From NCBI GenBank assembly GCA_002070105.1, contig MWCQ01000017.1, forward strand, positions 1 through 53,755: 53,755 nt of DNA. Direction: 5' to 3'. Of the stretch, positions 1 to 53,755 are shown piece by piece. The notes under the pieces were generated by a model. That model had not been told where the DNA came from. It did not search any database and saw only the letters and a list, made by a program, of their open reading frames with translations. Source of the stretch: Firmicutes bacterium ADurb.Bin193. Its GTDB lineage: Bacteria > Bacillota > Clostridia > Monoglobales > Firm-18. Within the stretch, counting starts at the first letter, position 1. Every line of letters starts with the position of its first letter. A program made the position numbers and the translations under genes.

Positions 1-215
1 TTTAAGGCAGTGTATATCTGAGAACCTGCCACCACATCGCCGCCGGGTGAGTTGATCCACACGGTGATGTCTTTTCCTGCAAATCCGGCAAGGTCGCTCA
101 TAAACAGTTTGGGTGTAACCTCGTCGCCCCACCAGCTTTCTGATGCAATCTCACCGTCAAGCCTCAGAATATTTTCTCCGTTTTCAGTTTCACTGAAATT
201 CCAAAATTTACGCAT
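1..215 (-). CDS. ClpP-like prohead maturation protease, N-terminal part
   Basis: Partial gene; only about the first 71 residues are inside the window. The start is ATG at 215 (protein begins MRKFWNF), overlapping the portal stop by 8 bases, which suggests coupled translation. The visible protein contains the ClpP-fold segment ITVWINSPGGDVVAGSQIY, matching the glycine-rich strand and helix of ClpP/S49-type serine peptidases; the catalytic serine would lie beyond the edge. In HK97-like phages such proteases cut scaffold regions of the capsid protein during head maturation. Its place directly after the portal gene supports this role. Confidence 0.85.
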   Translation of the reverse strand, partial: MRKFWNFSETENGENILRLDGEIASESWWGDEVTPKLFMSDLAGFAGKDITVWINSPGGDVVAGSQIYTAL

Positions 216-1431
216 TGTTTTCATCACCTCCGCCTTGCGCAGCATTGTTTGCGCTTACCATATTTCCGTTAACCAAATATACATCTCCTCCTTGATCCTC
301 CGGTATGGGATTCATATCTTCAAGTTCGCGTATGTCATTGGCTGAGTACCAGCCGTTCTGCCTGCCGACCGCATAACCGCTCATTCTTGCAGAAAAATCG
401 CCTCGCAATAGGCCGTCAACATTAAACTTTGCAAAATAATCTTTCCGTTCGTACTCGTTTAAAAGGCATAAATTAATGGCCTGTTCCCAACGAACAAGCC
501 ACGGCCTTAAGGTATGGACAACATAATCGATACTTTGATGCTCAATATTGCTGAAGGTTGAGCGGGAAAGGTCACCGACCAGATGCGGCGGTACACGGAA
601 TATTCTGCAAATCTCATTTAACTGAAACTGCCTCGTTTCCAAGAACTGTGCATCCTTTTGCGGCATACCAATTTCATGGTACTTCATGCCTTCCTCGAGG
701 ACTGCTATTTTATGAGCATTGTTTGCGCCCTTGTAAACAGCCTCCCAGGATTCTCTAACTTTGCTCGGGTCCTTTAATGTGCCGGGGTGCTCTAAAACAC
801 CGCCGGGCCTTGCTCCGTTTGCAAAAAACTTATTGCCGTAAACCTCGGTAGCCTTGGCAAGACCGATTGCTTCTCTTGCAACAGCTATTGGTGACAATCC
901 TGTGACACCATCAAAACCAATACCGCCAATATGCAGTAGCTGTTCTTTATTTAAGGTGTAAATCTCGTCTTTATCATTTATATAGGTGTAAATCCGCTCA
1001 CCATTTTGGTTCTTGGATATACTCATTCGTGATGACAAAAGCGGGTACAGGCTTAATATCTGCCCGTGCTTATCCCTTATAATCTGCGCGTAAGCATTGC
1101 CCCAAAGCAATAGGTTTGTCATCATTGCCTCTTTAAATGCAAAAGCTGTCATATCCTCATTCGGACTATCGTGAATCAGATAGTACAACGGGTGTTCGAC
1201 AGCTTTTTCCTTACCTCGGGGAAGGCGTTTATATAGAGGAAGAGGAAGGCTTGCGATATCCTCGGCAATAACTCTGACACAGGCAAACACGCCACTTACG
1301 CTTATGGAGTTTTCCTCTGACACATACATTCCCGAGAGAGAAAGAGGATTAATATCCTCACCTTTAATAAAGTCAGCATAACGTTGCTGGGCACTGTTAT
1401 TTAGCTTTTTATTTTTATTAAACCATTTCAA
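208..1431 (-). CDS. Phage portal protein, HK97 family
   Basis: 407 residues, a normal length for HK97-type portals. The protein has the expected N-terminal pattern (ISVSGVFACVRVIAEDIASLPLPLY), a central NLLLWGNAYAQIIRD segment and a late segment resembling IFRVPPHLVGDLSRSTFSNIE, all characteristic of the family. Portals form the dodecameric ring at one head vertex through which DNA enters and leaves. It lies 16 bases after the large terminase and overlaps the prohead protease start, the standard packaging and head-assembly order. The C-terminal tail (GGGDENNA) is low complexity. Confidence 0.95.
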   Translation of the reverse strand: MKWFNKNKKLNNSAQQRYADFIKGEDINPLSLSGMYVSEENSISVSGVFACVRVIAEDIASLPLPLYKRLPRGKEKAVEHPLYYLIHDSPNEDMTAFAFKEAMMTNLLLWGNAYAQIIRDKHGQILSLYPLLSSRMSISKNQNGERIYTYINDKDEIYTLNKEQLLHIGGIGFDGVTGLSPIAVAREAIGLAKATEVYGNKFFANGARPGGVLEHPGTLKDPSKVRESWEAVYKGANNAHKIAVLEEGMKYHEIGMPQKDAQFLETRQFQLNEICRIFRVPPHLVGDLSRSTFSNIEHQSIDYVVHTLRPWLVRWEQAINLCLLNEYERKDYFAKFNVDGLLRGDFSARMSGYAVGRQNGWYSANDIRELEDMNPIPEDQGGDVYLVNGNMVSANNAAQGGGDENNA

Positions 1432-1447
1432 AATTCCACCTCCCGAT

Positions 1448-3049
1448 CTAAATTATGACGAGCCCGCGGTTATCGTAAACACTGCCGGCCGGAACACCTT
1501 CATTGCGTATTGCACGGTCAAGTGCCATAATAAGTGCGACCGCACCGTCAATCTTTTCTGTTGATTTTTCCTTATCCGGTTTTATATTGCCCGCCGGATC
1601 AGTTTTGATGTAGATATTATCCATCATCCAACGTAGAACAGGATGCCCACCGTGAGCAATTCGCTGTTCAAGAGTCAGCTTCATAAGTTCTTTAGTGGGC
1701 GGGGACATATCCTTGTACCCCTGCCCGAAAGGGACAACGGTAAAACCCAACCCTTCAAGGTTCTGGGACATCTGCACTGCACCCCAGCGGTCAAAGGCAA
1801 TCTCACGGATATGGTATTTCATACCGAGTTCTTCGATAAATTTTTCTATAAAACCATAATGCACCACATTACCATCAGTGGTTAAAAGGTGTCCCTGTTT
1901 CTCCCATAGATCATACGGAACATGGTCACGCCGAACACGAAGAGGAATGTTATCTTCGGGAATCCAAAAATACGGCAGAACAATGTATTTATCTTTTTCG
2001 TCAAAAGGCGGAAAAACTAACACAAACGCCGTAATATCTGTGGTTGAGGACAAGTCAAGACCACCATAGCATTCGCGACCGGAAAGACTGTCGGGATCAG
2101 CGGTGAAAGTGCAGGCATCCCACTTTGCCATAGGCATCCACCGAACAGCCTGTTTGACCCATTGGTTCAGTCTAAGCTGGCGGAAACTGTTTTCTTCGCC
2201 GGGGTTTTGTTTGGCAGATTCGCACGCCGCCCTGACCTTATCCATGCCGACTGTTATGCCGAGGGAGGGATTCGCTTTCTTCCACACTTTAGGGTCAGTC
2301 CAGTCCTCATCATCGCCTGCGCCGTATATGACCGGGTAAAATGTGGAGTCGTGCTTTCTGCCCTCAAGCAGATCAAGCGCCTTCTGATGGGTTTCATAGC
2401 AAATGGACTGTGTGTCGGTTCCGGCAGTGGTAATAAGAAAATACAGTGGCTGCATTCTTGCATCCCCGGAGCCTTTGGTCATAACATCAAACAGCTTTCG
2501 GTTCGGCTGGGTATGCAGCTCATCAAACACCACACCGTGGATATTGAAGCCATGCTTGGAGTATGCCTCTGCCGAAAGCACCTGATAAAAGCTGTTTGTT
2601 GGCAGATATACCAGCCGTTTTGTGGATGCGAGCAGTTTAACCCGCCTATTCAATGCCGGACACATTTTCACCATATCCGCAGCGACTTCAAATACAATAC
2701 TTGCCTGCTGACGGTCAGCGGCACAACCGTATACCTCGGCGCGTTCCTCTCCGTCACCACAGGTGAGCAGCAGGGCAATGGCAGCCGCAAGTTCAGATTT
2801 ACCCTGTTTTTTGGGGATTTCTATATACGCAGTGTTGAACTGACGGTATCCGTCCGGTTTTAAAATGCCAAAGACATCACGCACAATCTGCTCCTGCCAG
2901 TCAATCAGGTCAAAGGGTTTGCCGGCCCAAGACCCTTTGGTATGGGATAGGGATTCAATGAACGCCACTGCATAATCGGCAGCGGCTTTATTGTAAACAC
3001 TGTCATCAGCCATAAATGACGTTGGTTTATATTTTTTCAGTTTTCGCAC
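1448..3049 (-). CDS. Phage terminase large subunit
   Basis: 533 residues. This is the ATP-driven DNA-packaging motor and cutting nuclease of the phage head. An N-terminal ATPase is indicated by a Walker A-like PKKQGKSEL (about residues 79-87) and a Walker B with adjacent glutamate, GVVFDELHTQ (about 172-181). The C-terminal half has YGGLDLSSTTDITAF, which fits the first acidic motif of the RNase H-like nuclease domain, and later AFDRWGA. It matches the Terminase_1 type found in clostridial prophages. A hairpin at 3082-3109 separates it from the upstream small genes. The small subunit is encoded about 6 kb away, with methyltransferase genes in between. Confidence 0.95.
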   Translation of the reverse strand: MRKLKKYKPTSFMADDSVYNKAAADYAVAFIESLSHTKGSWAGKPFDLIDWQEQIVRDVFGILKPDGYRQFNTAYIEIPKKQGKSELAAAIALLLTCGDGEERAEVYGCAADRQQASIVFEVAADMVKMCPALNRRVKLLASTKRLVYLPTNSFYQVLSAEAYSKHGFNIHGVVFDELHTQPNRKLFDVMTKGSGDARMQPLYFLITTAGTDTQSICYETHQKALDLLEGRKHDSTFYPVIYGAGDDEDWTDPKVWKKANPSLGITVGMDKVRAACESAKQNPGEENSFRQLRLNQWVKQAVRWMPMAKWDACTFTADPDSLSGRECYGGLDLSSTTDITAFVLVFPPFDEKDKYIVLPYFWIPEDNIPLRVRRDHVPYDLWEKQGHLLTTDGNVVHYGFIEKFIEELGMKYHIREIAFDRWGAVQMSQNLEGLGFTVVPFGQGYKDMSPPTKELMKLTLEQRIAHGGHPVLRWMMDNIYIKTDPAGNIKPDKEKSTEKIDGAVALIMALDRAIRNEGVPAGSVYDNRGLVII

Positions 3050-3081
3050 GACTGCCTCCTTTTGTGTAATCTTTATATACG

Positions 3082-3109
3082 AAAAACAGCCCTCGAAAGG
3101 ACTGTTTTA
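3082..3109 (-). terminator. Hairpin with T-run, probable terminator upstream of terL
   Basis: The stem pairs AAAACAG...CCT with AGG...CTGTTTT around a CGAA loop. Read on the minus strand it ends in a run of T residues, as in intrinsic terminators. It lies between the small gene ending at 3122 and terL. It may reduce read-through into the head genes or act as a processing site. Confidence 0.55.
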
Positions 3110-3121
3110 TGTTGTTTTTTA

Positions 3122-3304
3122 TTATGGCATCAGCTGAATCCGGGGATAATCGTTTTCAAACTTTATGGTGTAACGCTTCTCAAAATTGTCTCCCGGTGTT
3201 TTGGCTATCACCCTGTAATCTCCTTCGAAGGCTCTATATAACCTCAATATCTGTGTTCCATCGGGAAGCTGGCTTTGAACCTGCCTCAACTGTTTTTCCG
3301 TCAT
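3122..3304 (-). CDS. Small phage protein, unknown function
   Basis: 60 residues starting MTEKQLRQVQSQL. I do not recognise a named family. The composition (charged, with segments TQILRLYRAF and KRYTIKFEN) suggests a compact soluble beta-rich protein. It sits 16 bases downstream of the DUF4314-like gene in the same direction, so the two are probably co-transcribed between the virulence-like gene and terL. Its reading frame is intact and preceded by a GATATTGA-type weak ribosome site. Confidence 0.6.
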   Translation of the reverse strand: MTEKQLRQVQSQLPDGTQILRLYRAFEGDYRVIAKTPGDNFEKRYTIKFENDYPRIQLMP

Positions 3305-3320
3305 ATCAATATCCCCTTAT

Positions 3321-3551
3321 TTATATTTTCTCAACCAAATCTTCGCCAAAAACAACATTTAAAGATGAACCGTTGCTCCATTTCACCAGCAGGCTTCCGA
3401 TATCGTCAACTCCAATCACTTCACCAACAGTGCCTATGGGCGGAGCACAGGCATCATCCATACGGACAAGACGCACCTTTGTTCCTGTGGGGTACTGCCG
3501 TTTGATACGCTCGACGGTTTCCCTTGATGGAAAGTTATTCATTGCTGTCAC
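3321..3551 (-). CDS. DUF4314-like small phage protein
   Basis: 76 residues. The pattern PSRETVERIKRQYPTGTKVR, followed by PPIGTVGEVIGVDDIGSL and a tryptophan plus asparagine-rich strand ending NVVFGEDLVEKI, is what I know as DUF4314, an SH3-like small barrel common in Firmicute mobile elements. No biochemical role is established. The gene overlaps the end of the 298-residue gene upstream by 17 bases, pointing to translational coupling. Confidence 0.75.
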   Translation of the reverse strand: MTAMNNFPSRETVERIKRQYPTGTKVRLVRMDDACAPPIGTVGEVIGVDDIGSLLVKWSNGSSLNVVFGEDLVEKI

Positions 3552-4431
3552 CCCCGTTTCTAAAAGCTGAGGAACCCGATAAATTATTTAGCAGTACTTT
3601 TCTGTGTTCCTTAAACTCCGGGCCTATAAAACCCAGCCTTAATAAAAATGTGCGAAAAGCAAATTTTTCATTGTCGGCGGCAGTTTCTTTCTCAACGACC
3701 CTTTTTTGCACCTTTGCCATATTGCAGAGTGCGGAAATGAAATGTGTGTATGCAGCTATCTGCGCCGGGTCGGGTTCGAATCGAAACCAAGGAAATGAAA
3801 CCCTGTCATCAGTTACTATGATTGGCAGTTCATCTGTGCCAAGAGCCTTTTTTATCAGTGTCGATTTGTTTAGCACCAGTTTAGAGAGGTTGCCAAGTTT
3901 CTCGGGCGTGAAGCCTGTGAGCGGCATTTCTATGGTCAGGATATCATGTTCGGGGATGTCGCTTGCCTGCATACCGTTTTCACCTCGGAAGTTTTCACGG
4001 CAGGTACGCCCAAGTCCCATTTCCTCGCGGCCGTCCATCCTAATATCCTCGAAGGCAAGTGCTTCATCCATCTGCCTTTGCATTGCTTCGGTAATAGGTG
4101 CATTGGGATTTACGTATTGTCCGGGGTGGTGCTGGTCAATATCCGGAAACTCGTCAAGCGCGCCCATACCGCCGAGCCCACTCTCATAGGTGTCGGGTTC
4201 GTCATACTCGCGACTGTCACCATCGGCGTCAAAACCTGCTTGGTGCAAAGCATCCTCCAAGTCAAGATTATCGGGGCCGGTAAGTGTACCGCTTTTGTCG
4301 ATGGTGTAGTTTCCTACTTCATAAGAAAATGTCGGTGCGCCCAGATATTTAGTCGGGGCATTCAATACTTGGCTTATCGCACCAACCAAACTTTTTCTTG
4401 CGCTCCCTGTAATGTTGTAAGAAATCCTCAT
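3535..4431 (-). CDS. Phage protein of the 'virulence-related' annotation group
   Basis: 298 residues starting MRISYNITG. Proteins of this type recur between methyltransferase and terminase genes of clostridial prophages and are often labelled virulence-related, without experimental basis that I know of. The N-terminal part (about 1-60) looks like a small folded domain, residues 60-130 are acidic and proline-rich, and the C-terminal part (from about 150, DILTIEMPLTGFTPEKLGNL onward) is helical and ends with a conserved-looking FLLRLGFIGPEFKEHRKVLL segment. A strong minus-strand promoter with an inverted repeat lies just upstream (4464-4492), so this gene probably begins a transcription unit. 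Confidence 0.65.
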   Translation of the reverse strand: MRISYNITGSARKSLVGAISQVLNAPTKYLGAPTFSYEVGNYTIDKSGTLTGPDNLDLEDALHQAGFDADGDSREYDEPDTYESGLGGMGALDEFPDIDQHHPGQYVNPNAPITEAMQRQMDEALAFEDIRMDGREEMGLGRTCRENFRGENGMQASDIPEHDILTIEMPLTGFTPEKLGNLSKLVLNKSTLIKKALGTDELPIIVTDDRVSFPWFRFEPDPAQIAAYTHFISALCNMAKVQKRVVEKETAADNEKFAFRTFLLRLGFIGPEFKEHRKVLLNNLSGSSAFRNGGDSNE

Positions 4432-4463
4432 TTTGTTTACCGCCTTTCGTTTTGGTAGTACGT

Positions 4464-4492
4464 ATATTAGCGTTACTTTTCGCTAATCGCAA
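4464..4492 (-). promoter_or_regulatory. Minus-strand promoter with inverted repeat in the spacer
   Basis: On the minus strand TTGCGA and TAATAT are separated by exactly 17 bases, close to the sigma-A consensus. The spacer and part of the -10 region form an inverted repeat, ATTAGCG, 8 bases, CGCTAAT (4466-4487), where a repressor or activator dimer could bind. It would drive the 298-residue gene and the genes down to the head module. Confidence 0.6.
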
Positions 4493-4626
4493 GATGTAAA
4501 GAACACTATTATGTAGCTTTAAATCCGGCAATACTACACAACATTTCGCCTCGGCGTATATAGGACTTGCTTTCCTCTCCATAGTACGCAATATATAGTA
4601 TGCCCGGGCTTTAGGGCAGGAAGGAG

Positions 4627-4956
4627 GTGGAAATCGTGTTTGAGGTCGGTATAGTAGGTTTGGCGTACTTTGTTAAGCTTCCCTTTACAGTCAATGACTT
4701 AAAAAAACCGCACGACACTAAGGATAAACGGCAATTCAGAATCGTAAGGACTGTAGACCTTGCACAGATTGACTATGAGAATTTTATAAACGATTTGTGC
4801 GTTGACAGGCAGTTTATTGAAGACAACGCCGGGGTTATGCGGATTACTGACGGTGAGTATCAATGTATATTCGTCAGTCAAAAGGGGAAAACGGACGGCA
4901 TACTTGTAATGTCGGACGGAGAGGATTTCCCGAAATACGCCGCATACTTAGCCTAA
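4627..4956 (+). CDS. DUF6329-like small phage protein, opposite to neighbours
   Basis: 109 residues starting MEIVFEVGIVGLAYFVKLPF, after a very good AAGGAGGTG ribosome site. Similar proteins are found in clostridial prophages; I associate them with DUF6329, with moderate confidence. The C-terminal part (YQCIFVSQKGKTDGILVMSDG) looks like paired beta strands. It is the only plus-strand gene in the first 21 kb: divergent from the gene ending at 4431 and convergent with the methyltransferase ending at 4977. A possible promoter (TTGCTT at 4567 with an AT-rich -10 near 4590) precedes it. This orientation suggests separate control, as for a lysogenic-conversion gene. Function unknown. Confidence 0.7.
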   Translation: MEIVFEVGIVGLAYFVKLPFTVNDLKKPHDTKDKRQFRIVRTVDLAQIDYENFINDLCVDRQFIEDNAGVMRITDGEYQCIFVSQKGKTDGILVMSDGEDFPKYAAYLA

Positions 4957-4976
4957 CTCCAATGGCAACGGCTCCG

Positions 4977-7124
4977 TTATGGGGCTGTTGCTCGTATATT
5001 CGCTATACCGCCCAGCACGAACACTGCACACTGCAAACAAATTCCATTCCCCCACATTTTATACTCAGCGCTGTCGGAGTACGGATTTTGAAGCCATTTT
5101 AAAATCTGTTTACGGCTTTTCGGTTTTGTGCTTTTGCCTAAAATATTACGCTGAGTTTCAAACACACCCTCCCAAAAAGAAATCTCATCCTCGGTTGGGT
5201 CGGGTGTTTCAAGACCGGCACACCAATAATCGGGGAAACCCTGCAGTCGACAGCATTCCAACGGAGTCAGGCGGCGGACGATATAACAGGCTTCGTCCTC
5301 CGTAACGATTCCATTTTGAAAACCCGAATTTGTGCCGTTGACCAGAGTGTTTGCCGTGCCGTCCTCACGGTAGCATTGAGATTCCGCTTTCATTTGCGGA
5401 TAGAACGAGGCGGCTGCTTTTTCCACCACCATGTTTTCACTGCCTCCGCCGTTTGTACCGCCCGCCTGCTTCAGCGTACCTGCGGTATTAACTTCACGAT
5501 ATCCGCTGTGCTGATGGTTTTCAACGGTAATCTGCTCCACAATCATTTTATTACCCTGTACTATTTGGTTGCCGTTCTGCTTTGCAAGGCCGCAATCTAA
5601 AGTGCCGACTACCTCTTGGTAACAAACTGCATGGCGCTCAATGGTGTTTAAAGAGAAGGAAACACCTTTCGCACTAACGCCGCTGCCGTTATGAGAAGGG
5701 CGGGAACCATTTCCCTCTAGTGCCACCACAGCCATACCGCCTGCATTTTTTGAGGGGCATGGATTGGTGGTGTCAAGGGTTCGAGCGGTATCTGCTTCAT
5801 AACAGCCGCTGTGGGGGTTCGAAGATTTCATTGCATTGCTGTTCAGTGAACAAATGCCATAGACAGTAGCTTTTGGAACAAATACAGTCTGGTCATTACT
5901 TGTTGAAAGTGTGGCTGATTTGTTGTCTTGAACAAGTGCACCTTTACCGCCGCCTTCACAGCCGGAACGGATTTTTAAGGTTTTAGGCTCAAAGCACACT
6001 TGAGTACCTTTATAATCAGTCCCGGTGAGGGTATTTGCAACTTCCGTGCCAATAGTCAAATCATACTGTCTTTCGTTCATCACTAATGGAACATTGCCGC
6101 CCCCTTCGCCCATACGTGCATCGAGAGTTTGAACAATCCCGTCCTCTTTAATTTTTATCCTGCTGTCCTGCGGTCTGTTTTCTATTGCCACAGCATGGCT
6201 GTGCGCCGCTTGTATCGTATAGGCAGGGTCACCGGCGCCGCCAACACCCAAACCTGTACCATCGTTCTTATGTTCACGGAGTCCGACTTGTGTGTTCACG
6301 GGGATAGCCACAGCGGTCTGATTATCACCCATCCATGCCCGAAGGCAGTTGGATTTCTCAAAACTTGCGTGTTTGCCTAATCTTGAACAAGCTCCGGGTT
6401 CAAAGGCATAAGTGCCTGCCGTTCCAGTGCCTTCCGCAGTATCAACGGCAGCTCTTTGCCCCTCTGCTTTGCACGGCGCAGGATTCCCTGACAGGCGCGA
6501 CTCGTCAAATAATATTTTTCCGGCACTCTCGCTTGTAAAATCGACGACAATGTAACAACGGCGGCGTCTTTGGGCGACTCCCCAAAATTGAGCGTCAAGC
6601 GTGCGCCAACCGAGGGAGAAACCATCTCCCACGATCTCTCCGGCGGTCGACCATTTCCCGCTTTCAGGCATAGGTATTGAAGCGGTTTCGTCCTTGATTT
6701 TGATAAGTTCATTCAGCACCTCCAAAAAATCAGTCCCGCCGCCCGATGAGTACATACCCGGCACGTTCTCTAACACAGCGTATTTCGGGTATGCACCATC
6801 AGTAGCGGCTCGCATTTCTTTTATTATTCGTATAATTTGAAAAAACAGTCCGCTGCGTTCACCATGTAAACCCGCACGTTTCCCGGCAACAGATAAATCC
6901 TGACAGCAAAAGCCGCCTGTGATAATGTCCACAGGCGGCACGGATGCGCCGTTTATTTTATTAATGTCACCGAAGTGCTGCATCCGGGGCAGCCGTTTTG
7001 TGGTCACTCGGATGGGAAACGGCTCCACTTCCGATGCCCAGAGCGGTGTGATGCCGCTGAGCAATCCTGCTAAAGGGAAACCGCCTGAGCCATCGAATAA
7101 TGAACCAAGTGTTAGGTTACTCAT
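4977..7124 (-). CDS. Phage C5 cytosine DNA methyltransferase with large repeat-bearing recognition region
   Basis: About 715 residues. I chose ATG at 7124 (MSNLTLG) because AAGGAGGG precedes it; an upstream extension to 7148 is less likely. The enzyme transfers a methyl group from SAM to cytosine C5. Visible motifs: I (SLFDGSGG), IV with catalytic cysteine (GGFCCQDLS, about 71-79, CCQ in place of PCQ), VI (LENVPGM, about 118-124), VIII (QRRRR, about 185-189), IX-like (RRLTPLECCRLQGFP, about 615) and X (MWGNGICLQCAVFV). Between VIII and IX are about 410 residues, far longer than usual, made of degenerate repeats with a TL core and glycine-rich turns. It overlaps the stop of the adjacent adenine-type methyltransferase gene. 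Likely role: modification of phage DNA against host restriction. Confidence 0.92.
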   Translation of the reverse strand: MSNLTLGSLFDGSGGFPLAGLLSGITPLWASEVEPFPIRVTTKRLPRMQHFGDINKINGASVPPVDIITGGFCCQDLSVAGKRAGLHGERSGLFFQIIRIIKEMRAATDGAYPKYAVLENVPGMYSSGGGTDFLEVLNELIKIKDETASIPMPESGKWSTAGEIVGDGFSLGWRTLDAQFWGVAQRRRRCYIVVDFTSESAGKILFDESRLSGNPAPCKAEGQRAAVDTAEGTGTAGTYAFEPGACSRLGKHASFEKSNCLRAWMGDNQTAVAIPVNTQVGLREHKNDGTGLGVGGAGDPAYTIQAAHSHAVAIENRPQDSRIKIKEDGIVQTLDARMGEGGGNVPLVMNERQYDLTIGTEVANTLTGTDYKGTQVCFEPKTLKIRSGCEGGGKGALVQDNKSATLSTSNDQTVFVPKATVYGICSLNSNAMKSSNPHSGCYEADTARTLDTTNPCPSKNAGGMAVVALEGNGSRPSHNGSGVSAKGVSFSLNTIERHAVCYQEVVGTLDCGLAKQNGNQIVQGNKMIVEQITVENHQHSGYREVNTAGTLKQAGGTNGGGSENMVVEKAAASFYPQMKAESQCYREDGTANTLVNGTNSGFQNGIVTEDEACYIVRRLTPLECCRLQGFPDYWCAGLETPDPTEDEISFWEGVFETQRNILGKSTKPKSRKQILKWLQNPYSDSAEYKMWGNGICLQCAVFVLGGIANIRATAP

Positions 7125-8364
7125 CTGCACCCTCCTTCGGAATATCACGGTATCTGATTTTCTCGCCGTTTCTTATAACGTATACATCTTCATCACTATT
7201 TACCTGACTGATATATCTTTTTACTGAAACGGATGCATAGGTTTCATCCAATTCCATCGTGTAACAATCCCGGCCCAACTGTTCACAGCAAATCAGCGTA
7301 CTTGCAGAGCCTGCGAAGGGGTCAAGCACGATTGAATTTGTTATTGTACTGTTTTGGAGCGGTATTGCCAAAAGCTGTATCGGCTTTTGCGTAGGATGCA
7401 GTTCGCTTTTCGCAGGCTTGTCGCAATGCCACACGGTTGATTGCCTTCGGTCGCCGTGCCATATGTGCTTGCCGGACTTTTTCCAGCCATAGAGGCAAGG
7501 CTCGTGAATCCACATATAATCACTTCGCCCGAGGGTAAATGTGTTCTTTTCCCAAATACAGCAGGATGATAATTTGAACCCTGCAGCGTCAAATGCTTTG
7601 CGGAAGTTCAGCCCTTCGGTATCTGCATGAAAAACATAAATGCAAGCATCCTGCGCCATAACCTTTTCCATGTTTGAAAATGCGGACAAAAGGAAATTAT
7701 AAAACTGCTCATCGGACTGGTTGTCATTTTTGATGGTGCCGACCTTGCTTTTGTCATACGCAATATTATACGGAGGGTCGGTCAGAACACAATTTGCGGA
7801 TTTTCCGTCCATAAGCCGAGCCATATCATCGGGATTGGTGGAATCACCGCACATCAGGCGATGCCGTCCGAGCAGCCATATATCCCCGGGCAAAACAAAA
7901 GCAGGCTCTTTGGCAGCCTCATCAACATCAAAATCATCGTCTTGTGCTTCCTTATCACCGCCGAGCAATTTCTCTAATTCGTTATCATAAAAACCCAATA
8001 GTGAAAGGTCAAAATCATTACCCTTTAAATCAGATAATTCAACTGACAGCATTTCTTCATCCCACCCCGCGTTAAGGGCAAGACGATTATCCGCAAGAAT
8101 ATATGCACGCTTTTGGGCCTCGGTCAAATGCTGAGCAAAAACGCATGGTATTTCAGTCAAGCCTTCTTCTTTGGCGGCAAGTACACGTCCATGCCCGGCA
8201 ATGATGTTAAAATCCTTATCTACAATTACCGGGTTCACAAAACCAAACTCACGCAGAGATGCCCGAAGCTGTAGTATCTGCTCCTTGCTGTGAGTCCGCG
8301 CATTTCGTGCATATGGGATAAGTTTATTTATATTTACTTTTTCAAAACGCTCCGTTGTGTTCAT
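7117..8364 (-). CDS. ParB-like domain fused to DNA N6/N4 methyltransferase
   Basis: 415 residues. The N-terminal 100 residues carry a ParB/sulfiredoxin-type domain (NIIAGHGRVLAAKEEGL, about 53-69). The C-terminal part is an amino-methyltransferase: DPPYN at 196-200 comes before the SAM-binding DPFAGSAST (about 345), the beta-class order, and a WHGDRRQSTVWH segment lies between them. Such fusions are common in phages of Gram-positive bacteria and methylate adenine (or cytosine N4) to protect phage DNA. Start and stop overlap the neighbouring genes by 4 and 8 bases, so it belongs to one translation-coupled run from the small terminase to the C5 methyltransferase. The target site cannot be read from sequence. 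Confidence 0.93.
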   Translation of the reverse strand: MNTTERFEKVNINKLIPYARNARTHSKEQILQLRASLREFGFVNPVIVDKDFNIIAGHGRVLAAKEEGLTEIPCVFAQHLTEAQKRAYILADNRLALNAGWDEEMLSVELSDLKGNDFDLSLLGFYDNELEKLLGGDKEAQDDDFDVDEAAKEPAFVLPGDIWLLGRHRLMCGDSTNPDDMARLMDGKSANCVLTDPPYNIAYDKSKVGTIKNDNQSDEQFYNFLLSAFSNMEKVMAQDACIYVFHADTEGLNFRKAFDAAGFKLSSCCIWEKNTFTLGRSDYMWIHEPCLYGWKKSGKHIWHGDRRQSTVWHCDKPAKSELHPTQKPIQLLAIPLQNSTITNSIVLDPFAGSASTLICCEQLGRDCYTMELDETYASVSVKRYISQVNSDEDVYVIRNGEKIRYRDIPKEGADE

Positions 8365-8783
8365 AGCAAAACTCCTTTGATATTAGATTCAGATTTCTGT
8401 TCGGGCCATCTTGACTTTACAAAACAACCGTGGGAGCAATATTTTCGGCTGCGGTTGCCATAGCTTTCAAATTTGGTGCCACACCCTGCACAAATAATTG
8501 TGTATACCGCACCGGGTTTGGGATTTCGCATTTCCGGGTGCGCAGACCACCATTTCCGCCGGCAATTTTCAGAGCAGAAGAAACGCTTTCGCCCTCGCAC
8601 AGAATGTTCTATACTGCCGCCGCACATTCGGCAGCCTTCGCCGTCCGATGTAGAATCCGCAATACTGTTTTTACAGCAATACCGCACGGAATCACGGCTT
8701 ACACCGACCACAGCTGCAATTTTCTTATAGCCCAGTCCGCTCCTGCGCAAAGCAACAATTCTTTGTTTTTGCAACTCCGTCAT
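8361..8783 (-). CDS. HTH plus double zinc-knuckle protein (copy A)
   Basis: 140 residues. The N-terminal 35 residues look like a sigma-70 region 4 or resolvase-type helix-turn-helix (IVALRRSGLGYKKIAAVVG). Two zinc-binding units follow: CRMCGGSIEH...FFCSENC (about 52-76) and CAGCGTKFE...KYCSHGC (about 98-119). A DNA-binding regulator is the simplest reading. A clear paralogue with the same layout lies at 51590-52009 in the second prophage. ATGA overlaps on both sides couple it to the small terminase and the ParB-methyltransferase. Exact role unknown. Confidence 0.8.
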   Translation of the reverse strand: MTELQKQRIVALRRSGLGYKKIAAVVGVSRDSVRYCCKNSIADSTSDGEGCRMCGGSIEHSVRGRKRFFCSENCRRKWWSAHPEMRNPKPGAVYTIICAGCGTKFESYGNRSRKYCSHGCFVKSRWPEQKSESNIKGVLL

Positions 8784-9337
8784 TCCTGCCGCCTCCGTTT
8801 CATGGTGAGCAGTCGTTCCATTACATCATCCTGCGGATTGGGACCGGAATACTGCTCGGAGCAGTTGTCCTGAACCACTGTGTAAATCTGCGCCCACAGC
8901 ATATTCGATTGCTTAATAAAATCTTGAAGGGTTTTAATAAAGGGGCTGGCGATGGCATTGCCTGTAGTCGGATGCTTTGCAAGAAATCCGAACTCCGACA
9001 GAGCTTCCTCACATTGAATCCAGCGTGCTACGCTCATGGCATACTGTTCCACAAGCTGCGGATTGACGAGTTTTTCACAGCGCCGCTCCCGAAGCCACTG
9101 CCATGTCCGCATATATCGTTCCTCGGCGCAAAGGTCGCGGCCGTTTTTCTGCTGTGCTTTCATATATTCCTCAACAGGCGGAATCTCAAAGGCCGTAAGT
9201 TCAGGCGGCTCGGGCAGAGTAAGCACGGTCATATCTGTTCTGCCCTCGGCGATTTTATCCGCAAGCGGTTTTTTCTTCCGCCCGGCGCCGTTATAGTTTC
9301 CGGGTTTGTTGCCCCGGTTGGTTCCGTCTTTTGCCAT
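8780..9337 (-). CDS. Phage terminase small subunit, P27 family
   Basis: About 185 residues from ATG at 9337 (MAKDGTNRGN), which has GAGGTG upstream; the longer reading from 9394 lacks a good ribosome site. Typical P27-type features are the glycine- and lysine-rich N terminus, a helical middle (YMRTWQWLRERRCEKLVNPQLVEQYA) and the segment EALSEFGFLAKHPTTGNAIASPF. The protein recognises phage DNA and hands it to the large subunit. HNH, small terminase, large terminase and portal together make a complete packaging set, though here separated by modification genes. Confidence 0.88.
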   Translation of the reverse strand: MAKDGTNRGNKPGNYNGAGRKKKPLADKIAEGRTDMTVLTLPEPPELTAFEIPPVEEYMKAQQKNGRDLCAEERYMRTWQWLRERRCEKLVNPQLVEQYAMSVARWIQCEEALSEFGFLAKHPTTGNAIASPFIKTLQDFIKQSNMLWAQIYTVVQDNCSEQYSGPNPQDDVMERLLTMKRRRQE

Positions 9338-9377
9338 TTTGTGTTTCACCTCGTTTTTACAGCTTTTCGTAAAATGA

Positions 9378-9422
9378 AACAGCCCTGAAATCACCGTAAA
9401 TCCGGTGTTTTGGGGGGCTGTT
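9378..9422 (-). terminator. Nested hairpin upstream of the small terminase
   Basis: AACAGCCC pairs with GGGCTGTT around an inner stem CACCG/CGGTG. On the minus strand the structure sits between the HNH gene and the small terminase gene. A second small palindrome, CGGGG-TTAATA-CCCCG, follows at 9429-9444. It may terminate or attenuate early transcription before the packaging genes. Confidence 0.45.
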
Positions 9423-9557
9423 CAATTTCGGGGTTAATACCCCGTTTAATTTCGGATTTTTTCACGCGAAGGGGGGCGGCGGTCTTCTGCTGCAAGGGTT
9501 GTAGGGATAATATGGCCCCTATGGGAGGTTCGGTCAACATTTTAGGCCTAACCTCAA

Positions 9558-9905
9558 TCAGTATGAATAAACAGGTGTGCTATCGTGTGTGCCTGTCTTT
9601 TTATCATGGCACCGTTTGCACAGGCTCTGCCAGTTGCTCTCGCTCCACATCAGCTGCGGGTCTCCACGATGTGGAGTGATGTGGTCGACGACTGTAGCAG
9701 GGGTTAACCGTCCGCTTAGTCTGCACTTCACACACAACGGATGCGCCTGTAAATATTTTTTTGATAACCGTTGCCAACGGCTGCTGTATCCGCGTAATGT
9801 TGCGCCCGAACGCTTATACAGTGGTGCGTGAGTTGGACAGTAACTGTCGTGGGTTAGATTTGGACAACCGGGCTGTCGACATGGTTTTGGTGGTTTCATC
9901 GGCAT
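9558..9905 (-). CDS. HNH endonuclease
   Basis: 115 residues. The C-terminal half has the HNH fold signature: VVDHITPHRGD, then N in SESNWQSLC and H in RCHDKKT, with paired CxxC zinc ligands (CVKC and CKRC). The N-terminal part adds another small cysteine cluster (CRQPGCPN...YCPTH). HNH proteins next to phage terminases assist specific DNA cleavage during packaging. It is about 220 bases upstream of the small terminase in the same direction, the classical location. Confidence 0.92.
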   Translation of the reverse strand: MPMKPPKPCRQPGCPNLTHDSYCPTHAPLYKRSGATLRGYSSRWQRLSKKYLQAHPLCVKCRLSGRLTPATVVDHITPHRGDPQLMWSESNWQSLCKRCHDKKTGTHDSTPVYSY

Positions 9906-9974
9906 ATGTTAATCACTCCAAACATAACAAAAGGACGCTCCGCTCATGGGTGCGTCCTTGCCTTTCTTGCTATT

Positions 9975-10418
9975 TTACATTATAGCAGGTTTGTTATTGG
10001 TTTTATAGTGTCTTTTAGTGTCCACTGCCTTTAATGCACGATCGTGTATTTTGAGAAGATATCGATAATCATAATACATAGTGGCGGCAATTTCGTCCCA
10101 CGTTTTGAAACAAAGGTACCGAAGCTCCAATATAGTACGGTAGGTAACATTGTCAACATCGTTGATGATTTCCCTGACAATCCGTTTTATTTCCAACAGA
10201 TGTTCAACGTCGGAATTTACCTCCGCTTCTATGTCCGCCATTTTTGCAATGATATCTTCCATGCGGTGGACGTTACGGGTTCCGCTGTTTGGCACAAGGG
10301 ATAGAACGGACGTGGCTTTGGTCGCCAAATCCCGAAGAGACCGCACCTGCTCAATCTTGCTGTTGATGCGCTCGTCAATGCGATAGGCTTGATTTAAAAA
10401 CTCTTTTGAAGTCATCAT
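9975..10418 (-). CDS. DUF1492 phage protein (ArpU/sigma-like transcription factor)
   Basis: 147 residues, mostly helical. The C-terminal segment (YRTILELRYLCFKTWDEIAATMYYDYRYLLKIHDRAL) resembles sigma-70 region 4, as in DUF1492/ArpU-type late regulators. In phages of Gram-positive bacteria proteins at this place are thought to switch on late genes such as HNH and terminase. The start overlaps the stop of the cysteine-rich gene by 4 bases. The gene lies just before the packaging genes, consistent with this job. The regulatory role is inferred from family and position. Confidence 0.8.
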   Translation of the reverse strand: MMTSKEFLNQAYRIDERINSKIEQVRSLRDLATKATSVLSLVPNSGTRNVHRMEDIIAKMADIEAEVNSDVEHLLEIKRIVREIINDVDNVTYRTILELRYLCFKTWDEIAATMYYDYRYLLKIHDRALKAVDTKRHYKTNNKPAIM

Positions 10419-10618
10419 CCATTCAACCGCCTTTCGCCATGTTCACAGCCCGGCCATGATATTCTTTTTAATTTGTTTCCGTCGGGACGGACATTTAAAA
10501 GGGATTTATAGAACTCGCTTTGCGGATTTCCGCATTCATAAGCCGTCCAGCTATTATCACTGGATGCCTTATCCGGTCGGGCATATCTGCAACTGATGCA
10601 TTTTATTTGTTTATCCAT
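10415..10618 (-). CDS. Small cysteine-rich phage protein
   Basis: 67 residues. CISCRYARP at the start, CGNP in the middle and PGCEHGE near the end give four cysteines and one histidine that could hold one zinc ion. Short proteins of this kind are common in early regions of clostridial phages and have no assigned function. The frame is intact and coupled by overlap to the DUF1492 gene downstream. Confidence 0.7.
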   Translation of the reverse strand: MDKQIKCISCRYARPDKASSDNSWTAYECGNPQSEFYKSLLNVRPDGNKLKRISWPGCEHGERRLNG

Positions 10619-10623
10619 AAAGG

Positions 10624-10908
10624 CTAATCCTCCAAACGTGAAAGTATCTGAATAACTTCCTCGACGCTTGTAACCTTGTGGGCTTCACCCTTTGCTTTCT
10701 GAATCTTAGTAATTGTGACCTCTTGCAGCTTAGTCAGCTTGCCGGATGACTGTTTCACCTCGAAAGCGATAAAGCGTCCGCTTAAACAGCATATAATATC
10801 CGGCAGACCGGCCACTCCGTACATGCCGCCGTGTTCTTTCCAGCAAAAGCAGCATGGGAGGGTCTTCAGATACTTCATAATTTGGTTTACAATATCTTTT
10901 TCGAGCAT
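10624..10908 (-). CDS. VRR-NUC domain nuclease
   Basis: 94 residues, a stand-alone VRR-NUC domain of the PD-(D/E)xK superfamily. The core is visible as GVAGLPDIICC with the catalytic aspartate, followed by FIAFEVKQSSGKLTKLQ with the ExK pair. Related domains cut branched or flapped DNA (FAN1 family). In phages these small versions accompany primase, polymerase and SNF2 genes and probably resolve replication or recombination intermediates. It lies just downstream of the primase gene across a repeat-rich spacer. Confidence 0.92.
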   Translation of the reverse strand: MLEKDIVNQIMKYLKTLPCCFCWKEHGGMYGVAGLPDIICCLSGRFIAFEVKQSSGKLTKLQEVTITKIQKAKGEAHKVTSVEEVIQILSRLED

Positions 10909-10922
10909 TTCATACCTCGCTT

Positions 10923-11062
10923 TTGACGGATTGACGGATTTGACGGGTACATATATTTATCTTTTTTATATACCGATTTTCACAACATTTACTTAAATTC
11001 ACCTATGTGGAATGTTTAATGTAAAGAAAATCAGAAAGCCGTCAATTCCGTAATTCCGTCAA
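10923..11062. repeat. TTGACGGA repeats flanking an AT-rich spacer (possible origin)
   Basis: Three tandem TTGACGGA/G units (10923-10930, 10931-10938, 10940-10947) are mirrored about 90 bases away by inverted units CCGTCAA, TTCCGTAA and TTCCGTCAA (11039-11062). Between them is a strongly AT-rich stretch containing TTTTTTATATA. Iteron-like repeats around an AT-rich element next to a primase gene are what one expects of a phage replication origin; a regulatory site is the alternative. The right-hand units overlap the 3' end of the primase gene. Confidence 0.45.
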
Positions 11063-13542
11063 ATGTCATTATCCAGACGGATGCCTTTCCACGTTCTGCG
11101 CTTGCCGACCTTATCCACACTGCGGCGCAGGTCGGGGTACGCCATTTCGATATCCTTGTTAAAAGTTTTTTGCGACACCGCCGATAACCCGGCATTGCGA
11201 CAGTATTCACGATACTTCTCGAAAATCTCGCTGCGCTCGGCTTCCGCGTCCGAGGATAAGTTACAGCAGTCCTCGATGAACGACAGGACGCTGTTTGAGT
11301 CGATGCGATAACGCTGCAGCTCCGCTTTTGTATTCGGAGTCTCACTGAATTTGAAGTCGTTGGCAATCAGCCTCTTCAAACCTTCGACTGCAAACATAAA
11401 GATTCCGTCCGCTTCGGCGGCGAACTTGTCAAGCAGAGCAGGGTCCCGTCGTTCCTGCGGCACAGGCTTCGCAAAGCGTATAATGATAAGCCGCCTGTAG
11501 AAACCTTCTGATTTGTCACCATAGTTACGGGGTATCGTGTTGCATGAAAACAGAAGCCGCGCATACGGCTGAAAGCTGAACGGGTCTTTGTTCTTGCGCT
11601 CGGCGGTCAGAAAGTCCTCGCCAACCAAAGCCTTAAATATGCCGTTATCGTCAATGTTCTTTGTAGGCAGGTCAGCAAAAATATTAGCCAGTTTTCCAAA
11701 CAACTCCGCTGTCTTAAACCGCTCATTTAATGACTGCCACGGGATGTTGCTCACGTTCGCTTGCCCGAGAAGCAGCTCATTTAGGGTTAGGAGCAGCTTT
11801 GATTTTCCTGCGCCGGGTTCGCCGACGATAACGAATGATTTTTGCGCTTTGTTTACGGGTATGAGAAAATATCCCATCATCTCCTGCACCAGCGGGATAT
11901 CACCCTCGTCCAATACTTCGGAGAGAAACTGTTTAAAGCGCGGGCATTCGGCGTTCGGAGTATAATTCACATTGAGCTGCACCGTAGAATAGAAGTCGGG
12001 CGAGTGCGGCAGGAACTCCTCGGTCTGCACATTATAAAGACCGTTGCGGACGTTGATGATATATGGATTCGCGTTCAGTTCCCGCAAAGGCTTGATAATC
12101 AGCATCCGCCACTGACCCTCGGCATCGGTGATATTTGAGAGCGTTGTGTAGCGGGCAATCAGGTATTTACGAGCAACGGCTTTCGCTGAAAGATCAGAAA
12201 GCGCAGAATATACGCCTTTGTCGTAAAAGTAATATTGCTCGGCGGAGTAGAAAATCCGTTCTTCCTTTGCCAAAAATTCCGCCAGCACACCGGGCAAAAA
12301 TCGAATTCCGCCTTTATCGGTAAATTCATACCAGTCGGGTAGCTGTGCTCCGTCTGTCTCAGCCTTGGTAGCCTTATTGTCTCGGTAAGCCTTAAATAGT
12401 TCCTTCTGGAGCGTAATCAGTGGTCGGACGATGCCCGCCTTGAATCCGAACCGCTCACGCAGTTCCGTTTCAATAAACGCCGTCGCAACAGCGGAATCCA
12501 CATTATAGAGATAGTCCTGAACGAAGTCCCGTGCTGTTTCCATATCGTCGGTGGTGTTACCCTTAACCTCCGCTTTGGCAAGGAAAGTTCGCAGGGCTTC
12601 GGGGTCAAGGGGCAGATAGCAGAGTGCGGCCGGTGCCCTACAACCACACTCGTCACGCCTTGGGCAGTTAAACCCGCACTCAGCTATTTTGGCACAGGTC
12701 ATAGGTTTGGTGCCGGATTCAAGGTAGTGTGTAATTTTGCCGTCTGTTTCAGCCTTGTTGTACTTCGGGTGCGCTTTGGACAGGATATGGATAGCGTTTG
12801 CACCGCCCTCAAAGACGGCAAGGTTCGTTATCATTGCGTACCAGAGGTGTTCGGGCAGGGTCGCTGCGTTTTCACGGCAATGCTTGATAAAATCACACCG
12901 CAAGCCCACGAGCGACAATCCTTTGCGCGTTCCTTTGGGTGCCGGAGTCACTACCGAGAAGTCCTCGGCAGTGACTTTCGGCAAAACCTTGTCCAGCTGC
13001 GCTTTTGTGTAGCGCAGTTCGGGATTGAATTTAATACACTCTACCAAGACGGGGTCGCCCTTGCAATGATTGAACCCCGGCAGACGCAGAACGCGGCTCT
13101 CATTGACACAGGAGGTATCACCATCGAACCGTGCGATAAGCCGACGCTGAAGGGTGCGGAACTCCGGCACCGTTACGTCTGTCGTGAGCCAATATGCATG
13201 GACGGACTTTACCGTTTTTACCATTAGCGACGGAGGGAGCGGAAACTCCGCCAGCCGGGCAATCTGCTCCTCGATGGACAGAGTATCGTTCTCGACGAAC
13301 ACAGCATTGATGCGGGTAATGTCCTCGTCTTTATCACCGCCGTAATTGACTACAAAAAAGATACCGCGATCCTGTGCGTTATGCTTTCGGAGGGTCTCTT
13401 CCAGTGCGGAGATTTTTCCGCATTCACGCTCCAGTTTCAACCCCTTGAATGTACTGCTTTTCTTGTCATCAAAAATACGTATGTGTACGGTTTCTCGGTT
13501 TTCAAAAAAAGGGGATAAAAATTGTTCAAAAGTTATTTTCAC
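11059..13542 (-). CDS. P4-family phage primase-helicase
   Basis: 827 residues starting at GTG 13542, after an AAGGAGG site and overlapping the DUF4406 stop by 4 bases. The N-terminal half resembles archaeo-eukaryotic/RepB-type primases (residues 1-200, including VNYGGDKDEDITRINAVFVEND and a catalytic-type histidine later in AYWL...). A cysteine cluster follows (CAKIAECGFNCPRRDECGC, about 275-295). The C-terminal SF3 helicase has Walker A GEPGAGKSKLL (about 574) and downstream LANIFADLP and LLFSCNTIP motifs. The enzyme would make primers and unwind DNA at the phage origin, possibly the repeat region directly downstream. Confidence 0.93.
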   Translation of the reverse strand: MKITFEQFLSPFFENRETVHIRIFDDKKSSTFKGLKLERECGKISALEETLRKHNAQDRGIFFVVNYGGDKDEDITRINAVFVENDTLSIEEQIARLAEFPLPPSLMVKTVKSVHAYWLTTDVTVPEFRTLQRRLIARFDGDTSCVNESRVLRLPGFNHCKGDPVLVECIKFNPELRYTKAQLDKVLPKVTAEDFSVVTPAPKGTRKGLSLVGLRCDFIKHCRENAATLPEHLWYAMITNLAVFEGGANAIHILSKAHPKYNKAETDGKITHYLESGTKPMTCAKIAECGFNCPRRDECGCRAPAALCYLPLDPEALRTFLAKAEVKGNTTDDMETARDFVQDYLYNVDSAVATAFIETELRERFGFKAGIVRPLITLQKELFKAYRDNKATKAETDGAQLPDWYEFTDKGGIRFLPGVLAEFLAKEERIFYSAEQYYFYDKGVYSALSDLSAKAVARKYLIARYTTLSNITDAEGQWRMLIIKPLRELNANPYIINVRNGLYNVQTEEFLPHSPDFYSTVQLNVNYTPNAECPRFKQFLSEVLDEGDIPLVQEMMGYFLIPVNKAQKSFVIVGEPGAGKSKLLLTLNELLLGQANVSNIPWQSLNERFKTAELFGKLANIFADLPTKNIDDNGIFKALVGEDFLTAERKNKDPFSFQPYARLLFSCNTIPRNYGDKSEGFYRRLIIIRFAKPVPQERRDPALLDKFAAEADGIFMFAVEGLKRLIANDFKFSETPNTKAELQRYRIDSNSVLSFIEDCCNLSSDAEAERSEIFEKYREYCRNAGLSAVSQKTFNKDIEMAYPDLRRSVDKVGKRRTWKGIRLDNDI

Positions 13543-13973
13543 GGTGCGACCTCCTTGCAGTCGGTATCGTAGTGCTTTATTGGAATGCCCCTATGCTCGG
13601 CTCGCTCCAGTTCTGCCGCCATGCCCGTTGAAACATTGCCGCCGAATACCCAGACCGCTTCGCAACGGTCGAGTAGTATCTTCCCGAACAGAAGTCCGAG
13701 TCTGCGGTCTTCTGGGTTGCTGTCGTCCATAAACTGCGGAAAGAGTAAATGCGGCGCGATGGGTATTGTTCCTTGTCGGACGGCAAAAGCACAGTAGCGA
13801 CGGGCATTTTGAATGTTGCTTTCAATATCGCCGGCGTAAGGCGAGCAGATATAAACAAGCGGACGATACCGATTTTTCTTAAGATGATTTTCTTTTTGAA
13901 TTTGCTTTAATGCCTCATAGACCGTCGGGTCGCTGTAACCTTCACTGTTTTTATGCGGATTCGTCGTGTTCAC
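13539..13973 (-). CDS. DUF4406 protein (nucleoside deoxyribosyltransferase-like)
   Basis: About 144 residues from GTG at 13973 (VNTTNPHKN), which has GGAGG six bases upstream; a longer reading to 14078 would cover the previous gene. The domain begins PLVYICSPYAGD, continues with NIQNARRYCAFAVRQG and contains WVFGGNVSTGMAAELERAE, a Rossmann-like fold related to nucleoside 2-deoxyribosyltransferases. In phages it could act on nucleotides or a nucleotide signal, but no substrate is known. It lies between the SpoIIID-like gene and the primase. Confidence 0.8.
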   Translation of the reverse strand: MNTTNPHKNSEGYSDPTVYEALKQIQKENHLKKNRYRPLVYICSPYAGDIESNIQNARRYCAFAVRQGTIPIAPHLLFPQFMDDSNPEDRRLGLLFGKILLDRCEAVWVFGGNVSTGMAAELERAEHRGIPIKHYDTDCKEVAP

Positions 13974-14241
13974 GGGACACCTCCGATTCGTATTTGCGCT
14001 TTGTAGCAAGACCGCCGCGGATATGCCGCTCCGCCTTATTATAATCCAGCACTTCTTTTGCCTGTAGGTACAGCGCACGGTTACGCTTTTTCAGGGTGCT
14101 GGTGACATCGTTATAAATCGTTGACTTGCTGTACCCGAACACCGGCGCCGTTTCACGAACGGTTGCTTTGTTTTCTATGATATACTGTGCTACCGCAACA
14201 CATCTGTCGTTGGCATCAATATTGAAATTCTTGTATTTCAT
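13951..14241 (-). CDS. SpoIIID-like HTH regulator
   Basis: 96 residues. The pattern (AVAQYIIENKATVRETAPVFGYSKSTIYNDVT), then VLDYNKAERHIRGGLATKRKY, matches SpoIIID, the mother-cell sporulation regulator of about 85-95 residues. SpoIIID binds DNA through an HTH plus a basic C-terminal helix; here RHIRGGLATKRKY supplies the basic end. The gene is embedded in the phage replication operon, overlapping the polymerase stop by 4 bases and the DUF4406 start by 23. A phage transcription factor using the sporulation-type fold, perhaps tying phage genes to sporulation, is the inference. Confidence 0.85.
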   Translation of the reverse strand: MKYKNFNIDANDRCVAVAQYIIENKATVRETAPVFGYSKSTIYNDVTSTLKKRNRALYLQAKEVLDYNKAERHIRGGLATKRKYESEVSREHDESA

Positions 14242-16136
14242 AACGCTATTACCTCCTGTTCTTTCATTTCTCCGAACCTTGCTCCTACGGTGGTATCTGC
14301 AATCACGGGGATATCAAATTCAGCAAACGGCTGCTGTTCCATGCACTGCTTTATAAACATCGTCGCCTCGCCGACTTTGCCTTCCGGGAGCTCAAACACC
14401 AATTCGTCGTGAATCTGAAGCAGTGGTCTGAGCCAAGGTCTTTTCGGGAGCCCCGTGAGGATACGCCCCAAAGCCAGTTTTAAAATATCTGCCGCCGTTC
14501 CTTGGATTGGCGTGTTAAGGGCACACCGCTCAGCAAACGACTGTTTTCCCCAGTCTTGTGAGGTTATGCCGGGGAGATAACGCCTGCGGCCGAGTGCAGT
14601 CTCGGTAAATCGGGCTGACTTTGCTTTGGTTTTGGTCGAATCCTGCCATTCGGTCAGCTTCGGATATCCTGCTTTTAGGTTGGATATTATTTTTTCACAG
14701 TCTTCCAGGGACTTTTCTAAGCCTGCCTTGAACTTAAGTGTCCGCTGTAATCCGCGAGGAAACAATCCGTAAAAAGTCCCGAAGTTGACGTTCTTTGCAA
14801 TGGTACGTTGCTCTTTGCCGTGCTTCCCTTCGCCGAATATAACGGCGGCGGTTTGGTCGTGGATATCTCCGCCTGTGCGGTAGGTATCTATCATTTTCTC
14901 GTCTCGGCAGTAGAAAGCCCCGACACGCAGCTCAATCTGAGAAAAATCCAGTGACAACAACAACTTACCCTCCGGTGCAATGAAGAAGTTCCGCACTCCG
15001 ATGTCATCCGCGCCAGCTCTGGGCATATTTTGGAGGTTTGGTCTGCGGGAGGCAAAGCGCCCTGTCTCTGTGGCAAGCGGCATAAGGTCGGCATGGATGC
15101 GCCCCGTGACGGGATTTATATACTTACCGTAACCGTCTATGTAAGTGGATTGAATTTTTCCGCAACGGCGGTACTCCTGTATATATTTGAGCAATGGTAC
15201 CAGATCGGGACGATTCTGTTCACACCACTCGGAAAGGAGCACCAACGTTTCATCGTCCGCAGCTTCCTGATACTTGGCGGTGGTCTTTAAAACCGGAAGC
15301 CCCAAATCCTCGAACAAATATTTCTTGAAAGCGGCGGTGCCGGCGTTTTCACCAATGTTCACGTCACCAATGATAAAGGCGATTTTTTCACGGAGACGCT
15401 GACGCTCCTTTTCACACCGTGCGCCCTGTGCCTTCATCCGCTCCGCATCCACAAGCAGGCCGTTGAATTTCATTAATCCGCAGTAAACTGCAGTCGGCGA
15501 CTCCACCCGTTCGGTGATAATCCGATGGCATGGCAGCCATTTGTCAAACCAATTATTAAACAAATGATATAGCCGCAGGGTATAATCCGAATCCGCACAG
15601 GCATAACGGATAGTTTCGGCATCCCCGGAATCAAGCTCGTCAAAATGCCGTCCGCCTGTTGTTTGGCTGAAAGTCGGCATCTCGGTGTTGAAAAGTTCAG
15701 CTGTGAGTGTCTTCAGTCCGCTGTCCGCGAGGGAACGAATTTCCGTATTGCTTTTAAGTGTCAGCTGCGCCGCCGCAATGGTGTCATATACAGGGGGCTG
15801 AATCACAATCCCATGCTTATACAAAAAACTTGCTTCAAAAGCCAAGTTATGTGCTATTTTTATGATTTTGTCATTTGCGGCAAAATCACTCAGCAGAGCC
15901 ATGACCTCACCTACATCGGCGTTGTTTCCTACGCGGTGGGTAATCGGAACATATATCCCGTCGCCTTCTGCTGTGCTGAATGAAACACCCGCAATACAAG
16001 CCTTATGCGGGTCAAGGGCGGATTTGTCTTCATGCCGCCATCCGTCAAGGGGGGCTGTTTCAAAGTCAAATGCTACCGCCGAAGCGGGGCCGAGGTATTT
16101 TTGTACCTCGACCATATCAGTAACAACTCTATACAT
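14238..16136 (-). CDS. Phage family A DNA polymerase
   Basis: About 632 residues from ATG at 16136, with GGTGA upstream and an 8-base overlap with the previous stop; GTG at 16145 is an alternative. The N-terminal part is a 3'-5' exonuclease (FDFETAP near residue 24, later YACADSDYTLRLY). The polymerase part has motif A LLSLDFSQIELRVGAF (about 397), motif B RTIAKNVNFGTFYGLF (about 452) and motif C QIHDELVFELP (about 575). No 5' nuclease domain is present, as usual for phage PolA-type enzymes. It replicates phage DNA with the SNF2 helicase, primase-helicase and nuclease encoded around it. Confidence 0.96.
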   Translation of the reverse strand: MYRVVTDMVEVQKYLGPASAVAFDFETAPLDGWRHEDKSALDPHKACIAGVSFSTAEGDGIYVPITHRVGNNADVGEVMALLSDFAANDKIIKIAHNLAFEASFLYKHGIVIQPPVYDTIAAAQLTLKSNTEIRSLADSGLKTLTAELFNTEMPTFSQTTGGRHFDELDSGDAETIRYACADSDYTLRLYHLFNNWFDKWLPCHRIITERVESPTAVYCGLMKFNGLLVDAERMKAQGARCEKERQRLREKIAFIIGDVNIGENAGTAAFKKYLFEDLGLPVLKTTAKYQEAADDETLVLLSEWCEQNRPDLVPLLKYIQEYRRCGKIQSTYIDGYGKYINPVTGRIHADLMPLATETGRFASRRPNLQNMPRAGADDIGVRNFFIAPEGKLLLSLDFSQIELRVGAFYCRDEKMIDTYRTGGDIHDQTAAVIFGEGKHGKEQRTIAKNVNFGTFYGLFPRGLQRTLKFKAGLEKSLEDCEKIISNLKAGYPKLTEWQDSTKTKAKSARFTETALGRRRYLPGITSQDWGKQSFAERCALNTPIQGTAADILKLALGRILTGLPKRPWLRPLLQIHDELVFELPEGKVGEATMFIKQCMEQQPFAEFDIPVIADTTVGARFGEMKEQEVIAL

Positions 16137-16878
16137 CGCTGTCACCGCTTAAAGGTTCTATGACCTCACCCGTTTCGGGATCGACGCTGATGGGTTCGTT
16201 ATCCGTCTCAAAGCCTACCTTGCCGGATAATGCCTTGATTTGTTCCGTCAGCTTACCGATAAGCGTCTGTTCGTCATTACTCAAATCACGGCTCACGGCA
16301 AAATGTGCCTGCGAGTAGGTAACGCCGCCCGCGTTGGTGGCTTTCTTAAGCGAAAAACTCGTAACCACCATATTTGACTTTTTGCCTTTGGAAAGCAGTC
16401 GTTTCAGATATTTGGTGAATTCCTTCAAGCTGCCTGTGGGAAGTGAAAGCAGAAGCGGAAACAACTCACCCTCACGCAGTACATAAATTCTGCGGCGGTT
16501 CTTACATGCCTTTGCACCGTTTTCTGCACTTCCGAATTCGTTATATGGACATCTCTTGCACAAGCCGCCGGGGTCACCGATGCCGTTTACACCGTCGAAA
16601 CTGCCACAATCGGGCGGGTTATTACCACCTGTATATTTCGTTTTGTAGTAACAGTGGAGCGGGTGTTGATACACAATTACACCGCTGAATTCTGCAACGC
16701 CGGCAGATTCACCGTTTTCGTCCTCGATTTCAAAAAATGTGCTGCCAGCCGATGGAATTTTGATTTTCTCAAAGCTGACCTCCAAGCCGTCCAGTTCCTC
16801 GGCTATCATATCGCCTATATTTACATCCGCAAGGGTCATATACCCATTATTTTTTGCCGCTAAATTTTTGTTTGACAT
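16129..16878 (-). CDS. Phage early protein with cysteine cluster, possible ssDNA-binding role
   Basis: 249 residues from ATG at 16878 (MSNKNLAAKN) after GGAGGTATGTGAAA; a longer frame to 16965 is not supported. I do not recognise a named family. A predicted beta-rich N-terminal half leads to a cysteine cluster (PPDCGSFDG, LCKRCPYNE, AKACKNRRR, about 110-145), then FPLLLSLPTGSLKEFTKYL and an acidic tail. The place next to the polymerase, the zinc-type cluster and the acidic tail recall phage single-stranded DNA-binding proteins, which is only an inference. Confidence 0.65.
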   Translation of the reverse strand: MSNKNLAAKNNGYMTLADVNIGDMIAEELDGLEVSFEKIKIPSAGSTFFEIEDENGESAGVAEFSGVIVYQHPLHCYYKTKYTGGNNPPDCGSFDGVNGIGDPGGLCKRCPYNEFGSAENGAKACKNRRRIYVLREGELFPLLLSLPTGSLKEFTKYLKRLLSKGKKSNMVVTSFSLKKATNAGGVTYSQAHFAVSRDLSNDEQTLIGKLTEQIKALSGKVGFETDNEPISVDPETGEVIEPLSGDSDV

Positions 16879-16900
16879 TTTCACATACCTCCGAAATAAT

Positions 16901-17326
16901 TTATTTTTTTGTTGCCTTACGCATTGCAATTCCGATATCATCATAACTTTTGACAAGTCCTGCAAGCCACTCGGGAACGTGTGTCTCGCCGTTAGCGTCC
17001 GCAGTTTCCTGCACCTGCTCTTTTACAAACGAAGCGAGGGTTTGATGGTTCACCGAAAACAGATGGTCGTAACCGTTTTTACGAAGAACGGTATATAAAT
17101 CATCCTTACGTTCGGGTTCCGCAGACCAGCGGGTGGTGGTTGTTAGAATATACATCCTGTCCCCCCGAGTGAAGTTCGGGCATTCGGCTTCCGCCATAGC
17201 ATCCGAAAGTTCTCGTACCGTGGCTTCAATCTCCGTATTGATGTCCTTTAACATGGCGGTATAATCGTCTTTTTCCTCTCTGAGGCTGCGAAGTTTATCC
17301 GCCAATTCAAACATTGTATTATCCAA
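16901..17326 (-). CDS. Phage early protein, coiled-coil N terminus, unknown function
   Basis: 141 residues. The likely start is TTG at 17326, since GGAGGT lies about nine bases before it; ATG at 17314 is the alternative. Residues 5-45 (heptad-like, FELADKLRSLREEKDDYTAML) suggest a coiled coil, followed by a compact domain containing TTTTRWSAEPERKDDLYTVL and ending in a basic tail. It overlaps the end of the SNF2 gene by 8 bases and precedes the cysteine-cluster gene, so it belongs to the replication set. No function can be assigned. Confidence 0.65.
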   Translation of the reverse strand: MDNTMFELADKLRSLREEKDDYTAMLKDINTEIEATVRELSDAMAEAECPNFTRGDRMYILTTTTRWSAEPERKDDLYTVLRKNGYDHLFSVNHQTLASFVKEQVQETADANGETHVPEWLAGLVKSYDDIGIAMRKATKK

Positions 17327-18731
17327 AAATCTTACCTCCGTTTCTATAATCGTCTACCAGCGCCCGTGCCAAGTCTGCTTTGCTTCGCAGGGCTTTCAGC
17401 ACCTGTTCGTCAACCGTGCCGCGCGCCGTGAGATATATAAAGGTACACGGTTCGGTTTGCCCGTTGCGGTGAATGCGTGATTTGGTTTGTTCAAAATCCG
17501 ACATACTATAATTTTCACTGTAAAACACAAGTGTTGACGCTGCTGTTAAAGTAAGTCCCAAACCGATGGTGGTTATCTGCCCAACCATGACTTTCACATC
17601 AGGGTCAGTCTGGAATGCCGCCACCTGTTCCGTCCGGTTTTTCACATCACCGTAAATGCAGGAGTATCGGATATTGCATTTTTCAAGCATTTTGCAAATC
17701 GCCTTGACTTCCGGCACAAAGTGGGCAACAACCACTAATTTTTTATCCTCGGCAGTTGCGACATCCACAATATCCTCCAGCGCCGTCATCTTCGCCGTGC
17801 TAATACGCTGTGGGTCTCCGTCATCGTTGCTCAAAAAGCCGCCGGTAAGCTGTGATAACCGCAGAATTTTGGTGAGAATATTGCTTGCTGTAATCTCGCC
17901 CCGCTCCAGCTCGGCATAATTTTCTTTTACAAGCTCACGATAAATACGCATGGCGGACGGTTCCAATTCCACATAGCGGATGATGTCAGTTGTTTCAGGC
18001 AAATCCAGACATTCTGCCTTGGTGGCCCGATAGGCAATGCTATGCAACCGCCGCATTAGTTCCGACTCCATTGATTTTTTGAGAACAGGCGTGTATAATC
18101 CGTATCCCGTCATGTCAAAATATTTGTTGCGAAAACTGTAAAAACTGTTGCCGAAAATAGATGGGTTCAGGAATTTATACGGAGAGAAAATGTCTATTGC
18201 TTTATTCGTCACAATCGTCCCAGTGAGCAGCAACCGATAATCCGCTGAAGCTCCAAGCCTGTGCATTGCTTTTGAAACCGCTGTGTTATGCGTTTTCAGT
18301 TTGTGTCCTTCATCGGCGATAATCAGGTCGGGCTTCCAAGCAGCAATTTCCTTTTCCAGCCGCCATGCTGATTCATAATTAACAACGGCGACCTGAAACC
18401 CTGCACCTTGCATATTCCGCAGGGCATCCGCTTTCTTTGCACCGTTTCCTTCCAGCACCGTCAGCGTGTAATCAAATGCCGCGAACTTTTCAAATTCATC
18501 CCGCCAAACACCGAGAATGGAAAGCGGAGCAACGATAAGTGTTCTCTGAATCAGCCCGGATTTTCGCAGGGCTCCGGCGATGGCTATGGTAGTCAGTGTC
18601 TTTCCTGTTCCCATCTCCATCAAAAGCGCATACCCCCTTCCTTTTTCAAGCGCCGTAAGTGCAGCGGCATATGCCTCCTTCTGATGCGCAAACGGTGCCG
18701 CCCGAATGGGCATTTTAATTTCCACATTCAT
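17319..18731 (-). CDS. Phage SNF2-type DEAD/DEAH helicase
   Basis: About 470 residues from ATG at 18731 (MNVEIKMPIR), with AAGGAGG nearby. SF2 motifs in order: MEMGTGKTLTTIAIAG (Walker A, about 38-52), IIADEGHKLKTHNT (DEGH instead of DEAH, about 134), LLLTGTIVTNK (motif III), VKVMVGQITTIGLGL and FEQTKSRIHRNGQ (motif VI with arginine finger). Single-polypeptide SNF2 proteins of this size are standard in clostridial phage early regions and presumably remodel or unwind DNA during replication. It overlaps the HTH gene upstream by 17 bases. Confidence 0.94.
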   Translation of the reverse strand: MNVEIKMPIRAAPFAHQKEAYAAALTALEKGRGYALLMEMGTGKTLTTIAIAGALRKSGLIQRTLIVAPLSILGVWRDEFEKFAAFDYTLTVLEGNGAKKADALRNMQGAGFQVAVVNYESAWRLEKEIAAWKPDLIIADEGHKLKTHNTAVSKAMHRLGASADYRLLLTGTIVTNKAIDIFSPYKFLNPSIFGNSFYSFRNKYFDMTGYGLYTPVLKKSMESELMRRLHSIAYRATKAECLDLPETTDIIRYVELEPSAMRIYRELVKENYAELERGEITASNILTKILRLSQLTGGFLSNDDGDPQRISTAKMTALEDIVDVATAEDKKLVVVAHFVPEVKAICKMLEKCNIRYSCIYGDVKNRTEQVAAFQTDPDVKVMVGQITTIGLGLTLTAASTLVFYSENYSMSDFEQTKSRIHRNGQTEPCTFIYLTARGTVDEQVLKALRSKADLARALVDDYRNGGKIFG

Positions 18732-19074
18732 GACCTCCTTCAATTTTTTCTTTGTTTCTTATAGAACCTTGCGCACGAAGCAGGTCACGGATGATGTCGG
18801 CTTTCGGTTTGTCTAACGTATCCATAAGGGAAATCAGCAACTCCTGCTGTTCCTGTGTTAACCGATTCTGATATGTATGGTAGTTCTGATTCAGCCTTAC
18901 ACACCCACCGTTCCCGCGCACAGTCTCAACGGGGTATTCCGCCGTGAGTACAAGAATGTCGTTTTTGATTGTTCTGACAGACACGCCAAGTTGAAAAGCT
19001 AAATTCTTAACTTGTTCACTTCGTCTGCCTTCCAATATTTTAATAATCTCAGCTCTGCGTTCATTTGCACTCAC
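18715..19074 (-). CDS. DeoR-type HTH protein at the start of the early operon
   Basis: About 119 residues from GTG at 19074 (SANERRAEIIKIL) with GGGGGTG upstream; an extension to 19104 has no ribosome site. The first 55 residues form a winged helix of DeoR/HTH_11 type (RRSEQVKNLAFQLGVSVRTIKNDI), then NGGCVRLN as the wing. The C-terminal part is helical (LTQEQQELLISLMDTLDKPKADII). It is the first gene of the minus-strand run into the SNF2 and replication genes, so it may regulate the early operon. No ligand domain is present. Confidence 0.8.
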   Translation of the reverse strand: MSANERRAEIIKILEGRRSEQVKNLAFQLGVSVRTIKNDILVLTAEYPVETVRGNGGCVRLNQNYHTYQNRLTQEQQELLISLMDTLDKPKADIIRDLLRAQGSIRNKEKIEGGHECGN

Positions 19075-19403
19075 GGTTTCACACCCCCTTTCTCTTAGGC
19101 TCACTTATATTCTGCAATTCAAAGGTGCAGGGTTTTTGCACCTTTGAAAAAATAGTTTAAAAAACTTCTCCCAATACCATATCTGAATGTATAAAAAACT
19201 GACTGAGCAACAAAAAAGGCCATGGGCATCCGCTGTTTCCAGCGTTACCCCGGCCTTAAGTGGTGGTTGCCATATTGCGAAATCCATAAGAGGAAATGTG
19301 AGTGGGCATCCCTTGTACGGCAAATCTTTTCTCGGCAATATGTACCCCGATTTGACTCAGTCAGTAAAACTACTCATAAAATATTTAATTATACCCGGCA
19401 TTT
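19075..19403. other. Gene-poor stretch between early operon and zinc-ribbon gene
   Basis: No reading frame here is convincing; the plus-strand frames have unlikely composition and no family signal. The clear structure is the hairpin at 19216-19257. An AT-rich minus-strand segment just upstream of 19074 is suitable for an early promoter, but no strong hexamer pair was found. Confidence 0.5.
19216..19257 (-). terminator. Strong rho-independent terminator
   Basis: On the minus strand AAGGCCGGGG pairs with CCCATGGCCTT, with an inner perfect GCTG/CAGC stem closed by a GAAA loop, followed by TTTTTT. It would end transcripts from the zinc-ribbon gene and the lysogeny genes before the early operon, insulating the two. 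Confidence 0.7.
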
Positions 19404-19586
19404 CTATGCCTTTGGTGAAGCCCTCGCTTTTGTCGTTACCTGTGTGTTTAGATTGGCACAGAAGTATTTATGACAAAAAGGACACTCTATGGAAATATTA
19501 ACGTCAGCTTGTCTATCTGCCATCACCATGCCCTTTGAACACCATGGGCAGATATAGAGGTGCTTGAATGCTGATTTGTTGTTCAT
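19404..19586 (-). CDS. Small zinc-ribbon protein
   Basis: About 60 residues from ATG at 19586 (MNNKSAFKHLY), preceded by AGAGGAA; two earlier in-frame ATGs are possible. Two cysteine pairs, CPWC near residue 10 and CPFC about 23 residues later, flank GMVMADRQADVNISIE and form a classic treble-clef or zinc-ribbon layout. Short proteins like this are seen in Firmicute mobile elements, with no known role. It stands alone between the ImmA-like gene and the terminator. Confidence 0.6.
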   Translation of the reverse strand: MNNKSAFKHLYICPWCSKGMVMADRQADVNISIECPFCHKYFCANLNTQVTTKARASPKA

Positions 19587-19788
19587 AGGCATTTCCTCTG
19601 GGATGGTCTTTCGCATGTATACTTATGTTTTCTGATTATTTCTTTCACACCTGTCCCTCCATAGTTATATATTTTTGGGCAAAAAATCTTTATTTGTCAA
19701 TCCGTTTACTTGTATATATTCATATTAACACTTATTTATAAAAACACGGTATCTCTCAAAAGGCGATACCGTTAAGTGGTTCGCGACT

Positions 19789-20532
19789 CTATGCTATAGA
19801 AGCAAATCCAAATCTTTTTAATCTGATTTCTGTGGCGGCAAATGAAACATTAAATACGTTCGAAATATCCCGAATGATGTTTCCATAAATATATGGATCC
19901 AACTGTATATTTATCTGTTTCATGTTACCTCCATAATAATACGAAATTTTGTCAATCGCCAAACGTTGGAAGGGTATACTGGGCATTAGCAAAGCCGCTG
20001 CTAATCCATCGGCTTGCCACTCTTCCCACTCGGGGTCTGTTCGAATCAAGCGCAAATCTGAATCAGGAATAAAAATAATGTTTTCAATGTTTTTGGAATC
20101 GCAGGAAACCGTTTTTAATGCGAATTTTTGATTTGTAGGTGAATGATAGGTTCTGTGCAATATCCAATGAGCAACTTCATGCGCGATTGTGAAGCGTCGG
20201 CGTGGTAAATTTACTTGTCCGCTTAGACTAATATCGACAACGATAGTGCCGCCAAGGATGTCAAGCGTCTTTTGATTATAGCGTAAGTCATAGCAAGAAA
20301 TACTATCATCCTCAAATGCAATCAGGCCCAGCGTGGATTTATCAGGGCTTAAGCATTTACTAAGAATATCAAGAAACAGGCACTCTTTTGCCAAGTAAAC
20401 AATGTCAACTTCCTTCGCAAACTCCGCTACAGAAGGTATTTCATTTCTCAACACTTGGTTTGCAATGTCATCCATATCGTCCCTGCTAATAATAAACATC
20501 CCGTTCGACTTTTGTGGGTAATTCAATTCCAT
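19789..20532 (-). CDS. ImmA/IrrE-like metallopeptidase
   Basis: 247 residues. The zincin motif FTIAHEVAHWILHRTYH (about 133-149) gives the HExxH pair, and EWQADGLAAALLMP downstream gives the third ligand region (ExxA..FAAxLLMP type). Peptidases of this family cleave XRE-type phage or ICE repressors after DNA damage. The repressor gene is 22 bases upstream in the same operon, the usual ImmR-ImmA pairing. Inference: it controls induction of prophage A. Confidence 0.92.
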   Translation of the reverse strand: MELNYPQKSNGMFIISRDDMDDIANQVLRNEIPSVAEFAKEVDIVYLAKECLFLDILSKCLSPDKSTLGLIAFEDDSISCYDLRYNQKTLDILGGTIVVDISLSGQVNLPRRRFTIAHEVAHWILHRTYHSPTNQKFALKTVSCDSKNIENIIFIPDSDLRLIRTDPEWEEWQADGLAAALLMPSIPFQRLAIDKISYYYGGNMKQINIQLDPYIYGNIIRDISNVFNVSFAATEIRLKRFGFASIA

Positions 20533-20554
20533 ACGATATCAACCTTCCTCAGCA

Positions 20555-20923
20555 TTACTTCTTCTTATCAATTCCGTCAATAAACTTCTGCCATTGGGTC
20601 TCAGAAATATTATGGTCACGAGCTTTTCTTAGAGCAACACGTGCAATGTCTGTTTTGACAATGTAATCCGTTAAGTCGGGATATTCACCATCGCGTATTT
20701 CTCCTGCAAGGTCATAAAACTGATTTAGTTCTTCACCAGATATTTTTAGTGTCTCCACCATTTTCTCAAGATATTTGACTGGCGGCCATCTGTTCCCCTT
20801 TTCTATATCGCTAAGATAAGCTGGAGCCATTTCAATTTCTGCCGCAACACCTCTTAGAGACATACCTATTGCTTCGCGCTTCTCCCGTACAAACGCTCCG
20901 AAAGTCTGTTTCCCATCATTCAT
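20555..20923 (-). CDS. XRE-family repressor of prophage A
   Basis: 122 residues from ATG at 20923 (MNDGKQTFGAFV), with AGGGAGGA nine bases upstream. The HTH_3 domain covers about residues 8-65 (FVREKREAIGMSLRGVAAEIEMAPAYLSDIEKGNR split over two helices), followed by a helical tail. A promoter and a 14-bp palindrome (TATGTGTACACATA) lie directly upstream, suggesting autoregulation. Together with the ImmA/IrrE-like gene it forms the lysogeny switch. Confidence 0.9.
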   Translation of the reverse strand: MNDGKQTFGAFVREKREAIGMSLRGVAAEIEMAPAYLSDIEKGNRWPPVKYLEKMVETLKISGEELNQFYDLAGEIRDGEYPDLTDYIVKTDIARVALRKARDHNISETQWQKFIDGIDKKK

Positions 20924-20950
20924 CTGGATTCCTCCCTTATTGTTAATGTG

Positions 20951-20996
20951 TATGTGTACACATATATAGATTAACATATTTTTGTGAGCTTGTCAA
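20951..20996 (-). promoter_or_regulatory. Repressor promoter with 14-bp palindromic operator
   Basis: On the minus strand TTGACA (20991-20996) and TAATCT (20968-20973) are 17 bases apart. The perfect palindrome TATGTGTACACATA (20951-20964) overlaps the expected transcription start. It is the best candidate operator of the XRE repressor. The plus-strand promoter at 21085 lies about 120 bases away. Confidence 0.65.
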
Positions 20997-21084
20997 TAGA
21001 TCCGTTAAATCATTTCCAGATTTTTATAATGTCACGCAAATATATGCGAACGCTTAGTAAATTTAAGAATATGCTTATTTAATA

Positions 21085-21113
21085 TTGACATTTTAGAGAT
21101 TATCCGTTATACT
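21085..21113 (+). promoter_or_regulatory. Consensus sigma-A promoter for the methyltransferase-helicase operon
   Basis: TTGACA (21085-21090), 17-base spacer, TATACT (21108-21113): an almost perfect sigma-A promoter. Transcription would begin near 21120, 33 bases before the XRE gene that starts at 21153 after GAGGTG. It is the only strong plus-strand promoter before the six-gene run. Confidence 0.75.
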
Positions 21114-21152
21114 TTTATTGGAATTAATTTGTTCGCGGATTGAGGTGCTACT

Positions 21153-21362
21153 ATGGCAGTTAGTTATAAAAAGTTGTGGAAAGAACTCATTGATAGAGAT
21201 ATGCGAAAACAAGATTTGCAAATCAAGGCAAATATCAGTGCGGTCACGATTGCAAAATTGGGTCGAAATGAGAATGTTACTACCAGTGTTCTTTCTAAAA
21301 TATGCAAGGCTCTGGATTGTAACATCGGTGATATTATGGATATTGTAGATGATGAGCAGTAG
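21153..21362 (+). CDS. Small XRE/Cro-like regulator, possible controller protein
   Basis: 69 residues consisting of a single HTH domain (YKKLWKELIDRDMRKQDL, then ANISAVTIAKLGRNENVTT and ALDCNIGDIMDIV). Proteins of this type often precede C5 methyltransferase genes in Firmicutes and may play the role of restriction-modification controller proteins, delaying or limiting expression. It lies 39 bases before the methyltransferase gene under the promoter at 21085. It could alternatively be a Cro-like regulator of prophage A, being divergent from the repressor. Confidence 0.88.
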   Translation: MAVSYKKLWKELIDRDMRKQDLQIKANISAVTIAKLGRNENVTTSVLSKICKALDCNIGDIMDIVDDEQ

Positions 21363-21401
21363 TTCACTTCTAAAAAAATTACTGCTTTGGAGGGAATTTG
21401 A

Positions 21402-22754
21402 ATGGCAAAGAAAACGGTGAAATTTATAGACCTGTTTGCCGGTTTGGGTGGAATTAGGATTGGATTTGAAGAAGCATTCAAACAGGCTGGATATAAGACA
21501 AAATGTGTTCTCACTTCAGAGATCAAGGAAGCGGCAATCACGGCACTTAATCTGAATTTTCCTGGCGAAAAAGTAGATGGTGATATTACACAGATTAAAT
21601 CTAAAGACATCCCTGATTTCGATTTTTTGCTTGGCGGATTTCCGTGTCAGGCATTCAGTGTGGCAGGAAAACAACGCGGATTCGCCGATACGAGAGGGAC
21701 GTTGTTTTTCGAGATAGAACGTATACTCCGAGATAAGAAACCCTACGGTTTTTTGCTGGAGAATGTTGAGGGGCTTGTAGTTCACGACTTGGCAAGTAAT
21801 ACGGACAAGCCGGGGAGAACTTTAAAAATTATACTTGAAAAATTGGAAAAGGAATTAGAATACAATGTTTCATGGGATGTGTTGGACGCACAGGATTTTG
21901 GAATCGCCCAAGCACGCAGACGCGTTTATATTGTAGGAACTCGCAAAGGCAAAATTTCATTAGGGGAGTTTCCTATTACAAGTGCTAAATTTGAAGATAT
22001 AATGGAAACAGGGTGCGATACGCTAAGGGGAAAGTTTATAGAAAAACTATTCAATAGGTATAATCCGGAGCAGTTATACGGTAAGGCAATCAAAGATAAG
22101 CGCGGTGGTGATAACAATATTCATAGTTGGGATATTGGTCTACGGGGAACAACAACCATTGCGGAGAGAGCATTATTAAACGCATTGTTGCTGGAACGTC
22201 GAAAAAAACACTGGGCCGAAAAAATTGGGATTGTTTGGATGGATGGAATGCCGCTGACTACAGAACAAATTCGTACTTTTCATGATAAACCCAATTTACA
22301 AGCAATGTTAGATAAATTGACAAAACAAGGGTATCTGGTTTTAGAACACCCCAAACAAAAAAAAGAAACCAAGGACTCTACTGAAGATAGAAAAATTTAT
22401 GAGCGAGTACCTGACAAAACAAAGCCAAAGGGATATAACATTGTTACAGGAAAACTGAGTTTTCAATTTAGTCGGATATTGTGTCCGGAATCGGTTACCC
22501 CGACACTCGTGGCAATGGATATGTCTACATTGGGTGTGATTGATAACGGTGGTTTACGAAGGTTGACATTGCGCGAAGGGTTGCGGTTATTTGGCTATTC
22601 TGATGATTATACACTTGATGCATTCAATGGCACAAAGAAAGGACTTAAGCAAGGGTTTGATTTGTTGGGAAACACTGTATGTGTTACTGTAATCAAAGCA
22701 GTTTCAGAAAGAATGGCAACAAATTATAAAGAGCATGGAGGGAAAGCGAAATGA
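21402..22754 (+). CDS. C5 cytosine DNA methyltransferase
   Basis: 450 residues, full length. Motifs: I FIDLFAGLGGIRIGFEEA (about 8-25), IV GGFPCQAFSVAGKQRGF with the catalytic cysteine (about 78-94), VI LLENVEGL (about 117-124), VIII DFGIAQARRRVYIVG (about 165-179), IX/X RRLTLREGLRLFGY and FDLLGNTVCVTVIKAV near the end. The recognition region (about 230-370) is of ordinary size and unrelated to the phage enzyme at 5-7 kb. Likely role: modify host DNA to protect it from the nucleases encoded downstream. The next gene overlaps by 4 bases (ATGA). The recognition site cannot be predicted. Confidence 0.95.
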   Translation: MAKKTVKFIDLFAGLGGIRIGFEEAFKQAGYKTKCVLTSEIKEAAITALNLNFPGEKVDGDITQIKSKDIPDFDFLLGGFPCQAFSVAGKQRGFADTRGTLFFEIERILRDKKPYGFLLENVEGLVVHDLASNTDKPGRTLKIILEKLEKELEYNVSWDVLDAQDFGIAQARRRVYIVGTRKGKISLGEFPITSAKFEDIMETGCDTLRGKFIEKLFNRYNPEQLYGKAIKDKRGGDNNIHSWDIGLRGTTTIAERALLNALLLERRKKHWAEKIGIVWMDGMPLTTEQIRTFHDKPNLQAMLDKLTKQGYLVLEHPKQKKETKDSTEDRKIYERVPDKTKPKGYNIVTGKLSFQFSRILCPESVTPTLVAMDMSTLGVIDNGGLRRLTLREGLRLFGYSDDYTLDAFNGTKKGLKQGFDLLGNTVCVTVIKAVSERMATNYKEHGGKAK

Positions 22755-23677
22755 TGGTCGATAAACCAGCAAAATTAAAGACAGATGATCTTATTAGTAC
22801 ATCAACCATGTTCTTTGTTGACAAAGAAGTTGATGAAAGGTTTTCACAAAAAGTTTCAGATGATGTCAACTCGTTAAAAGATAAGTTGCAACGAATTAAT
22901 TCGCCGGACGAGCTGAAAAAATATATTCGTGAGGATAAAAAATCTATAAGCAATATTATAACGCTCCTCAGCATTAGGGTTGAAAAATTCAAGCGAGTTG
23001 TTACTATGCTTCGATTGGCTAAAGGGCATAACCCTACAGGAGAATGGGACACAAAGAAAATTCGAAGTGTGATGTTAGAAGATAGTTGCTTTATGGATGA
23101 AATTTGTGAGCTGTTGACAAGTGGGGCCACATCTGAAAAGTTCATTGCGAAAATGCCTCTATTTTATCTGGAGAATTTCACAATAGACCTTAGTAAAATA
23201 TCATTATTGACACACGAGGATGCAATAAAACGCTTTGTTAAGCAGGGTCTTGAGGTAAAGTACAATAGCAGTATTAAAGACTCTTTTTTTGAACGTGCAA
23301 CAGGTATAATAAAGTCAATATGCGAAGGGAAAGGGTTGCTATTTAAGATAAAACAGCATATTTCCCTAATAGATAGAGAGGCAAGTTTTGTCATTTATAA
23401 TAATGATACACCAGCAATTATAATCGACATTGCATATGGTGTGACAACGTCAAGTGCACAGACGAGATATGCAACTCAGGCCGAAAAAACAGCAAAAACC
23501 ATTAAGAACAAAAATAAGCATGATGGCACATCAATCGCATATGTAAACCTTTTAGATGGAGCAGGTTGGGTAGGTCGTTTATCTGATTATAAAAAAATAC
23601 ATCGATGTTCAGACTATTTACTCAATCTCAACTCACTTAATACCATTGAACAGATAATCGATTATTATATTGGATAA
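22751..23677 (+). CDS. Unassigned protein, candidate restriction endonuclease
   Basis: 308 residues, not recognised as a named family. The first 170 residues are helical with a coiled-coil look (SLKDKLQRINSPDELKKYI). The C-terminal 130 residues contain FVIYNND, IIIDIAYGVTTSSAQTRYA and a following basic helix (EKTAKTIKNKNK), a strand-strand-helix order like PD-(D/E)xK cores; the SSxxT step recalls DpnII-type enzymes, a weak resemblance. Its start overlaps the methyltransferase stop by 4 bases, as restriction genes often do. A nuclease is therefore likely by position and plausible by sequence, but unproven; a specificity or adaptor subunit is the alternative. Confidence 0.6.
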   Translation: MMVDKPAKLKTDDLISTSTMFFVDKEVDERFSQKVSDDVNSLKDKLQRINSPDELKKYIREDKKSISNIITLLSIRVEKFKRVVTMLRLAKGHNPTGEWDTKKIRSVMLEDSCFMDEICELLTSGATSEKFIAKMPLFYLENFTIDLSKISLLTHEDAIKRFVKQGLEVKYNSSIKDSFFERATGIIKSICEGKGLLFKIKQHISLIDREASFVIYNNDTPAIIIDIAYGVTTSSAQTRYATQAEKTAKTIKNKNKHDGTSIAYVNLLDGAGWVGRLSDYKKIHRCSDYLLNLNSLNTIEQIIDYYIG

Positions 23678-23699
23678 CAAGAGCTGGAGGTTGAATAAA

Positions 23700-24983
23700 A
23701 TGACATCAGAAGAAAGAAAAAACAAATTGGTCGAAATACAGCAAGGCGAACCCAGTATGACAGGTATAACGCTTACATATCACGGTGAAAGAAAGTCATT
23801 CGAGGCCTATCGCATACCATTGGCATTTTTAACATACAACCCCTACAATGGGCGTATCGGTAGTGAGGTTAAGTCGTATGAGCGTCAACACCATCAGCTT
23901 AACCCTGACAATGAGGCGGACGTGAAAATTATTGAGCGTTTTCTTTGGGAATCAAAGGAAAATGCCAATAAGCGCACAATGGAAAGTTTGCTGTTTGACC
24001 ACCAACAGCGTTTTGGTATTGTAACCGCTGATGGGAAGATAATTGATGGGAATAGACGCGCGAGTCTCTTAAATCGGATTTGGAATGATGAAACAATTCC
24101 GCCGAATCAAAAACAACATTGTCAGTATTTTGAAGCAATCATTCTGCCTATTGATGCAGACAGGAAAGAAATACTGCGCCTTGAAACCACTTACCAAATG
24201 GGTGAAGACGCAAAAGTTGATTATGGTCCTATCGAAAAGTATCTTAAAGCCGGAGACTTAGCTGAGGAAGGTTTTTCAAACAAAGAAATCGCAAGTTTTA
24301 TGGGTATCGAAAATCGTGAAGTCGAGATGTATCTTAACGTATTGCAACTGATGAACGATTACTTGGACACCTATGGTTATACGGGAATTTATACACAACT
24401 GGATACTCGCGAAGATTCATTTATTAAACTTGAAACGGCATTGAGAGTTTATAAAGCGGGAGGCGTTTCCAAAATGTGGGCCTATGACATAGAGGCCGAT
24501 GTCTCTGACTTAAAGAGTATCGCCTTTGATTACATTCGTTTAGGCTTGGATCAACTTGAATTTAGGGATATCATTCGAAAACCAAATAAAAACAACACAG
24601 AATCCAGTTTTTTTGCGAATGAGGAAATTTGGAGAGCTTTCTCGGAGGGACATTTTGAGACTATCGATACCGTGACGGAAAAACCAGTTGAAGATATTAT
24701 TCGAGAAAATCCAACAGGAGATTTGAAGAGGTTACTTCGTTCGAGGGATAATGACTGGAAAAAAAGCATCGGCGAAAAGTTGTCTGCTAACTTTATGCAC
24801 TTCAAGGACAAGCTGAATAACAAGCAACAGGCTGCTGAACCAATTAAACTTCTGCAAAAGGCGTGGGAAGCGCTTTCTGCGGTTGATACGACACAACCGT
24901 CCTTCAAGTGCGATCCCGGCATAAAAGAGTATTTGGATAACATTCAAGATGTAATTACTGAGTACAACGGAATACTGGAATAG
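23700..24983 (+). CDS. ParB/sulfiredoxin-like DGNRR protein
   Basis: 427 residues from ATG at 23700 (MTSEERKNKL), with GGAGG upstream; a TTG at 23670 would overlap the previous gene. A ParB-type N-terminal domain is shown by PLAFLTYNPYNGRIGSEV (the motif near residue 40) and GIVTADGKIIDGNRRASLL with the nucleotide-contacting DGNRR near 117-121. A helix-turn-helix-like FSNKEIASFMGIENREVEMYL follows at about 198-218, like the ParB middle domain. The rest is helical. Such domains bind or hydrolyse nucleoside triphosphates and clamp or nick DNA. In this operon it may license DNA loading of the helicase, which is inference. Confidence 0.8.
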   Translation: MTSEERKNKLVEIQQGEPSMTGITLTYHGERKSFEAYRIPLAFLTYNPYNGRIGSEVKSYERQHHQLNPDNEADVKIIERFLWESKENANKRTMESLLFDHQQRFGIVTADGKIIDGNRRASLLNRIWNDETIPPNQKQHCQYFEAIILPIDADRKEILRLETTYQMGEDAKVDYGPIEKYLKAGDLAEEGFSNKEIASFMGIENREVEMYLNVLQLMNDYLDTYGYTGIYTQLDTREDSFIKLETALRVYKAGGVSKMWAYDIEADVSDLKSIAFDYIRLGLDQLEFRDIIRKPNKNNTESSFFANEEIWRAFSEGHFETIDTVTEKPVEDIIRENPTGDLKRLLRSRDNDWKKSIGEKLSANFMHFKDKLNNKQQAAEPIKLLQKAWEALSAVDTTQPSFKCDPGIKEYLDNIQDVITEYNGILE

Positions 24984-24995
24984 TTGGTGATAATA

Positions 24996-26963
24996 ATGAG
25001 CAACGTCGTGGTGGATTCAAATAGTGACAACACTTCCGTAACTTTGACAGGTGATATTTATTCTATCCTTGGCAACAGGCGCGCTTTGCGTTTTATGAAA
25101 GACTGTACGCAATATGCGCTTGACGAGGGCTTAATAAGAATACTCGTTACCGATAATATGAATAAAACATTAGACAGAGTAAGGATTATTGCAAAGTATG
25201 CAAGGTGTGATCTTGAATTTTCAGGTAGCACAAGTGCGGCTGTGCAAACCTATGTTGACGAGGAAAACAGATTTATTGAGTTTTCGAAGAAAGCATTGGA
25301 CATTAGAAATAATAATTGTAACACAAAAGAATTCAGACTCTTCATGGAATCGCTGGAACAAAACCTCACGAATCGTACTTTGTATGATTTGCAGATGTTG
25401 TCAGCGTATCATTTGGCATACTCGCAGAATGGGTGTAATTTTTCAGTCCCCGGTGCAGGTAAGACGAGCGTGGTCTACGGTGCGTACGCATTCCTTAAAA
25501 ATCTGCCGGACGGAAACCCAAAAAAGGTTGATAAGATTCTAATTATTGGACCCTTGAATGCTTTTGCCCCTTGGGAATCAGAATATGAAGAATGCTTTGG
25601 ATTCAAGCCACATGTCAAACGGTTGTCGGGACAGCAACCTATAGATGCCAAGAAACAGTATTTATACGACCGCTGTAGCGATGAACTCATACTGATTTCT
25701 TATGCCTCTGTTTTATCGCTTCGCGACGAGCTTCTATACTTTTTGCAGACAAACAACGTCATGGTCGTTCTTGATGAGGCACATAAAATCAAAAACACCG
25801 ATGGCGGCGTTTTGGCACAGAGTATACTTAGCCTCGCCCAAAATTGCAAATCACGTGTAGTGTTGACGGGGACTCCTGCACCAAATGGCTATGAAGATTT
25901 GTATAATCTGTTTAAGTTTATTTGGCCTTCAAAGGAAATTGTAAAATTTCACATTGGGCAGTTAAAAGATATGTCCAAAAGCATTGATGATCCGCGAGTG
26001 GAAACACTGCTAAATACAATTGCACCTTACTTCATAAGGATAAGAAAAAGTGATCTCGGCATACCGCCTGCAACAGAGCATCGACCTATTATTGTCGAAA
26101 TGAAGCCAAGTCAACGCAAAATTTATGATTATATTGAACAACGATATGTACTGGACATCGCCAATAGCCGTGACCAAAGTTTCAAAAACGAGTTGATTCG
26201 AGCGCGCTTGGTACGGCTAATGCAAGCCGCAACTAATCCAGTGTTGCTTAATCGCCCACTGTCGGAATTTGCGGATTCGGAGGGCGTGGACTTTTCGACT
26301 GTCGAAGATGATACAGTTATGATAAATGAGATATTACGTTACAACGAAAGTGAAACCCCTGCTAAATATGAGGCGGTCAAAGACCTTATAACCGCTATCA
26401 TTAACCGCGGCGAAAAGGTTGTCGTATGGGCTTGCTATATAAGAAATCTTGAAATGTTTCATGCATATTTATCCGAAAGTGGCATAGACTCACGGATTCT
26501 CTATGGGGCAACGCCTGTCGCCGGAGATGGAATATCCGAAGACGACGAGCAATACGAAAACACCCGTGAGGCTATAATCAAGCAGTTTCACAGCCCGGAC
26601 AGTCCGTTCAATGTGATAATTGCTAATCCGTTTGCGGTGTCGGAATCTATATCATTGCACAAAGCCTGTCATAATGCGATTTATATGGAGCGGACATTTA
26701 ACGCTGCACATTTCTTGCAGTCAAAGGATCGCGTACATCGATATGGTCTACTGCCAAACACGGATACTAATTATTACTACTTCTTATCGAAAGATTCTAT
26801 CGACAGGGTGATTCACGAAAGGCTAATCGAAAAGGAAAGACGGCTACTGGATATTATTGAAAGTATGCCTATACCACTGTTTGACAATGCATCTGAAAAC
26901 GGCGGTAATGAGGATATAAAGGCGGTATTAAGAGATTATGCGAAGAGAACTAAAACACAATAA
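24996..26963 (+). CDS. SNF2-type helicase/translocase
   Basis: About 655 residues from ATG at 24996 (GGTGA five bases upstream; GTG or TTG just before are alternatives). All SF2/SNF2 motifs are present: Walker A FSVPGAGKTSVVYG (about 148), DEAH box VVLDEAHKIKN (about 259), VVLTGTPAPNG (about 289), and QSKDRVHRYG (motif VI, about 575). A 130-residue N-terminal region precedes the motor (FMKDCTQYALDEG...). It resembles single-chain SNF2 motors in defence operons rather than chromatin remodellers. It sits 12 bases after the ParB-like gene and overlaps the DUF3883 gene by 26 bases, implying a complex with both. Confidence 0.93.
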   Translation: MSNVVVDSNSDNTSVTLTGDIYSILGNRRALRFMKDCTQYALDEGLIRILVTDNMNKTLDRVRIIAKYARCDLEFSGSTSAAVQTYVDEENRFIEFSKKALDIRNNNCNTKEFRLFMESLEQNLTNRTLYDLQMLSAYHLAYSQNGCNFSVPGAGKTSVVYGAYAFLKNLPDGNPKKVDKILIIGPLNAFAPWESEYEECFGFKPHVKRLSGQQPIDAKKQYLYDRCSDELILISYASVLSLRDELLYFLQTNNVMVVLDEAHKIKNTDGGVLAQSILSLAQNCKSRVVLTGTPAPNGYEDLYNLFKFIWPSKEIVKFHIGQLKDMSKSIDDPRVETLLNTIAPYFIRIRKSDLGIPPATEHRPIIVEMKPSQRKIYDYIEQRYVLDIANSRDQSFKNELIRARLVRLMQAATNPVLLNRPLSEFADSEGVDFSTVEDDTVMINEILRYNESETPAKYEAVKDLITAIINRGEKVVVWACYIRNLEMFHAYLSESGIDSRILYGATPVAGDGISEDDEQYENTREAIIKQFHSPDSPFNVIIANPFAVSESISLHKACHNAIYMERTFNAAHFLQSKDRVHRYGLLPNTDTNYYYFLSKDSIDRVIHERLIEKERRLLDIIESMPIPLFDNASENGGNEDIKAVLRDYAKRTKTQ

Positions 26964-27885
26964 TACCGTTGGTGATATCAACGGCATAAACTATTTTGCG
27001 GAAGTGATTCTTTCGCAAGGTGAAACCGATTATTCTTCTGCACAAAGCATCTGCTCATTTGTTAACGGCATTCGTTTGAATTTTAGCTGTGCAGTAGCTT
27101 TTTTTGAGTATTTGGAAATTGTAAATTACGACAATGTCACAATAGTACCCACCGACACAGGAAAAGAGCTTTCACAGTGCTTGAATACAGATAAATTTAC
27201 AAACAGTTTGTGCGAACTTTGTATAAAAAAAATTGTAAACGATGGTATTGTTGATATTTCGGCCGTTCATTTTGACCCTGGGGTTCGCACCTACTTTGTT
27301 GAAAAATACGGGTTTCCAGTTTGGGCTGCATTATTTAGGAATACACTCATATTGTTGGGTGCGATTGTCGAATCGGAGAATGGGCGTTATTATTTCCAAT
27401 TATCGGCTGAGAAAATTTTTACAAAATTACTTTCTAAGAAGCAACGGAAAATTTCAATTGAAATGTTGAACGAACGTCTGAAAATCCAGCAAGAACAGGG
27501 TGAACTTGCCGAAGAATATGTGGTTCGTTATGAAATGAAACGGATTTATGATAATCCATATGTTGGTGATGTTAAAAGAATATCAGATATAGATGTAAGT
27601 GCCGGATATGATATTGTATCTTTCGAGAGTAAACATTCCCAAAACTATGATAGATTTATTGAAGTGAAATCCTATATTGGCAAACCGCATTTTTATTGGT
27701 CGAGAAACGAGTTGGAGGTTGCGAAAGCTAAACAAGAACAATACTATATTTATCTCATTGATTCCGAACGGATGAGCGAGGATGATTATGTGCCCAAAAT
27801 TATTAGAAACCCTGCCAATAGCATTTTTGAATCTGACTCATGGATTGTCGAATCTTCGGCATATTATATCGTATCGACGGAATAG
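26938..27885 (+). CDS. DUF3883 domain protein, candidate effector nuclease
   Basis: 315 residues. The N-terminal 170 residues are unassigned. From about residue 185 the DUF3883 pattern begins: GELAEEYVVRYEMKRIY, then GYDIVSFES...RFIEVKSYIGK and FYWSRNELEVAKAKQEQY, ending with YYIYLIDSE. DUF3883 occurs at the C terminus of restriction and DNA-repair proteins and is related to PD-(D/E)xK nucleases; D in GYDI with ExK in FIEVKSY are the likely catalytic residues. As the last gene of the operon, overlapping the helicase, it may be the cutting subunit. No conserved promoter or terminator follows within 100 bases. Confidence 0.85.
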   Translation: MRRELKHNNTVGDINGINYFAEVILSQGETDYSSAQSICSFVNGIRLNFSCAVAFFEYLEIVNYDNVTIVPTDTGKELSQCLNTDKFTNSLCELCIKKIVNDGIVDISAVHFDPGVRTYFVEKYGFPVWAALFRNTLILLGAIVESENGRYYFQLSAEKIFTKLLSKKQRKISIEMLNERLKIQQEQGELAEEYVVRYEMKRIYDNPYVGDVKRISDIDVSAGYDIVSFESKHSQNYDRFIEVKSYIGKPHFYWSRNELEVAKAKQEQYYIYLIDSERMSEDDYVPKIIRNPANSIFESDSWIVESSAYYIVSTE

Positions 27886-27999
27886 TGGATTAGCGTAGAG
27901 TGACGCCATAAAAAATAGAGAAGTATAGCTTCAGAGGGAACTACTATGCAAATTTTTTAAATATTTAAAATGCAAACATCAAAACGAGGAACTATAATT

Positions 28000-29406
28000 A
28001 TGAAGAAACAGCTTTTAGATGTAAGAAAACTAAATATAATAGTTTTTACATTAGGATTTACATATCTGTTGTCATTTGTATTTGAAGGGCAGGTTTTTTA
28101 CCGTCATGCCGAAAATGCCGGATACGATGGCAGCCAATTAATTTTTGCAGTGATGATTGCTCATATTGTCGGACTCTTATTAAGCGGATTTATTGTTCGG
28201 GGCGTAAAAGCTGCAAAAAGAATTATTATATTAAGCAACCTTATTTGCATTGCCACATCTTTACCTTTTTTCTTTAAACCCGGCATTATGTGGGATATAT
28301 CACTTATGATTGCATCCTTGTCATGCGGATTTGCGGTTTCTGCGTGGGGGTATTTTCTGAATATCGGAGCTTCAGGAAACGATAGAATGAAGACCTGTGC
28401 TGACGTATTGATTTTTTCAAATCTCTTGATGATTTTGGCTGACCTTATTTCCGCCAATTTTTCATCTTTTGCTGCGCTTTCTCTTTTAATCGCAACTTTG
28501 GGTTTAGCAGTGTTCTTCGCAAAATATTTACCTGTAGAAGACCGGAACGAACCGACAGAACCCCAAAATGATGTCCCGATAAGCACCAAATGGCCACTTT
28601 ATCTTCTGTGCTTGTTTATAGTTATTCTTACAATTAATTCGGGTCTAATGTATCACGTCATAAATCCTGCTTTTGCTCATTTAACATCTATCACCAGCTG
28701 GTATTGGTCTGTTCCATATATTATAGCACTTATTATTATAAGAAATCTTCGGGTCAAGATGAAAGGTTCTGCCTTTTTATATATTGGTATTGGTATGATG
28801 ATGGTAGCATTCATATTTTTCATGCTACTTGACCGCTCTGTGGTAAGCTATGTTACTGTTGACACATTGATGCTTGGCGCATGTGGAATATTTGATTTAT
28901 TTTGGTGGAGCATTCTGGCTGAGATATTGGCTTTTGGAAGAAACCCCGCAAAAGTTTTCGGTTTAGGGCTTGCGGCAAATGTTTTAGGCATATTTGTTGG
29001 AGGTATTATCGGAACGGTGGTTACTTCGGTTCATTTACCCGAAGAACAAACAGCAGTCATTGCACTGGTAGTTGTTTGTGTTACCTTAGTAATTCTACCA
29101 CCCCTGAATCGCCAGCTTGTGCTATTACTAAAAAGCCATGCCTACCTTGCCGTCTATGACCATATGCCTAAGGAGCGACAGACAGCCGTCATGAACCGTA
29201 TACAAACCCTTGACCCACTGACTATTCGTGAGCAGGAGGTTTTGCAATTGATTCTCTCGGGTAAGCCGAATCGTGAAATTGCAGATGTATTACATATCAG
29301 CGAAAGCACCGTTAAGACTCATGTGCGCAACATTTTTTCAAAATATGATGTGCAAAGCCGTGCTGAGCTGATCAGCATACTTTTGAAAAACCAATCCGGA
29401 GATTGA
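28000..29406 (+). CDS. Membrane-embedded LuxR-type transcription regulator
   Basis: About 468 residues from ATG at 28000, with CGAGGA upstream; an ATG at 27970 is less likely. Residues 1-390 form about 12 hydrophobic segments like a major facilitator transporter (for example IVFTLGFTYLLSFVFEG, YLLCLFIVILTINSGL). The last 60 residues are a LuxR/GerE helix-turn-helix (TIREQEVLQLILSGKPN, REIADVLHISESTVKTHVRN). Regulators of this design occur in Eggerthella and Clostridia and are thought to sense small molecules at the membrane. It heads the envelope-protein region and is followed by a terminator, so it may control those genes. Confidence 0.88.
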   Translation: MKKQLLDVRKLNIIVFTLGFTYLLSFVFEGQVFYRHAENAGYDGSQLIFAVMIAHIVGLLLSGFIVRGVKAAKRIIILSNLICIATSLPFFFKPGIMWDISLMIASLSCGFAVSAWGYFLNIGASGNDRMKTCADVLIFSNLLMILADLISANFSSFAALSLLIATLGLAVFFAKYLPVEDRNEPTEPQNDVPISTKWPLYLLCLFIVILTINSGLMYHVINPAFAHLTSITSWYWSVPYIIALIIIRNLRVKMKGSAFLYIGIGMMMVAFIFFMLLDRSVVSYVTVDTLMLGACGIFDLFWWSILAEILAFGRNPAKVFGLGLAANVLGIFVGGIIGTVVTSVHLPEEQTAVIALVVVCVTLVILPPLNRQLVLLLKSHAYLAVYDHMPKERQTAVMNRIQTLDPLTIREQEVLQLILSGKPNREIADVLHISESTVKTHVRNIFSKYDVQSRAELISILLKNQSGD

Positions 29407-29436
29407 ACCCTAAAATTGCATAAATACTAATAAATT

Positions 29437-29470
29437 AAGCCTCTCATACTTTAGTATGACGGGCTTTTTT
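29437..29470 (+). terminator. Rho-independent terminator after the LuxR-type gene
   Basis: AAGCC and GGCTT enclose a perfect TCATACT/AGTATGA stem, followed by TTTTTT. It ends the regulator transcript. The same CTCATACTTTAG sequence occurs again 36 bases further, before the next promoter. Confidence 0.8.
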
Positions 29471-29493
29471 GTGCGTTCTCATACTTTAGGAGG

Positions 29494-29523
29494 ATGACTC
29501 TTTAACCAACTTTATAGTATAAT
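29494..29523 (+). promoter_or_regulatory. Promoter of the 29.5-30.1 kb membrane protein gene
   Basis: A perfect TATAAT at 29518-29523 with ATGACT 18 bases upstream, and the start codon only 22 bases after the -10, leaving a very short leader that contains AAAGGAGG. The upstream repeat CTCATACTTTAG (29479) might be a regulator site. Confidence 0.55.
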
Positions 29524-29545
29524 AGTTTGTAAAGGAGGCGATAAA

Positions 29546-30055
29546 ATGCAAGCAATCCGAAAAAAGCGCAATGTTTACGCTTTGCTTTTTGCGCTCTGCG
29601 CTTTGCTGATCCCCTGCTTTGTCGTAGAGCAGATGCGGGAAACTGTATTTATACTTAGCGTGGCCGGAGCCGCGGCACTGATACTCCTAATCCACCAAAG
29701 CCGGATGGTTTATAACGCAAGGCTGATTTGCGGCAACTCTATACTTACGGTTCACTCGGCTGTTTTGTCAGATTTAGAGGGTACGGAGGAAAAGACGATG
29801 GATGAAACAATAGTTTCAACTTTTGGTGCACTGGTGGGTGATAAGGTTTACAAATGGGGTTGCGATGGCTTAAACGGTTCTCGGCTGAAAAATATTGAGA
29901 TGGACAGGGAGCGAATCAGCCTGACTTTTGGTAGCGAAGCGCAAACTCTTAAACTGGAACTGTTGCATGGCTTAGATAAAGCAGAAAAGGTTTTTCAGGT
30001 AAAACAAAATCTACTTCGTGAAACAGGCGTGGAAGCGGTGATCAATGGTTGGTAA
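29546..30055 (+). CDS. Small membrane protein, unknown function
   Basis: 169 residues. Two N-terminal membrane segments (LLFALCALLIPCFVV, VFILSVAGAAALILLI) are followed by a soluble domain of about 110 residues. That domain contains LICGNSILTVHSAVL and RISLTFGSEAQTLKLEL, alternating patterns typical of a PH-like or beta-sandwich fold. I do not recognise a family. It starts right after a strong promoter and a good ribosome site and precedes a secreted metallopeptidase-like gene. Confidence 0.7.
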   Translation: MQAIRKKRNVYALLFALCALLIPCFVVEQMRETVFILSVAGAAALILLIHQSRMVYNARLICGNSILTVHSAVLSDLEGTEEKTMDETIVSTFGALVGDKVYKWGCDGLNGSRLKNIEMDRERISLTFGSEAQTLKLELLHGLDKAEKVFQVKQNLLRETGVEAVINGW

Positions 30056-30124
30056 GTCAAAAACAGCAGGAAAGCAAAAAAACTATTCCTTCAAATATAT
30101 TTTAAAAAGAAAAGAGTGATTATA

Positions 30125-31591
30125 ATGAAGAAACGATTATACAGAATTTTAACGTTATGTACGGTTGTTGTACTTATGGTAGGAATATTAAGTACGGTTA
30201 GCGTTTTTGCGGTAGATTTGCGCAGTGAAACGGAGCGGCTTTTAAAGGAGTATATTCACAAATTTGATAATTGGTCTTTTGCGAAATCCGAAGGGGTTTC
30301 TTTGGGCAACGAATCAACATATTTAAGTGCATTAGCCGGTGTAGATGTGGAATATGATCCTAATTTAAAGGCACAGGCAGAGTATCGTCCTCCGGTTATT
30401 GTGCTTGGGAAGGTTGTATCACGGGGGAAAATTGTGTTCAGCGAGGATGTTGCGGGTGGACAGACCAGCCCGACCCTATCGGGAACCATCTGGCATGAGT
30501 TGACCCATGTGATAGAAGGAGGCAACGGTGATGATGATGCGGCAGATGCCGATAATCGGGACTATCAGGAGCGCCATATTGAATATATGGAACAAGCTTC
30601 GCGAGCACTTGATAAGCTGATGTTGCTTGAAGGTTCCGCCAAAAAAGGCGATAATAAAGATGAATTAAAACGTCGGTGGGAGGTTTTTCTTTCCGAGCTT
30701 GCGAAAGCACCAAAGCAGCCGGGACCTGCCGCATATCCTGTTGACGAAGCAAGATTGATTGGCTGGTTCGGGTTTAAGGTCATACCGAAGGAGATATTAA
30801 AGCATTATGCAACAGGTGTGGCAGGCGATGGATTAAAAGAACTGGCAAAGGAATACGGGATCACAAGCAGTACATCCGGAGATTTGGGTAAATACACTTG
30901 GGAAGGTCAGTGGGACAGCAATTGGGGGAATATGGTTTTGACACAAAGTGGAAATACAGTAACTGGCACATATACCCATGACAGCGGACGTATTAACGCC
31001 GTTGTATCGGGTAACAAGCTGACCGGCACATGGTCAGAAGCGCCAAGCTATTCTCCGGATAATGATGCAGGGGATATTGAATTTGTTATGTCGGCAGACG
31101 GAACGACCTTCAGCGGCTCTTGGGGTTATGGCTCTAACTTGTCGGGTGGGAGTTGGACAGGTAGCAAGCGAATCACCCCTGTGGCTCCTGCGCCCGATCC
31201 GAACGCGCCTGAGAATCAGAAAAAAATCATTCTGCGAATTGACCATCCCAATATTAGCGTAAATGGCAAGCTGGTGGCATTGGATTCCCCACCCACTTTA
31301 TTAAACGGCAGAACCCTTCTTCCTATTCGTGCCGTAGCGGAGGCAATGGGTGGCACGGTGGGCTGGGACAACGCCGAGCGTAAGGTAACGGTATCGGCAA
31401 AGGGTACTACCATTGAAATGTGGCTGGATAACACAACTATAAAAGTAAACGGACAGAATAAAACCATTGATGTTGCGCCCACCACCATCAATAGCCGCAC
31501 CATGGTTCCCGTCCGGTTTGTTGCGGACAATATTCCGGGTTGCGGCATTTCATGGGACGGCGACACGCAAAGCGCCGTTATAGCCTATTAA
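30125..31591 (+). CDS. Secreted zincin-like protein with C-terminal stalk (copper-amine-oxidase-like) domain
   Basis: About 488 residues from ATG at 30125. A signal peptide (KKRLYRILTLCTVVVLMVGILSTVSVFA) is clear. At about residues 120-130 the motif TIWHELTHVIEGG gives an HExxH zinc site, with GDDDAADADNRDYQERHIEY following as a candidate third-ligand region. Residues about 258-355 form a repeat-like beta domain (WEGQWDSNWGNMVLTQSG, TGTYTHDSG, LTGTWSE, FSGSWGYG). The last 115 residues are the copper-amine-oxidase N-terminal-like domain (LLNGRTLLPIRAVAEAMGG and MVPVRFVADNIP), a cell-surface stalk domain in Clostridia with no oxidase activity. A surface or extracellular protease is likely, though activity is unproven. 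Confidence 0.85.
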   Translation: MKKRLYRILTLCTVVVLMVGILSTVSVFAVDLRSETERLLKEYIHKFDNWSFAKSEGVSLGNESTYLSALAGVDVEYDPNLKAQAEYRPPVIVLGKVVSRGKIVFSEDVAGGQTSPTLSGTIWHELTHVIEGGNGDDDAADADNRDYQERHIEYMEQASRALDKLMLLEGSAKKGDNKDELKRRWEVFLSELAKAPKQPGPAAYPVDEARLIGWFGFKVIPKEILKHYATGVAGDGLKELAKEYGITSSTSGDLGKYTWEGQWDSNWGNMVLTQSGNTVTGTYTHDSGRINAVVSGNKLTGTWSEAPSYSPDNDAGDIEFVMSADGTTFSGSWGYGSNLSGGSWTGSKRITPVAPAPDPNAPENQKKIILRIDHPNISVNGKLVALDSPPTLLNGRTLLPIRAVAEAMGGTVGWDNAERKVTVSAKGTTIEMWLDNTTIKVNGQNKTIDVAPTTINSRTMVPVRFVADNIPGCGISWDGDTQSAVIAY

Positions 31592-31630
31592 CCATAACGG
31601 ACAAATAAATGCGAATAAGGGGTGCTTAGA

Positions 31631-32152
31631 ATGGGGGGTAAGAAAAATTCAGGCAAAGCAAAAGATATTTTCTGGCGAATAGTGATAACGACTGTTGGCG
31701 TTATGCTTATAGTCCTTGCTCTTTCCCGCACTGCACTTTTCTTTTTTGGAGAAACCGCACCTGCCACCTTTTCTGCGAGGCGGGTTGGCGGCGCGGATCA
31801 TGACAGGACATCAAGTCAGCGGTACGAATGGTCTATCAGCTACACTTTTACCGACAAATATGGTAGACAACAAAGTGGAGTATCTACACGACGGGGCAGC
31901 GATTTGTCGGTAAAAACCGGTGAAAGAGTGGCATATTTCTCCGCTGCCCCTTTCATCAGTGCCATAGCGGACGAAACAGAGCCGGATGGTGGAAAGCTAT
32001 TGCTTTTGGGATTGGGTTTACTGCTGATATGGGCGATGAACAATAAAAAGAAAAATCGAAATCAAGCAGACCTGGTAGGTTGCCGGGTGAATTTGACAGA
32101 CTGCGATGATTCTGCAGATGAAATCTATAATGATAATGAAAAACAGAGATAA
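31631..32152 (+). CDS. DUF3592-like membrane protein
   Basis: About 173 residues from ATG at 31631 (MGGKKNSGKAK), with AAGGGGTG upstream. One membrane helix near the start (IVITTVGVMLIVLALSRTALFFF), an extracellular beta domain (YEWSISYTFTDKYGRQQSG, VKTGERVAYFSAAPF) and a second helix (LLLLGLGLLLIWAM) match the DUF3592 plan. The C-terminal tail is charged. No function is known for the family. It lies in the envelope region after the zincin-like gene. Confidence 0.75.
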   Translation: MGGKKNSGKAKDIFWRIVITTVGVMLIVLALSRTALFFFGETAPATFSARRVGGADHDRTSSQRYEWSISYTFTDKYGRQQSGVSTRRGSDLSVKTGERVAYFSAAPFISAIADETEPDGGKLLLLGLGLLLIWAMNNKKKNRNQADLVGCRVNLTDCDDSADEIYNDNEKQR

Positions 32153-32262
32153 AGACATTCAATACATATCATTATGCTTCCTTTTTTCTTGTTTATTATT
32201 TTCAGAGGAGATATGTTCGTAGATATACTGAAACAAAAATTAAAAGAATGGAGGGAATAAAA

Positions 32263-32859
32263 ATGTCTGATTTAGCAAACGTTGAACACAAAGGTCAACT
32301 CATTGGATTTTCCGATAAGATAAGCGATCCTTCTTTTGCTGCATATCAAAAGAAATCTGTATCATGGTCGTTTATCTTTGCAGGAATACTTGCCGTAATT
32401 GCTGTTGTCGCTTTACCTATTTACGGTGAGAAAAGTGGTGAGTTGGACTGGCCGCAATCTCTTTATTACGGAATGGGTATCGGCGGGATGTTCGTAGTAA
32501 TTGCTTTGCTTCAAACCATCAAAAGGGGTATGGATAAAACATGGGACGGTGTAGTGGAATATAAGGATAGTTATCGTCTGAAGGAAAGAAGTCGTGACGG
32601 GCATACCAACTATACAATGGTTTATATTCTGAAAATCAGAAAGGATTCCGGAGGAATTAAAAAACATAAGTGGAGAAATATCCCCGGACCGTACAGCTAT
32701 TACAATGTCGGAGATATAGTTCGCCATCATAAAGGTTTTTACTATTATGAAAAGTTTGATAAATCTAAGGATGAACAGATCATGTGTGCGGCTTGTATGT
32801 CTTTTCATGATATTAACAAGGATATTTGCCCAAGGTGCAAATGTCCGTTATTAAAATAA
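32263..32859 (+). CDS. Membrane protein with C-terminal zinc ribbon
   Basis: About 198 residues from ATG at 32263 (MSDLANVEHK) with GGAGG eight bases upstream. Two membrane segments (VSWSFIFAGILAVIAVVAL, YYGMGIGGMFVVIALLQTI) are followed by a basic cytoplasmic or surface domain with SYRLKERSRDGHTNYTMVYIL. The end has two cysteine pairs (CAACMSFHDINKDICPRCKC), a zinc ribbon. No family recognised. The mixture of DUF3592-like strand pattern and zinc ribbon suggests a relative of the previous gene. Confidence 0.7.
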   Translation: MSDLANVEHKGQLIGFSDKISDPSFAAYQKKSVSWSFIFAGILAVIAVVALPIYGEKSGELDWPQSLYYGMGIGGMFVVIALLQTIKRGMDKTWDGVVEYKDSYRLKERSRDGHTNYTMVYILKIRKDSGGIKKHKWRNIPGPYSYYNVGDIVRHHKGFYYYEKFDKSKDEQIMCAACMSFHDINKDICPRCKCPLLK

Positions 32860-32890
32860 AACATTCTATCTGCTTAGAAAGGCTGGGTTT

Positions 32891-33697
32891 ATGATGAATA
32901 AAAAAAGAATTTTAATTTCTATGACAACTCTTCTTATCTTTTCTGCTTTCATTACAGGTTGCAATAAAACAATTTTAGAAGATAAGCTTAGTACAAGCGA
33001 GCAACCAACGAGCAGTATAAAAAAAGAGGCGGTCCAAGAAGGTGACGGAACGATTACGGTTTCTTTAAACATTTCTAATCCGGAACAAAAACAAGAAAAA
33101 TATAATTTGATATTTGCACCGGCAAGCTCATTTAAAACCGGCGAACCTATATACAATTTTAAATCCTATACCGTCGGCATAGGTACGCCGTTAACTGTAA
33201 ATATTTTCGATTTTTTTAGCTGTTTTGAAACTGACGAGTCCGGTATGTTTAAGGTAGGGCTCACAGCTGCTCGGCTTGAAGATGTTAACGTACGCAATCC
33301 CCTGTCCGAAATTTTGGTTCTCAAATTTCCAGATATACAGACTTGCACTCAGGGAAAGAATATCACACTTAATATGACTGATAAACCACTTACCAGTCTT
33401 TATCCGGAGGGCACATTACTTGTCAGAATCGTTGACCCTGAAAAACAGGGCGGTTATGTGGATTTTATGTATAAATCACCAACCAATATGACTTTAAAAT
33501 ACGGAAAAGGTTCCAGCGGTCCTGATTTTTTGGTTGACTTTGAAGCAAAGGAATTTAAAACAAAAGGTATCAGAGATGCAACTCTTGTAATTACTAATGG
33601 GAGTAATCAGCATATAAGCGAGCCAATGGAACTAAAATTTGACGAAAATGGTTATTGCAAACAAGGTCAATATATTGAAATGAAAGTTCAAAGGTAA
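32891..33697 (+). CDS. Putative lipoprotein
   Basis: 268 residues starting MMNKKR. The N terminus is a lipoprotein signal with lipobox FITGC (cysteine about residue 24), then a low-complexity acidic linker (TSEQPTSSIKKEAVQEGDG). The mature domain is predicted beta-rich (GTITVSLNISNPEQKQEKY, LVIFAPASSF-type strands, LLVRIVDPEKQGGYVDF). It should be anchored outside the cytoplasmic membrane. Function unknown; neighbours are other surface proteins on the same strand. Confidence 0.75.
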   Translation: MMNKKRILISMTTLLIFSAFITGCNKTILEDKLSTSEQPTSSIKKEAVQEGDGTITVSLNISNPEQKQEKYNLIFAPASSFKTGEPIYNFKSYTVGIGTPLTVNIFDFFSCFETDESGMFKVGLTAARLEDVNVRNPLSEILVLKFPDIQTCTQGKNITLNMTDKPLTSLYPEGTLLVRIVDPEKQGGYVDFMYKSPTNMTLKYGKGSSGPDFLVDFEAKEFKTKGIRDATLVITNGSNQHISEPMELKFDENGYCKQGQYIEMKVQR

Positions 33698-33768
33698 GTG
33701 TACACAATCTTTTACTTGATCCGTACAAACTGTGTTATATCTAAATAATAATGAAAGGAATGGTAAAA

Positions 33769-35370
33769 ATGAAAAGAATGATTGGCATTTTAGTAGTATT
33801 AACATTTATGTTCTCCTTTGCCTTGCCGTACTTGCCCGCAAAAGCAGAGGGAGGTTATTGGAAGCTTGTCGCGACAAAATTTAACGAAGCTGAATCAATA
33901 AATGCCGACGATGCAAAGGAAGATGACAGGGTTTCGGCATACAGCTATGAAATTCATCCGGGTGGCGGAAATATGTCGACAACTTTTATGGGAGATACAA
34001 TTAAAGCGACCTTCGCATTCAGTGTTCCTTCGATATTGGTTTGCGGAGAGACTTTTCAAATGAAGTTCAGTGTTTCTGACGCCGGTTCCAATAATAAAGA
34101 TGGTGAATATAATAACACGCATGTCATGGGTGGTCATTTGGTGGTAAATTACGGTGGAGATTGGCGCCGTATAGATTATGGGGGCGCTGGTACCAATTGG
34201 GAGTCGTTTCGTGGAACACACGCTGAATCGACAAAGGATTTTACAACCCCGGGGAAAGCTGATGGTCTTTTAATTAGATTTGACATTATGTCTGCATGCT
34301 CACCTGGTGCATTGAAAATGGATTATATTTATCAATATGAAGAGGGTACCCCTCCTACTTCCTATGATTTTGCTCCATCAGGCGGCAAAGTCATTACAAA
34401 CACTGTCACTCCTCCAGCAAAACCTGACACATCAAAGTTGCAAGATGGAGGTTGCATTTTTTCTGATTTATCCGGTCAGGTTGAGGTGTGTAATCCTATC
34501 GGATATGATGAAAATGGAAAGGAAATTTATGATGACGAAGATTGGCATTTTGCAAAAATAGATGAAAAGCTGTATGCTGGAACAAAGATAAGAACAGGGA
34601 TTGATAGCGGAGTTATATTAAGTTTTGCTGATATTTCAACCTTTAATGTAAAACCGCAAACCACTGTTATTCTCTCAAATCCTGTGAATAAAGAAAGCAA
34701 GCTCAAACTTGCAGTAGGGAATATATGGGTAAATGTAAAAAAGATGGTGAAGGACGGTACTATGGACGTTGAGATGAGTCAAGCTTCTTTAGGGGTAAGG
34801 GGTACAACCTTTATCTTGGAGGAAACAGGCAATAGCTCGACCGTAAAGGTAATTGAAGGAACTGTCTATTTCAAAACAAAAGCGGGTAATACTGCGGAAA
34901 TCACAGCCGCAAATATGGCAACATCCGATTCAAACGGAACTATTCAAAGAGGTACTTTCGATATTAACCAAGAAGTAAACAAATGGGCAAAAACAGTCAT
35001 AGAGCTTCAGATTAACAATAAAAATATGAAGGTAAATGGCATACAAAAAGAAATAGATTCTGGAAGAGGTACTGCTGCAATGATTTATAATGACAGAACC
35101 CTGATTCCGATCAGAGCTGTGTTTGAAGCTATGGGCGGAACTGTAGGATATGATGACAAGGAACAAAAAATAACATTAAAGATAGCTGAAAAAACTTTGG
35201 AAATGTGGGTTAACAAAACAAGCCTCAAATTAAACGGCAGTACAAAAGCTATGGACGTAGCGCCTATGGTAGTTAATGACAGGACAATGGTGCCTGTACG
35301 GTTTGTTGCAGAAAACTTTGGTTATGAAGTACAATGGAAGGAAAATGAGCAAAAGATTATTATTCAATAA
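33769..35370 (+). CDS. Secreted FecR-domain protein with C-terminal stalk domain
   Basis: About 533 residues from ATG at 33769 (MKRMIGILVVL); AAAGGA precedes it. Signal peptide MKRMIGILVVLTFMFSFALP... ends near KAEGG. Residues about 60-200 may be a cohesin-like beta sandwich (FSVPSILVCGETFQMKFSVSD). A FecR-type domain follows (about 240-380: GTKIRTGIDSGVILSF, LGVRGTTFILEETG, VKVIEGTVYF). The last 120 residues are a copper-amine-oxidase-like stalk domain (MIYNDRTLIPIRAVFEAMGG, MVPVRFVAENFG), like the gene at 30-31.6 kb. It is an exported surface protein; a sensory or structural role is open. Confidence 0.85.
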   Translation: MKRMIGILVVLTFMFSFALPYLPAKAEGGYWKLVATKFNEAESINADDAKEDDRVSAYSYEIHPGGGNMSTTFMGDTIKATFAFSVPSILVCGETFQMKFSVSDAGSNNKDGEYNNTHVMGGHLVVNYGGDWRRIDYGGAGTNWESFRGTHAESTKDFTTPGKADGLLIRFDIMSACSPGALKMDYIYQYEEGTPPTSYDFAPSGGKVITNTVTPPAKPDTSKLQDGGCIFSDLSGQVEVCNPIGYDENGKEIYDDEDWHFAKIDEKLYAGTKIRTGIDSGVILSFADISTFNVKPQTTVILSNPVNKESKLKLAVGNIWVNVKKMVKDGTMDVEMSQASLGVRGTTFILEETGNSSTVKVIEGTVYFKTKAGNTAEITAANMATSDSNGTIQRGTFDINQEVNKWAKTVIELQINNKNMKVNGIQKEIDSGRGTAAMIYNDRTLIPIRAVFEAMGGTVGYDDKEQKITLKIAEKTLEMWVNKTSLKLNGSTKAMDVAPMVVNDRTMVPVRFVAENFGYEVQWKENEQKIIIQ

Positions 35371-35430
35371 ATGAGGATACACACCATTATCTTACACTTC
35401 AAATAGTATTATGAGGAAGAAGGAGATTTA

Positions 35431-37902
35431 ATGAAAAAAAGCTTCGCCATTTTTTCAGCATTTGCATTTTTCATGTGTTTTACAATTCTGTCAACCACTC
35501 AATCTTCATACGCATATGCGTATGAAGCGAATATCATTGTTGGAAATAGAGATAACAACAGCGTTGACTTCTTTGAAATCAATGCAAATGGTAATGTTAC
35601 TCCGGTAAAAACAATCAGGAGTTCCGGCTATTTTGATCGTCCTTTATCTGCTTACGCTTATAACAATGAATTGTATGTTCTTAACCATGGCGGACACTCA
35701 ATTGAGGTCTTTAACATTACAGACAGCGGTGACATAGCACCTAAGCGGCGCATTGCCGGAGCAAGCACAGGCATGGGCTATCCTTCGGGGTTTGTATTTG
35801 ACAACGGTGAAATTTATGTCACAAACTATAGCGGCAATATCACCGTATATAATGCATCCGATAGTGGAAATATTGCGCCTAAACGCACAATCCAATCAGG
35901 AAATGCGATGAGCGTTGTGGTTATCGGCGAGGAACTTTTTGTGACAAATTATGGCGGCGGGCAGGTTTTAGTTTATAATAAAGCGAGCGGAGTGCTTCTG
36001 CGGACGATATCGGGCGCAAATACCGGTTTTACCGGGTATGTAAACGGGCTCACATCAAGGGGAAACGAACTGTACGTTTCTGACTCCGCTAACAGAGCCA
36101 TAAAAGTTTTTTCTGCTGACGCAAGCGGTAATGCTGTGCCTAAAAGGGTCATTGCAGGAGAACAGACAAATTTAATCAATAACCGTGAAATCTGCATTTT
36201 TGGTGATGAGCTTTTTGTAATGAACCAGAATGGCACAAGCAGCACAGTCAATGTTTATAATATAAGCGATGAGGGCAATGCTGCGCCAAAAAGAATAATT
36301 GCAGGTTCCAATACAACATTTAAAGGCGGAGTAGGACCTCAAGGGATTACGGTGGCATTATTATGGCATACCCCCATTATCCCGGGAATAACGACGAAAT
36401 TAATAGATTATTTCCCAAAAACAAATCAGGGCGAAAATGGAATATACCTGCAATCGAGAGATGAAAATGGTATCTATTATGATTTAAGCTGTTTTTCAGA
36501 TTATACTTTTAAAACTCCTAACGCTCCGAACAAATATAATATACCTATAATTAAAGTCATGGACTTCACAAACGGAATAATAGAAGCAGACCCCTCCGCT
36601 TATAACCAATGTGGGGCGGAAAAGGATGCCGTGATAAAAACGGTGCTGAGCGGCAATTATGGTACAATAAGGGTAACAGGCGAAACCTATGTTGACAAAG
36701 GCAGTGTAAGGTTTTACATTTATTTAGGAGAAGCGGGCTATAATGCGCCGTTATGGCAGACGGAAAATTCCGGAACGTTTGACCTAACAATTCAGTATTC
36801 GGATGGTGACAGCCTGTATTTTGCTGTGGACGCTGGTCCGGATGATGTCAGTGATTGGCCAAGATGGAAGAACATCGCCTTTGAAACAAACGCTCCGTCC
36901 GTTCAGTCTGCAGGAAATGCTGCGTCTTTTTCACAGGTTAATAGTTCCTATATCAGTGTGCCTGACAGCGACAGTCTTGATTTAACAAGCGCGCTAACAA
37001 TAGAGGCTTGGATTAAGCCTGATGGCGGTGGAGAATGGGCTTTAATCTGCGGAAAACAATATAGCTGGAATGATACCAATCCATGGTATGCTTATCGTTT
37101 TTGTGCGGCGAGCGCTGATTCCAGCGAGCAAGGCTTTCCCAGAAAGATAATGTTTAATATTTCAACTGAATACTCAAACGAAGTGGGCGTGACCTCCGAC
37201 ACTGTGGTTCAGAACAACATATGGACGCATGTGGCAGGAGTGTATGATGGTTCCAGTATGAAAATATATATTAATGGTATTTTAGAAAAGATTGTTCCGC
37301 AGACGGGAAATATATCAGTAACTGCTTTGCCTTTATATATGGGCAAAGCGCCGTGGACACCTTATAATAATTATAACGGTCAGATTGATGAGATGCGTAT
37401 TTGGAATGTTGCAAGAACAGCAGATGAGATATATACAAATATGCACAAACGATTAACAGGTAACGAAATCGGACTGGTTGGATATTGGCCGTTTGATGAG
37501 ATGGAAGGCAGCGTAACAGCAGATTTGTCGGGCAATAACAACGATGGAACGCTGAATAATGAAGCATTTTTTGCTCAATCTGACGCATCTATAGGCACTA
37601 ATGATTCTAACATCGATTATCATTGGAAAATAGATAATATTACTTATTCAGGCAATGTGGTTGAGGTTTGTGTCAGTTCGCTTGCAGAAGCAGTACAAAG
37701 TTATCCTAATATTATTATGGGAATATATAACGAAAACGGAAAACTGATTAAAATTATGAGGCAAACAATAGAGCAAAATATAACGGATTATACTTTTGAT
37801 ATATTAGGAGTTTCGGAAATAAAAAGAATTAAAGTATTCATCTGGGAAGATTTAAACAGTTTAAAGCCTGAATCAAAAAGTTGTGATATTATATATGAGT
37901 GA
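35431..37902 (+). CDS. Large secreted beta-propeller plus LamG protein
   Basis: 823 residues with a signal peptide (MKKSFAIFSAFAFFMCF...YAYAYE). Residues about 30-310 form a beta-propeller from four to six similar blades, each with a VYNxSDxGNxAPKRxIxG core (for example VFNITDSGDIAPKRRIAG and VYNISDEGNAAPKRIIAG). A beta region follows (about 320-490). Residues about 500-680 are a LamG/concanavalin-like domain (SLDLTSALTIEAWIKPDG, WTHVAGVYDGSSMKIYING, NGQIDEMRIWNVARTADEI). The C terminus is another beta domain. This is probably an extracellular carbohydrate- or protein-binding protein. It is the last gene before two terminators. Confidence 0.88.
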   Translation: MKKSFAIFSAFAFFMCFTILSTTQSSYAYAYEANIIVGNRDNNSVDFFEINANGNVTPVKTIRSSGYFDRPLSAYAYNNELYVLNHGGHSIEVFNITDSGDIAPKRRIAGASTGMGYPSGFVFDNGEIYVTNYSGNITVYNASDSGNIAPKRTIQSGNAMSVVVIGEELFVTNYGGGQVLVYNKASGVLLRTISGANTGFTGYVNGLTSRGNELYVSDSANRAIKVFSADASGNAVPKRVIAGEQTNLINNREICIFGDELFVMNQNGTSSTVNVYNISDEGNAAPKRIIAGSNTTFKGGVGPQGITVALLWHTPIIPGITTKLIDYFPKTNQGENGIYLQSRDENGIYYDLSCFSDYTFKTPNAPNKYNIPIIKVMDFTNGIIEADPSAYNQCGAEKDAVIKTVLSGNYGTIRVTGETYVDKGSVRFYIYLGEAGYNAPLWQTENSGTFDLTIQYSDGDSLYFAVDAGPDDVSDWPRWKNIAFETNAPSVQSAGNAASFSQVNSSYISVPDSDSLDLTSALTIEAWIKPDGGGEWALICGKQYSWNDTNPWYAYRFCAASADSSEQGFPRKIMFNISTEYSNEVGVTSDTVVQNNIWTHVAGVYDGSSMKIYINGILEKIVPQTGNISVTALPLYMGKAPWTPYNNYNGQIDEMRIWNVARTADEIYTNMHKRLTGNEIGLVGYWPFDEMEGSVTADLSGNNNDGTLNNEAFFAQSDASIGTNDSNIDYHWKIDNITYSGNVVEVCVSSLAEAVQSYPNIIMGIYNENGKLIKIMRQTIEQNITDYTFDILGVSEIKRIKVFIWEDLNSLKPESKSCDIIYE

Positions 37903-38033
37903 GATTTAATTATATCTGCTAAAAATATTACCGCTAAATTGTATTAAAAAGTCAGAATAATATGCGAAAAAGTTACACCCCCCTTGAATTACGCCGAATT
38001 GTATCAAAAGTAGGGTGATGATACAAATAAGTA

Positions 38034-38072
38034 CTCCAACTTTGATACAATTTTTTCAAAGTTGGAGTTTTT
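38034..38072 (+). terminator. Rho-independent terminator 1 after the propeller gene
   Basis: CTCCAACTTTGA pairs perfectly with TCAAAGTTGGAG (12 bp stem, 10-base loop), followed by TTTTT. It ends plus-strand transcription of the envelope region. Confidence 0.8.
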
Positions 38073-38134
38073 ACATTATGCCTTGAAAACCGCTTGAAAT
38101 AAGGTTTTTCAGGACTTCGGCAAAAATGAACCAA

Positions 38135-38175
38135 CCCCGGAATTGAGAAATACACCTCTCAATTTCGGGGTTTTG
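38135..38175 (+). terminator. Rho-independent terminator 2
   Basis: CCCCGGAATTGAGA pairs with TCTCAATTTCGGGG (one wobble), then TTTTGT. It is a second stop about 60 bases after the first, reinforcing the boundary to the defence region. Confidence 0.75.
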
Positions 38176-38304
38176 TATTAAATCTGCACATAACTTCAAA
38201 AGCTATCGTTTGGCTTTTGGGGTAATCGTTTGATTTTAGGGGCTATCGTTGGATTTTTGATTTTCACAAATTGATGTTGTATAATCTTATATAAGGCTCT
38301 TTGA

Positions 38305-38811
38305 CAAACCTTAGCAGGTTTTATTATAGAGCCAAAAGGCTTAAGTGACCGACAAATAGCAGATTTATTCGGAGTATCTAAAAGTAAAGTCACTTATAGA
38401 AGAAAGAAATTCGGAATTTCAAACTGGAAAAAAGTATATCAAAAATATGTTGAAGAACATAGTGAATTGTTTAAAGAGTTAAATTCAAGTTCTAAAGAAC
38501 GGCTGTTAAAGAGAGATAACATTGATGTCATATCAAAAGCAATTGCCCATTACATATTCAGAAACGGGCCGATAGAAGATATGCACGCCGGCGGTCAGCT
38601 CTCAGAAAATGATATGAAAACATTAAATAAATATATGGTAAATAGAATAGCTGGCCTACTAACGACAATAGCAGATAATAACTGGTTGAATTTGGAGCTA
38701 TTACTATCTTACTATGGCTTATTTGGAACCGAATGGGATAAAGCGGAGCCTGATACATACGAAATAGATTTTGTGTTAAAAACATATTTAAAATACGGAA
38801 ATCTTTGGTGA
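38305..38811 (+). pseudogene. Truncated HTH-type gene without a start codon
   Basis: An open frame of about 168 codons runs from the stop at 38302 to 38811. It begins with a helix-turn-helix pattern (GLSDRQIADLFGVSKSKVTYRRKK, split here as LSDRQIADLFGV and SKSKVTYRRK) followed by a helical region (VISKAIAHYIFRNGPIEDMHAG). The first usable start (TTG at 38467) is inside, after the HTH. The 5' end thus seems lost, unless translation uses a rare codon such as ATT at 38323. Small DNA-binding proteins of this kind occur in Firmicute mobile elements. It is probably a remnant. Confidence 0.5.
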
Positions 38812-38876
38812 ATCTCCTGGTTTGTGCAATGACCCGTGTTTATGATTGCCACTTGGAGTATTGTTGAATTTTTCCC

Positions 38877-38920
38877 TGACAATTATGCTTTCGTAAATTA
38901 TAATTTAAGCATAAATGTCA
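38877..38920. repeat. Inverted repeat, copy 1, upstream of broken abiEi-like gene
   Basis: TGACAATTATGCTT, 16 bases, AAGCATAAATGTCA: 14-base arms with one mismatch. It directly precedes the AAAGGAGTG ribosome site of the abiEi-like gene. AbiEi-type antitoxins repress their own promoter by binding inverted repeats in this position. Confidence 0.7.
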
Positions 38921-38936
38921 AAAGGAGTGAGATCCG

Positions 38937-39315
38937 TTGACTGGAACGGAGAAACTTGAAGCTTTGATTAAAAGTAGCCATGGTGTAATTACTGCTAAGC
39001 TTGCAGAGTGTATTTGTCAGGCAGGGTAAGCTTGAACGGATTGTGCACGGCATTTATATTACACCAGAGGTATGGGAAGATAAAATGCTAATCTTACAAC
39101 TACGCAAAAGAAAAATGGTATACTCTCATGAAACTGCTTTATTTTTAAATGATTTAACTGATAGAGATCCAGTTTCTTATTGCGTGACGGTACCAACAGG
39201 TTATTATTTATCGTATGTTCTGATATCATTTCCAAAGGATGTCTGCTTTGTACAGATTCCAAGTTCAAATAATTCTTTTTTTTATAGTGTGCACAATCAG
39301 TCCATCCTGTTTTAA
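38937..39315 (+). pseudogene. AbiEi-like antitoxin gene, broken
   Basis: It begins at TTG 38937 after AAAGGAGTG: LTGTEKLEALIKSSHGVITAK, then a stop at 39027-39029. In the next frame the protein goes on: RQGKLERIVHGIYITPEVWEDK, VYSHETALFLNDLTDRDP, SYCVTVPTGY, the hallmark of AbiEi/type IV antitoxins. About 20 bases encoding the end of the winged helix are missing between ITAKLA and LVRQGK, which causes the frame change. After TVPTGY the similarity fades and the frame ends early. No abiEii toxin gene follows. A decayed type IV toxin-antitoxin or abortive-infection locus is the best reading. Confidence 0.75.
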
Positions 39316-39336
39316 CTTGCTGGTATCCACCCCTTT

Positions 39337-39380
39337 TGACATTTATGCTTAAATTGTAGTTTGTAAAAGCATAAATGTCA
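39337..39380. repeat. Inverted repeat, copy 2, downstream of abiEi-like gene
   Basis: TGACATTTATGCTT, 16 bases, AAGCATAAATGTCA: perfect 14-base arms with the same spacing as copy 1. Similarity continues outside the left arm (CACCCCTTTT here, reverse complement of AAAAGGAGTG at copy 1), so part of the region is duplicated in inverted orientation around the pseudogene. It may drive or regulate the DUF1413 gene at 39451. Confidence 0.75.
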
Positions 39381-39450
39381 ACAAAGAATGAAAAAACACT
39401 CCAAGTATTAACAATATTGTTGTTATTGTGGTATATAAAGAGGTGAATAT

Positions 39451-39690
39451 ATGTTTGATGTGAATGAATTATTGGAAATAGCAATAAAAGAAACAGAAAA
39501 CATTAATGAAGGTGAGGTATTTCTTGTTAAAGATCTATTCAAAGGCTATATTTGGAACAGAATACTAAGAAAAGATCGACTCCTTCTTGGGACATTGTTT
39601 TTAAATCAAATAAATAAAATGAATGGTAATATACTTGCGATTGAAAAAACTTCTTCCAATCAACAAAGATATAAAAAGAAAAGTAAGTAA
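39451..39690 (+). CDS. DUF1413 family protein
   Basis: 79 residues with ribosome site AGAGGTGA. The pattern NEGEVFLVKDLFKGYIWNRI, then RKDRLLLGTLFLNQINK and TSSNQQRYKKKS, is that of DUF1413, small basic proteins with a winged-helix-like appearance found in Firmicute mobile elements and defence regions. Function not established. It is about 70 bases downstream of inverted repeat copy 2 and about 100 bases before the giant helicase gene. Confidence 0.75.
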   Translation: MFDVNELLEIAIKETENINEGEVFLVKDLFKGYIWNRILRKDRLLLGTLFLNQINKMNGNILAIEKTSSNQQRYKKKSK

Positions 39691-39786
39691 TTATATTCAC
39701 TTGATTTAACTTTGGGTACATGGGATAGCCTTGGATTTTCTAATATAAAGCATAAAACGAAAAGGTAAAGTTGGAGGTAATTCACG

Positions 39787-42700
39787 TTGAATGTAGATTA
39801 CAAAATAGAAAAGTGGAAAAATAAACTGCTTGATTTAGGAAAAAGAAACAGACTTATTAACTATCGTGATACAAAACGCTCAAACTTACGCATAATAAAT
39901 CCCGATATATTCACTTTATGGGAAAGCTTTGTTGTAAACGAAGAACCTATAATATTTCCATATATCGAAGATGATATTGAAGATGATGAACAATTTGATC
40001 ATTTTGCTGGAAGTTTGAAAAACGGTGTAAGTACTAATCAATCTCCAAAGGAGCAACAGAAAACTCTTCGTAACATTCGCGAAAAGGCAAAGACTGTATT
40101 AGAAGAACAGGGCGTGAATGTATTATATCTTGCGTTTGGCTTCTTAAAATGGTTTGAAAGCGACCATTCGAGTCAGCCATTACTGTCCCCTCTTATCCTT
40201 GTGCCAGTTTCTATAACATGGGAATCTATAATCTCTCCGTTTGTTTTAAGCCTTTACGAAGATGAGATTCTATTAAATCCTACACTATCTTATAAATTAG
40301 AACAAGATTTTGGCATAAAACTACCTGTATTTAATTCAGATAATAACCTTCAATCATTTTTTAATGAATTACAAGATACAATCAAAGGAAATGAATGGGA
40401 CGTTATAATGGAAACAGGCCTAAGTTTATTTTCATTCCTTAAAATAAATATGTATAATGACTTGGAAAAGCATAAAGATATAATTTGTCAAAATCCAATT
40501 GTAAGAGCTCTTTGTGGGGACTCGTCAGCCTTAAGTTTTGATTTTCTAAAAGAAATTAATGAATACGATCATGATAAATTATCAAAACCAACAGATTCTT
40601 TTCTTGTTGTTGATGCTGATTCAAGTCAGCAAGATGCCATATTATGCGCAAAAAAAGGCGTTAGTTTTGTATTACAAGGCCCCCTGGAACAGGTAAAAGC
40701 CAAACTATTACCAATATTATTGCAGAATGCATTGCAAATGGGAAGAAAGTTTTATTTGTATCCGAGAAAATGGCTGCGCTTGAAGTTGTTCATAAGCGGT
40801 TAGTTGAAGCTGGACTGGGCAATTTCTGTCTTACGCTACATAGTTATAAAGCAAATAAAAAAGATATTCTTGAGCAGCTAAGAGTTTCTTTAAATTTATC
40901 CCAAAAAAAAGCTGAGTTGAGTGATGAGGCATATCAAAAGCTCAGTAGGTTGAAAACAATTCGTGATGAGTTAAATGATTATGCGAAAGAAATATATTCA
41001 AAGGTAGCTCCCTTAAATAAGTCAATATATGAAGTGAATGGTTATTTGGCAAATCTGCAGGAGTATAAAGATGTAATATTCCACATTAATGATGTAGCAA
41101 ACACCACACCCGAACAATTTGATGAATATATTATTTTGCTTCGGAATTTTTCTAATACAATTGGTAAAATGACTGATAGTTATAAAAGCAATCCATGGTA
41201 TGGTTCAAATGTGCCGAATGTCACCTTTGAACTTAGGCATGATATTAATGCAAATTTAAAAATATTGATTCCTCAAGTTTTGGATTTGGCAAAAGTATTT
41301 AATTCAATTGTCGAGACGACTCATTTAAACATTGAATTATCCTATAATGGCATTAAAGATGCTATTGAGATACTAAAATGTGCTTCCGCTTCGCCTATTG
41401 TACCTTCGTCATGGATTATCGAAGGAAGTCTTGATCCAATATACGAGGAGCTCAATAACTCGGAGCAGACGATGAAAGTATTTTCAAATGCTGTTTCGGA
41501 GCTTTCATCATATTATTCAGACATACAAGAATTAGATTGTCATTGGAGTTTTAATTCATGCTCGGAAATAACGACAATATATGATGCTCATACACATTTA
41601 GGCTACATCAATCAAATTATAGAAACTGACAGTTGTTATTCCAAGTGGGATAAAATAGATGACATAAATGCAGTTAAAACTATATATGAGCAATTCAAAG
41701 CCAAAGTTACTGAATATACTGCATGCCGTACAAAAATATTATCGAGATACGAAAAGGAAATATTGACAATTGACCATGCAAGTATGCTTTCTCGATTTAA
41801 AGCAGATTATACCTCTATTTTAAAGTTCTTTAATCATCAATATAGAATTGATAAAAAATTAATTAAAACGTTAAGTATAGAGGTAAGAAAAAGGATTGAT
41901 GATTTATCGATTATTAATCTCTTAATAGAACTGCGCCGTCTTTCCGAACTTGAACAGTGGCTCAAGGAAAATGAGAATTCGTTAATAGAATTTTTTGGCG
42001 AGCGATACAAAGGTTTTAATACTGATTTTAATGATATTCAAATAGCAATTAGCATTTTTGACAAAATCAGACTTTGCAGAATTAAGCTTAAAGACATTAC
42101 AAGTATCTTGGAACAAATTGATTCATCGGAAAGCAGACTAAAAAAATTGTTTGACCATCTATATAAAGGAGTACAGACAGATTGGGAATATATTCGAAAT
42201 GCTTTAGTTTGGGCTAGAGAATTTAGAGAGATAGTTAGAAGGCATAAGATCAATCAGACTTTTATTGAAAGTGTTTGTACGGATCAGCAAATAGTACTTT
42301 CGTGCTCCGAGTTTGAAAACCGTTTGTGTGAAAAGTACAATGCAATTCAACAGCGCTTTGAATGGTATGTGAAACTTTTTGATGATGACCAGCAATTCAA
42401 ATTTGTAAATCTGTTAGATTTAGTAGAAAGAATAAAACGTTGTTTAAACGGTCATGCTCTGCTTGAGGAATGGATTGATTACAGATCTGCAAGAGAAAGT
42501 TGTGCAAAGATTGGACTTGAAGACTACATTAACCAGATTGAATCGATAAATATAGATAAGGATGAAATCGAACCAATCTTTAAAAAACGGTTTTACAGAT
42601 TATGGCTTGATGCCATATTGCCACAATATCCTGCAGTCATGAATTTTAGACGCAAAACACATGAAAACATGATTAATGAATTTGCCAAACTTGATAAGCT

Positions 42701-44795
42701 TCAATTCGAAATAGGAAAAGCTCGCATACAACAACTTCTAATTAATAATCTTCCTTCACTTGATCGTTTCACAAGTGGTTCCGATGAACTAAGCATATTA
42801 AAGCGAGAAATTAGGAAACAAAGGAAGATTATGCCTATCCGTAAATTATTCAAGGAGATACCCAATTTACTGCTCACATTGAAACCATGCCTTATGATGT
42901 CACCTCTTTCTGTGAGTGTGTTTTTAGAAGCGGAAAGCTATTCTTTTGACACTATTATATTTGACGAAGCTTCACAAATATGTACTGAAAATGCAATAGG
43001 TGCAATTGCACGCGGCAAACAAGTTATTATTGCAGGCGATAGTAAACAATTGCCACCAACGAACTTTTTTGCTTCTACAACATCAGATACAGATTTTGAT
43101 GTTGAAGATGATAATAATTATGATGATGCCGATGCTTATGAATCTTTATTAGATGAAGCAATGTTATTACCGGAGCGCACACTTTTATGGCATTATAGAA
43201 GCAGGCATGAACACCTTATAGCGTTCTCAAATGCTAAGATATATCACAATAATTTGATTACTTTTCCTTCGTGCATTGAAAAAATACCGGATATTGGCGT
43301 TGAGTATGTTTACGTCAAAGATGGTTATTATGATCGCGGTGGGAAAAAAGGCAATCCCATTGAAGCAAGGCGTGTGGCTCAACTTGTTTTTGAGCATTTC
43401 CGCAAAAATCCTAACCGCTCTTTAGGAGTTATAGCCTTCGGTGAGGTGCAGCAACAAGCTATTGATGCTGCTGTTCGTCATATGCGTATGAAAAATCAAA
43501 GTTTTGAACCATTTTTTAGAGAAGACAAGGAAGAACCATTTTTTATAAAAAGTCTAGAAAATGTTCAAGGCGATGAAAGAGATACTATAATATTTAGTAT
43601 AGGCTATGCAAAGGATTTAAGAGGAAAGATGAGTATGCATTTTGGACCATTAAGCAAAGTGGGAGGCGAACGCAGGTTAAATGTTGCAATCACTCGCGCA
43701 AAATATAATGTAAAATTAGTCGGATCAGTTATGCCTACTGATCTTGTCACTGAAAGAATTAGTGCAGAAGGGCCTAAACTTCTTCGTTCATACATTGATT
43801 TTGCTATAAATGGTCCATCATCAATATTAAGCGAGGCAACGGAGAACGATTTAGCGCAGCATGATTCTCCATTTGAAGCTGCAGTTTATAATTTCTTGGA
43901 TCGTAAAGGTTATAAACTAGGAACTCGGGTGGGCTGTTCTGGTTATAGGATTGATATAGCCGTAAAACATCCATCTCTGGATGGTCGATATGTATTGGGT
44001 ATTGAATGTGATGGTGCTTCTTACCATGCTTCTCGAACAGCTCGCGAAAGAGACAGACTGCGTCAGGAAGTTTTGGAAAATATGGGATGGCGTATATATC
44101 GCATATGGTCAACTGACTGGATAAAAGATCCTATTTCTGAGGGCGAAAAGCTTATTCAAGCAGTTGAGGAAGCAATAAATGAGTACTCGGAGACTCTGTC
44201 TGTCGATTCCGTTTCGGAGGAAAATGTGGCTTCAGGAAATCTTCTTATTATTGATACAAAAGATAAACTAGACAATCCGTATGGATTTATAAAATATGAG
44301 CCTGTGAACTTTGATAATCTGCCGAAAAAAGATGGTTTTTTGGATGTCTGTGATTGTATTATGGCCATCGTTGAAAATGATTTCCCTATCCATTATGAAT
44401 TGCTTTGCCAAAAGATTGCCCCCTTATATGGTAATCAAAAGGCAACTGTAGCAATTAGGAGAGAAGTAGATTATGGGTTAAGAAAACTGAAAGGAAATAT
44501 CATAAGAAAGGGTGAATTTTTATATCCTTGTAGTAATTATCAAATTATTGTTAAGACTCCGAATACTCGTAAAATTGAACATATTAGTACGGAAGAGCTT
44601 GCTCAGGCAATGCTAATTATTGCAAGTAAATGTGTTGGTAGTACGGCAGACTACTTAATTGTAGAAACGGCCAGAGCATATGGCTTTTTCCGTACGGGAG
44701 AAAAAATTCGGAACGCCATGCAGGAGGCATTATCTATACTTATTAGTGATGGTAGGGTGATTGAGAAAGAAGGCAAAATCATTATTAACAGCTAG
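39787..44795 (+). pseudogene. Giant DUF4011/DUF3320 SF1 helicase-nuclease, frameshifted in Walker A
   Basis: One gene of about 1,670 codons read in two frames: 39787-40803 (TTG start after TTGGAGGT) and on to 44795. It opens with DUF4011 (WKNKLLDLGKRNRLINYRD). At 40680-40684 only five C residues occur; one more would give QGPPGTGKSQTITNII, the Walker A motif, and join both frames. The 3' part has the Walker B TIIFDEASQICTENA, GDSKQLPPTNFF, QGDERDTIIFSIG and RRLNVAITRAK motifs of UPF1-like SF1 helicases. Then come an MTES_1575/Vsr-type endonuclease domain (GIECDGASYHASRTARERDR, WRIYRIWSTDW) and DUF3320 at the end. Such proteins occur in defence islands. Either a true mutation, a homopolymer error or slippage explains the break. 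Confidence 0.88.
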
Positions 44796-45155
44796 TAAAG
44801 AAAGATAAGTCCATTTGTACTATGCAAGAAGATCGAAGTATGTCCGTAAACGCAAGAGATAAAAATCGATGTAAATAGACGGCATGGTTTAAAACAATCA
44901 ATGGATGATGAATATAAATAACATGTCTATAAGGAAAGTGTTGTTTGAAATTGAAATCTCTAAAACACTCTTAACTCAAAATAAAAAAGCTTATCCGAGG
45001 TGTAGGACAAGCTTTTTCTTTTGTTGTAAAAAATGATGCTCAGGCATTGCAATGTCCTGATTGTATGGCAATAAGCCCGGAATTCTGTTTCATATTTTGT
45101 ATTTTTGCAATAGTTTAATAGAAAAAGGTCTTCTTCTATTAAACTCTAGCATATG
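44796..45155. other. Intergenic region with one bidirectional terminator
   Basis: No gene recognised. A hairpin at 44984-45020 serves the convergent helicase and specificity genes. Between 44800 and 44980 I see only AT-rich sequence with no conserved frame. Confidence 0.55.
44984..45020. terminator. Bidirectional terminator
   Basis: AAAAAAGCTTATCC pairs with GGACAAGCTTTTT (loop GAGGTGTA), with A-runs on one side and T-runs on the other, so it can stop transcription from both directions between the helicase gene and the minus-strand hsdS fragment. Confidence 0.75.
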
Positions 45156-45722
45156 TTAAATTAAATTTATCAAATATTTATCATAGGAAAACTTACGCTG
45201 ATGAAGGGTGATAAGGTTGTCGAGTTGTTTAAAGAAAATACCAATTTGAGTTTGTTCGGTCACATCCTTGGGTAATGAAATGTCAATATCAAAGAAATCT
45301 TCTGCTGAAATATTTAGTAAGCCATGGTTTCTTGCACCCTCGGCAGCACGCTCAGCAATACCCTTATGCCATCTGTCCGTATCAAAGAAAACTGTTAAAA
45401 AATCAGAGTTGATTTTCATCAAGTCCTTTGGGGCAAAAACTATATAAAGCGTTGATAATACACCTTTTTCATATAAATCAAGCCGTTTTACGGCTCCATA
45501 TGGATACCCGTCGGAAGTGCTTTTGTTATAAGCAAATTCACCATTCAGCACCAAGTAGTAATTACTTATATCGCGACTGGCAACGCGGTTATTGAAGTAT
45601 GTGATTTGGTCAACTAAACCGTATTGGGCCGAAATAGTCAGCGGCAATGTTGACTCATTATTGGTGTTTTTACGAACAACTCTTTCAACGAGTTCCCCCA
45701 ACTTACGCTGTTCCCAAGCAAT
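45156..45722 (-). pseudogene. hsdS: Orphan half of a type I specificity subunit (one target-recognition domain)
   Basis: About 188 codons with exactly one target-recognition unit: it opens at AWEQRKLGELVERV, continues YGLVDQITYFNNRVASRDISNYY and closes with FFKQLDNLITLHQRK, the conserved repeats that bound each half of HsdS. The second half is missing, and no proper start codon or ribosome site precedes it (a TTG at 45758 is the only option). It is opposite to hsdM and head to head with an XRE gene. In known systems such half genes are silent cassettes swapped into an active hsdS by recombination. Here it may be a cassette or debris of an inversion. Confidence 0.8.
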
Positions 45723-45744
45723 TGTATTTTTTATGCAAAACCTC

Positions 45745-45773
45745 TTGAGTTTTTGCAAGCAAAATGCTATAAT
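45745..45773 (+). promoter_or_regulatory. Sigma-A promoter for the XRE gene upstream of hsdM
   Basis: TTGAGT (45745-45750), 17 bases, TATAAT (45768-45773), directly before the XRE gene. It overlaps the region where the hsdS fragment would need its start, so the fragment is unlikely to be expressed from its own promoter. Confidence 0.7.
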
Positions 45774-45804
45774 AAAGTCATATAAGTGCAAGGGAGATGC
45801 GTGA

Positions 45805-46035
45805 ATGGATATTTCAAGTGAAATAAAACTAATACGCCAAAAAGCTTTTATGACACAGGAAAATTTTGCAAAAGAACTGAATGTTTCCTTTTCGACTGTA
45901 AACCGTTGGGAAACTGGAAAAACACTCCCTAATATATCAGCTATGAAGCAAATTAAAATTTTCTGTGACAAAAACAACATTTCCTTTAAAGAGCTTCAGA
46001 ATGCATGGCTTAGCAAGGCAAAGGAAAAAAGGTGA
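45805..46035 (+). CDS. XRE-family regulator near hsdM
   Basis: 76 residues, one HTH_3 domain: EIKLIRQKAFMTQENFAKEL, then NVSFSTVNRWETGKTLPNI and a helical end. AGGGAGATG lies upstream of the ATG. Single-domain regulators of this kind often precede type I restriction-modification operons and may control hsdM expression (143 bases downstream, same strand). Confidence 0.85.
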   Translation: MDISSEIKLIRQKAFMTQENFAKELNVSFSTVNRWETGKTLPNISAMKQIKIFCDKNNISFKELQNAWLSKAKEKR

Positions 46036-46177
46036 CCGTTATCGGTTCTATAAACGGTTTGCTTGAACTAACAAGCATCAAATTAGAATATAGGACGAAC
46101 TATATAGTAAAGAATCAATCTGTCTTTTTTGTACTGTAGCATTAATACAATATAGACAAGAATATGGAGGAACAGTT

Positions 46178-46882
46178 ATGAACAAGCAACGGCTTGCCTC
46201 GAAAATCTGGGAATCAGCAAACAAAATGCGCTCCAAGATTGAAGCAAATGAATATAAAGATTATATACTCGGATTTATTTTCTACAAATTTCTTTCGGAC
46301 AAAGAAGTTAAATACCTTAAGGAAAATGACTGGACAGAAGAAGATATTAAACAATATCTAAATGAAGAAGATAGTGAAACCGTCTTAACTATCCAACGTA
46401 ATTTAGGTTATTTTATTGCATATGAGAATTTGTTCTCAACATGGCTGGACATGAGCAATGATTTCAATGTATCCAATGTTCGTGATGCTTTATCTGCTTT
46501 TAACCGGCTTATTGATTCTTCGCACAAAAAGGTTTTTGAAAAAATATTTGACACCCTGCAGACCGGCCTTTCCAAACTTGGTGACAGCTCCGGTAGCCAG
46601 ACAAAAGCTATCAGCGACTTAATTCACCTGATTAAAGATATTCCTATGGACGGCAAACAGGACTATGATGTTCTTGGGTTTATCTATGAGTATTTGATTT
46701 CCAACTTTGCTGCAAACGCAGGAAAAAAAGCCGGTGAATTCTATACGCCCCATGAAGTGTCGGTTCTAATGTCTGAAATCGTCGCAGAGCATTTGAAGGA
46801 CAGAACAGAAATTAAAATTTATGATATAAAAACACCGAGATTGATACAATTTAATTATTCCTACAGCCGTTTTGCCGCTTGA
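46178..46882 (+). pseudogene. hsdM: Type I methyltransferase subunit, truncated by prophage insertion
   Basis: The first 216 residues are a typical HsdM N-terminal helical domain (LASKIWESANKMRSKIEANE, YKDYILGFIFYKFLSDKEV) ending with KKAGEFYTPHEVSVLMSEIV and EIKIYD. In intact HsdM the next residues are the SAM-binding DPTSGSGSL motif and later NPPY. Here, after the GAT at 46823-46825, unrelated sequence adds 18 residues and a stop. The methyltransferase core is therefore absent. The ribosome site ATGGAGGA is intact. The junction coincides with the left end of prophage B, so the rest of hsdM is expected beyond the right edge. Confidence 0.9.
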
Positions 46883-46912
46883 GGGGTAAGTTGGCGTTTG
46901 AGGGGTAAGTTG
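46881..46912. repeat. Tandem GAGGGGTAAGTTG repeat at the prophage B left end
   Basis: Two copies of GAGGGGTAAGTTG (46881-46893, 46900-46912) in a 19-base period, about 55 bases inside the hsdM junction. A short hairpin (AGTCGGG/CCCGGCT plus T-run, about 46916-46940) follows. The repeats could be integrase or accessory-factor sites of the attachment region. Confidence 0.45.
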
Positions 46913-46956
46913 TGGAAGTCGGGGTGTCCCGGCTGTTTTTATAGGAGGTATTTAAC

Positions 46957-47823
46957 ATGTCTGGAGGAACAAAGCAACAATTCAAGCAGTTTAGTATTAC
47001 CTCTGCCGAAGATGCATGTCTTGTGTTGGGAATGCTAATTTCCGGGATGACTGTCAATCTTGAAAAATATAAGGAGTATGCGTCTGAGGCAGAATCCTTA
47101 TTGGAAAGCACCCAAGAAGAATATGTTCCCGCTAAAGAATATGATGATGTTAATGATAAGCTCCTTTATAGGCAGCGTGAGATTCTGAAATTTACAGCGG
47201 ATCATCAGAGCAGTTCTTTTTCATACATAGATCTACGCAAGATTCTGGAGAAACACAAGTATATTTTATCACCACTCTCAGAAGAAGTGTCAGCAATTCT
47301 CTCTGAATTTCTCGATGTGCGAAATTGGACCTTTCACAAGCCACAGTCATTAATGGTAGCTGCTAAAGAAGCGGCCCATAAAGACATCCCTGATGAGTTG
47401 AAGGAGATTGCTCAAGTAACGCCACAATTAAATCCGGTACTTATACGAAAAATCTGTCGGTACGAATTAGTCATGCTTGCCTCACTTACGATTCATGCGC
47501 AAAAACGCATAGAACAGTTTGAGAAAGTTCTTAGAAGCATGAAAGCCGACTACCAAGAAATATATGATTCCATTGAGAATAAGCCCTTCCTAATGACCAC
47601 TCACGGATTTTCAGACAGAGTACAATATGTTGAATTGAATGCTACCTCTGGTTTGTCGGATTATCATAGCGACATCGCCCAGATATCAATGGCAATTCAA
47701 AAATCAAAATATGATGGCTCAGATGAAAAGTTTAATGATTGGGTTGTAAGGCTGGATGGCGAAAAATCTTGCTGTGATAGTACACTTACGGAGGACCCTC
47801 AAAATGAAGCAAATCACAAATAA
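46957..47823 (+). CDS. Protein with HEPN-like RNxxxH motif, prophage B edge
   Basis: 288 residues after a good ribosome site (TAGGAGGT). No family recognised. It is almost entirely helical. At residues 122-127 RNWTFH fits the catalytic Rx4-6H (RNxxxH) signature of HEPN ribonucleases, in the context SEFLDVRNWTFHKPQ. Other helices (LVMLASLTIHAQKRIEQFEKV) suit a HEPN-type bundle. It overlaps a 61-residue gene by 20 bases. Its place between the attachment end and the integrases is typical for phage cargo genes, often superinfection exclusion or toxin genes. Ribonuclease activity is an inference from one motif. Confidence 0.6.
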   Translation: MSGGTKQQFKQFSITSAEDACLVLGMLISGMTVNLEKYKEYASEAESLLESTQEEYVPAKEYDDVNDKLLYRQREILKFTADHQSSSFSYIDLRKILEKHKYILSPLSEEVSAILSEFLDVRNWTFHKPQSLMVAAKEAAHKDIPDELKEIAQVTPQLNPVLIRKICRYELVMLASLTIHAQKRIEQFEKVLRSMKADYQEIYDSIENKPFLMTTHGFSDRVQYVELNATSGLSDYHSDIAQISMAIQKSKYDGSDEKFNDWVVRLDGEKSCCDSTLTEDPQNEANHK

Positions 47824-47989
47824 GGAATACGAAGAGTGGCAGAAATACAAAGCTGAGAAGGCAAAGGGACATGTCCTGCTGCCGGATACCGTCCGGTTCA
47901 TCTGCGAGGCCAACGGCTATGATGCCGAGAAGATCGGTCAGCACTTCCTTGAAATCCTGCCAAAGATCTGTCCACCTGAAGAGAGATAA
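47804..47989 (+). CDS. Small partner protein of the HEPN-like gene
   Basis: 61 residues from ATG at 47804 with CGGAGGACC upstream, overlapping the previous stop by 20 bases. Sequence is charged at the start (KQITNKEYEEWQKYKAEKA) and ends with EKIGQHFLEILPKICPPEE. No family recognised. Size and overlap fit an antitoxin or regulator of the preceding protein. GC content rises here, marking the change to prophage-type composition. Confidence 0.55.
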   Translation: MKQITNKEYEEWQKYKAEKAKGHVLLPDTVRFICEANGYDAEKIGQHFLEILPKICPPEER

Positions 47990-47993
47990 CGAA

Positions 47994-48026
47994 AACGCCT
48001 CCGAGCCGATGTGGTTCAGAGGCGTT
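47994..48026. terminator. Hairpin between convergent small gene and recombinase
   Basis: AACGCCTC pairs with GAGGCGTT, with an inner GAGCC/GGTTC stem. On the minus strand it is followed by TTTTCGTT and would end the recombinase transcript. Confidence 0.6.
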
Positions 48027-48041
48027 GCTGCGTCTATGGGG

Positions 48042-49613
48042 TTATGCTTTGATCTCTGTGCCGTCCTTGAAGGTTACCCGGATGTCTTTTTTGCTGTGGA
48101 CTGTGATGAAATCAACCATCGCCAGCCAGTCTGTTTCCCGGAACTCCGTCAGCGGCTCCCGGTTCCGTAGCTCATTCAGATAGGATTCGATCTGGTGCTT
48201 TCGTGCCATGCGCTCGGCAATCAGGTCGGTGACCTCGGTGTGTCTGGCCTTGGCCTTATCGAACCGAGACACCAGACCGTCGTACCGTTTCTGGTATTCG
48301 GCCTGATCGAGGGCAACGTGAGCGTTTTCTTTGATGCACTCCTCGATGAGCTCAGCAGCGATGTTGATTTCAGCTTCCAGATCCGAAAGCTCACTTTCAA
48401 GGGCTGTGGTATCGAGACTCCTTGAAAGGACCTGCTCGTATATGGCTATAAACTGTTCCTTCTGGTCGATCACCTGATTGGCTGCCCGGAGGAACAGTTC
48501 TTTTATTTCATCCTCGGTGAGCGTCGGTGTGGCGCATTTCTTACCTTCAAACTTATGATTGCATTGCCAGATGACCTTCCGGTAGGCGTCGTTGCTGTGC
48601 CAGACCTTCGGGCCGTACCAGCTGCCGCAGTCGCCGCACTTGACCTTGCTGGAGAAAATACTGACCGAGCTCTTGCGGTTCCGGCCCTTTTTGCGGGTGG
48701 CCATCAAGGTCTGCACCATCTCGAAGGTCTCCGGATCGATAATGGCCTCATGATTATCCTTGACATAGTACTGCGGGATTTCGCCCTCGTTGGCCTTTTT
48801 CTTCTTGGTCAAGAAATCGACCGTGAAGGTCTTCTGCAACAGCGCATCGCCCTTGTACTTTTCGTTCGTGAGGATGCTCTTGATGTTGCTGGGGTTCCAG
48901 TGGTCCTTCCCACCGGGTGAAGGAATGCCTTCTTCGGTCAGCGTCCGGGCAATCTGAAACGGCGACTGACCTTGCAGGAACATTCCATAGATGCGTTTGA
49001 CCAGCTTGGCCTGTTCCGGGTTCACCACGAGGTTGTGGTCAGGCCCCATGTCGTAGCCCAGAAACCGATTGAACGGGACTGTGACCTTGCCGTCTGCAAA
49101 ACGTTTCCTCTGGCCCCATGTGCAGTTCTCGGAAATGGATCTGGACTCCTCCTGTGCCAGCGAGGACATGATTGTGAGCAGCAGCTCGCCCTTTCCATCG
49201 AAGGTCCAGATGTTTTCTTTCTCAAAATAGCACTCCACGTTGTGTTCCTTCAGGGAGCGGATGGTGGTAAGGCTGTCAACCGTGTTTCTGGCAAAACGGC
49301 TGACCGACTTTGTGATGATCAGGTCGATCTTCCCGGCGAGGGCGTCGGCCACCATGCTTTTGAAGCCCTCACGCTTTTTGGTGTTCGTCCCGGTGATGCC
49401 TTCGTCTGTATAGACACCGGCGAACTCCCAATCGTCCCGTCCTTGGATGTAGTTGGTATAGTAATCGACCTGCGCTTCGTAGCTGGTCAGCTGCTCCTCG
49501 TTGTCGGTGCTGACACGAGCGTAGGCCGCCACACGTCGCTTCTTGGTGCTGTTGATCGGTGCCGCCGTGAAGCGTGACAGCGTCGCCGGTATCGTGGTTA
49601 CGGATTTGGCCAT
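48042..49613 (-). CDS. Large serine recombinase, downstream copy
   Basis: 523 residues. Resolvase catalytic domain at about 25-170 (RRVAAYARVSTDNEEQL with the nucleophile serine, TDEGITGTNTKKREGF, SVSRFARNTVD, SLAQEESRSIS). Then a recombinase domain (FNRFLGYDMG, WNPSNIKSILTNEKYKGD) and zinc ribbon (VKCGDCGSWYG...WQCNHKFEGKKC, about 325-365), and a coiled-coil region (LESELSDLEAEINIAAELI, about 420-480). This is the full plan of large serine integrases, which join attP and attB without host factors. It overlaps the next recombinase by 16 bases. Confidence 0.95.
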   Translation of the reverse strand: MAKSVTTIPATLSRFTAAPINSTKKRRVAAYARVSTDNEEQLTSYEAQVDYYTNYIQGRDDWEFAGVYTDEGITGTNTKKREGFKSMVADALAGKIDLIITKSVSRFARNTVDSLTTIRSLKEHNVECYFEKENIWTFDGKGELLLTIMSSLAQEESRSISENCTWGQRKRFADGKVTVPFNRFLGYDMGPDHNLVVNPEQAKLVKRIYGMFLQGQSPFQIARTLTEEGIPSPGGKDHWNPSNIKSILTNEKYKGDALLQKTFTVDFLTKKKKANEGEIPQYYVKDNHEAIIDPETFEMVQTLMATRKKGRNRKSSVSIFSSKVKCGDCGSWYGPKVWHSNDAYRKVIWQCNHKFEGKKCATPTLTEDEIKELFLRAANQVIDQKEQFIAIYEQVLSRSLDTTALESELSDLEAEINIAAELIEECIKENAHVALDQAEYQKRYDGLVSRFDKAKARHTEVTDLIAERMARKHQIESYLNELRNREPLTEFRETDWLAMVDFITVHSKKDIRVTFKDGTEIKA

Positions 49614-51370
49614 TTCTTTTCGCTCCTTATTTTCTTGATTCTCTCACTCATTGCCTCCCTGCGCTCGTCTGTCCAAGCGGCCTTCATGGATTCTCTGGCT
49701 TTTTCTCGCCGTTCCTCGGTCCAAGGAGTGCCGTGCCGCTTATCCAAGAAGTCTCTGGATTCGGTATGGCCGTCCCGGAAATGGAATGTAACCGTGTGGT
49801 CGAGGATGGTAGCGTTTTCAATCTGGGCGTCCATCGCAGCCTCATCGAACTCGTCAAGGCCGAGAACGTCGCTCACCAGCCGCTTCATGGTCTCGTCCCG
49901 GATGCCGGGGTTATGGCACCGATCCTTCGGGCCGGTACAGTACCAAGACCGTGTCGGAGTGCCGTCCTTGCGCTTTCCGGATTGGCAGCGATAATTGGCA
50001 CCGCAGCAGCCGCATTTTATGAAGCCGGTGAACTCGTAGAACAGATGCTTGTTGGGATTGGTGTCCTTGCGCTTATGCCGTTCTCCCCAGAGCCTTCTGC
50101 GCTCGTCCGTCCACCAGTCTGTCTTAGCGGTTGACTGCCATTTGGTCGTGACCTCGTGACCGTCGTAAAAGCGGAAGGTCAAGGTGTCGTCTCCGATGAC
50201 GATGACCTCCTCAATCTGCTGACTGAAGGCGTCCTCATCAAACTTGTCAAGGCCCAGCACCTCTGCCGTGGTGTTCTGGAGCATTTTCTCCGGTATGTTT
50301 TTTGATGGGCAAGCCGTCGCACCTTTCTGGCTTTTTGTCTGGCAGGTCCAAACGTAATAAACCTCACCGGCGGTGTTCCGTTTCCCGCTGTGGCGGTAGT
50401 GTTTTCCGCAGCAGCCGCAGGTGATCTTGGTGGAGAAAGCCGAGAGCTTCAGCGACTTGTTTCCGAAGGGGCCAAGGTCCCGTCTGCGCTTGAACTCGGC
50501 CTGTACCGCTTGCCATTCGTCCATCGGGATAATCGCCTCGTGGGTGTCCTCGACGAAATACTGCGGCATCTCACCATAATTCTTTCTGCGGTGTTTCGTG
50601 ATCGGGTCTTCGCAGTATTCCTTCTGGAAAAGCATGTTCCCGGTGTAGGTAATGTTCGTCAGGATGACCTTCACATTGGAATCCACCCACGGCTTTCCCT
50701 GCCGGGTATAAATGCCTCGGTCCATCAAGGCCCTGCCGATCTCAATTCGGGATGCGCCTTTCATGTACTCTGCGTACATCCATCGAATGATCTCGGCTTC
50801 CTCTGGAACGATGACCAGTTTGTCGTCCTGCCACTCATACCCGAAAATGCTGAACTTGCCGTTGGGGATGCCCTGCTTGAACCGCTTGATCATGGCCCAG
50901 CGCACGTTCTCGGAAATGCTGTGGCTTTCTTCCTGAGCGAAAGAAGCGAGGATGGAAAGCATCAGCTCTCCGTCGCCGCTTAAGGAATTGATGTTTTCCT
51001 TCTCGAAGCGCACCTCAATGCCGAGATCTTTCAGGTGCCGGACCGTGTTCAGAAGATCCACGGTGTTCCTCGCAAACCGCTGGATTGACTTGGTGAGGAT
51101 GATGTCGATGTTTCCAGCTTCACACTCAGCCAGCATGCGGTTGAACTCATCACGCTTTTTGGTGCCGGTGCCGGAGATCCCGTAATCTGCAAAAACGCCA
51201 GCGTATTCCCATTCGGGGTTCTTCTGGATCAGTGTGCTGTAATAGCTCACCTGTGCAGAAAGCGAGTGCTGCATCCGCTCGGATTCCATCGACACTCTGG
51301 CATAGGCAGCGACTCGCTTTCTTGTTTTCAGAACCGGCAGTTTTCGCTCGATTTTCTCTACTGTTTTCAA
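49598..51370 (-). CDS. Large serine recombinase, upstream copy with two zinc ribbons
   Basis: 590 residues. Catalytic domain about 15-165 (KRVAAYARVSMESERMQ with serine, ADYGISGTGTKKRDEF, SIQRFARNTVDLLNTV). The recombinase domain follows (GYEWQDDKLVIVPEEA, VDSNVKVILTNITYTGN). Two zinc ribbons are visible, TCGCCGKHYRH...TCQTKSQKG (about 315-345) and KCGCCGANYRC...YCTGPKDRC (about 445-480), instead of the usual one. Each is followed by an NTTAEVLGLDKFDED or VSDVLGLDEFDEA segment, so the C-terminal part looks internally duplicated. The two recombinases probably act together in integration or excision of prophage B. Confidence 0.94.
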   Translation of the reverse strand: MKTVEKIERKLPVLKTRKRVAAYARVSMESERMQHSLSAQVSYYSTLIQKNPEWEYAGVFADYGISGTGTKKRDEFNRMLAECEAGNIDIILTKSIQRFARNTVDLLNTVRHLKDLGIEVRFEKENINSLSGDGELMLSILASFAQEESHSISENVRWAMIKRFKQGIPNGKFSIFGYEWQDDKLVIVPEEAEIIRWMYAEYMKGASRIEIGRALMDRGIYTRQGKPWVDSNVKVILTNITYTGNMLFQKEYCEDPITKHRRKNYGEMPQYFVEDTHEAIIPMDEWQAVQAEFKRRRDLGPFGNKSLKLSAFSTKITCGCCGKHYRHSGKRNTAGEVYYVWTCQTKSQKGATACPSKNIPEKMLQNTTAEVLGLDKFDEDAFSQQIEEVIVIGDDTLTFRFYDGHEVTTKWQSTAKTDWWTDERRRLWGERHKRKDTNPNKHLFYEFTGFIKCGCCGANYRCQSGKRKDGTPTRSWYCTGPKDRCHNPGIRDETMKRLVSDVLGLDEFDEAAMDAQIENATILDHTVTFHFRDGHTESRDFLDKRHGTPWTEERREKARESMKAAWTDERREAMSERIKKIRSEKKWPNP

Positions 51371-51422
51371 TGAAATCCCTCCTTCCGGTAGTGTCTATAT
51401 ATCACTCTAAAAGGCCGGAATA

Positions 51423-51593
51423 TCAAGCGTTTTCGGATAATAATGTACCCAAATATGGCCGGTATTTTTCGAGCAGAATTGTATCAATTTCAGCGTATTC
51501 CTCCTCGGTGATCAGGCCCTTTTCGAGCATGGATTTCGCCATTGAAATCGCTGCGTGGTAAAGCATATCGTTGTGGAGTTCCTCCTTGCTCAT
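51423..51593 (-). CDS. SHOCT-like small protein
   Basis: 56 residues (MSKEELHNDMLYHAAISMAK...), with SMLEKGLITEEEYAEIDTIL, the short C-terminal helical SHOCT-type pattern, and a LLEKYRPYLGTLLS end. Proteins like this stand just before serine recombinase genes in many clostridial elements, perhaps as recombination directionality or regulatory factors; this is unproven. Its ATG overlaps the HTH/zinc gene stop by 4 bases, and it lies about 50 bases before the recombinases. Confidence 0.75.
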   Translation of the reverse strand: MSKEELHNDMLYHAAISMAKSMLEKGLITEEEYAEIDTILLEKYRPYLGTLLSENA

Positions 51594-52009
51594 CGAGCAT
51601 CACCGCCTTTGAACCGGGCCACAATATAGCAGTCATGGGAGCAGTACTTGCGCTTGGCATTCCCGTAGGCCGTGAAGTCCTTCCCACACTCCGGGCAGGT
51701 AAAGGTATAAATCGCTTTTTGCTTTACGGCCTCCGGGTGAGCGTTCCACCATGCCGTCCGACACTCTGGGCAGCAGAACTTCTTCTGTTTCCGTCCGGGG
51801 AGTTGGATCAGGGTCTTGCCGCAGTTCATACAAAGCTGTGTAGGTACTTCCGTAAGACTATGGCTCTTGGCCTTTTCACCGGCAAGACCGTGGGAGCGGC
51901 AGTAGGCTTTGACGCTGTCCTTTGACAGACCGACGCTGTTAGCGATGGCAGTATATCCGAAGCCCTGATGACGTAAGGCCGTTATCTTTTCTCTTTGCTC
52001 GTTGGTCAT
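51590..52009 (-). CDS. HTH plus double zinc-knuckle protein (copy B)
   Basis: 139 residues from ATG at 52009 (MTNEQREKIT) with GGAGG upstream. HTH at about 5-35 (ITALRHQGFGYTAIANSVG, SKDSVKAYCR), then zinc units CMNCGKTLIQ...FCCPEC and CPECGKDFT...YCSHDC. The layout and many residues (KFCCPECR..WW.AHPE, YGNAKRKYCSH) match the 8361-8783 protein of prophage A. Here it stands directly before the SHOCT and recombinase genes, which suggests a role in controlling excision genes. Confidence 0.8.
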   Translation of the reverse strand: MTNEQREKITALRHQGFGYTAIANSVGLSKDSVKAYCRSHGLAGEKAKSHSLTEVPTQLCMNCGKTLIQLPGRKQKKFCCPECRTAWWNAHPEAVKQKAIYTFTCPECGKDFTAYGNAKRKYCSHDCYIVARFKGGDAR

Positions 52010-52089
52010 GAGATTGTCCTCCAGTCCGAGAGGGGTTCCTCTCACTACCAACTGGAGGGAAACGGCAGTTTTGAACGAAAAAAGGGCAA

Positions 52090-52130
52090 AAAAATAATGG
52101 CCCACCGCAGAAATAATCCACGATGGGCCA
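52090..52130 (-). terminator. Terminator after the endolysin gene
   Basis: On the minus strand TGGCCCA and TGGGCCA form the stem (52098-52104, 52124-52130) with a 19-base loop, followed by ATTATTTTTTT. It separates the lysis gene from the HTH/zinc gene. Confidence 0.7.
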
Positions 52131-52140
52131 ATAGGTCATG

Positions 52141-53730
52141 TTATTTCAGGAGTTCATTTACACGAGCCTGAACTGCGTTGTAGTCATAGCCAGCAGCGGT
52201 CAGACGGTTCTTCCGGTCGGTGCCATTACCCCAGAGGCCACGGATGACCTCACGAGCAAGCTCATCCACGGTTTTTGAGGGCTTGGCGTTCACCAGCTGA
52301 AGATCAGCGGCATTGACCGGGCTGCAGATGGCGTGTTTGCCATCCTCGCTCTTATCGATCACGACACGGCTGCCGTTTACCTGAAGGACATACCAGTTCT
52401 TCGCCTTTACCCATGCCGGGATAGTCTTTCCGCTATAGTACTTCGTGCCGGTAATCTTTACGAGATCACCCTTCTTGAAGGAAGCGGAAGGCTGCGGGTC
52501 CGGCTGCGTTGGAACAGTGGGAGTCTGACCAGAACCGGTGAATCCGTTGAGCTTGGCATTTTTGATAATGGTCGGATAGTCCTTGTAAGCGATATCGGTG
52601 TCGACGTTACCGCTGATGCCGTTCACCTTGCCCGTGGACGAGCTCTGCCACATACCGAAAGCTCCGGTATAGGTCGGAGCGGAAGCCCACTGTGCCAGCC
52701 AGTGGTCAAAACGCTTCAGTTTGGAATCGTCGAGATAGTTTTTCAGCCAGTTGAGATTGCTGTACAGAGAGCAATAGAAACCGGCCTTCTCAATGGCATC
52801 ACCGAAGGCAATGACCATATCCGTCAGGACAGTCTTTCCAAGGTTCTGCTGGGTCTTGTCCTCCAGATCGAAAGCCACAGGATAGGTGAAGACACCTTTA
52901 TACTTCTGAAGGACGCTCACGACATAAGCAGCTTCCTTCTTCGCTGCCGCTACAGAGGTGGCGTAGGAGTAGAAGTAGCAGCCGATGTCGATTCCGGCCT
53001 TGAGAGCGTTTGCCACGTTCTTCTCGAAGTATCCGTCAAGACCGCAAGAGTTACCGTCAGCAGAGCCGTAGCCGAGGCGAATCATAGCGAACTTCACCCC
53101 GTCCGCCTTGACCTTGTTCCAGTCGATTTCACCCTGCCACTTGGAAACATCGATGCCTTTGACAGTAGTGTCGGTGGAAGGCGTGGTCTGCTGAGTATAG
53201 GTGACATACGGCAGCTTGCCGTGCTTCGTCCAGTTACGACGATTGTATCCAGAGACGTTCCTGTTGCAAGCGGTGATCTGGACCTTGTTGTCCCAGCGAG
53301 GGGTGCATTCGACCGCCAGTCCGTCACCCACATAGACGCCGATGTGACCTTCCATCCAGACAGCTTCACCGATCTCAATCTTGGAAAAATCGGTGGACAC
53401 ATTCTTGCAGACGGTGATCATGGTATCTGCTCCGATGTCCGGGACCCCGTTGGAAGCATAGCTGGCACCGCCGTAAATAGCATTCTTGTCTCCGGACCAG
53501 CCCCAGAGAACGCCTTTGATGAGGCAGACGCAGTCAAAGCCAAAGGTGTCGGCAGAGGCAGCGTTGATCATGGCGGTTCTGGCGGCCTGTCTGTTGTAGC
53601 TGTGGTTCTGGGTATAACGCTTCTTGTTGGTGGCCGTCATAGGCGCACCGAAGCAGCCCATCACATAGAGCGTTTTGTAGTTCTTTGCGATATTCTTGAG
53701 CTTATTCGCAAGTTCAATGTTCGTCATCAT
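52141..53730 (-). CDS. Two-enzyme phage endolysin: NlpC/P60-like peptidase plus GH25 lysozyme
   Basis: About 529 residues; ATG at 53730 chosen for its AAGGAGG spacing (alternatives within 24 bases). Residues 1-180: a papain-like peptidase/amidase domain with FDCVCLIKGVLWG (catalytic cysteine) and MEGHIGVYVGDGLAVECTP (histidine). Residues about 190-395: GH25 muramidase with VKGIDVSKWQGEIDW, AMIRLGYGSADGN and YPVAFDLEDK acidic residues. Residues about 425-480: SH3-like strand domain (KGDLVKITGTKYYSGK). The end (VDELAREVIRGLWGNGTDRK) is a CW_7/Cpl-7-type wall-binding repeat. It would cut both the sugar chain and the peptide stem of peptidoglycan at lysis. Confidence 0.93.
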   Translation of the reverse strand: MMTNIELANKLKNIAKNYKTLYVMGCFGAPMTATNKKRYTQNHSYNRQAARTAMINAASADTFGFDCVCLIKGVLWGWSGDKNAIYGGASYASNGVPDIGADTMITVCKNVSTDFSKIEIGEAVWMEGHIGVYVGDGLAVECTPRWDNKVQITACNRNVSGYNRRNWTKHGKLPYVTYTQQTTPSTDTTVKGIDVSKWQGEIDWNKVKADGVKFAMIRLGYGSADGNSCGLDGYFEKNVANALKAGIDIGCYFYSYATSVAAAKKEAAYVVSVLQKYKGVFTYPVAFDLEDKTQQNLGKTVLTDMVIAFGDAIEKAGFYCSLYSNLNWLKNYLDDSKLKRFDHWLAQWASAPTYTGAFGMWQSSSTGKVNGISGNVDTDIAYKDYPTIIKNAKLNGFTGSGQTPTVPTQPDPQPSASFKKGDLVKITGTKYYSGKTIPAWVKAKNWYVLQVNGSRVVIDKSEDGKHAICSPVNAADLQLVNAKPSKTVDELAREVIRGLWGNGTDRKNRLTAAGYDYNAVQARVNELLK

Positions 53731-53755
53731 TGTGCTCATCCTCCTTTTCAGCACG

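Follow-up and report, generated by a model that had tools for sequence, protein, structure and literature searches.

The window examined here, the whole 53,755-nt contig MWCQ01000017.1 (C17) of Firmicutes bacterium ADurb.Bin193, carries towards its right end a truncated hsdM gene that runs directly into phage DNA (Table 1). The ORF at 46178-46882 (+) corresponds to the first quarter of HsdM, matching Pfam HsdM_N and, of N6_Mtase, no more than positions 2-52, and its profile match breaks off immediately ahead of SAM motif I. The native frame has its last base at 46822 (...EIKIY) and the following Asp codon, GAT at 46823-46825, can be read from the host or from the phage sequence. The initial annotation had placed the end of hsdM similarity at EIKIYD (46825), which is exact to the base, and the prophage DNA with recombinases that it described after the break was recovered as two serine recombinases and a GH25 lysin, with a phage DNA polymerase on a second contig (C3). 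The two recombinases have their full length and each carries Resolvase, Recombinase and Zn-ribbon domains, and the pair is kept in relatives wherever the contig reaches far enough. To name the ORF of about 61 aa next to them as a candidate directionality factor is only a guess.

Table 1. Features at the hsdM break and the left end of the prophage (window coordinates).
Feature	Coordinates	Strand	Basis or remark
hsdM 5′ part, 215 codons, MNKQRL...EIKIY	46178..46822	+	Pfam HsdM_N and N6_Mtase 2-52; rest on contig C3
GA core, present in attL as well as attR; bases 1 and 2 of the restored Asp codon	46823..46824	+	Comparison with C3 attR TTTATA-GA-CCCGACC
Phage-encoded tail of the truncated HsdM frame, DIKTPRLIQFNYSYSRFAA then stop	46823..46882	+	
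Phage half of attL, TATAAAAACACCGAGATTGATACAA	46825..46849	+	
288-aa ORF of unknown function, prophage left end	46957..47823	+	96-99% conserved in sister prophages
Small ORF (~61 aa) lying between 288-aa ORF and recombinase genes	47804..47989	+	No Pfam match
Large serine recombinase 1, 523 aa; Resolvase, Recombinase, Zn ribbon	48042..49613	-	
Large serine recombinase 2, 590 aa, two Zn-ribbon stretches	49598..51370	-	Overlaps recombinase 1
Small phage ORF, 171 aa	51590..52105	-	Sister-prophage homologue 138 aa
Phage lysin, GH25 and CW_7, at contig end	52141..53754	-	

A profile search of the strain's own genome (58 contigs, 2.63 Mb) located the complementary piece (N6_Mtase 47-308) on the minus strand of C3, where the junction ...GACAGCGTCTTTATA-GA-CCCGACCTCCGGCTCCGGC..., with GA at C3 positions 204480-204479, encodes DPTSGSGSLL. 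This remainder is open and stop-free, and it is followed by hsdS, a gene for a Fic protein, hsdR, a partial hsdS and a tyrosine recombinase. The hsdM remainder, hsdS and hsdR (the last identified from its translation) are adjacent and run in one direction, with fic between hsdS and hsdR, which is the layout of a type I restriction-modification operon. The two hsdM flanks are in register with GA as the sole bases in common, and joining the halves at GA gives an intact in-frame gene of 852 codons containing ...EIKIYDPTSGSGSLL..., with ...EIKIYDPTSGSGSLLINIGKS... as the restored junction stretch. Among the available genus and family genomes no empty hsdM site was found at the DNA level, and a protein search in the order was used instead. 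In a complete one-contig genome of the same order it returned an uninterrupted HsdM homologue of 857 aa that aligns colinearly through the junction (...EIEIYDSTSGSGSLLINIGKS...), with 70% identity over 1-852, so nothing was gained or lost there. The initial annotation had expected DPTSGSGSL to come next, and this begins the remainder on C3, beyond attR; the rest of hsdM, to be sought at the right end of the prophage, is therefore not missing from the genome, and the anticipated restoration of hsdM by excision holds in silico to the base.

The host side of the locus has peculiarities of its own. An inverted partial hsdS (45156-45980, minus strand; Methylase_S, one target-recognition half) lies upstream of hsdM, the partial hsdS and tyrosine recombinase lie downstream of hsdR (L008, 11049-17565), and the two target-recognition halves of the HsdS of this locus are almost identical. 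The type I locus formed by these two stretches looks like a specificity-shuffling system. Further to the left, the gene for a DUF4011/MTES_1575 helicase-nuclease (39787-44795) seems to be disrupted around 40770-40803 by a frameshift at the P-loop.

The window does not reach the prophage's right end; C3 carries it, from a phage DNA polymerase through attR. Pairing of C17 with C3 rests on the fit of the att ends, not on continuous sequence: direct comparison of the contig ends gave no overlap, and about 29 kb of the prophage middle (a size scaled on a sister prophage) is in neither contig. A search of the assembly with the sister-prophage DNA did not find this middle, returning mainly 63-76% identical pieces of other prophages (C12, C22 and the left part of the window) and a few short matches, and the sister-prophage tail protein had one match in the genome, at 29%. 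With the middle absent from the assembly, intactness of the prophage cannot be claimed.

Joined at GA, the phage ends give a 52-bp attP, TTGTATCAAAGACAGCGTCTTTATA-GA-TATAAAAACACCGAGATTGATACAA, which is an inverted repeat centred exactly on GA, with outer arms of 9 bp and inner arms TTTATA/TATAAA. Serine integrases are expected to use an attP of ~50 bp with inverted arms around a core, and the predicted site fits this expectation because of its length and of the inverted arms centred on a short core. The core common to attL and attR is very short (GA only, in register), the exchange is reciprocal, and it restores both hsdM and the mod gene of the sister prophage described below; the same GA core recurs there and in relatives. 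Naturally joined attP sites are present in relatives (e.g., L223, L252, L254, L259, L262, L274 and L288), with the same length and spacing and nearly always a GA core. They point to excised or free forms within the family, without indicating why excision takes place. Two arm sequences of this design are TTGATACAATTTAAT and CAAAGACAGCGTNTNNATAGA; a 16-bp short attP pattern was dropped as an IMG/VR query, being too unspecific.

The sister prophage resides in an isolate genome, Anaeromassilibacillus senegalensis An867, spanning 55,293 bp between att sites that are both on one 470-kb contig, and its recombinases are 96.8% and 97.5% identical to the window pair. Its insertion lies within a type III mod gene, which is broken at KCIYI^DPPFNTG (the caret marks the break point here and below). 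Restored at GA, this gene reads ...AGQIKCIYI^DPPFNTGQAFEHYDDN... (AGQIKCIYI^DPPFNTGQ), and the joined Mod protein matches PADLOC MTase_III (2.4e-135). The two prophages share 94% identity over the left 6.9 kb and 94.5% over the final 237 bp ahead of attR. Because An867 shows matching ends on one contig, the C17-C3 pairing is unlikely to be an assembly accident. The An867 counterpart of the missing ~29 kb holds holin, tail, capsid, portal, terminase, helicase and primase genes, as read from translations. Near attR of the prophage studied here lie two N4/N6 methyltransferases and a type II REase-like protein (PADLOC 1.9e-167), further candidate defence genes (PDC-S14, PDC-S02, PDC-M30A-like) and a radical SAM protein, and the right end of the An867 prophage has HsdM/S/R-like ORFs, an AAA ORF and McrBC-like ORFs (read by eye). 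Given this cargo at the two right ends, both prophages bring restriction-modification genes to a place where one gets broken. On C3, the phage right end (L009, 480-604) also provides a leader, MPEKAFSVCIKDSVFI, which continues in frame into the methyltransferase remainder; the same arm occurs in An867, and a strong hairpin with a T-tail lies ~80 bp away.

For a survey of attL sites, relatives found through their recombinases (IMG/VR and GTDB genomes) were searched for the phage arm, and two pattern scans were added. At ~27 loci the host methyltransferase frame stays open as far as the crossover, and its end falls directly before the motif I or DPPY Asp, or of a phage-altered codon (GAA). HsdM is broken at KIY^D, KVY^D, RVY^D or TLY^D, type III Mod at KMIYI^D, KCIYI^D or DVIYI^D, an MmeI-like IIG protein at LTFL^D and FTPDHI-type N6 methylases at KIL^D, RVF^D or RVL^D; a further break point, NIL^D, falls in a large protein resembling those of conjugative elements. 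Pfam or PADLOC profiles end at the break in 12 of the ~27 fragments, the others being assigned via motif resemblance, in some cases a short one (L015 had no profile match). Remainders on the attR side begin DPTSGSGS, DPPFNTG or DPACGSGNFL. The left half-sites have little in common beyond A at -9 (24 of 27) and A/T at -5, -3 and -2. Five loci with similar arms are exceptions or have uncertain hosts (L258, L246, L326, L331 and L332). A related group with the arm GTTTACATA-GA (L019, L022, L325, L328, L329, L330, L333 and L334) inserts into serine-recombinase genes of other elements at D-E/D-G-x-S-G (DEGISG/DDGFSG).

The prophage has no stable pairing with hsdM. Recombinase pairs 94-99% identical to that of the window sit in hsdM (the window itself), in an IIG/type I-like gene (L010) and in two different mod genes (L014, L213), and L013, with only recombinase 1 in reach, sits in another N6 methylase; at L047 and L253 identical recombinases accompany different methyltransferase genes. 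On a tree of 38 recombinases (the label of L021 was assigned by its arm alone), the type I, type III and IIG-like target labels change 7 times each, against shuffled means of 9.0, 7.4 and 6.6, respectively; serine-recombinase targets change twice, against a shuffled mean of 10.4 (0 of 500 shuffles). Since near-identical pairs occupy different methyltransferase genes and the labels of these change about as in shuffles, specificity is for the motif class and not for hsdM.

We consider it very probable that a temperate phage integrated here site-specifically (attP x attB) by means of paired serine recombinases that read methyltransferase motif DNA and are not dedicated to hsdM. The tandem recombinases, whichever of them acts, would catalyse the attP x attB exchange, with the hsdM stretch around the motif I Asp codon as attB and the crossover at the GA of that codon. 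The DNA they read would be weakly specified, similar among methyltransferase genes because it encodes the catalytic motif, and would correspond to the stretch coding for xxIY/F-D-P-x-x-G-x-G or IYI-D-P-P-Y/F. In the lysogen, HsdM is cut ahead of the SAM-binding motif and hsdS-fic-hsdR are separated from the start of the operon. HsdM lacking motif I does not bind SAM, and HsdR requires M and S, such that HsdR alone should be harmless. With HsdM deprived of motif I and hsdS-fic-hsdR cut off, type I modification and restriction should both be lost and the system switched off; because HsdR needs M and S, no self-cutting would be expected. Excision at GA, as predicted for this strain, would restore hsdM exactly.

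Tn1806-like ICEs are already known to insert themselves into hsdM and into further methyltransferase genes; their triple serine integrases target hsdM, snf2 and diverse methyltransferase genes, Eco57I-type ones included, with a reported GGGG repeat (PMC4701971, PMC12942858, PMC13006639); that their excision may serve the host was already suggested in PMC4701971. The two systems share tandem serine recombinases, insertion into hsdM or other methyltransferases, very short direct repeats and a truncated target. The element described here differs in its phage nature (a lysin, plus portal, terminase and tail genes in An867), in having two recombinases, here and in relatives, instead of three, in its GA core at the motif I/DPPY Asp codon instead of GGGG, and in also targeting mod and IIG genes. 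A conjugation module was not seen in the available prophage parts (the middle ~29 kb being missing), and a lysin and a DNA polymerase are present. The gut phages Ca. Heliusvirales (NatCom records PV0364xx) have recombinase pair, small ORFs, endolysin, holin and tail in the same order, at 65-71% DNA identity to the window prophage over the integration-lysis region, which was the part compared. In those records the recombinases are mostly not annotated as such, and the Heliusviridae paper (PMC9226167) makes no mention of an integrase or a methyltransferase. Searches of the open-access literature returned nothing useful on paired serine recombinases and no report of a phage family using the methyltransferase catalytic Asp codon as attB.

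Exact restoration at GA, intact recombinase ORFs and an intact hsdM remainder would suit a regulatory switch, as the initial annotation proposed for the type I system, in which a cue would drive non-lytic excision, restoring hsdM and toggling that system. The comparison would be with comK in Listeria: as cited in PMC4701971, its A118-type prophage also is a serine-integrase prophage that splits a host gene restored by precise excision, and the same paper raises the possibility that ICEs inserted in hsdM could excise at times when this gene is of use; the joined attP sites of relatives could be read likewise. In that citation, however, active lysogeny involves a dedicated host gene and excision shown to be regulated, whereas here the host gene varies between sisters and excision is a prediction. 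A switch shaped by co-evolution should stay with a single host gene, so the variable target (type III mod, IIG-like and other unrelated methyltransferase genes, for pairs 94-99% identical) argues against it; nor is there any sign here of a cue, a phage defect or reintegration. The proposed switch was accordingly not supported, and we regard it as very unlikely. An old prophage remnant, with hsdM lost for good, would account for the missing middle, but gaps of this kind are expected when related prophages share one genome, and full-length recombinases, symmetrical att arms and a stop-free hsdM remainder make such a dead insertion improbable, if less so than the switch. An assembly or binning artefact, by which the hsdM halves would come from different strains or a chimeric contig, might be suspected from the 58 contigs, the 4.77% contamination and the contig ends without overlap. 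That reading is hardly credible, given that the halves meet in frame at a single 2-bp core, that attP is palindromic and that the same design is contiguous in the isolate genome An867.

The broken targets belong to types I, III and IIG, whose restriction activity requires the interrupted polypeptide or the complex it forms; stand-alone type II methyltransferases, the loss of which would be lethal, may, we hypothesise, be avoided as targets. Disabling the host restriction-modification gene could then have been selected as such, the phage's own genes taking control of lysogen immunity and modification, and the choice of these types, the methyltransferases, REase-like protein and candidate defence genes at the prophage's own right end and the ORFs read by eye in An867 would agree with this. 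Restriction cargo is common in phages, however, the target could be merely a widespread, conserved and dispensable site, and close relatives use serine-recombinase genes instead, so that selection for such a swap seems rather unlikely. Slightly more plausible, and still tentative, is a gut phage family with integrases tuned to the methyltransferase catalytic motif, in which lysogeny always breaks one host restriction-modification gene, of any type available and non-lethally, and installs the phage's own system, and exit restores that of the host.

The rule of a crossover at the GA of the motif I/DPPY Asp codon predicts where the prophages of a whole gut group lie and which host defence system each of them disables, linking the choice of integration site to restriction-modification, and many methyltransferase genes recorded as truncated in assemblies may be explained by such insertions. 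The recombinases would be naturally multi-target enzymes of relaxed, measurable specificity, and the effect of lysogeny at such sites on methylation and phage immunity becomes directly testable.

Several more related prophages are present in the same genome (C12 2967-22419, C22, and C6 at 105-134 kb). The paired-recombinase prophage on C6 was rejected as a second methyltransferase insertion, its att-like repeat abutting a sequence that looks, by eye, like a tRNA gene. Another prophage of similar gene order occupies window positions 1-27900 and runs off the left contig end, with portal, TerL, C5 methyltransferase, primase and DNA pol A genes. Its right boundary was not found; it seems to end in type II restriction cargo (C5 methyltransferase, BanI-like enzyme, SNF2 helicase and NOV_C protein). 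An intergenic 52-bp att-like inverted repeat of the same design, with a CA core, TTGTATCAA-N16-CA-N16-TTGATACAA, was observed at window positions 37999-38050, and a similar CA-core repeat lies at position 612 of L317, upstream of an intact hsdM.
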